A stretch of DNA of 41,592 bases from Acidobacteriota bacterium (lineage in GTDB: Bacteria > Acidobacteriota > Vicinamibacteria > Fen-336), in contig QHVM01000022.1 of the NCBI GenBank assembly GCA_003223555.1, positions 1 to 41,592 of the forward strand, written 5' to 3'. The position numbers and the translations under genes were made by a program. Shown one piece after another: positions 1-41,592 of this stretch. Positions within the stretch are counted from its first letter, which is position 1. Every line of letters starts with the position of its first letter. The notes below the pieces were generated by a model. That model ran no database searches. It saw only the letters and a list, made by a program, of their open reading frames with translations, and was not told the DNA's origin.

Positions 1-236
1 CGCCCCGGTGGACGGCGAAGGACCTGCACGGGCAGCTCCTGCTCCTGCACGGAGCGATCGACGACAACGTGCATCCCCAGAACACCATGCAGCTCGCGCA
101 CGAGCTCCAGAAGACGGGGCGGCCCTTCCGGCTGATGCTGTATCCCAAGAGCCGGCATGGCGTCACCGATCCCGCTCTCGTGAAGCACCTGCGCGCGACG
201 ATGCTGGAGTTCACCGAGCAGACGCTTCTCCGCTGA
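1..236 (+). CDS. S9-family (DPP IV/prolyl oligopeptidase-like) serine peptidase, C-terminal end
   Basis: Only the last ~77 codons lie in the window, read from base 3 to the TGA at 234-236. They match the end of the alpha/beta-hydrolase catalytic domain of family S9 peptidases. The stretch LLLLHGAIDDNVHPQNT carries the catalytic Asp in the DDNVH turn. The later YPKSRHGV segment carries the catalytic His. The nucleophilic Ser would be upstream of the window. The last 26 bases overlap the 3' end of the convergent glycosyltransferase gene. Such enzymes are usually exported or periplasmic and remove dipeptides or cleave after Pro, but neither location nor specificity can be judged from this fragment. 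Confidence 0.85.
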   Translation, partial: PRWTAKDLHGQLLLLHGAIDDNVHPQNTMQLAHELQKTGRPFRLMLYPKSRHGVTDPALVKHLRATMLEFTEQTLLR

Positions 237-2595
237 GGGCCGCCGGCGCCGGCTCGATCCTGAGATACCAGAGCACGAACCCCGACGGCCCCAGCTCGAG
301 CCGATTGCGCCCCGCGCGCAGGAGCCGCGCGGGGAGGAGAAGCTCGTACGTCCCGATGCGCCTCTCGTCCCAATCGAGGGCCAGACGCGTGACGGGAGCG
401 CCGTTGACCGCGACATCCAGCATGCGACCGGGCGCCGGCGGGTCCGGGTCGGCCCGCATCGTCAGGCGATAGTCACGGGCGCCCGCAAGCGGAAGCCACA
501 CGACCGCCGGGCCGCGCACCGCCTGCCGGACGGTCACGAAGCCCCGCCGGAAGGGGGGGCTCCATCCCGGGCCGAAGAAGAGCAGGTCCCGGCCGCCCGC
601 GGCAATTATTCCGGCCTCCCCCGCCCGGAGCGACTCGCGCACGCGGAAGTAGCTGAGGCCGCAGAGCGCGGCCCACACTCCCACCGCCAGCCCGGCCACG
701 GCGGCCGCGGCGATGGCCAGCCGGCGCTCGCGCCCGCGCAGGCGGCCAGGCAGATCCCGGAGCACCGCCGGACGCAGCGCCCGCACGGCCCGCGTGATCG
801 CGAGCCAGGCCGCGATCAGGTAGAAGGGCAGCGCGGGCATCGTGAACCGCCATTCGGCGCCTCCGGGAACCTCCCATGTGAACGCGTAGGGAAGCAGCGA
901 CGTCAGGAGCACCAGCAGCAGGAGCCGGCCCGCCGGCGAGAACAGGAACAACACGAGGCCGGCCGCGGTGGCGATGGACAGGACATCCCCCACCCACGGC
1001 GAGAGGTAGTCGAAGCCGCCCCACTTGTTCGTGAAGGGATAGGTCGTCAGGCCGGTCAGGCCGGTGTCGACGAGATGGAACGGCCGGAAGCCTGTGCGCA
1101 GATACTGCAGCCAGCTCATCGCGCTGTCGAAGGCGATCCCGGACCGCGAGCGATAGAACCTCGTGTGGAAGTTGACGGCATAGAACGGGTCGCCGTAGGC
1201 CAGCGCGCAGCTCAGCAGGTACGGCCCCGCCACCACCAGCACGGCGCCGATGGTCACGACCAGCGCTCGGCGCCGCGCCCGCGCGTCGGGCCCGCGGCCG
1301 AGCGCGAGCCAGGCGAGAGTGGGCAGCAGGAAAGAGAACGCGGTCACGCGGCTCAGAACCGCGCCCGCCGCGGCGAGGCCGGCGAGGACCGCGCGCGTGC
1401 TGGTGGGACGCTCCCGCACGCGCAGGAGCGCCAGCGCGGCCGCCACCACGAACAGCGTGAACGCGTCGTCGCGGAAGCCCTCCACGCCGAACCAGATGAC
1501 GTCCCGATGCATCGCCATGCCCAGCGCCGCCCCCAGCCCCACTGCCGGCGAGAACGCATACGCCCCCAGCAGGTACGTGGCGAGCACGGCCAGGGTGGAG
1601 AAGAGAGCGGAGGCGGCGTTGACGGCCAGGTTGCGGTCGTGGAGCAGCTTCAGCATCAGGCGCGTCGCGAAGGGGAACAGCGGCTCCCGCACGTTCGGCT
1701 CGTAGAAGCCGTGCATCTCGCGCGCCCGGACAAGGTAGTTGTAGGGGTCGCCGCTGTAGCCCTCCAGCGCGGGCTGCCAGCGGAGCGCCGACGGATGCAG
1801 CATCCTCACCCCGCGCTCGGCCTCGAGCGCCCAGGACGGCCCCTGCCAACTGTAGCGGCCCACGAGGGCCTCGAAGCGCAGCGCGGCGGCGTAGAGCACG
1901 ACCAGCGCCGGCAGCGCGACGCGCAGCGCCCGGCGCAGCCGCTCGCGCTCGACGGGCGCGCCCGACGAGGCCACGACGAGCAAGAGCGCCAGGCCGAGCC
2001 ACGCCGCGAGCGCCAGGCGCCCGAGGATGTGGGCCAGCCGGCCGAGCGCCTGCTGGCGCGCGGACGGAGGCGTCGTGAAAAGCGACCCTGGCGCGAGATC
2101 CCGCGGGGCCTCGCCCGCCGGGGACCACACGAGCCGAAGGTCGCCGGGTGTCGCCGCCTCGTAGGTCACGCTCAGCGTGTGGAAACCCCGGGTCAGCCCG
2201 ACGATCGCCGCCACTCCGCGTGAGCGAGCGTCCGGACGGCGAGCCAGGACCTCCCTTCCGTCGAGGCTCACGGAGACGGCGTCGCCGCTCCGGACCTCCA
2301 GCGCGTACGACCCTGTCGCCGAGACGCTCCAGAACCCGTCCCACCGCGCCCGCACGGGGCCGGGGCCGCCGACCCACAGGTCGCGCGCATCCACTGCCGA
2401 GACGCGGCGCGGCTCCGCGCGAAGGCCGGTCCCCGGGCCTGAGTCCGCGGTGAGCATCAGCCCGGTCAGGCCCCCTGCGCGGCCGCAGAGCAGGGCGCCG
2501 GCGGACAGACCGGCCGCGATCAGCAGGCAGATCAGTAGGATAGGGCGGGTGGGCAGCGCCCGAATCATAACCGAAGGGTCCTCGGGTCGCGGCAC
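211..2595 (-). CDS. GT-C membrane glycosyltransferase (GT39/PMT_2-like) with flanking beta-domains
   Basis: A 794-residue polytopic membrane protein. After an N-terminal membrane segment (about 10-35) comes a PA14-like beta-rich region (about 55-165), then many hydrophobic helices. The first large loop after the beta-region has SGDPYNYLVRAREM followed by NVREPLF, the acidic-loop signature of GT-C enzymes that use polyprenyl-phosphate sugars. A second beta-sandwich-like region (about 690-785) ends the protein, so the catalytic core sits between two probably extracytoplasmic, carbohydrate-binding-like modules. The GTG at 2595 has a GAGGGAG-type ribosome site. An ATG at 2568, ten codons in, is an alternative start behind GAGGA. 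Acceptor and donor are unknown. It is divergent from the exported protein at 2677, and its stop overlaps the end of the S9 peptidase. Confidence 0.75.
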   Translation of the reverse strand: MPRPEDPSVMIRALPTRPILLICLLIAAGLSAGALLCGRAGGLTGLMLTADSGPGTGLRAEPRRVSAVDARDLWVGGPGPVRARWDGFWSVSATGSYALEVRSGDAVSVSLDGREVLARRPDARSRGVAAIVGLTRGFHTLSVTYEAATPGDLRLVWSPAGEAPRDLAPGSLFTTPPSARQQALGRLAHILGRLALAAWLGLALLLVVASSGAPVERERLRRALRVALPALVVLYAAALRFEALVGRYSWQGPSWALEAERGVRMLHPSALRWQPALEGYSGDPYNYLVRAREMHGFYEPNVREPLFPFATRLMLKLLHDRNLAVNAASALFSTLAVLATYLLGAYAFSPAVGLGAALGMAMHRDVIWFGVEGFRDDAFTLFVVAAALALLRVRERPTSTRAVLAGLAAAGAVLSRVTAFSFLLPTLAWLALGRGPDARARRRALVVTIGAVLVVAGPYLLSCALAYGDPFYAVNFHTRFYRSRSGIAFDSAMSWLQYLRTGFRPFHLVDTGLTGLTTYPFTNKWGGFDYLSPWVGDVLSIATAAGLVLFLFSPAGRLLLLVLLTSLLPYAFTWEVPGGAEWRFTMPALPFYLIAAWLAITRAVRALRPAVLRDLPGRLRGRERRLAIAAAAVAGLAVGVWAALCGLSYFRVRESLRAGEAGIIAAGGRDLLFFGPGWSPPFRRGFVTVRQAVRGPAVVWLPLAGARDYRLTMRADPDPPAPGRMLDVAVNGAPVTRLALDWDERRIGTYELLLPARLLRAGRNRLELGPSGFVLWYLRIEPAPAALSGEASAR

Positions 2596-2676
2596 GTCTC
2601 TTGCTCCCTCTCTTTGATGAGAAGAGGAGTTGAATCACCGTCTGAATCCACCAGATCCCAGGAGGCCCTGAAAATA

Positions 2677-3336
2677 ATGAAGTTACACACTGTCGTCGGC
2701 GTCGCCCTTTTCGTGGGCTCCGCTGTGGGCGCCTTTGCCCAGAGCCAAACGTACACGGAAACTATCCGGACGGCGGAAGTGCAGCCCGTCGTCGTCACCG
2801 GTGAAGTCATTCGCTACGAGCCGGGTCACGTGATCGTGGTCCGCTCCGACAAGGGAGAGGTTTCCTACACGTTGATGCCGAACCTGGTGGTCCCGAGCGA
2901 CGTACGTGTGGGACGCACCGTCAGCCTGTATACCGAGCCCGGTGAGAATGGTGCCACCCTCGTGAAGCGCGTCACAACCACGAGCGTTACGCCCAGTGGC
3001 AACGTGAAGACCACCACCGAGACGACGCGAACCACCCCGGAGGGGGAGAGCACCACCGAGACGACCACCACTATCTCGGGCACCGTCAGGGGGTACGAGG
3101 CGGGCAAGTCGATCACGATCACTCGGCCCGATGGAACCGAGGTGACGTACATGATCAACACCGAGTCGCAGCTTCCCACCGGGATTGCCATCGGCCGCCG
3201 CGTGACCATCTATCCGGCGACGGTCACGACCGGTAGCGACATGACCGTGCGCCGCGTCGTCTACACGACGACCAAGACCAAGACGAACAAGCACGGCGAG
3301 ACCGAGACCAAGACCAAGACCGAGACCCATCACTGA
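2677..3336 (+). CDS. Exported threonine-rich protein with a duplicated beta-domain
   Basis: A 219-residue protein starting at ATG 2677 behind AGGAGG (2660-2664). The frame is open further upstream, but only this start gives a clean signal peptide (MKLHTVVGVALFVGSAVGAFA). The mature part has two copies of a ~60-residue unit. Each begins G-x-V-x-x-Y-E-x-G-x-x-I and continues to a V-GR-V-(S/T)-(L/I)-Y segment. The copies are joined by a linker of repeated TTTE/TTT, and the tail is a K-T-E-rich polar run. I recognise no named family; the units look like small OB- or SH3-like barrels (inference). It is monocistronic, with an intrinsic terminator 22 nt downstream. A role in the cell envelope is plausible from the export signal alone. 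Confidence 0.75.
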   Translation: MKLHTVVGVALFVGSAVGAFAQSQTYTETIRTAEVQPVVVTGEVIRYEPGHVIVVRSDKGEVSYTLMPNLVVPSDVRVGRTVSLYTEPGENGATLVKRVTTTSVTPSGNVKTTTETTRTTPEGESTTETTTTISGTVRGYEAGKSITITRPDGTEVTYMINTESQLPTGIAIGRRVTIYPATVTTGSDMTVRRVVYTTTKTKTNKHGETETKTKTETHH

Positions 3337-3358
3337 GCTTCGGCTCTCGTCATCCCTC

Positions 3359-3388
3359 CGCCCCGGGCTTTCCAGCCCGGGGCGTTTT
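3359..3388 (+). terminator. Rho-independent terminator
   Basis: A perfect 11-bp GC-rich stem (3359-3369 with 3374-3384) with a TTCC loop is followed by TTTTCC. It lies 22 nt after the stop of the exported protein and before the next gene on the same strand, so it ends that transcript. Confidence 0.9.
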
Positions 3389-3448
3389 CCTTGCCTGTCG
3401 GCCTTTGCTGGTTTGCCTTGGCTCTCTCCTCCTGATGAAATCGGGGGC

Positions 3449-5491
3449 ATGAGCGATGCGGTGGGCGCGGCGCCGCCGGCCGCGGCGGCGCCCCCCTCCT
3501 CCCTCGATGGGGCGAGCTTCTCCCCCGAGCGCCTGCGGCAACTCTACCGTGCGCTGCTGCTGCCCCGGCTGATCGAAGAGAAAGCGCTCTTGCTTCTCCG
3601 CCAGGGCAGGCTTTCCAAGTGGTTCTCGGGCATGGGCCAGGAGGCGATCGCGGTCGGTGTGGCCTCCGCGCTCGACGCCGGCGACTGGATCCTCCCCATG
3701 CACCGCAACCTCGGCGTCTTCACGACCCGCGACGTGGACCTGGAGCGGCTCTTCCGCCAGCTCTTCGGCAAGGACGGCGGCCTCACGAAGGGCCGCGATC
3801 GCACCTTCCACTTCGGCCTGCTCGAGAAGCGCATCGTGGGGATGATCAGCCACCTCGGCGCGATGCTGCCCGTGGCCGACGGCCTCGCCCTGGCCGCGCG
3901 CCTGAAGGGCGAGGCCCAGGTGGCGGCCGCCTTCACCGGCGACGGCGCGACGAGCGAGGGCGACTTCCACGAGGCGGCGAACCTGGCCGCGGTGTGGAAG
4001 CTGCCGGTGGTCTTCGTGATCGAGAACAACCAATACGGGCTGTCCACGCCGGTGGCCGAGCAGTACGCCTGCCGCGACCTCGCCGACCGCGGCGCCGGTT
4101 ACGGAATGCCCGGCCTCGTGGTGGACGGCAACGACCTGCTGGCCGTGCACCGCGCGGTCAGCGACGCCGCCCAGAGAGCGCGGCGCGGAGACGGCCCGAC
4201 CCTGCTCGAGTTCAAGACGTTCCGCATGCGCGGGCACGAGGAGGCATCGGGCACCGCGTATGTCCCCCGGGAGCTCTTCGCGGAGTGGGCCGAGAAGGAT
4301 CCCGTGCTGCGCTTCGAGCGCCTCCTCTCCGCCCGCGGCCTGCTGTCGGCCGCCGACCGCGATGCGCTGCGCGCAGAGATGAAGCCCCGCATCGACTCGC
4401 TGGTCGACCAGGCGCTGGCCGCCCCCGACCCGGCTTCGACCGCCGCCAAGGAGCTGGCCGACGTCTACGCGCCCTCTCCGGTGCCGCCCCTTCCCCCCTC
4501 CCCGGAGGCCGTCGCGGCGGCGCGCGAGATGCGTTACGTCGACGCGATCAGCGACGGCCTGCGGGAGGCCATGCGCCGCAACCCACGCGCCGTGCTGATG
4601 GGCCAGGACATCGCCGAGTACGGCGGCGTCTTCAAGGTCACCGAGGGATTCGTGGCCGAGTTCGGCCGCGACCGCGTTCGCAACACGCCCCTCATCGAGT
4701 CGGGGGCGATCGGAGCCGCCTTCGGCCTGGCCCTGGACGGGTTCGTGCCCATGGTGGAGATGCAGTTCGGGGACTTCATCACCTGCGGCTTCAACCAGAT
4801 CGTGAACAACCTGGCCAAGACGCACTATCGCTGGGAGGCCGCGGTGCCGGTCGTCGTCCGCGTGCCGGTAGGGGGCGGCCTGGGCGCCGGGCCCTTCCAT
4901 TCGCAGAACGTGGAGGCCTGGTTCACGAGCGTGGCCGGCCTCAAGGTGGTGGCTCCGGCTTCGCCCTACGATGCGAAAGGCCTGCTCACCGCGGCATTCG
5001 TCGACGGCAACCCGGTGCTCTACCTTGAGCACAAGCTCCTCTACCGCTCCGCGCGGGGGAAGGTGCCCCCCGGGTACTACTCGGTTCCCATCGGGCGTGC
5101 GCGCGTCGCGCGGGAGGGCCACGACGCCACCGTCGTGTCCTACGGCGTCGGCGTGGGCTGGGGTCTCGAGGCGGCCGAGAGGCTGGCCGCCGAAGGCCGT
5201 GACGTCGAGGTGGTGGACCTGCGATCCCTGTCGCCCTGGGACCAGGAGACCGTGTTGTCCTCGGCGCGAAAGACAGGGCGCGTCCTGGTGGTGCACGAGG
5301 CACCGGCCACCGGCGGCTTCGGGGGCGAGTTGGCGGCGGTGATCGGTCGCGAGGCGTTCGAATGGCTGGATGCTCCCGTGGTCCGGCTGGGAGCCCTCGA
5401 CACCCCGGTGCCCTTCAGCAAGCCGCTGGAGGAGGTCTTCTCGCCGCGGTCGCGACTGCTGCCGGCGCTGCGCGAGCTGCTGGCCTACTGA
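3449..5491 (+). CDS. Fused E1 alpha-beta subunit of a thiamine-dependent 2-oxo acid dehydrogenase
   Basis: A 680-residue single chain. Residues ~1-335 are an E1-alpha domain. It carries the ThDP/Mg motif GDGATSEGDF (from residue 164) ending at the ENNQYG Asn, preceded by MHRNLGVF and the HLG segment. Residues ~350-680 are an E1-beta domain, with MGQDIAEYGGVFKVTEG, TPLIESGAIGAAFGLAL, the QFGDFI segment and a transketolase C-terminal half. The sequence is closest in kind to branched-chain or pyruvate dehydrogenase E1. ATG 3449 is preferred; a TTG at 3413 extends the frame. TTGCCT (3413-3418) and TGAAAT (3436-3441), 17 bp apart, are a weak promoter candidate. E2 and E3 partners are not in the window, so the substrate is undetermined. 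Separate alpha and beta genes are the commoner arrangement; fused forms occur in several phyla. Confidence 0.92.
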   Translation: MSDAVGAAPPAAAAPPSSLDGASFSPERLRQLYRALLLPRLIEEKALLLLRQGRLSKWFSGMGQEAIAVGVASALDAGDWILPMHRNLGVFTTRDVDLERLFRQLFGKDGGLTKGRDRTFHFGLLEKRIVGMISHLGAMLPVADGLALAARLKGEAQVAAAFTGDGATSEGDFHEAANLAAVWKLPVVFVIENNQYGLSTPVAEQYACRDLADRGAGYGMPGLVVDGNDLLAVHRAVSDAAQRARRGDGPTLLEFKTFRMRGHEEASGTAYVPRELFAEWAEKDPVLRFERLLSARGLLSAADRDALRAEMKPRIDSLVDQALAAPDPASTAAKELADVYAPSPVPPLPPSPEAVAAAREMRYVDAISDGLREAMRRNPRAVLMGQDIAEYGGVFKVTEGFVAEFGRDRVRNTPLIESGAIGAAFGLALDGFVPMVEMQFGDFITCGFNQIVNNLAKTHYRWEAAVPVVVRVPVGGGLGAGPFHSQNVEAWFTSVAGLKVVAPASPYDAKGLLTAAFVDGNPVLYLEHKLLYRSARGKVPPGYYSVPIGRARVAREGHDATVVSYGVGVGWGLEAAERLAAEGRDVEVVDLRSLSPWDQETVLSSARKTGRVLVVHEAPATGGFGGELAAVIGREAFEWLDAPVVRLGALDTPVPFSKPLEEVFSPRSRLLPALRELLAY

Positions 5492-5575
5492 GTCCGCTCG
5501 CCGGAGGCGCGGTTCGGGACGCCGACCCGGGTGCTCGGCAACCCTTCCTTCCTGCGACGGGTTAAGCTATGCCCA

Positions 5576-5878
5576 ATGGCTGGCGACGCTCCGAAGTCCG
5601 CGTACGAGCTGGCGATGGAGCGCCTGCGCAAGAAGGACCGCGAGGAAGGCGTCGAAGAGAGGGCCCTGACCCCGGCGCAGCGCGACGCCATCGCCGAGGC
5701 GCGACGCGTGGCGGAGGCCAAGCTGGCCGAGCGCGAGATCCTTCATTCCTCGAAGATGCGCGGCGTGCTCGAGCCGGAGGCGCGGGACGCCCTCGAGGAG
5801 GAGTACCGGCGCGACCGCGAGCGGATCGTCTCCGAGCGGGACCGCAAGATCGACGAGTTCAGGCGAGGAGCACGATGA
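5576..5878 (+). CDS. Small charged coiled-coil protein of unknown function
   Basis: A 100-residue, highly charged protein with no membrane segment or cysteine cluster. It is almost entirely predicted helix/coiled coil, rich in E, R, K and A (AEARRVAEAKLAEREI; EEEYRRDRERIVSERDRKID). ATG 5576 is the likely start; the frame opens at 5531. A TAAGCT hexamer 8 nt before the start could be a -10 element, which would give a very short leader. The gene ends 7 nt before the nitrilase start, so the two are probably co-transcribed. The family is not recognised and no function is proposed. Confidence 0.7.
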   Translation: MAGDAPKSAYELAMERLRKKDREEGVEERALTPAQRDAIAEARRVAEAKLAEREILHSSKMRGVLEPEARDALEEEYRRDRERIVSERDRKIDEFRRGAR

Positions 5879-5885
5879 GGCCGGC

Positions 5886-6815
5886 ATGGGCGACACCTAC
5901 GGCCGCGTGACGGTCGCCGCCGTGCAGGCGGCACCGGTCGTGCTCGACCGCGAGGCGACGCTGGCGAAGCTGGACTCGCTCGTCCAGACGGCCGCGGACC
6001 GCGGGGCGCGGGTGATCGTCATGCCCGAGGCCTTCGTGCCCGCCTACCCTTCCTCCCCGGTGTTCGGCGCCGTCTTCGGCGGGTTCTCGGATCCGGCGGC
6101 CGGGCCCGCCTTCCGCCGCCTGGCCGCCAACGCCGTCGAGGTCCCCAGCCCCGCCACCGAAGCCATGGCCCGCGCCGCCCGCAAGTCGCGGGCCTGGCTA
6201 TGCGTGGGCGTCAACGAGCGCACGCGGACCGGTACCCTGCACTGCACGTTGCTGCTTTTCTCGCCGGCGGGCGATCTCGCCCAGGTGCGCCGCAAGCTGA
6301 TCCCCACCCACGACGAGCGCATGGTGTGGGGCCCGGGCGAGGCAGTGGCGCCGCGCACCGTCCCTACCGAGTTCGGCGCCCTCGGCCAGCTCGTGTGCTG
6401 GGAGAACTACATGCCGCTGGCGCGGCAATCGCTCTACGAGTCCGGGGAGCGGATCCATCTGGCTCCCACCGCCGATGCCAGCGAGGGCTGGCAGGCCACC
6501 CTGCGTCACATCGCCCTCGAAGGGCGCGTCTTCGTCGTCGGCTGCTGCCAGTACGTGACGCGGTCCCACTACCCCGCCGACTTCGAGCTGAAGGAGGCGT
6601 TGCGCCGCGCCCCGGAGGTGCTCTGCCGCGGGGGCAGCGCGATCGTGGCTCCTGACGGCCGCTATCTGGCGGGTCCCCTCTTCGGCGAGGAGGGAATCCT
6701 CACCGCTGAACTCGACCTCGGCGAAGTGGCCGCCGGGCGCCAGCTCCTCGACGTGGCCGGACACTATGGCCGCCCGGACGTCTTCCGCCTCGTGACCCCG
6801 CCATTTTTGGGCTGA
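5886..6815 (+). CDS. Nitrilase (carbon-nitrogen hydrolase superfamily)
   Basis: A 309-residue enzyme with the nitrilase triad in order: Glu48 (VMPEAFVPAYP), Lys137 (RRKLIPTHDER) and Cys171 in GQLVCWENYMPLAR. The CWENYMPL block is the signature of true nitrilases, which hydrolyse R-CN to a carboxylate and ammonia, rather than of amidases or beta-ureidopropionases. Full length is as usual for the branch. It is cytoplasmic with no signal peptide. It follows the coiled-coil gene by 7 nt and converges on glgC, with the 75-bp structured repeat filling the gap. The substrate (arylaceto-, aliphatic or aromatic nitrile) cannot be told from sequence. Confidence 0.9.
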   Translation: MGDTYGRVTVAAVQAAPVVLDREATLAKLDSLVQTAADRGARVIVMPEAFVPAYPSSPVFGAVFGGFSDPAAGPAFRRLAANAVEVPSPATEAMARAARKSRAWLCVGVNERTRTGTLHCTLLLFSPAGDLAQVRRKLIPTHDERMVWGPGEAVAPRTVPTEFGALGQLVCWENYMPLARQSLYESGERIHLAPTADASEGWQATLRHIALEGRVFVVGCCQYVTRSHYPADFELKEALRRAPEVLCRGGSAIVAPDGRYLAGPLFGEEGILTAELDLGEVAAGRQLLDVAGHYGRPDVFRLVTPPFLG

Positions 6816-6830
6816 ACGAACGAGCAACAA

Positions 6831-6905
6831 CTGCGAGCGAAGCGCGATTCATTCGCGCGTAGCGAGCGGGGGGTCTGGGGGGCGCGCCGCTAGCGCCCCC
6901 CAGCT
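6831..6905 (-). repeat. 75-bp structured dispersed repeat, copy 1
   Basis: Read on the minus strand, this 75-bp element begins at the last base of the glgC stop codon region and fills most of the gap to the convergent nitrilase gene. It matches the plus strand at 37201-37275 at 68 of 75 positions. It folds as hairpin A (9-bp stem, 6893-6901 with 6877-6885, loop TAGCGGC) and hairpin B (6-bp stem, 6842-6847 with 6853-6858). Two stem pairs differ from copy 2 by compensatory changes. No U-tract follows either hairpin. It may act in bidirectional termination or mRNA 3'-end protection (inference). Confidence 0.85.
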
Positions 6906-8158
6906 CAGATCACCGTCCCGTCCGGGATGACGCCGTTCTTTGGCACGAGCACGATGCCCTCGCGGATGTAGTAGCCGTCGCCGTCCTTCTCCTGCACGCC
7001 GGCCTCGTTGACGATGCGCACGTCCCGCCCGATGCGGGCGTTCTTGTCGATGATGGCCCCGTTCACGACCGCATCGGCCCCCACGCCGACGGGGGGCGCA
7101 CCTCGCCCGGTGTGTCGTTCCAGCTCGTCGAGGGTCTCGTAGTAGTCCGCGCCGAGGATGAGGCTGTCGCGGAGCTGCGCCCCCCGGCCGATGCGACTGC
7201 GGATGCCCACCACCGACCGCTCGATCTGCGCTCCGACCAGGATGCAACCCTCGGAGAGGAGGCTGCTCGTCACCGTGCAGCTCTCGATCTTGCTCGCGGG
7301 CAGGAAGCGGGGGTGGGTGTAGACGGGTCGGGACGCGTCGTAGAAGTCGAAGGGAGGCACGGCCTGGCAGAGGGCGAGGTTCGCGTGGTAGTAGGAACGG
7401 ATCGTCCCCACGTCCTCCCAGTAGCCGCGGTGGACGTGGGCCTGCACCCGCAGGCGGGGCAGGATCTCCGGGATCAGGTGGCGCCCGAAGTCCACGAAGC
7501 TCGGGTCCTTGAGGGCGCCTTCGAGCGCCTCGCGCTTGAACAGGTAGATGCCCATCGAGGCGATGAGGCCGGAGCCGAGGGCCGGGATCTCCGACACGAG
7601 CTGCGGCAGGCGGTCGGCGGCCGGCTTCTCCTCGAAGTGGGTGATCCGGCCGAGGCCGTTCATCTTGAGGATGCCGAAGCCGGTCGCCTGTTCGGCGACC
7701 ACCGGCGTCACCGCCACCGTCACGTCCGCGGCGTGGCGGCGGTGCGTCTCCAGCATGCCGCCGAAGTCCATCAGGTAGAGCTGGTCCCCGGCCAGGATGA
7801 GGATGTCGCGGAAGGCGTGATTGGCGAGGTGGCGCTGGTTCTGCCGCACCGCATCGGCGGTGCCCTGGAACCACTGCGGGCTCTCCTCGGTCTGCTCGGC
7901 GGCCAGCACGGAGACGAACGCCGAGGAGAACAAGTCGAACTTGTAGGTCAGCGCGATGTGGGTGTTGAGGCTCTCCGAGTTGTACTGGGTGAGGACGAAG
8001 ATCCGCCGCAGGTCCGAGTTGAGGCAGTTGCTGATCGGGATGTCGATGAGCCGATACTTTCCCCCGATGGGGACCGCCGGCTTGGAGCGGTGGAGGGTGA
8101 GCGGATGAAGCCGCGTGCCACGCCCGCCGCCGAGGATGACGGCCAGCACGTCCTTCAT
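6905..8158 (-). CDS. glgC: Glucose-1-phosphate adenylyltransferase (ADP-glucose pyrophosphorylase)
   Basis: A 417-residue enzyme making ADP-glucose from ATP and glucose-1-phosphate, the committed step of bacterial glycogen synthesis. The N-terminal nucleotidyltransferase loop is LAVILGGGRGTRLHPLT. It is followed by KPAVPIGGKYRLIDIPISNC, the GTADAVRQN segment, the FEEKP sugar-phosphate-binding lysine region and GYWEDVGTI. The C-terminal third is a left-handed beta-helix with hexapeptide repeats. ATG 8158 is the family start, although the frame stays open upstream to 8923. A TTGACA (8195-8200, minus) and GAGAAT (8170-8175) 19 bp apart are a possible promoter that would leave almost no 5' UTR. 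No other glycogen gene is adjacent. The stop abuts the 75-bp repeat. Confidence 0.95.
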   Translation of the reverse strand: MKDVLAVILGGGRGTRLHPLTLHRSKPAVPIGGKYRLIDIPISNCLNSDLRRIFVLTQYNSESLNTHIALTYKFDLFSSAFVSVLAAEQTEESPQWFQGTADAVRQNQRHLANHAFRDILILAGDQLYLMDFGGMLETHRRHAADVTVAVTPVVAEQATGFGILKMNGLGRITHFEEKPAADRLPQLVSEIPALGSGLIASMGIYLFKREALEGALKDPSFVDFGRHLIPEILPRLRVQAHVHRGYWEDVGTIRSYYHANLALCQAVPPFDFYDASRPVYTHPRFLPASKIESCTVTSSLLSEGCILVGAQIERSVVGIRSRIGRGAQLRDSLILGADYYETLDELERHTGRGAPPVGVGADAVVNGAIIDKNARIGRDVRIVNEAGVQEKDGDGYYIREGIVLVPKNGVIPDGTVI

Positions 8159-8239
8159 GGCCCGCCGCCATTCTCCCACGTGCGCGCGCGTCCCTGTCAA
8201 CGGGACACCGGGCCGCGAAATTGCTGCTAGGCTCAGTGG

Positions 8240-9041
8240 GTGTCGGACCTTCCGTTCGAGGAGGACGGCCTGGCCGGCCTTCCCCCGGAGCTGCCGCGGC
8301 GGCGGCCGGGGTTCCTCCGGCGGATGGCCGCCGGCGCCTGGCACGTGCTCTCCGGCTTCTGGTTCCTCCTCCGGCGGCCCTCGTTCTGGCCGCTGGCCGC
8401 GCTGCCCACCCTGCTCGCGCTGCTCCTGGTGCTGGCCGGCATCGCCCTCGGCGCCTTCGCCATCCCCTGGCTCGAGACGCACGTGTTGCCCGGCCGGGGA
8501 AAGGTCGCGGCCGGCGTGGGCATCCTGTTGAGCCTCGCCCTCTACCTGGGCACGGTGCTGGCGGGCGCGATCTGCGGCCTGGCGGTCGCGCTGCTCCTCT
8601 GCGCCCCCATCCTCGAGCGCCTGTCGCGGCGGGTCGAGGCCTACGTCCGGGTGCAGGTGGTGGAGCACGCGGGCGGGCTGAAGTGGGAGATCGCCCAGGC
8701 CTTCCGCGGCGCACTCTACTTCCTCTTCGCCGCGCCCCTGGTCTTCCTGCTGAGCCTCATCCCCCTGCTCGGGCCGCCGCTGGGCCTGCTGTGGGGAGCG
8801 CACTCGATGGCCTTCCAGCAGACGGACATGCCACTCGCCCGCCGGGGCATGGGCTTCGGCCAGCGCCGGGCCTGGCACCGTGATCGTGCCGCTGGCGAAC
8901 TTCCTCCTCGCGCCCGCCCTCACCGTGGGCGGGACGTTGATGGTGCTCGAGCTGGAGGAGGACCTGGTCCCGCCCGACCGCCCGGAGCGCCGCCGGAGAT
9001 CGCGCGCGCCGAAGGAGCCCGAAACCAGGGCGAGCGGCTAA
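8240..9041 (+). CDS. EI24/CysZ-like membrane protein, frameshifted
   Basis: The first ~213 codons from GTG 8240 encode a polytopic membrane protein ending in TDMPLARRGMGFGQRRAWHR, which matches the conserved PLARRG region of EI24-domain proteins. From about 8880 the expected last helix and tail (VIVPLANFLLAPALTVGGTLMVLELEED, stop 9039-9041) continue in the +1 frame. The span of 802 nt is not a multiple of three. The roughly ten residues that should link AWHR to the last helix are missing, which suggests a small deletion at 8879/8880 rather than a one-base slip. The result is either a broken gene or an assembly error. The original frame happens to stay open into the DUF2062 gene. CysZ relatives transport sulfate; no such role can be assigned here. 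Confidence 0.65.
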
Positions 9042-9964
9042 ATCGCCGGTCCCCGGTTCGCCCGGGTGCGCGGGGCGATCGTCACCGTCACGTCCAGCGG
9101 CTTGCCATCGCGCTGCACGCCGAGTGCGATCTGCGTCCCCGCTTCCGCTCGCGCGACGCGCTCGCGCAGCTCCTGGGCGCGCGAGACCGCTTGGCCGCCG
9201 ACCTGCACGATGACGTCGCCGGCTTTCAGCCCCGCCTTCGCCGCGGGGGAGCCCTCGTCCACCTCGCTCACGAGCAGCGACCCGTCGGCGACCTTGAAGT
9301 ATCGGGCGAGCTGGCCGGACAGCTCCTGGTACGTGATGCCGAGCCGCCCGGGGCGTTCCACGAAGAACCCCCGCCGCGCGCGGTCGATCCCCTCCCGCAC
9401 GAGAGGCTCGAGGGGAAGCATGGGCGGGAACGGCGCCTCGGGCGGCATCGGCGGCAGCTCCATCCGGAAGTCGCCCGGCTCGCCGGCCAGGGCGAAGCCC
9501 TCGCTCTCCTCCAGGGTGGCGGTCAGCCGCTGGGTCGTTCCGTCGCGGCTCACCTCGATCGCCACCGGCCGGCCGGGCGGCGTCTCGCGGACCAGGCGGG
9601 AGAGCTGGGCGGCGCTGCGCACGGTCTCGCCGTCGAAGCGGACGATCACGTCGTCGGCCTTGAGGCCGGCCCGGGCGTCGGCGTGGACCTGTTTCACGAG
9701 GGCGCCGCGCTCGTCGGCCAGCTTCAGCCGCGCACGCTCCTCGCCGCCGATGTCGGCCAGGCTCACCCCCAGGTGGACGCCGCCCCCTGCCATGCGCAGG
9801 GCCCTGATGACCGGCTCGCGGATCTCGCGCTCCCGCGCCTTCTCCCGCGCCTTCTCCTGGGCCTTGTCCTGCGCCTCGTCCGCTCGCGTCACCGCCGGGG
9901 GTGTCATCAGCCACGCCGATGCCAGGACCGGCGCAGCAACCCGCCAGAACGCTCCACGCGCCAT
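9038..9964 (-). CDS. Exported protein with two PDZ domains
   Basis: A 308-residue protein starting at ATG 9964 behind a strong GGAGGAGG site. A signal peptide ends near VTRADEAQ. A short charged K/E/R helix follows (AQDKAQEKAREKAREREI). Two PDZ domains come next: residues ~55-150 (LGVSLADIGGEERARL through AGLKADDVIVRFDGETV) and ~210-300 (GSLLVSEVDEGSPAAKAGLKAGDVIVQVGG). There is no trypsin-like domain, so it is a binding or scaffold protein rather than a DegP protease. The linker is rich in Pro and Met. It is divergent from DUF2062 and convergent with the EI24 gene, overlapping that gene's stop by 4 nt. A periplasmic location is inferred from the signal peptide. Confidence 0.85.
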   Translation of the reverse strand: MARGAFWRVAAPVLASAWLMTPPAVTRADEAQDKAQEKAREKAREREIREPVIRALRMAGGGVHLGVSLADIGGEERARLKLADERGALVKQVHADARAGLKADDVIVRFDGETVRSAAQLSRLVRETPPGRPVAIEVSRDGTTQRLTATLEESEGFALAGEPGDFRMELPPMPPEAPFPPMLPLEPLVREGIDRARRGFFVERPGRLGITYQELSGQLARYFKVADGSLLVSEVDEGSPAAKAGLKAGDVIVQVGGQAVSRAQELRERVARAEAGTQIALGVQRDGKPLDVTVTIAPRTRANRGPAI

Positions 9965-10048
9965 TCGAGCCTCCTCCGTCCGGGCTACCTGCCCCTCTCT
10001 GCCTGTTGGACGCGGGAGCGGCCGGAAAAGTCGGGGATACTGGGGCGG

Positions 10049-10540
10049 GTGGAGGAAAAGGGCTGGCTGCGGCGGCGGGTGGTCGGCCCGCTCGGACTGA
10101 TGCTGCGCCACGGCAGCACGCCGGAGCGGGTGGCCATCAGCCTCGCGCTGGGGGCAGCGCTCGGGCTCTTTCCCATCGTGGGCACCAGCACGCTGCTGTG
10201 CTTCGCGGCCGCCCTGGCCTTCCGCTTGAACCATCCGGCGATCCAGCTCGCGAACTACCTCATGTACCCGTTCCAGATCCCGTTCATCCTGCTCTACGTG
10301 CGCTTCGGGGAAGCCCTCCTGGCTTCACCGCCGGTGCCTTTCGACCCGCGGATGCTGGCCGTGAGCCTGCGCGCCGATCCCGCCGCCTTCTTCGCCCGCT
10401 TCGGCCTCGCCGCCGGCCACGCGGTGGTGGGCTGGAGCGCGGCGGCCCCGTTCCTGGTCGGAACTCTCTACGCGGCGGTCCTGCCCCTGCTGCGGAGGGT
10501 CCGCGCTCAATGGAGCTTGTCGCCCCGCCCGGAGCGGTAG
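10049..10540 (+). CDS. DUF2062 membrane protein
   Basis: A 163-residue membrane protein. The motif TPERVAISLALGAALGLFPIVGTSTLLCFAAALAFRLN, followed by NYLMYPFQIPFILLYVRFGE, is the DUF2062 signature. Three or four hydrophobic segments are present, and the last is near AAPFLVGTLYAAVLPLL. GTG 10049 is preferred because GGGGCGG precedes it and the family motif begins about 30 residues later. The frame is open far upstream only because it joins the frameshifted EI24 gene. The function of the family is not established, although members are often found near polysaccharide or lipid glycosyltransferases. Its 3' end overlaps the convergent LON-domain gene by 34 nt. Confidence 0.85.
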   Translation: MEEKGWLRRRVVGPLGLMLRHGSTPERVAISLALGAALGLFPIVGTSTLLCFAAALAFRLNHPAIQLANYLMYPFQIPFILLYVRFGEALLASPPVPFDPRMLAVSLRADPAAFFARFGLAAGHAVVGWSAAAPFLVGTLYAAVLPLLRRVRAQWSLSPRPER

Positions 10541-11139
10541 GTCTGCTCCAGCAGCCGGAAGTCCAGGATCTCCACCAGGCGCGCGCAGCGTCCGCCGATG
10601 GTGTCGCAGTCGAGCAGCGATTGCTTCTCGACCGGGCTCAGGGCCAGCGCCTGGCACACGGCGTTGACGAACAGCTCGGGCGGAAGCCCGGCCTGGGTCA
10701 CCAGGAACGTCGGGCCGTCGGCGGCGCGGCCGATGGCGGCCAGCACCTTCCGGCGGCCCTCCTCCAGCGCCCGCTCGTCGCCCAGGCCGTCGTCGAGCGG
10801 CTCCACCGAGGCCACCCGATACGGCTGGCCGTCGTGCTCGGCGAGGATGCGGAACCGGCTCACCCCCTTCAGCCGGATGTTGAAGCGGCCGTCGTCGAGC
10901 GGCCGGCACTCCTCCACCACTCCGGCGCACCCGACCGGGTACACCGGCGGCCGCCCGTAGTAGTCCTGCTCCCAGCCGGGCTTGAGCAGCGTCATGCCGA
11001 TGGTCTTGTGGCCGGCCATGGCGTCGGACGTCATCTTCCGGTACCGCGGCTCGAAGACGTGCAAGGGGAGCGGCATGTGGGGGAAGAGCACGGCGTCGGG
11101 CAGCGGGAAGAGCGGGATCCGGGAGGGAATCTGCGTCAC
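10507..11139 (-). CDS. LON substrate-binding (PUA-like) domain protein
   Basis: A 210-residue soluble protein equal to the N-terminal domain of Lon protease with no AAA+ or protease part. Typical blocks are IPLFPLPDAVLFPHMPLPLHVFEPRYR, then GCAGVVEECRPLDDGRFNIRLKGVSRFRI, then a helical C-terminal half. Stand-alone proteins of this kind are common in bacteria. They are thought to bind unfolded substrates or act as adaptors, but no activity is established. The start ATG 11139 precedes MTQIPSRIPLFPLP. It is followed upstream, on the same strand, by yjbQ across a 51-nt gap, so the two may share a transcript. Confidence 0.9.
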   Translation of the reverse strand: MTQIPSRIPLFPLPDAVLFPHMPLPLHVFEPRYRKMTSDAMAGHKTIGMTLLKPGWEQDYYGRPPVYPVGCAGVVEECRPLDDGRFNIRLKGVSRFRILAEHDGQPYRVASVEPLDDGLGDERALEEGRRKVLAAIGRAADGPTFLVTQAGLPPELFVNAVCQALALSPVEKQSLLDCDTIGGRCARLVEILDFRLLEQTYRSGRGDKLH

Positions 11140-11190
11140 GTCCGGGCTTCCGGAGGGCCGCGCTCCAGGCGCGAAGCCCTCTCCAGCAGG

Positions 11191-11673
11191 TTAGCGGCCG
11201 ATGATCTGCACGGCCAGGTCGCGGTTGCGGGGACCGTCCAGCTCGGCGGCGATGATCGCCTGGAACTGCCCCAGGACCAGCTTGCCTTTGCTGACGGAGA
11301 ACGGGAGGGCGTGGCCGAGCAGCGTCGCCTGGAGGTGGGAGTGCGCGTTGTGCCGGTCGCAGTCGGAATGGTCGGGGTTGTTGTGCCGCCAGTCGTCGCG
11401 GGGGCTCACCACCTTCTCGAGCATCGCCTTCACGTCGTGGAGCAGGGCGGTCTGCCATTCGTTGACGAACAGGGCGAGCGTGGTGTGGAGGGACGAGAGC
11501 AGGACCATGCCTTCCTTGATGTCGTGACGCTTGATGATCTCCGCCACCCGCTCGGTGAGGTTGTACAGCTCGCACCGCTTGTCCGTGACCAGGCGCAGCG
11601 TCTCGGTGACGACGCGGACGGTCTCCAGCCCGCCTCCCTTCGGGGAGGCGACCGCGGCGCTCGAAGCTTTCAT
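11191..11673 (-). CDS. YjbQ/UPF0047 family protein (secondary thiamine-phosphate synthase-type)
   Basis: A 160-residue single-domain protein with the full UPF0047 signature: VLLSSLHTTLALFVNE, then WRHNNPDHSDCDRHNAHSHLQATLLG, then the GQFQAIIAAELDGPRNRDLAVQIIG tail. The clustered His/Asp residues form the presumed active site. E. coli YjbQ has weak thiamine-phosphate synthase activity, but the true role of the family is not established. It lies between the ErpA-like gene (upstream, 94-nt gap) and the LON-domain gene (downstream, 51-nt gap), all on the minus strand. The first ~15 residues are poorly conserved, so the start could be slightly downstream. Confidence 0.9.
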   Translation of the reverse strand: MKASSAAVASPKGGGLETVRVVTETLRLVTDKRCELYNLTERVAEIIKRHDIKEGMVLLSSLHTTLALFVNEWQTALLHDVKAMLEKVVSPRDDWRHNNPDHSDCDRHNAHSHLQATLLGHALPFSVSKGKLVLGQFQAIIAAELDGPRNRDLAVQIIGR

Positions 11674-11767
11674 GAAGCCCTCGGAAGGCGCTGTGGGTCA
11701 GCGAGGGGCGGCGCCAACTGCGCGGGTCCCCGCCGGGAGCGGCTCGGAGGCCGCCCCGGACACCCGA

Positions 11768-12124
11768 TCAGTGGTGGCCCCCGCCTCCGCCTTCGCCGCC
11801 CGCGCTGAAGGAGTGCCCGCAGCCGCAGGTGGACGTCGCGTGGGGGTTCTTGATCGCGAACCCGCCCCCCATGAGGTCTTCCTTGTAGTCGACCTCCGCC
11901 CCTTCCAGGTAACGCATGCTCATCGGGTCGACGATGACCTTCACCCCTGCGGCCTCGAACACCTCGTCCCCGTCGGCGGCCTCGTCCAGCACCATCCCGT
12001 ACGAGAAGCCGGAGCAGCCGCCCCCCTGGACGTAGATGCGCAACCCGCCCTGGGGGATGTTTCCCTTCTCCTGCTCCAGGATTCCCTTCACCTTCTCCGC
12101 CGCCGCACTGGTGAGGTTGATCAT
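11768..12124 (-). CDS. erpA: ErpA/IscA-type (HesB family) iron-sulfur cluster insertion protein
   Basis: A 118-residue A-type Fe-S carrier that would pass clusters to apo-proteins. The three ligand cysteines are Cys37 in the GGGCSGFSYG block and Cys100/Cys102 in the CGCGHSF block. MINLTSAAAEKVKGIL is the usual N-terminus. The start is supported by GAGGGAGGA eight nt before ATG 12124. The C-terminus has an unusual glycine run ending in two histidines (GGEGGGGGHH), about ten residues beyond the normal end, which could bind metal (inference). It is divergent from the NuoF-like flavo-iron-sulfur protein. ErpA rather than IscA is preferred because no isc/suf genes are nearby, but this is not certain. 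Confidence 0.88.
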   Translation of the reverse strand: MINLTSAAAEKVKGILEQEKGNIPQGGLRIYVQGGGCSGFSYGMVLDEAADGDEVFEAAGVKVIVDPMSMRYLEGAEVDYKEDLMGGGFAIKNPHATSTCGCGHSFSAGGEGGGGGHH

Positions 12125-12210
12125 CAGCCGAGTCCTCCCTCAATGACGATCGTACAGGAAAAGCGCGGCGAAGTGAAGCCCCGGCAGCCCGCGTAAGACT
12201 GTAACACCAC

Positions 12211-12216
12211 TATAAT
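12211..12216 (+). promoter_or_regulatory. Candidate -10 element for the NuoF-like operon
   Basis: A perfect TATAAT lies in the 110-bp divergent gap between the ErpA-like gene and the NuoF-like gene, 19 nt before the GTG at 12235. No good -35 is seen 16-18 bp upstream. The overlapping minus-strand hexamer TATAGT could serve the ErpA-like gene. Confidence 0.45.
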
Positions 12217-12234
12217 TGCGCCTTTGGCGGGGGC

Positions 12235-13434
12235 GTGTTCATCACCGACCGCATGAGCGCGATGGAGGGCTTCGACGCGGCCGAGCTGGTCCGCCGGCTC
12301 CAGGCCTCCGGCCTGCGTGGGCGCGGGGGCGGCTGGTTCCCGGCCGGCCGCAAATGGAACGCGGTGCGGGTGGAAGGGGGCGAGCCGCTGGTCGTGGGAA
12401 ACGGCGCCGAAGGAGAGCCGGGTTCGGTCAAGGACCGGTGGGTGATGCTCAACCGGCCCCGGGACGTGCTCGAGGGAGTGCGCCTCGCCGCGAGGGCGCT
12501 CGGGGCGACGGAGGCCGTCATCTATCTGAAGGGCTCTTTTGCCGCGCCCGCCGCCGCCCTGGAGCGTGCCGCCGCCGAGGTCGCGCTGGGCGGCGTGGTC
12601 CTCACCGTGCAACGGGGCGACGACAGCTATATCGCCGGCGAAGAGACCGCGGTCCTGGAGGTGCTGGAGGGCCGGCGGGCCTGGCCGCGCGCCAAGCCGC
12701 CCCTGCCGGCCGCGGTCGGCTTTCGCGGACGGCCGACACTCGTGCAGAACGTGGAGACCCTGGCTCGTGTGCCGACCGCCATCGCCGATCCGGAGGCCTT
12801 CCGCGCCTCGGAAGGCACGCTCGTATCGCTCTGGGGACGCATCCGCCGGCCGGGCGTCTACGAGGTCCCGCTGGGAACGCCCCTGCACCGCATCCTCGAT
12901 GAGCATGGCGAGGGCGCTCCCGACGGCGTGGGGATGGTCTTCCCGGCCGGGCCTTCGGCGCCGCCCCTGGCCCCGGACCAGCTCGACACCCCGCTGCACC
13001 CTGACCTGCTGCGCGCGGCGGGCTCGGGGCTCGGCACCGCGGCGATCCTCGTCATCGGCTCCCGGACCTGCCCCCTGGCGGTGGGCGCCTCGCTGGCGAG
13101 CTTCTTCGAGCGCGAATCATGCGGCCAGTGCCCGCCGTGCACGGTCGGCAGCGCCCGGCTCGCGCAGGCGCTGCGGGCGGTCGAGAACGCGCGGGCCCGC
13201 CCCGCCGACCTGGACGCGCTGGCCGAGACCGCCGGGTTCATGTCGTCGCACGGGTACTGCGCGCACTGCCGCACCGCCGCCGCATCGGTCACCGGCCTGC
13301 TCGACCGCTTCCGGACGGATGTCGCCGCCCACCTCGAGGCAAGGAAGTGCCCCCGGGGCGGCGGGCCGGCCGACCCGTTCGCCGTCGACTCGCCGGAGCG
13401 GCGGGCGATCGAGGCCACGCTGGACGGCCGGTGA
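12235..13434 (+). CDS. NuoF/HoxF-like NADH-binding flavo-iron-sulfur protein, solitary
   Basis: A 399-residue homologue of the 51-kDa subunit of complex I and of HoxF/FdsB-type diaphorases. The FMN/NADH-binding motifs are present: GRGGGWFPAGRKW (from residue ~29), NGAEGEPGSVKDR, DSYIAGEETAVLE, then RAKPPLPAAVGFRGRPTLVQNVETL. An SLBB-like stretch follows (GRIRRPGVYEVPLGTPL). The C-terminal cluster has all four 4Fe-4S cysteines (ESCGQCPPC and GYCAHC). No NuoE, NuoG or other complex I gene is near. The next gene, an 8-TM protein, overlaps by GTGA, so the pair probably passes electrons between NAD(P)H and the membrane (inference). GTG 12235 follows GGCGGGGG. ATG 12253 is an alternative start. Confidence 0.88.
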   Translation: MFITDRMSAMEGFDAAELVRRLQASGLRGRGGGWFPAGRKWNAVRVEGGEPLVVGNGAEGEPGSVKDRWVMLNRPRDVLEGVRLAARALGATEAVIYLKGSFAAPAAALERAAAEVALGGVVLTVQRGDDSYIAGEETAVLEVLEGRRAWPRAKPPLPAAVGFRGRPTLVQNVETLARVPTAIADPEAFRASEGTLVSLWGRIRRPGVYEVPLGTPLHRILDEHGEGAPDGVGMVFPAGPSAPPLAPDQLDTPLHPDLLRAAGSGLGTAAILVIGSRTCPLAVGASLASFFERESCGQCPPCTVGSARLAQALRAVENARARPADLDALAETAGFMSSHGYCAHCRTAAASVTGLLDRFRTDVAAHLEARKCPRGGGPADPFAVDSPERRAIEATLDGR

Positions 13435-14231
13435 CCCTCGTCTTCTTCCTCTTCCTCACCCACCTCGGCCTCGGCCTCCTCGCCATGCTGCCCTTCGTCC
13501 CCGACCGGGCGGGTACGAGCTACTTCAAGTTCTGCTCGGCCTCGGCCGCCCTCGCCATGACCGCGGGCCTGGGCCTTCTCCTGCGGCGTTACGGGACGAC
13601 CGCGGGCGCCGCCGGGCCGGGCGCGAGCGGCTATCGAGTCCTTCTGCTGACGACGGCGGCGTGCCTGGCCTTCACGGTCGTCTACAACCGCGCCCGCCAC
13701 TTCTCATGGCGCCGGCTCCAGCCGGTATCGCTGGCCGGCTCGCTCCTCAGCGGGGCGGCGGCGGTCGTCCTCGGGGCGCCCGCTCCCGACCTTCCGCTCG
13801 GGGTCCTGACCGACCTCACGTCCATTCTTCTCCTGGGCGCAGCCGCTTCGGCCATGGTCCTGGGCCACTGGTATCTCGTGGTCCTCGACCTGCCCATCAC
13901 CGCCCTGCGCCGGCTCACCGTGCTCCTGGCCGTGGCGCTCGCCCTGCGGACCGGCGCCGTCGGCCTGGTCCTGGCCGGACCCGTGCACGCCGGCTTCGCG
14001 GACGCCCGCGCGGTCGCCGCGGGCCTGTGGAGCCCCGACGGCGTCTTCGTCTGGATGCGCGTGCTCTTTGGCCTGGCCGGCCCGCTGTCGCTGCTCTGGT
14101 TCGTGTGGAAGACGGTGGAGATCCGCGCGACGCAGTCCGCCACCGGCATCCTCTACGTGGAGCTGTTCCTCGTCCTGGCCGGCGAGCTGCTGGCCAAGTA
14201 CCTCCGCGTCGCCGCCGGCTTCCCGTTGTAG
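13431..14231 (+). CDS. 8-TM membrane protein coupled to the NuoF-like gene
   Basis: A 266-residue protein beginning at GTG 13431, which overlaps the previous stop by 4 nt (translational coupling). About eight hydrophobic helices are visible. Three histidines lie in or beside helices: His11 (FLTHLGLG), His90 (RARHFSW) and His146 (VLGHWYLVV). They are candidate heme b or quinone-site ligands, although nothing here proves heme binding. The end is ILYVELFLVLAGELLAKYLRV, recalling helices of NrfD/DmsC-type anchors, but I do not recognise the family. Its context suggests it is the membrane partner of the NADH-oxidising protein. A CCTCTG-AACG-CAGAGG hairpin begins 6 nt after the stop. Confidence 0.75.
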   Translation: MTLVFFLFLTHLGLGLLAMLPFVPDRAGTSYFKFCSASAALAMTAGLGLLLRRYGTTAGAAGPGASGYRVLLLTTAACLAFTVVYNRARHFSWRRLQPVSLAGSLLSGAAAVVLGAPAPDLPLGVLTDLTSILLLGAAASAMVLGHWYLVVLDLPITALRRLTVLLAVALALRTGAVGLVLAGPVHAGFADARAVAAGLWSPDGVFVWMRVLFGLAGPLSLLWFVWKTVEIRATQSATGILYVELFLVLAGELLAKYLRVAAGFPL

Positions 14232-14237
14232 GCGTTG

Positions 14238-14298
14238 CCTCTGAACGCAGAGGACGCAGAGGAGAACGGAGAGGCCGCAGAGAACCGATAGAAACGGA
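14238..14298. repeat. CGCAGAGG-unit repeat tract, locus 1
   Basis: About five degenerate 9-11-bp units (AACGCAGAGG, ACGCAGAGG, AACGGAGAGG, CCGCAGAG, then AACGGAGG) run head to tail just after the stop of the 8-TM protein. The first unit also forms a 6-bp hairpin with CCTCTG at 14238-14243. The same unit occurs on the opposite strand at 26493-26550. Confidence 0.7.
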
Positions 14299-14299
14299 G

Positions 14300-14425
14300 G
14301 GCGCGCGGCTCTCGCGGAGCGCGCGACTCGTTGATGGACCCGATATCGACCGCGTCGTCGTGAGACGGCGCGGTCGATCAGGAAGGAGCGCGCGAAGCGA
14401 TGACCGCGCGCCAGACCGACTCCAA
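14300..14425. other. Intergenic hairpin cluster
   Basis: The rest of the 249-bp gap holds no gene. Hairpin 1 (about 14302-14325) pairs CGCGC/GCTC with GAGC/GCGCG and has one bulge. Hairpin 2 is a 15-bp stem, 14345-14359 with 14364-14378, with one G-U pair and a GTGA (GNRA-type) tetraloop. A third, short GCGCGC pairing is possible around 14386-14421. No U-tract follows. It could be a processed 3' UTR, a small RNA or a protein-binding palindrome. Confidence 0.5.
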
Positions 14426-14480
14426 CTAGGCTGCAGGCCGCGGGGCCCGTGCTCCGGTCGCGCTATGCTGGAGTCGTTCC

Positions 14481-14972
14481 ATGCCTTCCCCGCCGAGTCC
14501 AACACGGCCTTCGTCGCGTAATCCGCGGAGACCCAACCGCACGCCGGAAATCGCCTTCCCCTGCCCCGGCTGCGGAAGGGAAGCCCGGGCCGGCCTCGAC
14601 GGCCGGGGGCGCTGCCGGGCCTGCGGACGGGAGAGCTCGCTCGCGCTGTCCCCGGCGATGCGCGAATCGCAGATCGTCGATGCGTGCCCGTCCTGCGGCA
14701 GCCCGCTCCTCTACGTTCAGCGCGACTTCAACCAGAAGGCCGGCCTGGTCGTGGTCGTCGTCGGCGCCGCGCTGGCTCCCTTCACGCCCTACTACTCGAG
14801 CCTCGGGGTCGCCGTCCTGCTCGACGCCGTTCTCTACTCGCTCCTCCCCGAGATCACGGTCTGCTACCGCTGCCACGCCCACTTCCGCGGCTTCGCCCGC
14901 AACCCGCGCCACCAGGCCTTCGACCTCCATGTGGCCGAGCAGTACGACGTCCATCCGCCGCCGGAGCGCTGA
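14481..14972 (+). CDS. Zinc-ribbon protein with membrane hairpin, unknown function
   Basis: A 163-residue protein. After a Pro/Ser/Arg-rich, probably disordered N-terminus come two CxxC pairs (CPGC and CRAC, about residues 28-48) that would form one zinc ribbon. A third pair CPSC (about 69-72) and a distant CYRC (about 128-131) could form a second. Between these last two lies a hydrophobic region (AGLVVVVVGAALAPF and LGVAVLLDAVLYSLL) that could be a membrane hairpin. ATG 14481 has GGAG at a good distance, and TATGCT (14464-14469) could be its -10. The stop lies 24 nt before the Fpg-like gene, so the two may be co-transcribed. The family is not recognised. Confidence 0.75.
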   Translation: MPSPPSPTRPSSRNPRRPNRTPEIAFPCPGCGREARAGLDGRGRCRACGRESSLALSPAMRESQIVDACPSCGSPLLYVQRDFNQKAGLVVVVVGAALAPFTPYYSSLGVAVLLDAVLYSLLPEITVCYRCHAHFRGFARNPRHQAFDLHVAEQYDVHPPPER

Positions 14973-14996
14973 GCGGCGAGGATAGGATCGCCGCCG

Positions 14997-15833
14997 ATGC
15001 CCGAGCTGCCCGACCTCCTGCACGTGCAGGCCAAGCTGGACGCGGCGCTGCGCGGGCGCCGGGTGGCGAGCGAGCGGCTGACCTCTCCGGTCGTCCTGCG
15101 CGCCCTCGTGCGAGGCAACCTGTCGCTGCTGCTCGGCCGCGGGCTGGAGGAGATCCGGCGCCGCTCCCACTTCCTCGTCTTCCGCTTCGAAGGGCTGGAC
15201 CTGGCGGTGAACCCGATGCTGGCCGGCCGCTTCCGCCTGGGGTCGAGGGAGGACAAGGACGAGGCCTCGCTGGCCTTCGCCCTCGGCTTCGAGGGAGCGG
15301 GCGAGCTGCGCTACCTGGACGACAAGAGCATGGGCAAGGCCTATCTCGCGCCGGCCGGCGACTGGAAGGCGATTCCCGGCCTGGATGCGGGAGGGGTCGA
15401 CATCCTCTCTCCCCAGTTCACCCGCGAGCGCTTCGTCAGCCTGCTGAAGCGGAGGCGCGACCAGGTCCGCGCCTTCCTGCTCGACAAGAAGGCCCTCGAC
15501 AGCCTGGGCAACGCCTATGCGGACGAGGTCCTCTTCGCCGCCGGCATCCACCCCAAGACCTGGTGCCGCTCCATCTCGCACGACGAGGCGGTACGCCTGC
15601 ACGACGCGATCGTGGAGGTGATGAGGCACGCGGTCGAGGAAGTGGCCCGCCGCGACGAGCCCATCGAGGTGAAGGTGCGGGACTTCCTGAAGGTGCGCCT
15701 GAGGGAGGAGTGCCCGCGATGCGGGTCGAAGATCCGGCGCGCGGGGGTGCGGGGGATGGACGCGTACTTCTGTCCCCGCTGCCAGCCCGCCACGCGCTCC
15801 GGCCTCGTGGACTGGACCAAGACCGGCAAGTAG
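14997..15833 (+). CDS. Fpg/Nei-family DNA glycosylase, divergent at the beta-clamp lysine
   Basis: A 278-residue protein with Fpg/Nei architecture. The N-terminus MPELPD supplies the catalytic Pro2 and Glu3 of this bifunctional base-excision family. The H2TH region includes SLGNAYADEVLFAAGIHP, and a C-terminal C4 zinc finger (CPRCGSKIRR...YFCPRCQP) binds DNA. Two conserved sites differ. The lysine of the usual GKYL block (Lys58 with Met counted) is His58 in RRRSHFLVF, and the HLGMTG-type block is NPMLAG. Since that lysine contacts DNA and supports catalysis in MutM/Fpg, its lesion range or lyase chemistry may be altered (inference). AGGAT precedes ATG 14997. I avoid the symbol mutM because of these changes. 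Confidence 0.88.
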   Translation: MPELPDLLHVQAKLDAALRGRRVASERLTSPVVLRALVRGNLSLLLGRGLEEIRRRSHFLVFRFEGLDLAVNPMLAGRFRLGSREDKDEASLAFALGFEGAGELRYLDDKSMGKAYLAPAGDWKAIPGLDAGGVDILSPQFTRERFVSLLKRRRDQVRAFLLDKKALDSLGNAYADEVLFAAGIHPKTWCRSISHDEAVRLHDAIVEVMRHAVEEVARRDEPIEVKVRDFLKVRLREECPRCGSKIRRAGVRGMDAYFCPRCQPATRSGLVDWTKTGK

Positions 15834-15848
15834 CGGCCGGCCGGCGGC

Positions 15849-15877
15849 TTTACAGGCTGCCCTAGCGGCCCGATAAT
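15849..15877 (+). promoter_or_regulatory. Promoter of infA
   Basis: TTTACA (15849-15854), a 17-bp spacer, then GATAAT (15872-15877). Each box differs from the sigma-70 consensus at one position. The predicted start, near 15884, leaves a leader of about 22 nt that contains the GGAGG of infA. Confidence 0.75.
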
Positions 15878-15905
15878 CCGGAGTTCACGAAGGCTGTGGA
15901 GGAGA

Positions 15906-16124
15906 ATGAGCAAGGAAGACCTGATCGAGCTGCAAGGGGTCGTGACCGAGGTCCTGGCGGGAGGCAACTACAAGGTCAAGTGCGGCGAGAACCACGAGGT
16001 GCTGGCGCGGCTCAACGGCAAGATGCGCCAGTTCCGCATCCGGGTGATCGCCGGCGACCGGGTGACGGTGGGCGTCTCGCCCTACGACCTGAAGCGCGGC
16101 CTCATCACCTACCGCGCGAAATAG
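15906..16124 (+). CDS. infA: Translation initiation factor IF-1
   Basis: A 72-residue OB-fold protein of normal IF-1 length that binds the ribosomal A site during initiation. The blocks MSKEDLIELQGVVTEVL, HEVLARLNGKMRQFRIRVIAGDRV and SPYDLKRGLITYR are diagnostic. It deviates from the usual KMRxNxIRILPGD core (RQFRIRVIAGD). GGAGGAG lies just before ATG 15906. It stands away from the ribosomal-protein operons where infA often lies, and here begins a short run with the HtrA-like gene and peptide deformylase, which would put two translation-related genes on one transcript (inference). Confidence 0.95.
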   Translation: MSKEDLIELQGVVTEVLAGGNYKVKCGENHEVLARLNGKMRQFRIRVIAGDRVTVGVSPYDLKRGLITYRAK

Positions 16125-16166
16125 CCGCGCCACCCGCCCTCCTGACGACCGCCGGCCGCCGCTGAG

Positions 16167-17054
16167 ATGGACTCTCCCGTCGCCGTCGCCCGCCGGACCG
16201 CTCCCTCGATCGTCTTCCTGCGCAGCGAGATCCCCGCCCAGCATCCCTCGGCGGTCGTCCTCGGAGAGGAGCGCATGGGCACCGCGGTCGCGGTCGGCCC
16301 CCACCAGGTACTCACCGCCCACTACCTCGTGCTCGGCGCCGCCCGCCTGGAGGTCGCCGGGCCGGAAGGCCGGGGCCGCGCCGTCAGGGCCAGCACCCTG
16401 GACCACGAGAGCGGGCTCGCCCTCCTCTCGCTCGACGGCGCGCCGCTGCCGCCGGTCGAGATCGCTCCCCATCCCGCCGCCCCCGGCCTGCCCGTGTTCC
16501 TGATGACGTGCACGAGCGAGCGGGAGCGAAAGGGCGCGAGCGGCCACGTGTCGACGGTCGGGCCCTTCGAAGCGTTCTGGGAGTACATGCTCGACCGGGC
16601 GATCATGACCACCGTCATCAACCCGGGCCTGGCCGGGGCGCCGCTGTTCGATCCGGACGGACGGCTGGTCGGCATCGTCTCGCTGGGCCTGGCCGCGGTG
16701 GCTCGTTACAGCCTCGCCATCCCGATGGAGCTGTTCCTCGCCCGGCGCGAGGCCCTCGAGCGCGGGGAGGGTCCGGAGGGCGCGCGGGCCTGGCTGGGCT
16801 TCTACCCCCAGGGCTACGACGGCGGCGTGGTGCTCACCGGGGTCGTCCCGGGCGGCCCCGCCGACCGGGCCGGCCTCGCCCGCGGGGACCTGATCCTCTC
16901 GGTGGACGGGGCGCCCGTCTCGTCCCTGCGCGAGCTGTATCGGACGATCTGGAAGAGGGCCCCCGGTGAGTCGCTCAGTCTCCAGGTCCTCCGCGATTCC
17001 GCCATCCGGGTGGTGGAGGTCGCCGCCGGCGACCGGTACGAGTTCTACAAGTGA
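16167..17054 (+). CDS. HtrA/DegP-like protein with inactivated trypsin domain plus PDZ
   Basis: A 295-residue protein with a trypsin-fold domain (about 10-200) and a C-terminal PDZ domain (about 215-292: VVLTGVVPGGPADRAGLARGDLILSVDGAPV). His52 aligns with the HtrA catalytic His (VLTAHYLV). The catalytic Asp of the TDIAVL block is Gly83 (HESGLALL), and the GNSGGPL serine is Ala156 (PGLAGAPL). Only one triad residue remains, so it should not be a peptidase. There is no signal peptide, so it is probably cytoplasmic, unlike most HtrA proteins. Its stop overlaps the def start (GTGA), which implies coupled translation. It may bind peptides or protein C-termini (inference). Confidence 0.85.
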   Translation: MDSPVAVARRTAPSIVFLRSEIPAQHPSAVVLGEERMGTAVAVGPHQVLTAHYLVLGAARLEVAGPEGRGRAVRASTLDHESGLALLSLDGAPLPPVEIAPHPAAPGLPVFLMTCTSERERKGASGHVSTVGPFEAFWEYMLDRAIMTTVINPGLAGAPLFDPDGRLVGIVSLGLAAVARYSLAIPMELFLARREALERGEGPEGARAWLGFYPQGYDGGVVLTGVVPGGPADRAGLARGDLILSVDGAPVSSLRELYRTIWKRAPGESLSLQVLRDSAIRVVEVAAGDRYEFYK

Positions 17055-17605
17055 CGGTGTCCATCCTCAAGGTGGCCCGCATCGGCCACCCCGTCGTCCG
17101 GACGGCCGCCCAGCCGGTCCCCGCAGCGGAGATCGCCTCTCCCGCCTTCCAGCGTCTCGTCGACGACATGGTCGCGACGATGCACGAGTACGAAGGCGTT
17201 GGCCTGGCCGCGCCCCAGGTCCACGTCTCGCTGCGGCTGGCCGTCATCGAGGTCCCGGCCTCGGACGAGCGCAGCATCGAGGCCGTGCCGCTCACGGTGC
17301 TCGTCAACCCGGTCGTGACCCCCGTCGGCGAGGAACGGCTGACGGCGTGGGAGGGTTGCTTGTCGGTGCCCGGCCTGCGGGGGATGGTCCCCCGCTTCGC
17401 GCGCGCCCGGCTCGAAGCGCGCGACCGGGACGGGCGGCCCTACATCGCCGACGCTTCGGGCTTCTTCGCCCGGGTGATCCAGCACGAGTGCGACCACCTC
17501 GACGGCCGTGTCTATCTCGACCGGATGGACGACCTGCGTACCCTCTCCTTCCTCCGCGAGCTCCACCGTTTCGGCCCCGACGCCCACAACGAGGAGGGAA
17601 GCTAG
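17051..17605 (+). CDS. def: Peptide deformylase
   Basis: A 184-residue metalloenzyme that removes the formyl group from nascent protein N-termini. All three signature motifs are present: GVGLAAPQ (about residue 50), EGCLSVPG and QHECDHLDG. The Cys of motif 2 and two His of motif 3 bind the metal, and the Glu is catalytic. GTG 17051 overlaps the preceding stop by 4 nt. The EGCLSVPG spelling is typical of class I enzymes. The C-terminal tail is polar (DAHNEEGS). The gene overlaps the 3' end of the convergent kinase gene by 4 nt. fmt, its usual neighbour, is absent. Confidence 0.95.
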   Translation: MTVSILKVARIGHPVVRTAAQPVPAAEIASPAFQRLVDDMVATMHEYEGVGLAAPQVHVSLRLAVIEVPASDERSIEAVPLTVLVNPVVTPVGEERLTAWEGCLSVPGLRGMVPRFARARLEARDRDGRPYIADASGFFARVIQHECDHLDGRVYLDRMDDLRTLSFLRELHRFGPDAHNEEGS

Positions 17606-20600
17606 GCGGAGCCTGCGCCGGCGGCCGGGCCGCGCCGGGCGGCCGACGACGCGACCGGCCGCGGCACCGGCAGTCGGATCCACAGCTCCAGCCCGCCGAG
17701 CGCGCGGCTCCCGCCGACAAGAGTGCCGCCGAGCTGGGAGACGATCTCGCGCGCAAGGCCCAGGCCCGGGTCCAGATCTCCCGAAGCGATTCTGGTCGCC
17801 CGAGCGGTCGCTCCTTCCCCGTGCCGTACGCCCACCAGCACCTGGTCGTCCTCGACCGCGGTGACGACCTCGATCGTGGCTCCGCCTCCCGCCGCGCGCA
17901 GGTCCACGGCGGCGGCGTCCACGCAGCTCAGCACCGCCTGCCGCAGCGCCGTCACGTTCACCGACAGCGGCGGCACCGCCTCCGAGAGGGATGCCTGCAG
18001 CCGGATGTCCTCTTCGCCGAGGTCCGCCGACCGCTCCCCGATCACCTCCTGCACGGTGAGGTTCACCGAGACGAAGTCGCGCGGGCCGCTCGTCCCGCGC
18101 ATCGCCGCGATCACGTTGCTCGCGAGGCGCAGGCCGGAATCGCCCCGGCGCCGGATCCGCCGCGCATCTTCCCGCGCGCGACCGGGCAGGTCCCGCTGGG
18201 CCAGGAGCAGGCGGGCCAGGGCGGCGATCCCCGAGAGCTGGCCGCCCAGCTCGTAGACCGCGTTCGCCACCAGGCGAGGCAACACCTGCTGGCTCGCGTC
18301 GGCCGCTCCGGTGGCCGCGGAGGCCCCGACGCCTCGATCCCGCGCCAGCTCCCGCAGCGCCAGCAGCGCTCCCAGCGCCACCACCGCGAAGGCCGTCAGG
18401 TCGTCGCGGGCCGCGTCGAGCGCCGGATGTCCGGACGAGCCGACGAGCGCGTCGAAGGCCGGCAACAGCGCCACCGACGCCAGCGAAGCCGCGGCGCCAA
18501 ACGGGAACGGGCGGTAGCTCGCAAAGTGGGGCTCGGGCCGCCAGCGGCGCCGGCTCTCCGCCAGGGCCACCGCGGCCAGGAGCAGGTAGGGCACGATCCA
18601 ACCCAGGTCGGCGGGCGTCCCCCCCGCGAAGCCCGTGACGGTGCGCCCGTAATCCGCCGCGGTCTGGCCCGCCGCCCACGCCACGAACACGAGCGCCAGG
18701 CGGCCGAAGGCGATCCGCCAATGTCCCGAGGCGACCCTCCGGGACAGCACGAAGGCCCACAGCGCGAGCGCGGCCCGCACGAGCCCGCGCCCGAGCGCAA
18801 CGTGCTGGCCGAGAACGGCCTCACCCTCGCTGAAAGGCCAGGGCAACACCACCAGGTACATGTAGAAGTAGGCGAAGCAGCACAAGGCCGCACCCGCGCC
18901 CAGCAGGGAGCGCGCCGACGCGCCCCGCTCGGGCTTGAGGTCGGGCCGCAGGAGGAGCGCCGCCGCCCAGGCGAGCTCCCCCGCCGCGGAGACCAGGTAG
19001 GCCCAAACCCCGCTTGGACGAGAGCCCTCCAGGGCCCCCAGGCCCAGCATCCGGGCGACGGCCCAGAGCGCCGGGCCGGCGGCCAGGAGCAGCCAGAACC
19101 GCCGCGCGCGCCCCCGGTGGCGAAGGCCGGCCGCAGCCAGCGCGGCGGCCGCCAGCAGCGCCGCGCCGACCTGGAACTGGAACGCCCACCACGCGCGGCC
19201 GGCGTTCGGCGACATGAGGGCGAGCGAGGTCGCCATCGCCGCCGAGAGCAGCGCCGCCCCCGAGAGGGCCCAGGCGTCGGGGACCGGCCGCATGGCGCGA
19301 CGCTCCCGGGCCGGAAAGCGGAATACGAAGCAGGCGCCCTCGCCGGACGGCTCGAGCCCTACCGACCCGCCGTGGTCGCGGGCCACGAAGTGGGCCTGGG
19401 TGAGGCCGAGCCCCACTCCTTCGCCCACTCGGCGCGTCGTGAAGAACGGATCGAAGATACGCGGCCGGATCTCGGCCGGGACGCCCGGCCCGTCGTCGCG
19501 GAAGCGGAGCACGACCTCCCGCCCGTCGGTCGCGGCGCCGATCCTCAGCACACCGCCGGGGGAAGCCTGGGCGGCGTTGCGCACGACGCTGAGGAATGCC
19601 GCGCCGAGGGCGCCCGGGTCCCCCATCACCTCCGGGAGCTGACCCGTCCCCTCGAGGCTCACTCGGAGAGGCAGCCCCTCGTCGAGGACGGCGCGGACCG
19701 TGTCTTCCAGGGCGCGGCCGACGTCCACGGGTTGCCGCGACCGGGAGGGCACGAGCCGGAACGCGGCGCTCAGCTCGCGCACGATGCCGCGCGCCCGCTC
19801 GGCCTGATCGACCACCCGCTCCGCCTTGGCTCCCATGAACGGCGCCGCCGAGCGCGCCTGGCGCGCCACCTCGTCGGTCGCCCGTTCCAGCTCCTCCACC
19901 AGGCCGGCGCTGAGGGCGGCGAGCGTGCCCAGCCGACCGGCTCGCCGCGCTGCTTCGTCGGCGGCGCGCTCCCGGGCCTGGGCCTCCTCATCGAGGCGCT
20001 CCTCCACGAGCAGGCGCGCGGCGCAGCCGACGGCGAGGAGCGCCGACGTGACGAGAAGGAGGATCGGCTGCGGAGAGACGGCCAAACCCAGCGAGGGGAG
20101 CGCCCGGCCGAGGACGCGGTCCAGCACCAGCGGGGCCGGACCGGCCGCGAGCACGACCGCCGCGCTCGACAGCCGCCGCGTCACGCGCGCCCGCGGCGTC
20201 GTCGTGGCGGCGGCGAGCAGGAAGAACGGGACGAACCAGCCGGCGTCGGCCGGCCCGCCGGGGGGCAGCATCTCGTGGCCCAGACCGTTGGCGACCGCGC
20301 TGAGCGTGCCGTAGAGCACGGCGAACAGGCAGACCGCGCCGTAGGTCCGGCGCCACCTCGGCTCCTCCACCCGGCGCCAGAGCGTGGCCGTCCAGGCGGC
20401 GAGCGCGAAAGCGAGGCCGCCGAGGACGAAGCTGCGACTGTGCGTCCCTTCGGCGGTGATGAGCGGCAGGAACACGATGCGCAGGAACACGAACGAGAGC
20501 GCGACGAAGACCAGGGCGGTGTCGGCGAGCGCGACCCGGTCGCGCCGGAGGGACCGGGGATGGGGCCGTAGCCCGACCGCTCCGATCATCGGCACCAGGA

Positions 20601-20931
20601 AGCCGATGAAGAAGAGGTCGGTGCCCAGCGGGAAGCCGGTGGCGCGGTCGCCGAAGAACCGCGGCGCTCGGCCCTCGTAATCGGCCAGGGACCAAAGCGC
20701 CTCCCCGGCGAGCCACAGGAGAGGGCCGAGGGCGAGAAGGCGCCAGAACCACTTCGCGCGCCCCGGCTCGCGGCTCGCGCGCAGGAGCCAGCTCAGCGCC
20801 AGGACCGGGGGCGCGAGGAGGAGCAGATCCGTGCGCAGGTCCGCGCCCGGCCCGCGGGCGACCGCGTAATAGAGCGCCGCGAAGGCCGCCGCGCCGAGGG
20901 CCAGACCGCCCGGGGTCGCCCTGGGCCTCAC
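17602..20931 (-). CDS. Tandem-module membrane histidine kinase-like protein with degenerate H-boxes
   Basis: A 1109-residue protein made of two homologous modules, each a multi-helix membrane sensor followed by a kinase-like region. Module A (1-546) has no phosphoacceptor His (LSAGLVEELERA replaces the usual GLAHELNNPL). It does have a complete ATP-binding domain: N-box Asn452 in RNAAQAS, DDGPG (~479), DPFFTTR and GVGLGLTQ. Module B (547-1109) has Tyr893 in place of His (NAVYELGGQL) and a decayed ATP-binding domain without N or G1 boxes, though GLGLAREIVSQLGG survives. GTG 20931 overlaps the upstream kinase stop by 4 nt. An in-frame ATG at 19293 behind GGGAG could also yield module B alone. 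No response regulator is nearby. Confidence 0.82.
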   Translation of the reverse strand: MRPRATPGGLALGAAAFAALYYAVARGPGADLRTDLLLLAPPVLALSWLLRASREPGRAKWFWRLLALGPLLWLAGEALWSLADYEGRAPRFFGDRATGFPLGTDLFFIGFLVPMIGAVGLRPHPRSLRRDRVALADTALVFVALSFVFLRIVFLPLITAEGTHSRSFVLGGLAFALAAWTATLWRRVEEPRWRRTYGAVCLFAVLYGTLSAVANGLGHEMLPPGGPADAGWFVPFFLLAAATTTPRARVTRRLSSAAVVLAAGPAPLVLDRVLGRALPSLGLAVSPQPILLLVTSALLAVGCAARLLVEERLDEEAQARERAADEAARRAGRLGTLAALSAGLVEELERATDEVARQARSAAPFMGAKAERVVDQAERARGIVRELSAAFRLVPSRSRQPVDVGRALEDTVRAVLDEGLPLRVSLEGTGQLPEVMGDPGALGAAFLSVVRNAAQASPGGVLRIGAATDGREVVLRFRDDGPGVPAEIRPRIFDPFFTTRRVGEGVGLGLTQAHFVARDHGGSVGLEPSGEGACFVFRFPARERRAMRPVPDAWALSGAALLSAAMATSLALMSPNAGRAWWAFQFQVGAALLAAAALAAAGLRHRGRARRFWLLLAAGPALWAVARMLGLGALEGSRPSGVWAYLVSAAGELAWAAALLLRPDLKPERGASARSLLGAGAALCCFAYFYMYLVVLPWPFSEGEAVLGQHVALGRGLVRAALALWAFVLSRRVASGHWRIAFGRLALVFVAWAAGQTAADYGRTVTGFAGGTPADLGWIVPYLLLAAVALAESRRRWRPEPHFASYRPFPFGAAASLASVALLPAFDALVGSSGHPALDAARDDLTAFAVVALGALLALRELARDRGVGASAATGAADASQQVLPRLVANAVYELGGQLSGIAALARLLLAQRDLPGRAREDARRIRRRGDSGLRLASNVIAAMRGTSGPRDFVSVNLTVQEVIGERSADLGEEDIRLQASLSEAVPPLSVNVTALRQAVLSCVDAAAVDLRAAGGGATIEVVTAVEDDQVLVGVRHGEGATARATRIASGDLDPGLGLAREIVSQLGGTLVGGSRALGGLELWIRLPVPRPVASSAARRGPAAGAGSA

Positions 20932-22169
20932 CGCGGCTCCCCCGCGCTGCGCCCGCTGCGGACGAGCTGTTGCAAGCGACCCACCGCTGCCGCCGCCGTG
21001 CCAGTCGCCTCCACCAGGGGTTGCAACGACGGCTCGGGTCCGCCACGCCTCAGCGCCAGCTCCGCCCATCCGGCCACGGCCATCAGCGGGTTGTTGAGCT
21101 CGTGGGCCAGCCCGGAAGCGAACTGGAGGTACTCCGACGCCTCGGCGAGGGGCGGTCGCCCTCCGGCCGGCTCGGCCGCGTCGTGTGCTGCGGACGGCCG
21201 GCCTGTCTGGTACACACGAAGGGCCACGAGCAGCGACAGCACGGAGGAGCAGGCCAGGGTGAGATCGGTCCGTGCCTCGGCCAGCGAAGGCTGCACTCCG
21301 GCCGCGCGGCTGGCCAGGTCGATGAGAGGAGGCACGGCCAGGGCCAGCACCGCCAGCCGCGCCCGGCCGCGGTCGCCGACCGCCGGACGGCGCGAACCCA
21401 CCCAGGCCGGACCGCGTGGGCCGAGGGCCGCGGCGGCGATCGAGAAGAAAGGCAACAGGGAGGCCAGGTCCCACGGGCCATGGGCCTCGTGCTGGCCCTG
21501 GGCGTAGAGCCAGCGAGGCCAGGCGCCGAGGACGGCCCCGGCGCAGAAACCGAGGGCCAGCAGGCCGTAGACCCGGCGGAACGGCGGATCCTTGACGCGG
21601 AACGCAAGGGCGAGGGCCCACAGCCCCGGAAGCGCAGCCGGGGCCGTGACGGCCAGGAACCAGGGATCGCCCGCCGCCCCCGGCGGCCGCATCGCGCAGT
21701 ACGCCACCAGGAAGTACCCGCCGACTGCCGCCACCACCCACTCCAGGACCGCCGAGCGGACTTCGTGCGGAGCCCGCGGGCGGTCGGGGCGGACGAGGAG
21801 GGCCACCAGGAGGAAGACGACGAGGGTCTCGTCGCCGAGGTGGGCGGCGCCGCGCAGCCGCGCGGCGGCCGGCCAGACGGCCGGGAGGGCGAGGAGCATC
21901 TCGGCGGCGGCGTAGGCGGTCGAGGCGCTGCCGAGGAGGAGCCAGAACGCCTTCTCCGACCCGCGCGAGCTGCGGGCGGCGTGGGCGGCCGCCAGGGCGG
22001 CGAGGGCGGGAGGCCCGAAGAGCGCGAGATGACCGAGGACGGCGCGGACCGGCGCCGATGCCGGCCGGGGCAGCAGGAGAAGGGCGGCGAGATGGAGGAG
22101 GCCGTACGCGACCCCCGCCGCCAGCACCTTGCCGGGGGTGAACGCGTGGGCTAGGCTATCTCGCTTCAT
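20928..22169 (-). CDS. Membrane sensor with histidine phosphoacceptor (HisKA) domain but no ATPase domain
   Basis: A 413-residue protein. Many hydrophobic helices (about 10-310) are followed by one intact H-box, SGLAHELNNPLMAVAGWAEL, with phosphoacceptor His356, and a second helix. The protein stops 57 residues later, before any HATPase domain. Its sensor is homologous to both modules of the next gene; compare GSEKAFWLLLG here with GRAKWFWRLLA and GRARRFWLLLA there. Coupled by GTGA, the pair would supply His and ATPase on separate chains. ATG 22169 shares the palindrome CATG with the divergent ThyX-like start. GTG 22205 is an alternative that would overlap more. Confidence 0.82.
   Translation of the reverse strand: MKRDSLAHAFTPGKVLAAGVAYGLLHLAALLLLPRPASAPVRAVLGHLALFGPPALAALAAAHAARSSRGSEKAFWLLLGSASTAYAAAEMLLALPAVWPAAARLRGAAHLGDETLVVFLLVALLVRPDRPRAPHEVRSAVLEWVVAAVGGYFLVAYCAMRPPGAAGDPWFLAVTAPAALPGLWALALAFRVKDPPFRRVYGLLALGFCAGAVLGAWPRWLYAQGQHEAHGPWDLASLLPFFSIAAAALGPRGPAWVGSRRPAVGDRGRARLAVLALAVPPLIDLASRAAGVQPSLAEARTDLTLACSSVLSLLVALRVYQTGRPSAAHDAAEPAGGRPPLAEASEYLQFASGLAHELNNPLMAVAGWAELALRRGGPEPSLQPLVEATGTAAAAVGRLQQLVRSGRSAGEPR
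22129..22157 (+). promoter_or_regulatory. Candidate promoter of the ThyX-like gene
   Basis: TTGCCG (22129-22134), a 17-bp spacer and TAGGCT (22152-22157), ending 10 nt before ATG 22168. It lies inside the first codons of the divergent sensor gene. The transcript would be nearly leaderless. TAGGCT also occurs at 8228-8233 and 31645-31650 before other starts. Confidence 0.5.
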
Positions 22170-23715
22170 GGCCGACCGCGTCCGCACCGGGCCTCCCGTC
22201 GTCACCCTGAGGAACGCCTTCTCCCGGCCCTACGACGGCGCGATCGCGGCGGCCCGAACGTGCTACTCGCCCCGCGTCGTGACCGCGGAAGAGGTGACCC
22301 CCGGCCAGCGCGAGTCGATCGGCCCGCTCACCTTCGCGGCCGGCCATCACACGGTCTACCAGCACGCCCACTTCGAGTTCGGGCTCGAGAACGTGAGCCG
22401 CCAATTCGTGTGGTCGTTCCTGCATTCGCACCCGTTCTACAACTCGGAGCAGTCCAGCCAGCGCTTCGTGCGCCTGGACGAGGTCTCGGCCTTCGTTCCG
22501 GAGGGACTGGGACCGACGGCCCGCGAGGTCTACGAAGAGGGAATCGCCGCCGCGTGGGCGGCGTACCGGAGTCTCTCACAGATCCTGAAGGAAGACACGG
22601 CAAAAATCCTGGGCGACCTGCGGCACCTCGGCCCGGGGGCGTCCGAGAAGCGCCGCAAGAAGGTCGCGCGGGAAGCCGAGAAGAAGGCCATCGAGCTGGC
22701 GCGCTACGTGATCCCGGTGGCGGCCTTCACTTCAATGGTCCACACGGTGTCGGGGATCGTCCTCCACCGGCTGCACCGCATGATGCGCACCGGCGACGCC
22801 CCGGCCGAGAGCGCGCGCGTCGTCACGGCCATGGTCGCCAGAGTCAGCGAGGTCGATCCCGGCTTCTTCGAGCGGGTGGGCGAGGCTCCCCTGGCCGCCG
22901 GCGACGTGGTGGAGTCGCGGCTGCCCCGGATGGAGACAGGGGGGGACGGCATCGCCGCCCGCATCGACGGCCTCCTCGGCGCCCGCACGTCCCTCCTGGT
23001 GGACTACACGGCCCGGGGAGAGGAGACGACCGCGGAAGCGGTGCGCACCGTGCTCGGAGCCGCTCCGGAGACCCTGCCGGACGAGGACGCCCTGGAGCGG
23101 GTGCTGAACCCGGGCCTGAACCGCTACCGGCTGGAGACGCTCCAGCTCTCGGTGCATTCGCCGATGACCCGCTCGCTCCATCACGCCACCTATACCTTCC
23201 TGAAGCGGCTCTCCCACACCGCCGACAGCCAGGACCAACGCCACCGCATGGTGCCCGCCTCCCGGCCCCTCATGACCCTCGCCGACACCCGGCGGCCCGA
23301 CTACGTGACCCCCCCCCTCATCGCCGCCAACCCGCGGGCCCACGAGGTCTACGCGGCGGCGATGGAGCAGGCATGGGCGGCCAAGAACCGGCTCCTCGAC
23401 ATGGGGGTGCCCCTCGAATCGGCCCTCTACCTGCTCCCCAACGCCAAGGCGCTGCGCTTCCACGAGACGGGCAGCCTGCTCTACCTCGCCCACAAGTGGG
23501 TGATGCGCACCTGCTTCAACGCGCAGGAGGAGATCTATCGGGCCTCGATGGATGAGCTGGAGCAGCTTCGCGCCCTCCACCCGCGCCTCGCCCGCCACAT
23601 GGGGCCGCCGTGCGTGCTTCGCGCCGGCCGGGCCAGCCCCACCTGCACCGAGGGGGAGCACTTCTGCGGCGTGCCGGTCTGGCGCAGCTTCCCGCACGTT
23701 GAGCGCCGGATCTGA
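22168..23715 (+). CDS. Double-length ThyX-like (FAD-dependent thymidylate synthase family) protein
   Basis: A 515-residue protein, about twice the normal ThyX length, reading as two ThyX-type halves. The first half has the family N-terminus (TLRNAFSRPYDGAIAAARTCYS), then GHHTVYQHAHFEFGLENVSRQF and HPFYNSEQSSQRFV where ThyX has its RHRxxSxNxxSxRY motif. The second half has YRLETLQLSVHSPMTRSLHH and LSHTADSQDQRHRMVPASRP. In both halves the RHR signature is altered, so dTMP synthesis from dUMP is doubtful. Ordinary ThyX may be encoded elsewhere. ATG 22168 gives the standard N-terminus. The DprE1-like gene starts 5 nt after the stop, which suggests one operon. Confidence 0.8.
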   Translation: MADRVRTGPPVVTLRNAFSRPYDGAIAAARTCYSPRVVTAEEVTPGQRESIGPLTFAAGHHTVYQHAHFEFGLENVSRQFVWSFLHSHPFYNSEQSSQRFVRLDEVSAFVPEGLGPTAREVYEEGIAAAWAAYRSLSQILKEDTAKILGDLRHLGPGASEKRRKKVAREAEKKAIELARYVIPVAAFTSMVHTVSGIVLHRLHRMMRTGDAPAESARVVTAMVARVSEVDPGFFERVGEAPLAAGDVVESRLPRMETGGDGIAARIDGLLGARTSLLVDYTARGEETTAEAVRTVLGAAPETLPDEDALERVLNPGLNRYRLETLQLSVHSPMTRSLHHATYTFLKRLSHTADSQDQRHRMVPASRPLMTLADTRRPDYVTPPLIAANPRAHEVYAAAMEQAWAAKNRLLDMGVPLESALYLLPNAKALRFHETGSLLYLAHKWVMRTCFNAQEEIYRASMDELEQLRALHPRLARHMGPPCVLRAGRASPTCTEGEHFCGVPVWRSFPHVERRI

Positions 23716-23719
23716 CGGC

Positions 23720-25030
23720 ATGCTCTGCGGCTGGGGACGGGTCCCCGTGGCCGGCCGCGAGGTGCGCTCCGAGGACCTCGAAGAGCTGACGAGGAGGGCC
23801 GTGCTCTGCCGCGGGCTCGGCCGCTCGTACGGCGACTCATCGCTGCCTCCGCCCAGCCATCCGGTGGTGGCCGCGACCCCCCTCGCCGACCGCATCCTCT
23901 CCTTCGACGGGGCGACCGGACGGCTGCGCGCGGAGGCCGGGCTCTCGCTGCGCGCCCTCAACCGGACCTTCCTGCCCCGGGGCTTCTATGCGCCGGTCAC
24001 TCCCGGCACCCAGCTCATCACGCTCGGCGGCATGGTGGCCGCCGACGTCCACGGCAAGAACCATCACCGCGACGGGTGCTTCGGCGCCCACGTGACGCGG
24101 CTGCGCATGCGGGTGGCCGACGGGCGGATCCTCGAGTGCTCGCCGGAGGAGGAGACGGAGCTGTTCCGGGCGACCGTGGGCGGCATGGGCCTGACCGGGC
24201 ACATCCTGGAGGTCGAGTGCCGGCTGGCCCGCGTCCCGTCGACGTGGATCGTGGCCGAGAGCGAGCGCATCCACGACGTCGACCGCTTCATCGACGGCCT
24301 CAAGGAGGCCGGCGTGCGGTGGCCGTACACCATGGGCTGGATCGATTGCCTCTCGCGCGGCTCGCTCCTCGGCCGCGGCATCCTCATGAAGGGCCGGTGG
24401 GCGGAGCCGGACGAGGCGCCGCCCGGCCTGCCGCGGCCGCGCCGGCGTCCGTCCGTGCCGCTCGTCCTGCCCGGCTGGGTGATCAACCGCTGGACGGTAC
24501 GCGCCTTCAACGCGGCCTTCTTCCGGTGCCATCTTCCCCGGGTCCGGCGGCGGCTGGTCGATCCGGAATCCTTCTTCTATCCGCTCGACGCGATCGGCCA
24601 CTGGAACCGGATGTACGGCCCCCGGGGGTTCACGCAGTACCAGTGCGTGCTGCCCGAGTCCGCGGGCCGGGGGGCGGCCCGCCGCTTCCTGGAGCTGCTG
24701 ACCCGGCGGGGGGGCGCCTCCATGCTGTGCGTGATCAAGGACTGCGGAGCGGAGGGGATCGGCCTGCTGAGCTTTCCCAAGCCGGGCATCTCGATCGCCC
24801 TCGACATTCCGATCCGCGACGACACGCAGGACCTCGTCGACGCGCTCAACGAGCTCGTCGTCACCGAACGCGGACGCATCTACCTCGCCAAGGACCAGTT
24901 CACGCGGCCCGCGCACTTCCGCGCCATGGAGCCGAGGCTCGAGGAGTGGACGTGCATCCGGCGCAAGTGGGATCCCGAGGGGAGGCTGCGCAGCGCCCAG
25001 TCGGTGAGGCTGCTGGCGGACCGGCCGTGA
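23720..25030 (+). CDS. FAD-linked oxidase, DprE1-like (decaprenylphosphoryl-ribose 2'-oxidase family)
   Basis: A 436-residue VAO/BBE-type flavoenzyme. The FAD-binding segment is CRGLGRSYGDSSLP (residues ~30-43). HGKNHHRDGCFG (residues 111-122) is the block characteristic of DprE1. The C-terminus has YLAKDQFT, matching the active-site lysine region of DprE1. DprE1 oxidises polyprenylphosphoryl-ribose to the 2-keto form, and an SDR (DprE2) then reduces it to the arabinose epimer. Exactly such an SDR follows 13 nt downstream, so the pair probably makes polyprenyl-phospho-arabinose or a similar epimerised sugar donor (inference). No arabinosyltransferase is in the window. ATG 23720 lies 4 bases after the ThyX-like stop. 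Confidence 0.85.
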   Translation: MLCGWGRVPVAGREVRSEDLEELTRRAVLCRGLGRSYGDSSLPPPSHPVVAATPLADRILSFDGATGRLRAEAGLSLRALNRTFLPRGFYAPVTPGTQLITLGGMVAADVHGKNHHRDGCFGAHVTRLRMRVADGRILECSPEEETELFRATVGGMGLTGHILEVECRLARVPSTWIVAESERIHDVDRFIDGLKEAGVRWPYTMGWIDCLSRGSLLGRGILMKGRWAEPDEAPPGLPRPRRRPSVPLVLPGWVINRWTVRAFNAAFFRCHLPRVRRRLVDPESFFYPLDAIGHWNRMYGPRGFTQYQCVLPESAGRGAARRFLELLTRRGGASMLCVIKDCGAEGIGLLSFPKPGISIALDIPIRDDTQDLVDALNELVVTERGRIYLAKDQFTRPAHFRAMEPRLEEWTCIRRKWDPEGRLRSAQSVRLLADRP

Positions 25031-25043
25031 CGCCGCGCGCGCG

Positions 25044-25781
25044 ATGAAGGTCGCCTTCCTCGGCGCGACCCGCGGCATGGGCCGGTCGTTGTCGCGCCTG
25101 ATGGCCGCGCGAGGCGACGAGTTGTTCCTCCTCGGCCGTGAGCCGGCCGGCCTCGAGCGCAGCGCGCGGGACCTCGAAGCCCGGGCCGGGCGGGGCTCGG
25201 TGGGCGTCGCCGTCTGCGACCTCGAACAGCCCGCCGGTTTCGCCGCCGCGCTCGATGCCGCCGAGGCCGGCCTCGGCGGTCTGGACGCGGTCGTGGTCAC
25301 CGCTGGGGTCTTCGCCACCCAGGACGTGCTGGAGCAGGATCCCGAGCGCGCTCGCCGGATACTGGAGGTGGACTTCACCGACACGGTCACCTTCTGCGAG
25401 CACGCCCGGCGCCGGCTGCTGGCCCGGGGAGGCGGCACGCTCGTCGTCTTCAGCTCGGTGGCCGGAGAGAGAGCACGCAAGCCGGTCGTCCTCTACGGCG
25501 CCGCCAAGGCCGGCCTCACCCGTTACCTGGAGGGACTCGACCACAGGTTCCACGCCCAGGGCCTGCGAACGGTCTGCGTGAAGCCGGGCTTCGTGAAGAC
25601 GTCGATGACCGACGGCCTGCCCGCTCCACCCTTTGCCGGCGAGCTCGACGAGGTCGCTCGCGTGGTCCTGCGCGCGATCGATCGTGGACAGCCGGTCGTC
25701 TATGCGCCGCCGATCTGGCGCTGGGTCATGCTCGTCGTCCGGGCGCTGCCGCGGTCCATCATGCGCCGCGCGGGATTCTGA
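25044..25781 (+). CDS. Short-chain dehydrogenase, DprE2-like
   Basis: A 245-residue Rossmann-fold enzyme. The N-terminal GATRGMG cofactor loop (residues 7-13) and the VVVTAG segment are present. The catalytic Ser lies in VFSSVAGE, and Tyr and Lys lie in YGAAKAG. A C-terminal hydrophobic segment (IWRWVMLVVRALP) suits peripheral membrane binding, as in DprE2-type reductases that act on a lipid-linked keto-sugar. Adjacency to the DprE1-like oxidase supports the 2'-epimerase pair. On sequence alone a generic SDR is equally possible. It is followed 23 nt later by the DUF2071 gene. Confidence 0.85.
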   Translation: MKVAFLGATRGMGRSLSRLMAARGDELFLLGREPAGLERSARDLEARAGRGSVGVAVCDLEQPAGFAAALDAAEAGLGGLDAVVVTAGVFATQDVLEQDPERARRILEVDFTDTVTFCEHARRRLLARGGGTLVVFSSVAGERARKPVVLYGAAKAGLTRYLEGLDHRFHAQGLRTVCVKPGFVKTSMTDGLPAPPFAGELDEVARVVLRAIDRGQPVVYAPPIWRWVMLVVRALPRSIMRRAGF

Positions 25782-25804
25782 CGCGGCCGGAAGGCCCGTG
25801 GGTC

Positions 25805-26488
25805 ATGGCCCAGGTCTGGCACGACCTGCTGTTCGCCCACTGGCCGGTGGACGCGGAGCTGCTGCGGCCGCGTTTGCCGCCCGGAGTGGAGCTGGACCTG
25901 TTCGATGGGCAGGCCTGGCTCGGGGTCGTCCCCTTCCGCATGTCGCGCATCCGGGCCCGTGGCCTGCTCCCGCTCCCAGGGTTGTCGGCCTCGCCGGAGG
26001 TCAATGTCCGGACGTATGCGGCCGCCGGCGGACGTCCGGGCGTGTTCTTCCTGAGCCTCGACGCCGCCCGCCGCCTGTTCGTGGCGGGAGCGCGCCGCTT
26101 CTTCCATCTGCCCTACTGGCGGGCGAACATGACGTGCCGGCGCGAGGGCGACCGGTTATCCTACTCTTCCATCCGCGTGGCGGGCCGTCGCGCAGCGGCC
26201 GCCGAGTTCCGCGCCGCCTACGGGCCGACCGGCCCCGTCCATCCAGCGCGGGCCGGCAGGCTCGACCACTGGCTCACCGAACGCTACTGCCTCTACACGG
26301 CCGACCGCGCCGGGCGGCCGCTGCGCGTCGACATCCTCCACGACCCGTGGCCCCTGCAGCCGGCATGGGCGCGGATCGAAGCGAACACGATGGCCGAGGC
26401 CGCGGGCGTGGGTCTACCGATGGCCCAGCCGCTGCTCCACTTCTCGCGCCGCGTGGACGTGGTTGTCTGGCCTCCACGCCGCATTTGA
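25805..26488 (+). CDS. DUF2071 (YqjF-type) protein
   Basis: A 227-residue soluble protein. The hallmarks are the N-terminal HWPVDAELLRPRLPPGVELDLFDGQAWLGVVPFRM, SPEVNVRTYAA and GVFFLSLDAARRLFV. The HWLTERYCLYTADRAGRPLRVDILHDPWPLQPA block follows in the C-terminal half, and LLHFSRRVDVVVWPPRRI ends the protein. Family members resemble acetoacetate-decarboxylase folds but have no assigned activity. ATG 25805 lies 23 nt after the SDR stop, so it may belong to the same transcript. A CGCAGAGG-type repeat tract follows the stop. Confidence 0.85.
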   Translation: MAQVWHDLLFAHWPVDAELLRPRLPPGVELDLFDGQAWLGVVPFRMSRIRARGLLPLPGLSASPEVNVRTYAAAGGRPGVFFLSLDAARRLFVAGARRFFHLPYWRANMTCRREGDRLSYSSIRVAGRRAAAAEFRAAYGPTGPVHPARAGRLDHWLTERYCLYTADRAGRPLRVDILHDPWPLQPAWARIEANTMAEAAGVGLPMAQPLLHFSRRVDVVVWPPRRI

Positions 26489-26492
26489 CCCG

Positions 26493-26550
26493 ATCTTTCT
26501 TCTGTTCTCTGCGGCCTCTGCGGACTCTGCGGCCTCTGCGGTTGAGAAGG
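26493..26550. repeat. CGCAGAGG-unit repeat tract, locus 2
   Basis: Read on the minus strand, four tandem 9-bp units run without a break (CCGCAGAGG, CCGCAGAGT, CCGCAGAGG, CCGCAGAGA), flanked by AGAA-rich sequence. The tract fills the 70-bp gap between the convergent DUF2071 and membrane-protein genes. Its orientation is opposite to that of the tract at 14238-14298. Confidence 0.75.
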
Positions 26551-26558
26551 AATCCGGC

Positions 26559-27143
26559 CTAGGCGTGGGCCGCGGGCAACAGCCTCTGCAGCGCCCGGTG
26601 GGTCGGCCAGTAGACCACGCCGGCCAGGAAGGCGAAGGTCAGGGCGAGATGGACGGGGGCCGGGCCCCAAGCGCGATGGAAGAACGGATCGCGAAAGGCG
26701 AAGTTCAGGTTCTCCCCGGGCAGCACGAAGCGCGAGGCCACCAGGACGACCGCCGCGATGGCCGACTGGAGGGCGAAGCCTCGCCGGTCGTAGCCGAGGC
26801 GGCGGAGCGTCAAGACGAGAAGCGGCGGCCAGGCCACGTGGAAGAGCGACATCAGGCGCACCCACAGCGGATAGCGCGGGTCCCACATGTACTCGGTGCC
26901 CCCGATGAGGTGACGGCCGAGGGCGAGCCGCCAGACGAGATCGAGGTCCCAGGTGATATCGACGACGAGAGACGACACGGCCTGGCTGGAGAGGAGCAGC
27001 GCGCTGCCCCGCATGATCGCGAGGCAGGTCAGGATGACGGCGATGTCGCAGAGGCGGACGAAGTTCGCCGCTCCGTAGACCCACGCATAGACCGAAACGA
27101 AAGTGACGAGCCAGAGCGCAGCGCCGACTCTCAGCAGCTTCAA
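26559..27143 (-). CDS. Unknown membrane protein translationally coupled to hpnE
   Basis: A 194-residue protein with about five or six hydrophobic segments (for example LWLVTFVSVYAWVYGAANFV, AIAAVVLVASRFVL and HLALTFAFLAGVVYW). A loop is rich in aromatic and charged residues (WDLDLVWRLALGRHLIGGTEYMWDPRYPLW). The start is a TTG at 27143 that overlaps the hpnE stop by 4 nt (TTGA), with GGAGG four bases before it. Coupling to the squalene genes suggests a hopanoid-linked role, but I do not recognise the family and no catalytic motif is evident. Confidence 0.7.
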   Translation of the reverse strand: MKLLRVGAALWLVTFVSVYAWVYGAANFVRLCDIAVILTCLAIMRGSALLLSSQAVSSLVVDITWDLDLVWRLALGRHLIGGTEYMWDPRYPLWVRLMSLFHVAWPPLLVLTLRRLGYDRRGFALQSAIAAVVLVASRFVLPGENLNFAFRDPFFHRAWGPAPVHLALTFAFLAGVVYWPTHRALQRLLPAAHA

Positions 27144-28492
27144 CCGGCCTCCGCCGCCCGCGCGGCCGCCAGGCCGCTGCGCACCGCCCCTTCGATCGTG
27201 GCGGGCAGGCCGGTGGCGGTCCAGTCACCCGCCAGGTAGAGCCCGCGCAGCGGCGTGACCGGCCCCGGCCGCAGCGCTTCTGCCTCGGGATCGGACGCGA
27301 AGGTCGCGTCGGCCTCGCGCAGCACCAGCGACCGGGTGACCGTCGCCTTGGCCATCGCCGGGAAGTAACGCCGCAAGGAGGCTTCCGCCGACGCGGCCAG
27401 CTCCTGGTTCGAACGTTCCGCGCTGCGGCGGGCGGCGCTCACGATGAAGGCCAGGTGCTGGGGCGGGCCCTCCCGGCCGTAGATCGCCCCCTTGTCGAAC
27501 ACCCACTCCATCTCCGAGTCCCGCAGTCCCACCATCGCCCGGTCGACGACGACGCGGTCCAGCCACATCTCGACCGAGACGATGGGCGAGCCGCCCAGGC
27601 GGGACAGGCCGGCGAAGGGAGGCTGGGCCGGCCAGGGCTCGGGCAAGAGTCCGGGGGCGGCGTTCCAGGGGACGGCCGCCACGACGGCGTCGGCCTCCAG
27701 GAAGCCCTGGACACCCGGCTTGCCCCGCCGGATGTCCTCTCGCGTCTCGGATCGCTGGGTATAGCGCACGCCGCTCGCCCGGCCGCTCGTAAGAACGACC
27801 TCCTCCGCCAGCGCCCGCCGCCGCAGCACCCCGCCGCGGTGCTGGAAGTAGCGGGCCATCCGCTCGTGCAGCTCCGCAAAGCCGCGGCGGAGGAAGACCA
27901 GGCGGGAGGCCTCCCGCCGGGTGAGGAACGCCTCGCGGTAGACGTTGTAGAAGAGGATGGCCGCCGCCCGCTCCGGGGCCTCGTTGAGGATGGCGGTGGC
28001 GAGCGGGTCCCAGAGCAGCCGGCGCGCCTCCCGTCCCTGGCCGGCTCGGCGCAAGTACTCGGCCAGCGTCAGGCCGAGGGGTGGCTGGCCGTAGCGCACG
28101 GCCAGCCACAGGCGCAGCGCCTGCCAGCGGACGACCCAGGGCAGCTTCAGGCCGAGCAGGCCGCCGATCAGGTGCAGGGGGGCGGCGAGCGGCGGGCAGT
28201 CGAGGGAAGACCGACCCCGGTCGTCGACGTAATCGATGTGGAGGTCGTCCTGGAAGAGCAGCAGGTCCTCCGCCCCCGCCCGCCGGACCAGATCGAACGT
28301 GGCCGCGTACGCTCCCACCATCAGGTGCGTGCCGTTGTCGACGTCCTCGCCGGAGACGGCGTCGCGGTAGGAGGTCGCCCGGCCGCCGAGCACGCCCCGG
28401 CGCTCCAGCAGCGTCACCTGGTGGCGGCGCTCCTGGAGGTCGATGGCCGTGGCGAGGCCGGCGAAGCCGGCGCCGATGACGACGGCCTTCAT
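27140..28492 (-). CDS. hpnE: Hydroxysqualene dehydroxylase (squalene-associated FAD-dependent desaturase)
   Basis: A 450-residue flavoprotein of the amine-oxidase/phytoene-desaturase superfamily. The N-terminal dinucleotide motif is VVIGAGFAGLATAIDL, followed by GGRATSYRD. VDNGTHLMVGAY is characteristic of HpnE. The C-terminal FAD motif is LYLAGDWTATGLPATIEGAVRSG. HpnE reduces hydroxysqualene to squalene, the last of the three HpnCDE steps. ATG 28492 overlaps the hpnD stop (ATGA). An ATG-less extension to 28531 is proline-rich and unlikely. The gene is coupled at both ends, so it sits inside one operon. Confidence 0.93.
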   Translation of the reverse strand: MKAVVIGAGFAGLATAIDLQERRHQVTLLERRGVLGGRATSYRDAVSGEDVDNGTHLMVGAYAATFDLVRRAGAEDLLLFQDDLHIDYVDDRGRSSLDCPPLAAPLHLIGGLLGLKLPWVVRWQALRLWLAVRYGQPPLGLTLAEYLRRAGQGREARRLLWDPLATAILNEAPERAAAILFYNVYREAFLTRREASRLVFLRRGFAELHERMARYFQHRGGVLRRRALAEEVVLTSGRASGVRYTQRSETREDIRRGKPGVQGFLEADAVVAAVPWNAAPGLLPEPWPAQPPFAGLSRLGGSPIVSVEMWLDRVVVDRAMVGLRDSEMEWVFDKGAIYGREGPPQHLAFIVSAARRSAERSNQELAASAEASLRRYFPAMAKATVTRSLVLREADATFASDPEAEALRPGPVTPLRGLYLAGDWTATGLPATIEGAVRSGLAAARAAEAG

Positions 28493-29325
28493 GGGCGGCG
28501 GGAGCGGAGGAGGGTGCGCAGCGCGATCCACGCCTTGCGGGTGCGGGAAAGGCTCACGCGGCCGTCGGGCGGGTATCCGCGGCGGGCGATCTCGTCGAGC
28601 AGCGCGGCATAGACCGCGGCCATGATCTCGGCCGGCGTCATGGCCTTCCGGTCCACGGCCGGGAGCAGCGAGCGCGCGCGCTCATAGTGGTGGCGAGCGC
28701 GCTCGGCCTGGAAGGCCAGGAGCTCGTGGATCGCGGGGGAGCAACGCTGCCCCCGGGCGGCGCACAACAGCTCGGCTTCGGCGACGCCGAACCGCGCCAG
28801 ATCCTCGGCCGGGAGGTAGATGCGGTCCCGGGCCGCGTCTCCGGCGACGTCGCGCAGGATGTTCGTGAGCTGGAGCGCCACCCCCAGCTCCACCGCGTAC
28901 TCGCGCGTGCCCGGGTCCGCGTACCCGAACACCTCGATCGCGGCCAGGCCCACCGCCGACGCGACCCGCTCGCAGTAGACGCGCAGGTCGGCGAAGGTGG
29001 GGTAGCGCTTCGTGGTGAGGTCCATGCGGCAGCCGGCCACGATGTCCTCGAAGCAGCCGCGGGGGATCGGGAACTCGAAGAGCGCCTCCGCCAGGTCGCG
29101 CCCCAGCTCGGTCGACGGCCGGCCGGCGTAGCACCGGCGGACCTCGTCCAGCCAGCGCCGGAGTCCCGCCTCGCCTTCGCCTCCCGGCTCGTCGACGCAG
29201 TCGTCCACCATCCGGCAGAAGGAGTAGAGCGCGTAGATGGCCCGGCGCTTGCGCGCGGGCAGGATGCGGAAGGCGTAGTAGAAGCTGGTGCCGCTCTGCC
29301 GCGTGAGGCGGGCGGAGAGCGACAT
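28489..29325 (-). CDS. hpnD: Presqualene diphosphate synthase
   Basis: A 278-residue trans-isoprenyl diphosphate synthase (squalene/phytoene synthase fold) that condenses two farnesyl diphosphates. Aspartate-rich motif 1 is Asp41-Glu46 (DDCVDE). The second region is QLTNILRDVAGDAARDRIYLP, and YCERVASAVG lies between them. Its position between hpnC and hpnE and the AFRILPARKRRAIYALYSFCR N-terminus favour HpnD over CrtB phytoene synthase. It is 3 nt from hpnC and overlaps hpnE by 4 nt. Confidence 0.93.
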   Translation of the reverse strand: MSLSARLTRQSGTSFYYAFRILPARKRRAIYALYSFCRMVDDCVDEPGGEGEAGLRRWLDEVRRCYAGRPSTELGRDLAEALFEFPIPRGCFEDIVAGCRMDLTTKRYPTFADLRVYCERVASAVGLAAIEVFGYADPGTREYAVELGVALQLTNILRDVAGDAARDRIYLPAEDLARFGVAEAELLCAARGQRCSPAIHELLAFQAERARHHYERARSLLPAVDRKAMTPAEIMAAVYAALLDEIARRGYPPDGRVSLSRTRKAWIALRTLLRSRRP

Positions 29326-29328
29326 GGG

Positions 29329-30192
29329 TCAGGCTCGCGCGGGCCGCCAGCGCCAGGCGCGCCAGGCCAGGCCCAGCTTGCCGGCGACGCCGTGGCGGGG
29401 CCGCCGGCGAAAGACGTCGTAGCCCGCGGCCTCAATGAGGTCGAGGACGGCGCTGCCCCCCAGCCAGGTGAGGCGCAGCTCGAAGCGCAGGTCGGGACCG
29501 ACCCGGTCGCAGAGGGCGCGGCCGCGGGCGAACAGCTCGCGGGTGCGTGCGAGCAGCTCCGCCATCAGGCCGCGGAAGCCGTCGCTGACCAGCGACGCGT
29601 TGAGGTCCCACTCCTTCACCGAGAAGCGGTCGAGCAGCTCCCGGGGCACGTAGATCCGTCCCCGGTGCAGGTCCACGGCCAGGTCCTGCCAGTGGTTGGC
29701 CAGCTGGAGGGCGGTGCAAAGCGCGTCGGACAGCGGGGCCAGCGACGGGTCGCGGTAGCCGAAGACGAGCAGCAGCAGCCGGCCCACGGGGTCGGCCGAC
29801 CGCCGGCAGTAATCGAGCAGCTCATCCCACGTCTCGTAGCGCTGCTTCACGGTGTCCTGCCGGAAGGCGGACAGGAGGTCCAGGAGCAGCTGCCGGGGGA
29901 TGTCGAGCCGGTGCACCGTCTCGGCCAGCGCCACGAAGATGGGGTCCTCGGCCTCGCCGCGGTAGGCGGCGTGGAGCCGCTCTTCCCACTGGTCGAGCTT
30001 CTCCTGCCGCATCCCCTCGTACATCGGCTCGTCGGCGAAGTCGTCGGCGGCGCGGGCGAAGGCGTACAGGGCGTGAATGTAGGGCCGCTTGTCCCTCGGC
30101 ACCCACCGCCCGACCGGGAAGTTCTCGTAGTGGCTGCGCACGCGGGCCTCGCAGTGAGCGAAGGCCTCCTCGGCGGTGAGGGCAGCCGCCAT
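29329..30192 (-). CDS. hpnC: Hydroxysqualene synthase (HpnC)
   Basis: A 287-residue squalene/phytoene synthase-fold enzyme. In the HpnCDE route it converts presqualene diphosphate to hydroxysqualene. SHYENFPVGRWVPRDKRPYIHALYAFARAADDFADE is the HpnC-type N-terminus, including Asp-rich motif 1. The second motif is LANHWQDLAVDLHRGRIYVP, where HpnC has WQD rather than the NILRD of HpnD. It is the first gene of the hpnC-hpnD-hpnE operon. Squalene-hopene cyclase (shc) is not in the window, so the cells may use squalene for hopanoids made by a distant cyclase. Confidence 0.93.
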   Translation of the reverse strand: MAAALTAEEAFAHCEARVRSHYENFPVGRWVPRDKRPYIHALYAFARAADDFADEPMYEGMRQEKLDQWEERLHAAYRGEAEDPIFVALAETVHRLDIPRQLLLDLLSAFRQDTVKQRYETWDELLDYCRRSADPVGRLLLLVFGYRDPSLAPLSDALCTALQLANHWQDLAVDLHRGRIYVPRELLDRFSVKEWDLNASLVSDGFRGLMAELLARTRELFARGRALCDRVGPDLRFELRLTWLGGSAVLDLIEAAGYDVFRRRPRHGVAGKLGLAWRAWRWRPARA

Positions 30193-30216
30193 CAGGCGGC
30201 CATCATACAGCGCCGG

Positions 30217-30657
30217 TCAGGGCTCCGGCCGCGGGTCGACGCCTACGCCGAGGCGGTACACCATCTCGCCGCCCAGCCAGCCCGAGACGGCCAGCAGCGC
30301 GATGCCGACGGCCGAGAAGAAGACCGGCACCTTGTCGTACGGGTCCGTGCGCAGCCGGAGCAGGAAGTCCATGACGAAGACGCCGATGACGGCCAGGTTC
30401 AGCAGCAGGTGCCAGGTGGCGACGCGGCGGGCGCGTCCGGCGAGGCTCAGGTAGTCCAGGAGCCCGGGCACCGCGGCCAGCAGCGCTGTCACGATGCCGG
30501 CGGCCAGGTTGCAGCGGGCCACGACCGCCCAGTCGGCGCCCCCCAGCCCGCCCACGAGCAGCAGGTCGCTCACGAAGGAGAAGATCAGGAGCCCGACGGG
30601 GAGGCCGACCAGCATGGCGTGGATGGGATGCCCCTTGATGCTCGCCGGGGTGCGCAT
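30217..30657 (-). CDS. DUF2231 membrane protein
   Basis: A 146-residue four-helix membrane protein. The N-terminus IKGHPIHAMLVGLPVGLLIFSFVSDLL, with its paired histidines (HPIH), is the DUF2231 signature. WHLLLNLAVIGVFVMDFLLR supplies a later helix and another His. DUF2231 proteins may bind heme through these histidines, but function is unproven. ATG 30657 follows GGGAGAG at proper spacing, although the frame is open to 30711. It lies upstream of the squalene operon with a 24-nt gap to hpnC and on the same strand, so read-through is possible. Confidence 0.88.
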   Translation of the reverse strand: MRTPASIKGHPIHAMLVGLPVGLLIFSFVSDLLLVGGLGGADWAVVARCNLAAGIVTALLAAVPGLLDYLSLAGRARRVATWHLLLNLAVIGVFVMDFLLRLRTDPYDKVPVFFSAVGIALLAVSGWLGGEMVYRLGVGVDPRPEP

Positions 30658-30732
30658 CGATCTCTCCCGCTGGCCGTCCGGGCGTCCTTTGGCAACGAAG
30701 GCGCCGTGCAAGAACGACGCCAGGAGACGGAC

Positions 30733-31596
30733 TCAGGCCCAGTATGCTTCCTCCCCACGCTTCTGCCCGGCGCGGTCGAAGGCCACCCGGTCGACCGGGT
30801 CGAGCGGCACCTCCACTACCGATTCCAGCCGGCCGCCGCAGAGGCGGGCGGGCACGGCCACCGCGACCCCGCGGTGGCCGTATTCGCCCTGGAGCTGGAC
30901 GAGCACGCTCGAGAGCGTCGGCCGCGAGCCAGCGAGCGCGCGCAGGAGCCGGGCCGCGCCGGCGGCCAGCGCGACGGGGCCGAGGGTGCGGCCGGCGACG
31001 GCGGCGGCCGCCCGCCGCAGCGCCACGGGAGACAACCGGTCGACGGGCACGCCGCCGGCGCAAGCGCCGTCGCGAGGCACCACGAGCAGGTCGGGCGGCA
31101 GGCCCAGCACCAGGGCGGATACGGCCCGGGGCTCCACCTCCAGCTCCACGGCGAGCCGGCGGCAGAGTGCGGCGGCGTAGGCGACGGGCGCGCTGCCGAT
31201 CACGCGCTCCCGGCTCGCGCCCTTGCGCACCGCCGCTTCGATCACCGTCGCCCCCGACGCGGCGGCGACGAGCAGCAGCCGCGTCCCCACCGCGGCCGCG
31301 AGCGACTCGCCGAGGGCGCTGGCCCGGGACGGCGGCACGTGCGGATCGGCCAGCTCGGGCGGATCGGCCACCACGAGGGCGTCGAACGCTCCCGCCGCGG
31401 ACAGCGTCCCGACGGCCTGGATCTCGACGTCGAACCCCTCGACCGGCCCGGACTGGGCGATGTCGAGCGCCTTGCCTCGCGCCCGCGTCTCGTCCGCCTC
31501 CACGAGCACGACCCGCCGCGCCAGCTCCTGCTCGGCGATCCGGCGGGCGAGCGTGGCGGCGAGGTCCCCCGCCCCCAGGATCGCGATGGAATGCAA
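30733..31596 (-). CDS. Malate/lactate dehydrogenase-like pseudoenzyme
   Basis: A 287-residue protein with the LDH/MDH fold. The Rossmann loop is ILGAGDLAATLARRIAE, followed by KALDIAQSGPVEGFD, a match to the malate dehydrogenase KALDL region. The catalytic residues are gone. The expected DSxR segment reads VAYAAALC. The GGHGD histidine block reads VLGLPPDLLVVP. The mobile-loop arginines are absent from ADPPELADPHVPPS. It should bind a nucleotide at most and probably has another role. It is ~25 residues shorter than typical MDH (~310). ATG 31596 gives the natural N-terminus. The preceding 84 bp hold the promoter region of a divergent small gene. Confidence 0.8.
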   Translation of the reverse strand: MHSIAILGAGDLAATLARRIAEQELARRVVLVEADETRARGKALDIAQSGPVEGFDVEIQAVGTLSAAGAFDALVVADPPELADPHVPPSRASALGESLAAAVGTRLLLVAAASGATVIEAAVRKGASRERVIGSAPVAYAAALCRRLAVELEVEPRAVSALVLGLPPDLLVVPRDGACAGGVPVDRLSPVALRRAAAAVAGRTLGPVALAAGAARLLRALAGSRPTLSSVLVQLQGEYGHRGVAVAVPARLCGGRLESVVEVPLDPVDRVAFDRAGQKRGEEAYWA

Positions 31597-31656
31597 GATG
31601 CGCGGGATTCTAGCACCCGGCCGCCGTCGGCCGCCGGGCGATGCTAGGCTGAAATC

Positions 31657-31682
31657 AAGGAGAGCCTATAAGGAGAGCCTAT
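31657..31682 (+). repeat. 13-bp perfect tandem duplication of a ribosome-binding site
   Basis: AAGGAGAGCCTAT occurs twice head to tail (31657-31669 and 31670-31682). The second copy ends within the start codon of the small membrane protein, so two identical Shine-Dalgarno sites lie 13 nt apart. A TAGGCT hexamer (31645-31650) just upstream may be the -10. Confidence 0.85.
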
Positions 31683-31887
31683 GAAGTGGATGGGGATCTA
31701 CCTGCTCGGGTACGTGATCTTCGTGGCCGGGGTCATCGCCGCCCTGTGGAAGGCCCGCATCCTCGAGAAGCTCGGTACCACCTGGACGATCATCGGTCTG
31801 GTGATCGCGGTCGGCATCGGGATCATGATCGCGGTGACCAGCAGCGGCGAGAAGAAGATCGTGGAGGTCGACGAGAAACGGCCTTGA
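31681..31887 (+). CDS. Small two-helix membrane protein
   Basis: A 68-residue protein. Helix 1 is MGIYLLGYVIFVAGVIAALW, helix 2 is WTIIGLVIAVGIGIMIAVTSS, and the tail is charged (GEKKIVEVDEKRP). Both ends are probably cytoplasmic by the positive-inside rule, with KARILEK in the loop making this uncertain. ATG 31681 has a strong, duplicated GGAG site. The protein is too small to assign to a family. It is followed 110 nt later by the glycine-zipper gene on the same strand. Confidence 0.75.
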   Translation: MKWMGIYLLGYVIFVAGVIAALWKARILEKLGTTWTIIGLVIAVGIGIMIAVTSSGEKKIVEVDEKRP

Positions 31888-31927
31888 TCGTGAGGCAGGC
31901 CTCCGTGGCACACCCATTGCACGACTT

Positions 31928-31983
31928 CCCGGCGAGGGGCGCATCCCCTCACCGGGAGTCTGGGGCGCGCGTCGGACGCGCCC
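31928..31983 (+). other. Twin hairpins in the leader of the glycine-zipper gene
   Basis: Hairpin 1 pairs 31928-31939 with 31945-31956 (11 bp plus one C-A mismatch, loop CGCAT). Hairpin 2 pairs 31963-31969 with 31977-31983 (7 bp, 7-nt loop). The AAGGAGG ribosome site begins two nt after hairpin 2. There is no U-tract, so this is a structured leader or an mRNA-stability element rather than a classical terminator. Confidence 0.6.
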
Positions 31984-31996
31984 GAAGGAGGCCGAC

Positions 31997-32497
31997 ATGG
32001 CGGACATGAAGGACAAGGATCTCGCCGGCAATACCAACCCTGACCCCCTCACCGGCGCTCCGGGATCGCACCCGGTCGGCGTGGGAGTGGGCACGGCCGG
32101 AGGAGCGGCGGCCGGCGCGGCCGTGGGAGCCGTGGGCGGCCCCGTCGGCTCGGCGGTGGGAGCCGTCGTGGGCGGCGTGGCGGGCGGCCTGGCCGGAAAG
32201 GGCGCCGCGGAGGCGGTGAACCCGACGGCCGAAGATGCCTATTGGCGCAGCAACTATGCCACGCGGCCGTACGTCACGCCCGGGAGCACGTACGACACGT
32301 ATCGGCCCGCATACCAGTACGGGTGGGAATCCTACGCCCAGTACGAGGGGCGCCGGTTCGACGAGGTCGAGCCGGAGCTGGCCCGCGACTGGGACGCGAG
32401 CCGGAACCGGCTCAGCTGGGACCGCGCGCGCGAAGCGACTCGGGACGCCTGGGACCGCCTCGACGGCGGCGCTACGGAGGAGGAGGAAGAAGAGTAG
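31997..32497 (+). CDS. Glycine-zipper protein of unknown function
   Basis: A 166-residue protein. Residues ~28-70 are a glycine-zipper membrane-type stretch (GVGTAGGAAAGAAVGAVGG and onward, with G at 3-4-residue spacing). The C-terminal half is soluble and aromatic-rich (YWRSNYATRPYVTPGSTYDTYRPAYQYGWESYAQYEG), resembling stress-induced bacterial proteins of metagenome-type soil genomes. A D/W/R helix and a poly-Glu end follow. There is no signal peptide. AAGGAGG precedes ATG 31997. A desiccation or general-stress role is a guess from composition only. Confidence 0.72.
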   Translation: MADMKDKDLAGNTNPDPLTGAPGSHPVGVGVGTAGGAAAGAAVGAVGGPVGSAVGAVVGGVAGGLAGKGAAEAVNPTAEDAYWRSNYATRPYVTPGSTYDTYRPAYQYGWESYAQYEGRRFDEVEPELARDWDASRNRLSWDRAREATRDAWDRLDGGATEEEEEE

Positions 32498-32522
32498 GCG
32501 CTCCCGCCGACGGACGCTCCTT

Positions 32523-33587
32523 CTACTTCATGGCCGGCGGACAACCCGTGCCGTCGGCGGCGGCGGACGCGCACGCACCGCAGTTCTGGTAGATGACCGC
32601 ATAGCCGACGGCTCCGGCGTTCACCTCGCCCGCCGACGTCACGACGATGAGCACGTCCTGGAACTCGCACGATCCGCCACACGAGCTCCTGCTGGTGCAG
32701 CAGCCCGAGCCGCCCGAGAAGAGCGGCGTGCTCAGCACCGTCGCCGTCGACCCGGCGGCGACGGTGGACGTGAGAGGAGGGTAGACGAAGGGCTTGGCCG
32801 CCGAGCAGTTGCCCGAGACGAGCCGGCTCTCCCCGCGGACCCCGGTGACGGTCACGCTGCTCCGGGCCCGGTTGGTGAGGGTGACGGTCACGATGACGTT
32901 GTCCGTGCAGAGGATGTTGCCGTTGTGCTGCGGGGACGTCACGGCGGCGCTGAGCTCGGAAAGCGTGGCGGGAGGCGGGACGAGGGTCGTCGGAGGCGGC
33001 GCCGGAGAGTTCCCTTTGCCGGCCGCCACCGCCACGCCGATCCCGGCCGCCGCCGCCACGCCAACCAGGATCGGCACCGCCTTGGAGCGTCCCTTCCTGG
33101 CCGGACGCGGAGCCGTGGCCGGCCCCGGCGCAGGCGCCGCCGGCTGGTTGGCGGCGGGCGATGGAGAGACGACCGGAGACGGGCTGGCCGGCGGCCCGTT
33201 CGCCTCTCTGACCTGCTCGAAGAAACTCACGACCTTGGGAGGAAACTCCCGGGGATCCAGCCTGAGCTCGGGCTGGATCTTGAGGGCTTCCAGGAATCTG
33301 GCCTTTGCCGTCTGCTCCTGGCTCAGGCCCAGGTACGCGATGGCCAGATAGGTATAGGCGCGGGTCAGCTCCCTGGGCCGCCGGCCATCGGCCGCGAGCG
33401 CGCGGGCGACGGCGTCGAGCGTGATCACGGCCGCATCGAAGTCTCCGCCCTCGACTTGCTTCACGCCGAGCTCGATCTGCTCCTCCGGTCGCTGGGCGGA
33501 GATGAGCGGCGCCTGGATGACGATGAGTGACAAGGTGACCAGAGCGCTCAGTGTCCGCCGCACGGTCGACAGGCGCGCCTGCCGCAT
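32523..33587 (-). CDS. Exported TPR-like protein partnered with the Ser/Thr kinase
   Basis: A 354-residue protein. A signal peptide (residues 1-31, ending PLISAQ) is followed by a helical TPR-like region (about 33-120: EQIELGVKQVEGGDFDAAVITLDAVARAL, then AYTYLAIAYLGLSQEQTAKARFLEALKIQPELRL). A Pro/Ala-rich linker and a membrane segment (AVPILVGVAAAAGIGVAVAAG) follow. The C-terminal domain (about 210-354) has eight or more Cys (GCCTSRSSCGGSC, NCGACAS), probably disulfide-bonded outside the cytoplasm. ATG 33587 follows a perfect AGGAGGTGATC site that overlaps the kinase stop, so translation is coupled. Function unknown; it is perhaps a partner or target of the kinase. Confidence 0.8.
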   Translation of the reverse strand: MRQARLSTVRRTLSALVTLSLIVIQAPLISAQRPEEQIELGVKQVEGGDFDAAVITLDAVARALAADGRRPRELTRAYTYLAIAYLGLSQEQTAKARFLEALKIQPELRLDPREFPPKVVSFFEQVREANGPPASPSPVVSPSPAANQPAAPAPGPATAPRPARKGRSKAVPILVGVAAAAGIGVAVAAGKGNSPAPPPTTLVPPPATLSELSAAVTSPQHNGNILCTDNVIVTVTLTNRARSSVTVTGVRGESRLVSGNCSAAKPFVYPPLTSTVAAGSTATVLSTPLFSGGSGCCTSRSSCGGSCEFQDVLIVVTSAGEVNAGAVGYAVIYQNCGACASAAADGTGCPPAMK

Positions 33588-33589
33588 GA

Positions 33590-35386
33590 TCACCTCCTGA
33601 AAGCCTCCCAGGCCAGGTCCACCTCCAGCCTCGTGGTCTCCCTGGGGCGGACGGTGACCCTCTTCTGGAAGGGCTTGTAGCCCGGATGCGAGAAGACGAC
33701 GGTATGCACGCCCGCGTCGAGCGGCAGGGGACGGAAGGGAGTCGTGCCGACGGAGACCCCGTCGACCGTGACGTCCGCCCAGGGGTGGACGACGAGCTGA
33801 AGGACGCCGGTCAGGGCGGGCGGAGGTGACGGGCTGGAGACAGCGGCCCGGGCGGGCGGCGGCGGGGGCGGGGCCACTGCGGTCGCCGAGCGGGCCGGCG
33901 AGGCCGAAACCGGCGCTGACGTCCGCGGGACGGCTCCGCTCCCTGCCTGCGGGCGGCCGGCCGGTGCGGTATTCGCGGCCTTCATCGCGCCCGTCGAAGC
34001 GGTGCGATCCGTGAGCGCAGGGAGCGGAGACGGCTCTTCGCTCGTTGGAGGCACGCCATGCACGCCCGCGATTCCGGGCGACAGGCTGGTCGGGACCGCT
34101 CTTGCGGCTGGGGAGCGCTCGGCGCGAGAGACGGCTGATGGCCACAGCCGAATGGCCGCCAGCACGCTCCCGACCGCGACCAGCACGGCGCCGAAGGCGA
34201 GCCATCCTCGAATGGCGACGGTCGGGCGCCCGGCCGCCGCGGGTCGCGCCAGGGCGGGTTCACCGGCCTTGTCGAGGAGGCGCTCGCTGCCTGCGGTCGG
34301 TGGCGGGGGCGGCGATGGTCTGGTTGGAAGATCGAAAGAGGTCGCATCTCCCACGACGGCCTGGCCCCAGGTCGTGGCGGCCGGCGGCGTGCGCAACGTC
34401 TCCTGGAGCGCCTCGACCGGGACGACGGTGGCGGCCAGCGCGGAGGCGGAAGCCGTGGCTCCGGGCTCGGCGGCCGATTGCGCCCGGGCTCGGCGCAGGT
34501 CGCCGGCCAGGTCCTCCGTCGTCGCGTAGCGGTCGGCCGGGTCCTTGGCCAGCGCCTTGCGTAGCACCATGACCAGCGGCGCCGGGATCCCCTCGTCCTC
34601 GCGGGCGTCGAGGGGAGGGGGATCCTGGAGGTGCTTGAGCAGCGTGGCCACCGGCGTGTCGCCGTGAAAGGGCACCCGCCCGGTGAAGATCTCGAAGATG
34701 ACGATCCCCAGGGCATAGATGTCGGTGCGCGGATCGAGCGGCTGGCTCCGGGCCTGCTCCGGGCTCATGTACTCGGGCGTGCCGAGGATGTGCCCGGTGC
34801 CGGTGGCGCCAGCGGTCGCCTCGACGCCGAGCTGCTTGGCGATCCCGAAGTCCATGAGGCGCACACGGCCTCGTCCGTCCCGCATGACGTTGGCGGTCTT
34901 GAGGTCCCGGTGGATGATGCCGACCTCGTGGATGGCGCGCAGGCCCTCGGCGAGCTGGATGGCGACCTCGTAGGCCTCCTCCGGCGAAAGCGCCCCGCTG
35001 CTCTGGACGATCTGCTTCAGGTCGGTCCCCTCGATGAGCTCCATCGAGATGTAGCGCAGGTCGCGGTCCTCTCCGTACTCGTGGATGCCGCAGACGTTGG
35101 GATGGCGCACCCGCCGCGCGAGCTTGATCTCGGAGCGGAAGCGACGGGCCATCTCCGGCGAGCCGGCGATCTCCGGCCGCAGTATCTTCAGCGCGACCGT
35201 CTCCTCGAGCACGCGGTCGTAGGCCTTGTAGACCGTGCCCATGCCGCCGCTGCCGAGACGCTCGCGGACCTCGTAGCGGGCGTCCACCAGCGCCCCGCGC
35301 CGGATGATCGCGGTGAAGGGATGGCCGCAGCTGAAGCAGGCCGCGGCCTGCGCATCGTTCTCTTCCCGGCACGAGGGACAGATCAC
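33590..35386 (-). CDS. Membrane Ser/Thr protein kinase with zinc ribbon and PEGA domain
   Basis: A 598-residue Hanks-type kinase. Residues 3-20 form a CPSC/CFSC zinc ribbon. The kinase domain (~38-300) has the Gly-loop GSGGMG (45-50), ATP-binding Lys67 (VALKIL), catalytic HRDLKTANV with Asp161, DFG 179-181 and the GTPEYMSPE activation-loop end. All key residues are present, so it should be active. A membrane helix near 395-415 separates it from a long Pro/Ala/Ser linker and a C-terminal PEGA domain (~528-590: VTVDGVSVGTTPFRPLPLDAGVHTVVFSHPGY), which would be extracytoplasmic. GTG 35386 follows GAGAGG. It is the first gene of a two-gene operon. Confidence 0.93.
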   Translation of the reverse strand: MICPSCREENDAQAAACFSCGHPFTAIIRRGALVDARYEVRERLGSGGMGTVYKAYDRVLEETVALKILRPEIAGSPEMARRFRSEIKLARRVRHPNVCGIHEYGEDRDLRYISMELIEGTDLKQIVQSSGALSPEEAYEVAIQLAEGLRAIHEVGIIHRDLKTANVMRDGRGRVRLMDFGIAKQLGVEATAGATGTGHILGTPEYMSPEQARSQPLDPRTDIYALGIVIFEIFTGRVPFHGDTPVATLLKHLQDPPPLDAREDEGIPAPLVMVLRKALAKDPADRYATTEDLAGDLRRARAQSAAEPGATASASALAATVVPVEALQETLRTPPAATTWGQAVVGDATSFDLPTRPSPPPPPTAGSERLLDKAGEPALARPAAAGRPTVAIRGWLAFGAVLVAVGSVLAAIRLWPSAVSRAERSPAARAVPTSLSPGIAGVHGVPPTSEEPSPLPALTDRTASTGAMKAANTAPAGRPQAGSGAVPRTSAPVSASPARSATAVAPPPPPPARAAVSSPSPPPALTGVLQLVVHPWADVTVDGVSVGTTPFRPLPLDAGVHTVVFSHPGYKPFQKRVTVRPRETTRLEVDLAWEAFRR

Positions 35387-35433
35387 GGGCCTCTCGCCCC
35401 TAGGGGATCTCTTGCTCTCGCCGAAGCAGTCAA

Positions 35434-35462
35434 AGGATACTCTCCGCTCCCGGCGCCCTCAA
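35434..35462 (-). promoter_or_regulatory. Promoter of the Ser/Thr kinase operon
   Basis: On the minus strand, TTGAGG (35462-35457), a 17-bp spacer and TATCCT (35439-35434). The predicted leader is about 40 nt. The same -10 hexamer and spacing occur in the ilv leader promoter. Confidence 0.6.
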
Positions 35463-35520
35463 GGCGGGGGGGCGAGAACGGGTATCATTGGACGACTCCT
35501 GCTTTCCGCGGAGAGGACCC

Positions 35521-37257
35521 ATGGCCCAGCGACTCCGTAGCCGCGTCACGACCGAGGGCCTGGAGCGGTCGCCCAACCGCTCCATGCTGCGCGCGGTCGG
35601 CTTCCAGGACGAGGACTTCGCCAAGCCCATCGTCGGCCTGGCCAGCGGCCAGAGCAACATCACCCCCTGCAACCTGGGTCTGGGCGCGCTGGCCTCGCGG
35701 GCCGAGGCCGCGCTCAAGGGAGCGGGGACGATGCCGCAGATGTTCGGCACCATCACCGTGAGCGACGCGATCTCGATGGGCACCGAGGGGATGAAGTACT
35801 CGCTGGTGTCGCGGGAGGTGATCGCCGACGCCATCGAGACCGTCGTCAGCGCCGAGAGCATGGACGGCCTGCTCGCGGTGGGGGGCTGCGACAAGAACAT
35901 GCCCGGCGCGCTCATGGCCATGGCCCGGATCGACGTCCCGTCCGTCTTCGTCTACGGGGGGACGATCAAGCCCGGCCATTACGACGGGCAGGACCTCACG
36001 ATCGTCAGCGTCTTCGAGGCCCTCGGCAAGATGAGGGCGGGAAAGATCGGCGAGGACGAGCTCCGTGAGATCGAGCGCCGCGCGTGCCCGGGGGCGGGCT
36101 CCTGCGGGGGCATGTTCACCGCCAACACCATGTCGTCGGCGATCGAGGCGCTGGGGATGAGCCTGCCCCATACGTCCACGATGGCCGCGGAGGATCCCGA
36201 GACGGCGCAGGCCGCCGAGCGCGCCGGCCAGGCGCTGGCGGAGGCGATCGCCCGGGACCTTCGTCCCCGGCGGATCCTGACCCGGCCCGCCTTCGAGAAC
36301 GCGATCGCGGTGGTCATGGCCGTCGGCGGCTCCACCAACGCGGTGCTGCACCTGCTCGCGATCGCCCACTGCGCGGGGGTGAAGCTGACCCTGGACGACT
36401 TCGAGGCGATCCGCGGCCGCGTCCCCGTGCTCTGCGACCTCAAGCCTTCGGGCCGATACGTGACGGTCGACCTGCACCGGGCGGGCGGCATCCCACAGGT
36501 CATGAAGGTGCTGCTCGCGCACGGGGTGCTCCACGGTGACGCCCCGACCATCACCGGCCGCACGGTGGCCGAGAACCTGGCCGGCATACCTGCCGAGCCG
36601 CGGTCGGACCAGGACGTGATCCGTCCCTGGACGCGGCCGCTCTACCCGCACGGCCACCTGGCGATCCTGCGCGGCAACCTCGCCGAGGAGGGCGCGGTGG
36701 CGAAGATCACCGGGCTGAAGACCGCCCGCATCACCGGGCCCGCCCGCGTGTTCGACGCCGAGGACGGCTGCGCGGAGGCGATCCTGGCCGGGCGCATCCG
36801 CAAGGGCGACGTCGTGGTGATCCGCTACGAAGGGCCGAAGGGCGGACCGGGCATGCGCGAGATGCTCTCGCCCACCTCGGCCCTCGTCGGCGTGGGGCTG
36901 GGCGGCGAGGTGGGGCTCATCACCGACGGCCGATTCTCCGGGGCCACCCACGGCCTGGTGGTGTGCCACGTGGCGCCCGAGGCCGCGGTCGGCGGCGCGC
37001 TGGGCCTCGTGCGCGAGGGCGACCCCATCACGATCGACGCCGAGGCGCGGCTGCTCCGCCTGGACGTCCCCGAGGCGGAGCTGCAACGGCGGCGCTCCGA
37101 ATGGCGGCCGCCCCGGCCCCGGTACACGGCCGGCGTCATGGCCAAGTATGCTCGCCTGGTCAGCAGCAGCAGCCTGGGGGCGGTGACGGACCTTCAACCA
37201 AGCTGGGGGGTGCTAGCGGCGCACCCCCCAGACCCCCCGCTCGCTCCGCGGGAGTGA
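35521..37257 (+). CDS. ilvD: Dihydroxy-acid dehydratase
   Basis: A 578-residue Fe-S dehydratase that makes 2-keto-isovalerate and 2-keto-methylvalerate in valine/isoleucine synthesis. The cluster cysteines lie in [25 protein letters not shown] and [18 protein letters not shown], the pattern of the [2Fe-2S] class. [10 protein letters not shown] and the GRFSGATHG region are also present. ATG 35521 is preceded by GGAGAGG. The natural family end is near LGAVTD. Here the frame runs about 20 codons further ([21 protein letters not shown]) through copy 2 of the 75-bp repeat before stopping. It is followed by its own gap and a new promoter, so ilvB-N-C-leuA is separately controlled. Confidence 0.95.
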
Positions 37258-37275
37258 ATCCCGCTCCGCTCGCAG
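37201..37275 (+). repeat. 75-bp structured dispersed repeat, copy 2
   Basis: It overlaps the last 57 bases of ilvD and continues 18 bases beyond. Hairpin A pairs 37205-37213 with 37221-37229 (9 bp). Hairpin B pairs 37248-37253 with 37259-37264 (6 bp). Relative to copy 1, a C-G pair in A became T-A, and a C-G pair in B became G-C. Its orientation relative to the preceding gene matches that of copy 1 relative to glgC. Confidence 0.85.
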
Positions 37276-37304
37276 CTGTGGTTCCGGGTCCTTGGCTGGA
37301 CGAC

Positions 37305-37333
37305 TTGACACGCGCCCTGGCCTCGGATATCCT
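37305..37333 (+). promoter_or_regulatory. Promoter of the ilvBNC-leuA leader
   Basis: A perfect -35 TTGACA (37305-37310), a 17-bp spacer and TATCCT (37328-37333). The predicted start, near 37340, is only about 7 nt before the leader-peptide ATG. It is among the best sigma-70-type promoters in the window. Confidence 0.85.
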
Positions 37334-37346
37334 ACCGACCGTTCGG

Positions 37347-37460
37347 ATGCTTCACTCGGCTGCGGTGCCGCTCGCCGGTCCCCCCCAGGCCCACGTGTCC
37401 GTGCTGCTGCGGGTCCTGGTCCTGCGGTCCATTAGACCGCCCGGGGGATCTGGGATCTAG
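37347..37460 (+). CDS. Branched-chain amino acid leader peptide (attenuation control of ilvB)
   Basis: A 37-codon frame from ATG 37347 to TAG 37458-37460. Residues 17-29 read VSVLLRVLVLRSI, with nine of thirteen Val, Leu or Ile. Val, Leu and Ile are the end products of this pathway. The rest is Pro/Gly/Ala-rich (MLHSAAVPLAGPPQAH before it, RPPGGSGI after). The analogous enteric leader peptide of ilvB (IvbL) has a Val/Leu run used for attenuation. The start has almost no leader and no clear ribosome site, so it may be read as a near-leaderless message. In-frame GTG codons at 37365 and 37395 are alternatives. The product probably has no function beyond ribosome sensing. Confidence 0.8.
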   Translation: MLHSAAVPLAGPPQAHVSVLLRVLVLRSIRPPGGSGI

Positions 37461-37518
37461 CCGCAACCGAGCAGATCCAAAGGCCCCCGGGAAGGAAGCC
37501 CCGGGGGTTTTTGTTTTT
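37424..37518 (+). promoter_or_regulatory. Transcription attenuator with mutually exclusive hairpins
   Basis: Protector hairpin: 37424-37429 with 37435-37440, 6 bp, loop CATTA. Antiterminator: 37440-37447 pairs with 37484-37491 (8 bp), extended by 37448-37452 with 37472-37476 (5 bp) across a 7-nt bulge. Terminator: 37484-37491 pairs with 37500-37507. The strand 37484-37491 is shared, so terminator and antiterminator exclude each other. A ribosome stalled on the Val/Leu codons (37395-37433) would open the protector and free 37440-37452 to form the antiterminator. A ribosome reaching the TAG would cover that segment and allow termination. There is no T-box sequence. Confidence 0.82.
37484..37518 (+). 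terminator. Intrinsic terminator of the ilv attenuator
   Basis: An 8-bp all-GC stem (37484-37491 with 37500-37507) and an 8-nt loop, followed by TTTTTGTTTTT. It ends 16 nt before the ilvB start. Confidence 0.92.
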
Positions 37519-37534
37519 GGGGGGCGAAAACGCG

Positions 37535-39238
37535 ATGGGAAAGATGCTGACCGGCGCCCAGATCCTCTGGGAATGCCTGCTGCGGGAGGGCGTCGACACG
37601 GTCTTCGGGTACCCGGGGGGCGCGATCCTGCCCGCCTACGACGCCATGCTGGACTACCCGATCCGCCACGTCCTCGTCCGTCACGAGCAGGGGGCGGCCC
37701 ACATGGCCGACGGCTACGCCCGGGCGGGCGGGAAGGTGGGGGTCGCCGTGGCCACCTCGGGCCCCGGAGCCACCAACCTCACGACCGGCATCGCCACCGC
37801 GATGATGGACTCCATCCCCACGGTATTCATCACTGGCCAGGTCTCCTCGAAGTTCCTGGGCACCGACGCGTTCCAGGAGACCGACGTCACCGGCATCACG
37901 CTGCCGATCACCAAGCACAACGCGCTCGTCACCGACGCGCGCCAGCTCGCGCGGACCGTGCGCGAGGCCTTCACCATCGCGCGGTCGGGACGCCCGGGAC
38001 CCGTGCTCGTGGACATCTGCAAGGATGCCCAGCAGGCGAAGGTCGAGTTCGAATGGCCGGACTCGGTGGACCTGCCCGGCCTGGAAGTGGACGTCCCGCC
38101 CGACGCCAACGACCTCGCCCGCGCCGCGCACCTCATCGCCGCTTCGGAGCGGCCGTTGATCCTGGCCGGGCACGGCGTCGTGAAGTCCGGCGCCTCGGAA
38201 GCCCTGCGCGCCTTCGCCGAGAAGACGGGCACTCCGGTGGCGCTCACCCTGCTCGGCCTCGGCGGCTTCCCGGCCAGCCACCCCCTGAGCCTCGGCATGA
38301 TGGGCATGCACGGCGAGGCGTACGTCAACCAGGCCATCCAGCGCGCGGACCTGCTGCTGGCCTTCGGCATGCGGTTCGACGACCGGGTGACGGGCAACCT
38401 CGCGACCTACGCCCGGCTCGCGAAGAAGATCCACGTCGAGATCGATCCCTCCGAGGTGGGCAAGAACGTCGCCGTGGACGTGGCCCTGGTGGCCGACCTG
38501 CGCGCCACGCTCGAGGCTCTCCTCCCCCACGTCCCCGCGGCGCGGCACGAGGCCTGGCTGGAGGAGATCGGCCGGGGGCGCCAGGAGACGCGCGCCCGCG
38601 ACATCCTCCATCAGCCCGACAACGGCCGGCTCTATGCCGCCCACGTGATCCACGACCTGTGGAAGGCCACCGGCGGCGGGGCGGTGGTGGTGACCGACGT
38701 CGGCCAGCACCAGATGTGGGAGGCGCAGTACTACGCCCACGAGCGGCCGCGCAGCCTCATCACCTCCGGCGGGCTGGGGACGATGGGCTTCGCCCTGCCC
38801 GCGGCGATCGGGGCCAAGATCGCCCGTCCCCAGGCCGAGGTGTGGGTGGTGGCCGGTGACGGCGGGTTCCAGATGACGCAGTGCGAGCTGGCGACGCTGC
38901 AGCAGGAACAGCTCGACATCAAGATCGCCGTCATCAACAACGGCTACCTGGGGATGGTGCGGCAGTGGCAGGAGTTCTTCTACGACAAGCGCTACGCCGC
39001 GACGCCCATGCTCTCGCCCGACTTCGTGACCCTGGCCGCCGCCTACGGCATCGCCGGCCACCGCGTGAGCCGCCGTGAGGAGGTGGGGCCCACGGTCGAG
39101 ACGGTCCGCGGATCGGGGCGGGCCGCGCTGGTGGACTTCCGCGTCGAGAAGGAGGAGAGCGTGTATCCCATGGTGCCCGCGGGGGCGAACCTCGACGCCA
39201 TGGTGCGCCGGCCGGCCGGCGAGGAGGTGCAGGCGTGA
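37535..39238 (+). CDS. ilvB: Acetolactate synthase, large (catalytic) subunit
   Basis: A 567-residue ThDP enzyme forming acetolactate and acetohydroxybutyrate. The N-terminal domain has [14 protein letters not shown] and [19 protein letters not shown], with the Glu that activates ThDP. The middle FAD-type domain has [10 protein letters not shown]. The C-terminal ThDP/Mg motif is VAGDGGFQM through [19 protein letters not shown] 37535 lies downstream of the terminator U-tract behind a G-run. An in-frame TTG at 37511, inside that tract, is not credible. The end of the gene carries GAGGAGG and overlaps ilvN by 4 nt (GTGA). It is controlled by the attenuator. Confidence 0.96.
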
Positions 39239-39771
39239 AGCACACCCTGGTGGCCCGCGTTCAGGACCAGCCCGGCGTGCTGAACCGCGTGGCGAGCCTG
39301 TTCCGGCGGCGGGCCTTCAACATCGAGAGCCTCACGGTCGGCGGCAGCGAGACCCCGGCCTACTCGCGGATGACGATCGTGGTCGACACCGCCCGCGTGC
39401 CCGCCCACCTGGTCGCGGCCAACCTCCGCAAGCTGGTGCCGGTGACGGAGGTGCGCGACGTGACCCACGTCCCCACCGTCGAGCGGGACCTCGCCCTCGT
39501 CCGCGTCCGGTGCGAGCCGGCGGAACGGGCCGAGCTGGCCGGGCTGGTCTCGATCTTCCGGGGCCGCATCGTCGACGTCGCGCCCGATTCCGTGATCGTG
39601 GAGATCACCGGCGACCGGGAGAAGGTGGACGGCCTGGTGGAGCTGCTGCGTCCGCGGGGGATCACCGAGATGGTGCGGACGGGCAAGGTCGCGATGGTGC
39701 GCGGAGGGTCCGCGGAGGGCGGAGAGCAGGCCAACGGAAGACAGGCGGAAAACACGGAGAAGGTGTCATAG
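39235..39771 (+). CDS. ilvN: Acetolactate synthase, small (regulatory) subunit
   Basis: A 178-residue subunit with an N-terminal ACT domain ([34 protein letters not shown]) and a C-terminal second domain (~80-160). It normally gives valine feedback sensitivity and raises activity of the large subunit. GTG 39235 follows GAGGAGG and overlaps the ilvB stop. The last ~20 residues ([22 protein letters not shown]) are polar, low-complexity and beyond the usual end. The stop is 2 nt from the ilvC start. Confidence 0.95.
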
Positions 39772-39773
39772 CC

Positions 39774-40841
39774 ATGGCCAAGATCTACTACGACAAGGAC
39801 GCGGACCTCAAGGACCTCGGCGGGCGGAAGATCGCCATCCTCGGGTACGGCAGCCAGGGCCACGCCCACGCGCTGAACCTGCGCGACAGCGGCCAGTCGG
39901 TCGTCGTGGGCCTGCCCGAAGGCAGCCGCTCGCGGGCGCGCGCCGAAGCGGAGAAACTGCGCGTCTTGACCCCCGCCGCCGCCGCGGCCGAGGCCGACAT
40001 CGTGATGATCCTGGCCCCCGACACCGCGCAGCCGAAGCTCTACTGCGAAGCCGTCCAGCCGGGCCTGCGCGGGGGCAAGACGTTGATGTTCGCCCACGGG
40101 TTCAACATCCGCTTCGGGACGATCGACCCGCCGAAGGACGTGGACGTGTCGATGGTGGCCCCCAAGGCTCCCGGACATCGCGTGCGGGAGGTCTTCGTGG
40201 AGGGCCAGGGCACGCCGGCTCTCCTCGCCATCCACCAGGACGCCAGCGGGCGCGCGAAGCAGACCGCCCTGGCGTATGCCAAGGCCATCGGATGCGCCCG
40301 GGCCGGGGTCATCGAGACCACCTTCGCCGAGGAGACGGAGACCGACCTGTTCGGCGAGCAGGCGGTGCTGTGCGGAGGCGTCTCCGCGCTCGTCAAGGCC
40401 GGGTTCGAGACGCTGGTGAAGGCCGGCTACCAGCCGGAGATCGCCTACTTCGAGTGTCTGCACGAGCTGAAGCTCATCGTGGACCTCATGTACCGCGGCG
40501 GCCTCAGCTACATGCGCCACTCCATCTCGGACACCGCCGAGCACGGCGACTATACCGGCGGCCCGCGCCTCATCACCGGCGAGACGCGGCAGGAGATGGC
40601 CCGGATGCTGGCCGAGATCCGCAGCGGGGCGTACGCGAAGAAGTGGATCGCGGAGAACGAGGCCGGACGGCCCTGGTTCGACGCCCGGCGCAAGGAGGAG
40701 CGGGCCCACGTCATCGAGGAGGTGGGCGCGCGCCTGCGCGCCCTCATGTCGTTCCTGGACCCGGTCACCGTCACCCCCGAGGGCGAGGTGCGCCCGGTCC
40801 GGGGCGCGGACGCGCGGCCGGTGGCGGAGGTCGCCCGATGA
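39774..40841 (+). CDS. ilvC: Ketol-acid reductoisomerase (NADP+)
   Basis: A 355-residue class I KARI converting acetolactate to dihydroxy-isovalerate. The Rossmann motif is [17 protein letters not shown], and the following loop ([14 protein letters not shown]), rich in Ser/Arg, fits NADPH. The knotted C-terminal domain has metal ligands in [21 protein letters not shown], then [17 protein letters not shown] and [15 protein letters not shown] ~20-residue tail past the usual end ([25 protein letters not shown]) is unexplained. ATG 39774 lies 2 nt after the ilvN stop. The stop overlaps the leuA start (ATGA). Confidence 0.96.
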
Positions 40842-41592
40842 GCGCGCGCATCACGGTCTTCGACACCACGCTGCGCGACGGCGAGCAGTCGCCCGGCTGC
40901 AGCATGACCCCGGCCGAGAAGGTCCGGCTGGCCCGGCAGATCGAGCAGCTGGGCGCGGACATCATCGAGGCCGGCTTCCCCATCGCCTCCGCCGGCGAGG
41001 TGGACTCGGTCCGGGCGGTCGCGGCGGAGGTCCGGGGCGCCAAGGTGGCCGCCCTGGCCCGGGCCAAGGAGCCGGACATCGTGGCCGCCGGCGAGGCGCT
41101 GCGCGGGGCGGCGCGCCCGGTCATCCACGTCTTCCTCGCCACCTCCGGCATCCACCTGAAGTGGAAGCTCAAGATCACGCCCGAGGAGGCGCTCAAGCAG
41201 GCGGCCGACAGCGTGAAGCTCGCGCGGTCCCTGGCCCCCGAGGTGGAGTTCTCGGCCGAGGACGCGACGCGCACCGACTACGGCTACCTGCGCGAGGTGC
41301 TCCAGGCCTGCTTCGAGGGCGGCGCGACGACGCTGAACGTGCCCGATACCGTCGGCTACTCGCTGCCCCACGAGTACGCGGACCTGGTCCGCCGGCTCGT
41401 GCACGACATCCCGGGCGCGGTCATCTCCGTCCACTGCCACAACGACCTCGGGCTCGCGGTGGCCAACTCCATCGCGGCGGTGCAGGCGGGGGCCCGCCAG
41501 GTCGAGTGCACGATCAACGGCATCGGCGAGCGGGCCGGGAACGCGTCGCTCGAGGAGCTGGTGGTGGCGCTGAAGGTGCGGGGCGACGCGCT
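40838..41592 (+). CDS. leuA: 2-isopropylmalate synthase, N-terminal part (runs off the window)
   Basis: The first 251 codons of a DRE-TIM metallolyase committing 2-ketoisovalerate to leucine. [19 protein letters not shown] holds the metal-binding Asp and the catalytic Arg. Later blocks are [41 protein letters not shown] (HxH metal ligands) and [15 protein letters not shown]. These fit long-form LeuA rather than homocitrate or citramalate synthase. ATG 40838 overlaps the ilvC stop by 4 nt, placing it in the attenuated operon. The C-terminal allosteric LeuA domain would lie outside the window. Confidence 0.93.

Follow-up and report, generated by a model that had tools for sequence, protein, structure and literature searches.

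Split histidine kinases, such as CheA3/CheA4, are already known; what is new in the locus described here is a membrane form with three sensors, of which nature provides split, fused and minimal versions. In Mycobacterium tuberculosis, the adjacent genes Rv0600c and Rv0601c encode a split HisKA-type kinase, the ATP-binding part and the His part being carried by separate proteins, and the pair adjoins its own regulator gene, tcrA. Both Rv0600c and Rv0601c cooperate with TcrA (PMC9274095). In Rhodobacter sphaeroides, neither CheA3 nor CheA4 autophosphorylates alone, while their mixture does, and free CheA3 is the better phosphatase (PMC3591291). The two domains of EnvZ also work on separate polypeptides and, according to a database survey, 3.66% of HisKA proteins are devoid of HATPase while 1.7% also keep the phosphatase motif and could be halves of split kinases (PMC3591291). 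The term split histidine kinase was also applied to Hik36/Hik43 of Synechocystis, both halves of which interact with Rre6 in two-hybrid assays (PMC7656254).

The locus lies on one whole contig (C26, positions 1-41,592, the window) of the draft genome of an uncultured bacterium (G000; 5.39 Mb, 98% complete). It consists of two overlapping genes, HK1 and HK2, whose coordinates, strands and GTGA overlap had been correctly predicted from the sequence. Their features are as follows.

20928..22169, minus strand: HK1, 413 aa, membrane sensor and His-containing HisKA (DHp), without ATPase (ORF, translation, Pfam)
21180..22127, minus strand: sensor module 1, HK1 residues 15-330, about 10 TM helices (9-10 hydropathy segments; homology to sensors A and B)
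20955..21134, minus strand: DHp1 helix pair, with the H-box FASGLAHELNNPLMAV (orthologue alignment)
20928..20931, minus strand: GTGA overlap of the HK1 stop TGA and the HK2 start GTG (sequence)
17602..20931, minus strand: HK2, 1109 aa, two-module partner (ORF; Pfam HATPase, E 4e-22)
19972..20919, minus strand: sensor module A, HK2 residues 5-320, about 10 TM (profile comparison, hydropathy)
19732..19938, minus strand: DHp-A, with Glu346 at the His position (orthologue alignment)
19297..19623, minus strand: CA-A, complete ATPase domain (Pfam; key residues kept in 4/4 orthologues)
18307..19254, minus strand: sensor module B, HK2 residues 560-875, about 10 TM (profile comparison, hydropathy)
18082..18288, minus strand: DHp-B, with Tyr893 at the His position (orthologue alignment)
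17662..18069, minus strand: CA-B, degenerate ATPase (orthologue alignment, AF2 model)

As in CheA3/CheA4, His and ATPase domains are thus found on two proteins, which in Rhodobacter make a kinase only together (PMC3591291). The His protein of that system doubles as a phosphatase (PMC3591291), an activity that the HExxN motif suggests for HK1 also. By contrast, CheA3/CheA4 belong to chemotaxis, have P1 and P3-P5 domains and work with CheY6 and a cluster of cytoplasmic chemoreceptors (PMC3591291), whereas HK1/HK2 are of HisKA type, membrane-integral and made of homologous sensor-kinase modules; indeed, Pfam detected only HisKA and HATPase_c in HK1 and HK2, and no HPt (P1), P3 or CheW-like P5 domain. 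Hik36/Hik43 differ as well, being the two halves of a CheA homologue that belongs to the tax3/pilG cluster, encoded apart in the genome (PMC7656254). Unlike Rv0600c/Rv0601c, HK1/HK2 have three related sensors and no regulator on their contig.

The first protein, HK1, was expected to keep its phosphoacceptor His and to end before any ATPase domain, and both points were borne out: Pfam placed HisKA at residues 349-404 (E 3e-8) and, even at a limit of E 1, detected no HATPase. The phosphoacceptor position is occupied by His356 (codon 21102-21104), within an intact HELNNPL motif; FA(S/T)GxAHELNNPLMAV is kept in the HK1 of 4/4 orthologues, AHELNNPLMAV being invariant. The HE/DxxN/T phosphatase motif, which marks bifunctional split kinases (PMC3591291), is present as HELNN in all four, and HK1 matches in this respect. 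HK1 ends after the DHp helices, and the combination of a DHp with a degenerate CA, as in Spo0B/ChpT, was not found in it. A model of HK1 built from a three-row alignment displayed 10 helices at low confidence (pLDDT 53), which did not suffice for a fold search. HK1 may start at ATG 22169 or alternatively at GTG 22127, which would make the phosphoacceptor residue His342. The HK1 ATG (minus strand) and the thyX ATG (plus strand) share CATG at 22167-22170, and the same sharing is seen in a relative of the same genus (G001). A -10-like TAGGCTATCT lies just upstream of thyX, antisense to HK1 codons 1-8, so that a leaderless thyX and an HK1 start at GTG 22127 are both possible.

Module A of HK2 has the complementary content, in agreement with the prediction of a full ATPase domain without its own His. 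HATPase was found at residues 437-542 (E 4e-22), with intact boxes (N RNAAQA, G1 DDGPGVP, F FDPFFTTR, G2 GEGVGLGL), and 4/4 orthologues keep RNAAQASPGG, DDGPGVP and FDPFF(T/S)TRxVG(E/D)GxGLGL. The His position of DHp-A is never His (E/E/G/Q in G000/G003/G010/G001), and no HisKA was found in HK2 above the Pfam cut-off, the module B helix scoring only E 0.5. Upstream of the HK2 start, GGGGGAG is a possible ribosome-binding site.

Module B had been described as carrying Tyr in place of His and a decayed ATPase. Both hold in G000 (Tyr893), and the N-box Asn has become Asp, the F box is absent and G2 is broken, G1 being absent in G000 and G003. Tyr is not fixed, however: among three orthologues, G000 and G003 have Tyr and G010 has His. 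Module B of G010 indeed combines this His (VHEL) with a partial G1 box, indicating that module B decayed stepwise across genera. The Tyr at the phosphoacceptor position in G000 and G003 recalls the Caulobacter pseudokinase DivL, which, unlike module B, has retained its N, G1, F and G2 boxes (PMC4211667). An AF2 model of DHp-B/CA-B kept the kinase-core fold (pLDDT 79), and its best PDB matches include ZraS, RetS (alone, and bound to the GacS DHp, 7n0e) and DivL (4q20); as AF2 easily reproduces this fold and normal kinases were part of the alignment, the model indicates compatibility, not proof.

The homology of the three sensor modules, also claimed from the sequence, was clearly confirmed. Sensors 1, A and B matched one another with HHalign probabilities of 97.6-98.5% (E 3e-12 to 4e-15), versus at most 13% for controls consisting of reversed profiles and two unrelated membrane proteins, and these controls rule out a chance likeness of hydrophobic segments. 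Each sensor has 8-10 hydropathy segments, mostly 9 or 10. Ten helices, an even number, would place every DHp in the cytoplasm, a location required in HK2 and in the fused protein of G010, in which sensors come after cytosolic domains. Each sensor type forms one clade across genomes (100/99-100); the relations among types 1, A and B were not resolved by this tree, as between tandem duplication and assembly from different kinases. Ordinary kinases of the class (e.g., L038/G066, L042/G156) possess a homologous TM sensor (HHalign 97-99%) and a HELNNPL-type HisKA, but they are single and complete, with HisKA and HATPase, and several have a PAS or receiver domain.

The distribution of the locus was determined by running the HK2 query against 149 relatives and an HK1 profile against genomes of the class (all 193) and of the phylum (396). 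HK2 orthologues were found in 3/149 relatives (G001, G003 and G010), all of the same family, and the HK1 search of the 193 class and 396 phylum genomes gave no orthologue beyond the four family members; the locus is present in 4/193 genomes of the class. Most remaining matches to the HK1 profile were ordinary, complete kinases whose sensor is homologous, and a separate scan of the genome contigs returned generic kinases only, with no further system. The four draft genomes carrying the locus, of which G001, G003 and G010 are quite fragmented, all have it flanked by def and thyX. In G005 and G009, thyX comes right after def with no kinase locus between, and in G012 other genes occupy this position and the locus is absent. 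The locus is therefore either an insertion confined to this family or one that was lost elsewhere, and it is made from a type of sensor kinase that is common in the class.

The orthologues differ in their organization and agree in their partition of functions. The same overlapping pair occurs in G003 (L005), with an ATGA overlap instead of the GTGA found in G000 and G001. In G010 (L006, 1471-6072), one open frame of 1534 aa holds all three modules, module 1 bearing the His and module A, itself His-less, the ATPase, i.e., the same partition. In G001 (L007/L087; L007 884-2313), the overlapping pair is cut to 163 + 312 aa: HK1 lacks about sensor helices 1-8, and HK2 lacks the greater part of sensor A and the whole of module B, while the His protein and the ATPase protein both remain, with two predicted membrane segments each. 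A search of the G001 genome with the HK1 profile showed no second copy of the lost sensor, and, if the assembly is right, this pair may be regarded as a natural minimal split kinase. The prediction had called for a survey of relatives, and His and ATPase lie on separate modules in 4/4 orthologues. An ordinary full-length kinase at this locus, which would have argued for a recent break, was found in none of G001, G003 and G010, which hold two overlapping pairs and one fusion; G005, G009 and G012 lack the locus. A sequencing error or recent break can be excluded: a single-base error cannot explain a partition conserved in four genomes, one of them, G010, fused with the same partition. As related bacteria keep the same division, a functioning sensor made of two proteins, of a known but little-studied kind, seems more likely than a broken gene. 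As judged from these sequences, the invariant feature is the partition of the chemistry between modules, the two-gene split being one state and the fusion another. A ThyX tree did not resolve split versus fused as the ancestral state.

Selection was distributed unevenly over the locus. Between G000 and G001, omega was 0.12 for CA-A, 0.20 for DHp-A and 0.25 for DHp1, compared with 0.12 for thyX, and it reached 0.44-0.49 in stretches including membrane segments and linkers. The parts that a trans kinase needs are thus the constrained ones. The constraint on DHp-A, which has no His, would fit a role as docking or dimerization partner. Between genera, the sensors and module B were the least constrained (pN 0.33-0.48; omega 0.5-1.2), silent sites being near saturation, so that these ratios are only indicative.

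From a mechanistic point of view, we consider it probable that HK1 and HK2 constitute a membrane-embedded split kinase, in which HK1 would give the His and module A the ATPase, with trans-phosphorylation of His356 inside one complex. Gene coupling is seen throughout, as overlapping genes in three genomes and as a fusion in G010, and the natural fusion supports the one-complex reading. HK1 and module A would combine their DHp helices into a mixed bundle at the membrane, where the sensors would report the signal and CA-A would phosphorylate His356 in trans; phosphorylated HK1 would then pass the phosphoryl group to an unlinked response regulator. Free HK1, its HExxN motif being kept, would probably dephosphorylate this regulator. 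The absence of a response regulator nearby had been correctly noted: a six-frame scan detected 92 receiver domains in the G000 genome and none on this contig, in line with Pfam scans of the window genes, and we infer that the partner exists and is unlinked.

Module B may serve as a catalytically dead sensor or dimerization arm. A required role for the structural third arm originally predicted is doubtful at least in G001, where module B is wholly lost and, if the assembly is right, dispensable; it is therefore not universally required. More tentatively, and with somewhat less than even expectation, we propose a three-sensor heteromeric kinase, whose homologous modules would share out the roles of His donor, ATPase donor and dead sensor arm, and whose activity would need several sensors to agree. 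A speculative assembly would have three DHp per HK1:HK2 unit, with DHp1:DHp-A pairs joined by a DHp-B:DHp-B pair.

Other explanations were weighed against trans-phosphorylation. The DHp of HK1 is free-standing and bears the phosphoacceptor His, and all receivers lie elsewhere in the genome, as would also be expected if HK1 were a membrane-bound His phosphotransfer protein, with a Spo0B/ChpT-like DHp, fed by another kinase or receiver, and HK2 a separate regulator of HK1. DHp1 could be phosphorylated by a different kinase. This phosphotransfer scheme as a whole appears unlikely, as it leaves unexplained the invariant CA-A motifs without their own His, the gene coupling and the G010 fusion. An absence of any phosphotransfer, where ATP binding or hydrolysis by module A would change the shape of the complex and HK1 would only bind or dephosphorylate the regulator, has precedents among repurposed histidine kinases, since DivL senses DivK-P (PMC4211667) and RetS binds GacS (PDB 7n0e). 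However, a complete H-box and complete ATP boxes, which are what phosphotransfer needs, are kept on partner proteins across orthologues, and we judge this explanation highly unlikely.

The fast evolution of the sensors and module B, the loss of most sensor helices and of module B in G001 and the absence of the locus from most relatives could alternatively reflect a decaying cluster of duplicated kinases heading for loss, the G001 deletion being a late stage. Yet the reading frames are free of frameshifts and internal stops in all four genomes, purifying selection acts on CA-A, DHp-A and DHp1, and several deletions in G001 left both frames open with the start/stop overlap kept, making such decay very unlikely. 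On the evidence of sequence comparison, the locus thus encodes a real, conserved and most probably functional split histidine kinase.

Few HisKA-type halves have been tied to a partner; here, the partner adjoins, shares ancestry and, from one genus to another, keeps exactly the part that HK1 lacks. With split, fused and minimal orthologues available, the effect of splitting can be tested directly (switch-like, bistable responses are predicted), as can the way in which a kinase module turns into a pure sensor. If the three-sensor reading is true, evolution supplies split, fused and minimal versions of one machine.

Several neighboring genes of the window deserve mention. HK2 and def are convergent, and their stop regions overlap by 4 bases (17602-17605). 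On the other side, the ThyX protein (22168-23715) has 515 aa, about twice the usual ThyX length, with two stretches matching the Thy1 family. An amine oxidase and two consecutive squalene/phytoene synthases (27140-30192) resemble a hopanoid (HpnC/D/E-like) cluster, and a protein encoded at 33590-35386 has a Ser/Thr protein kinase domain, with a PEGA domain at its C-terminus.
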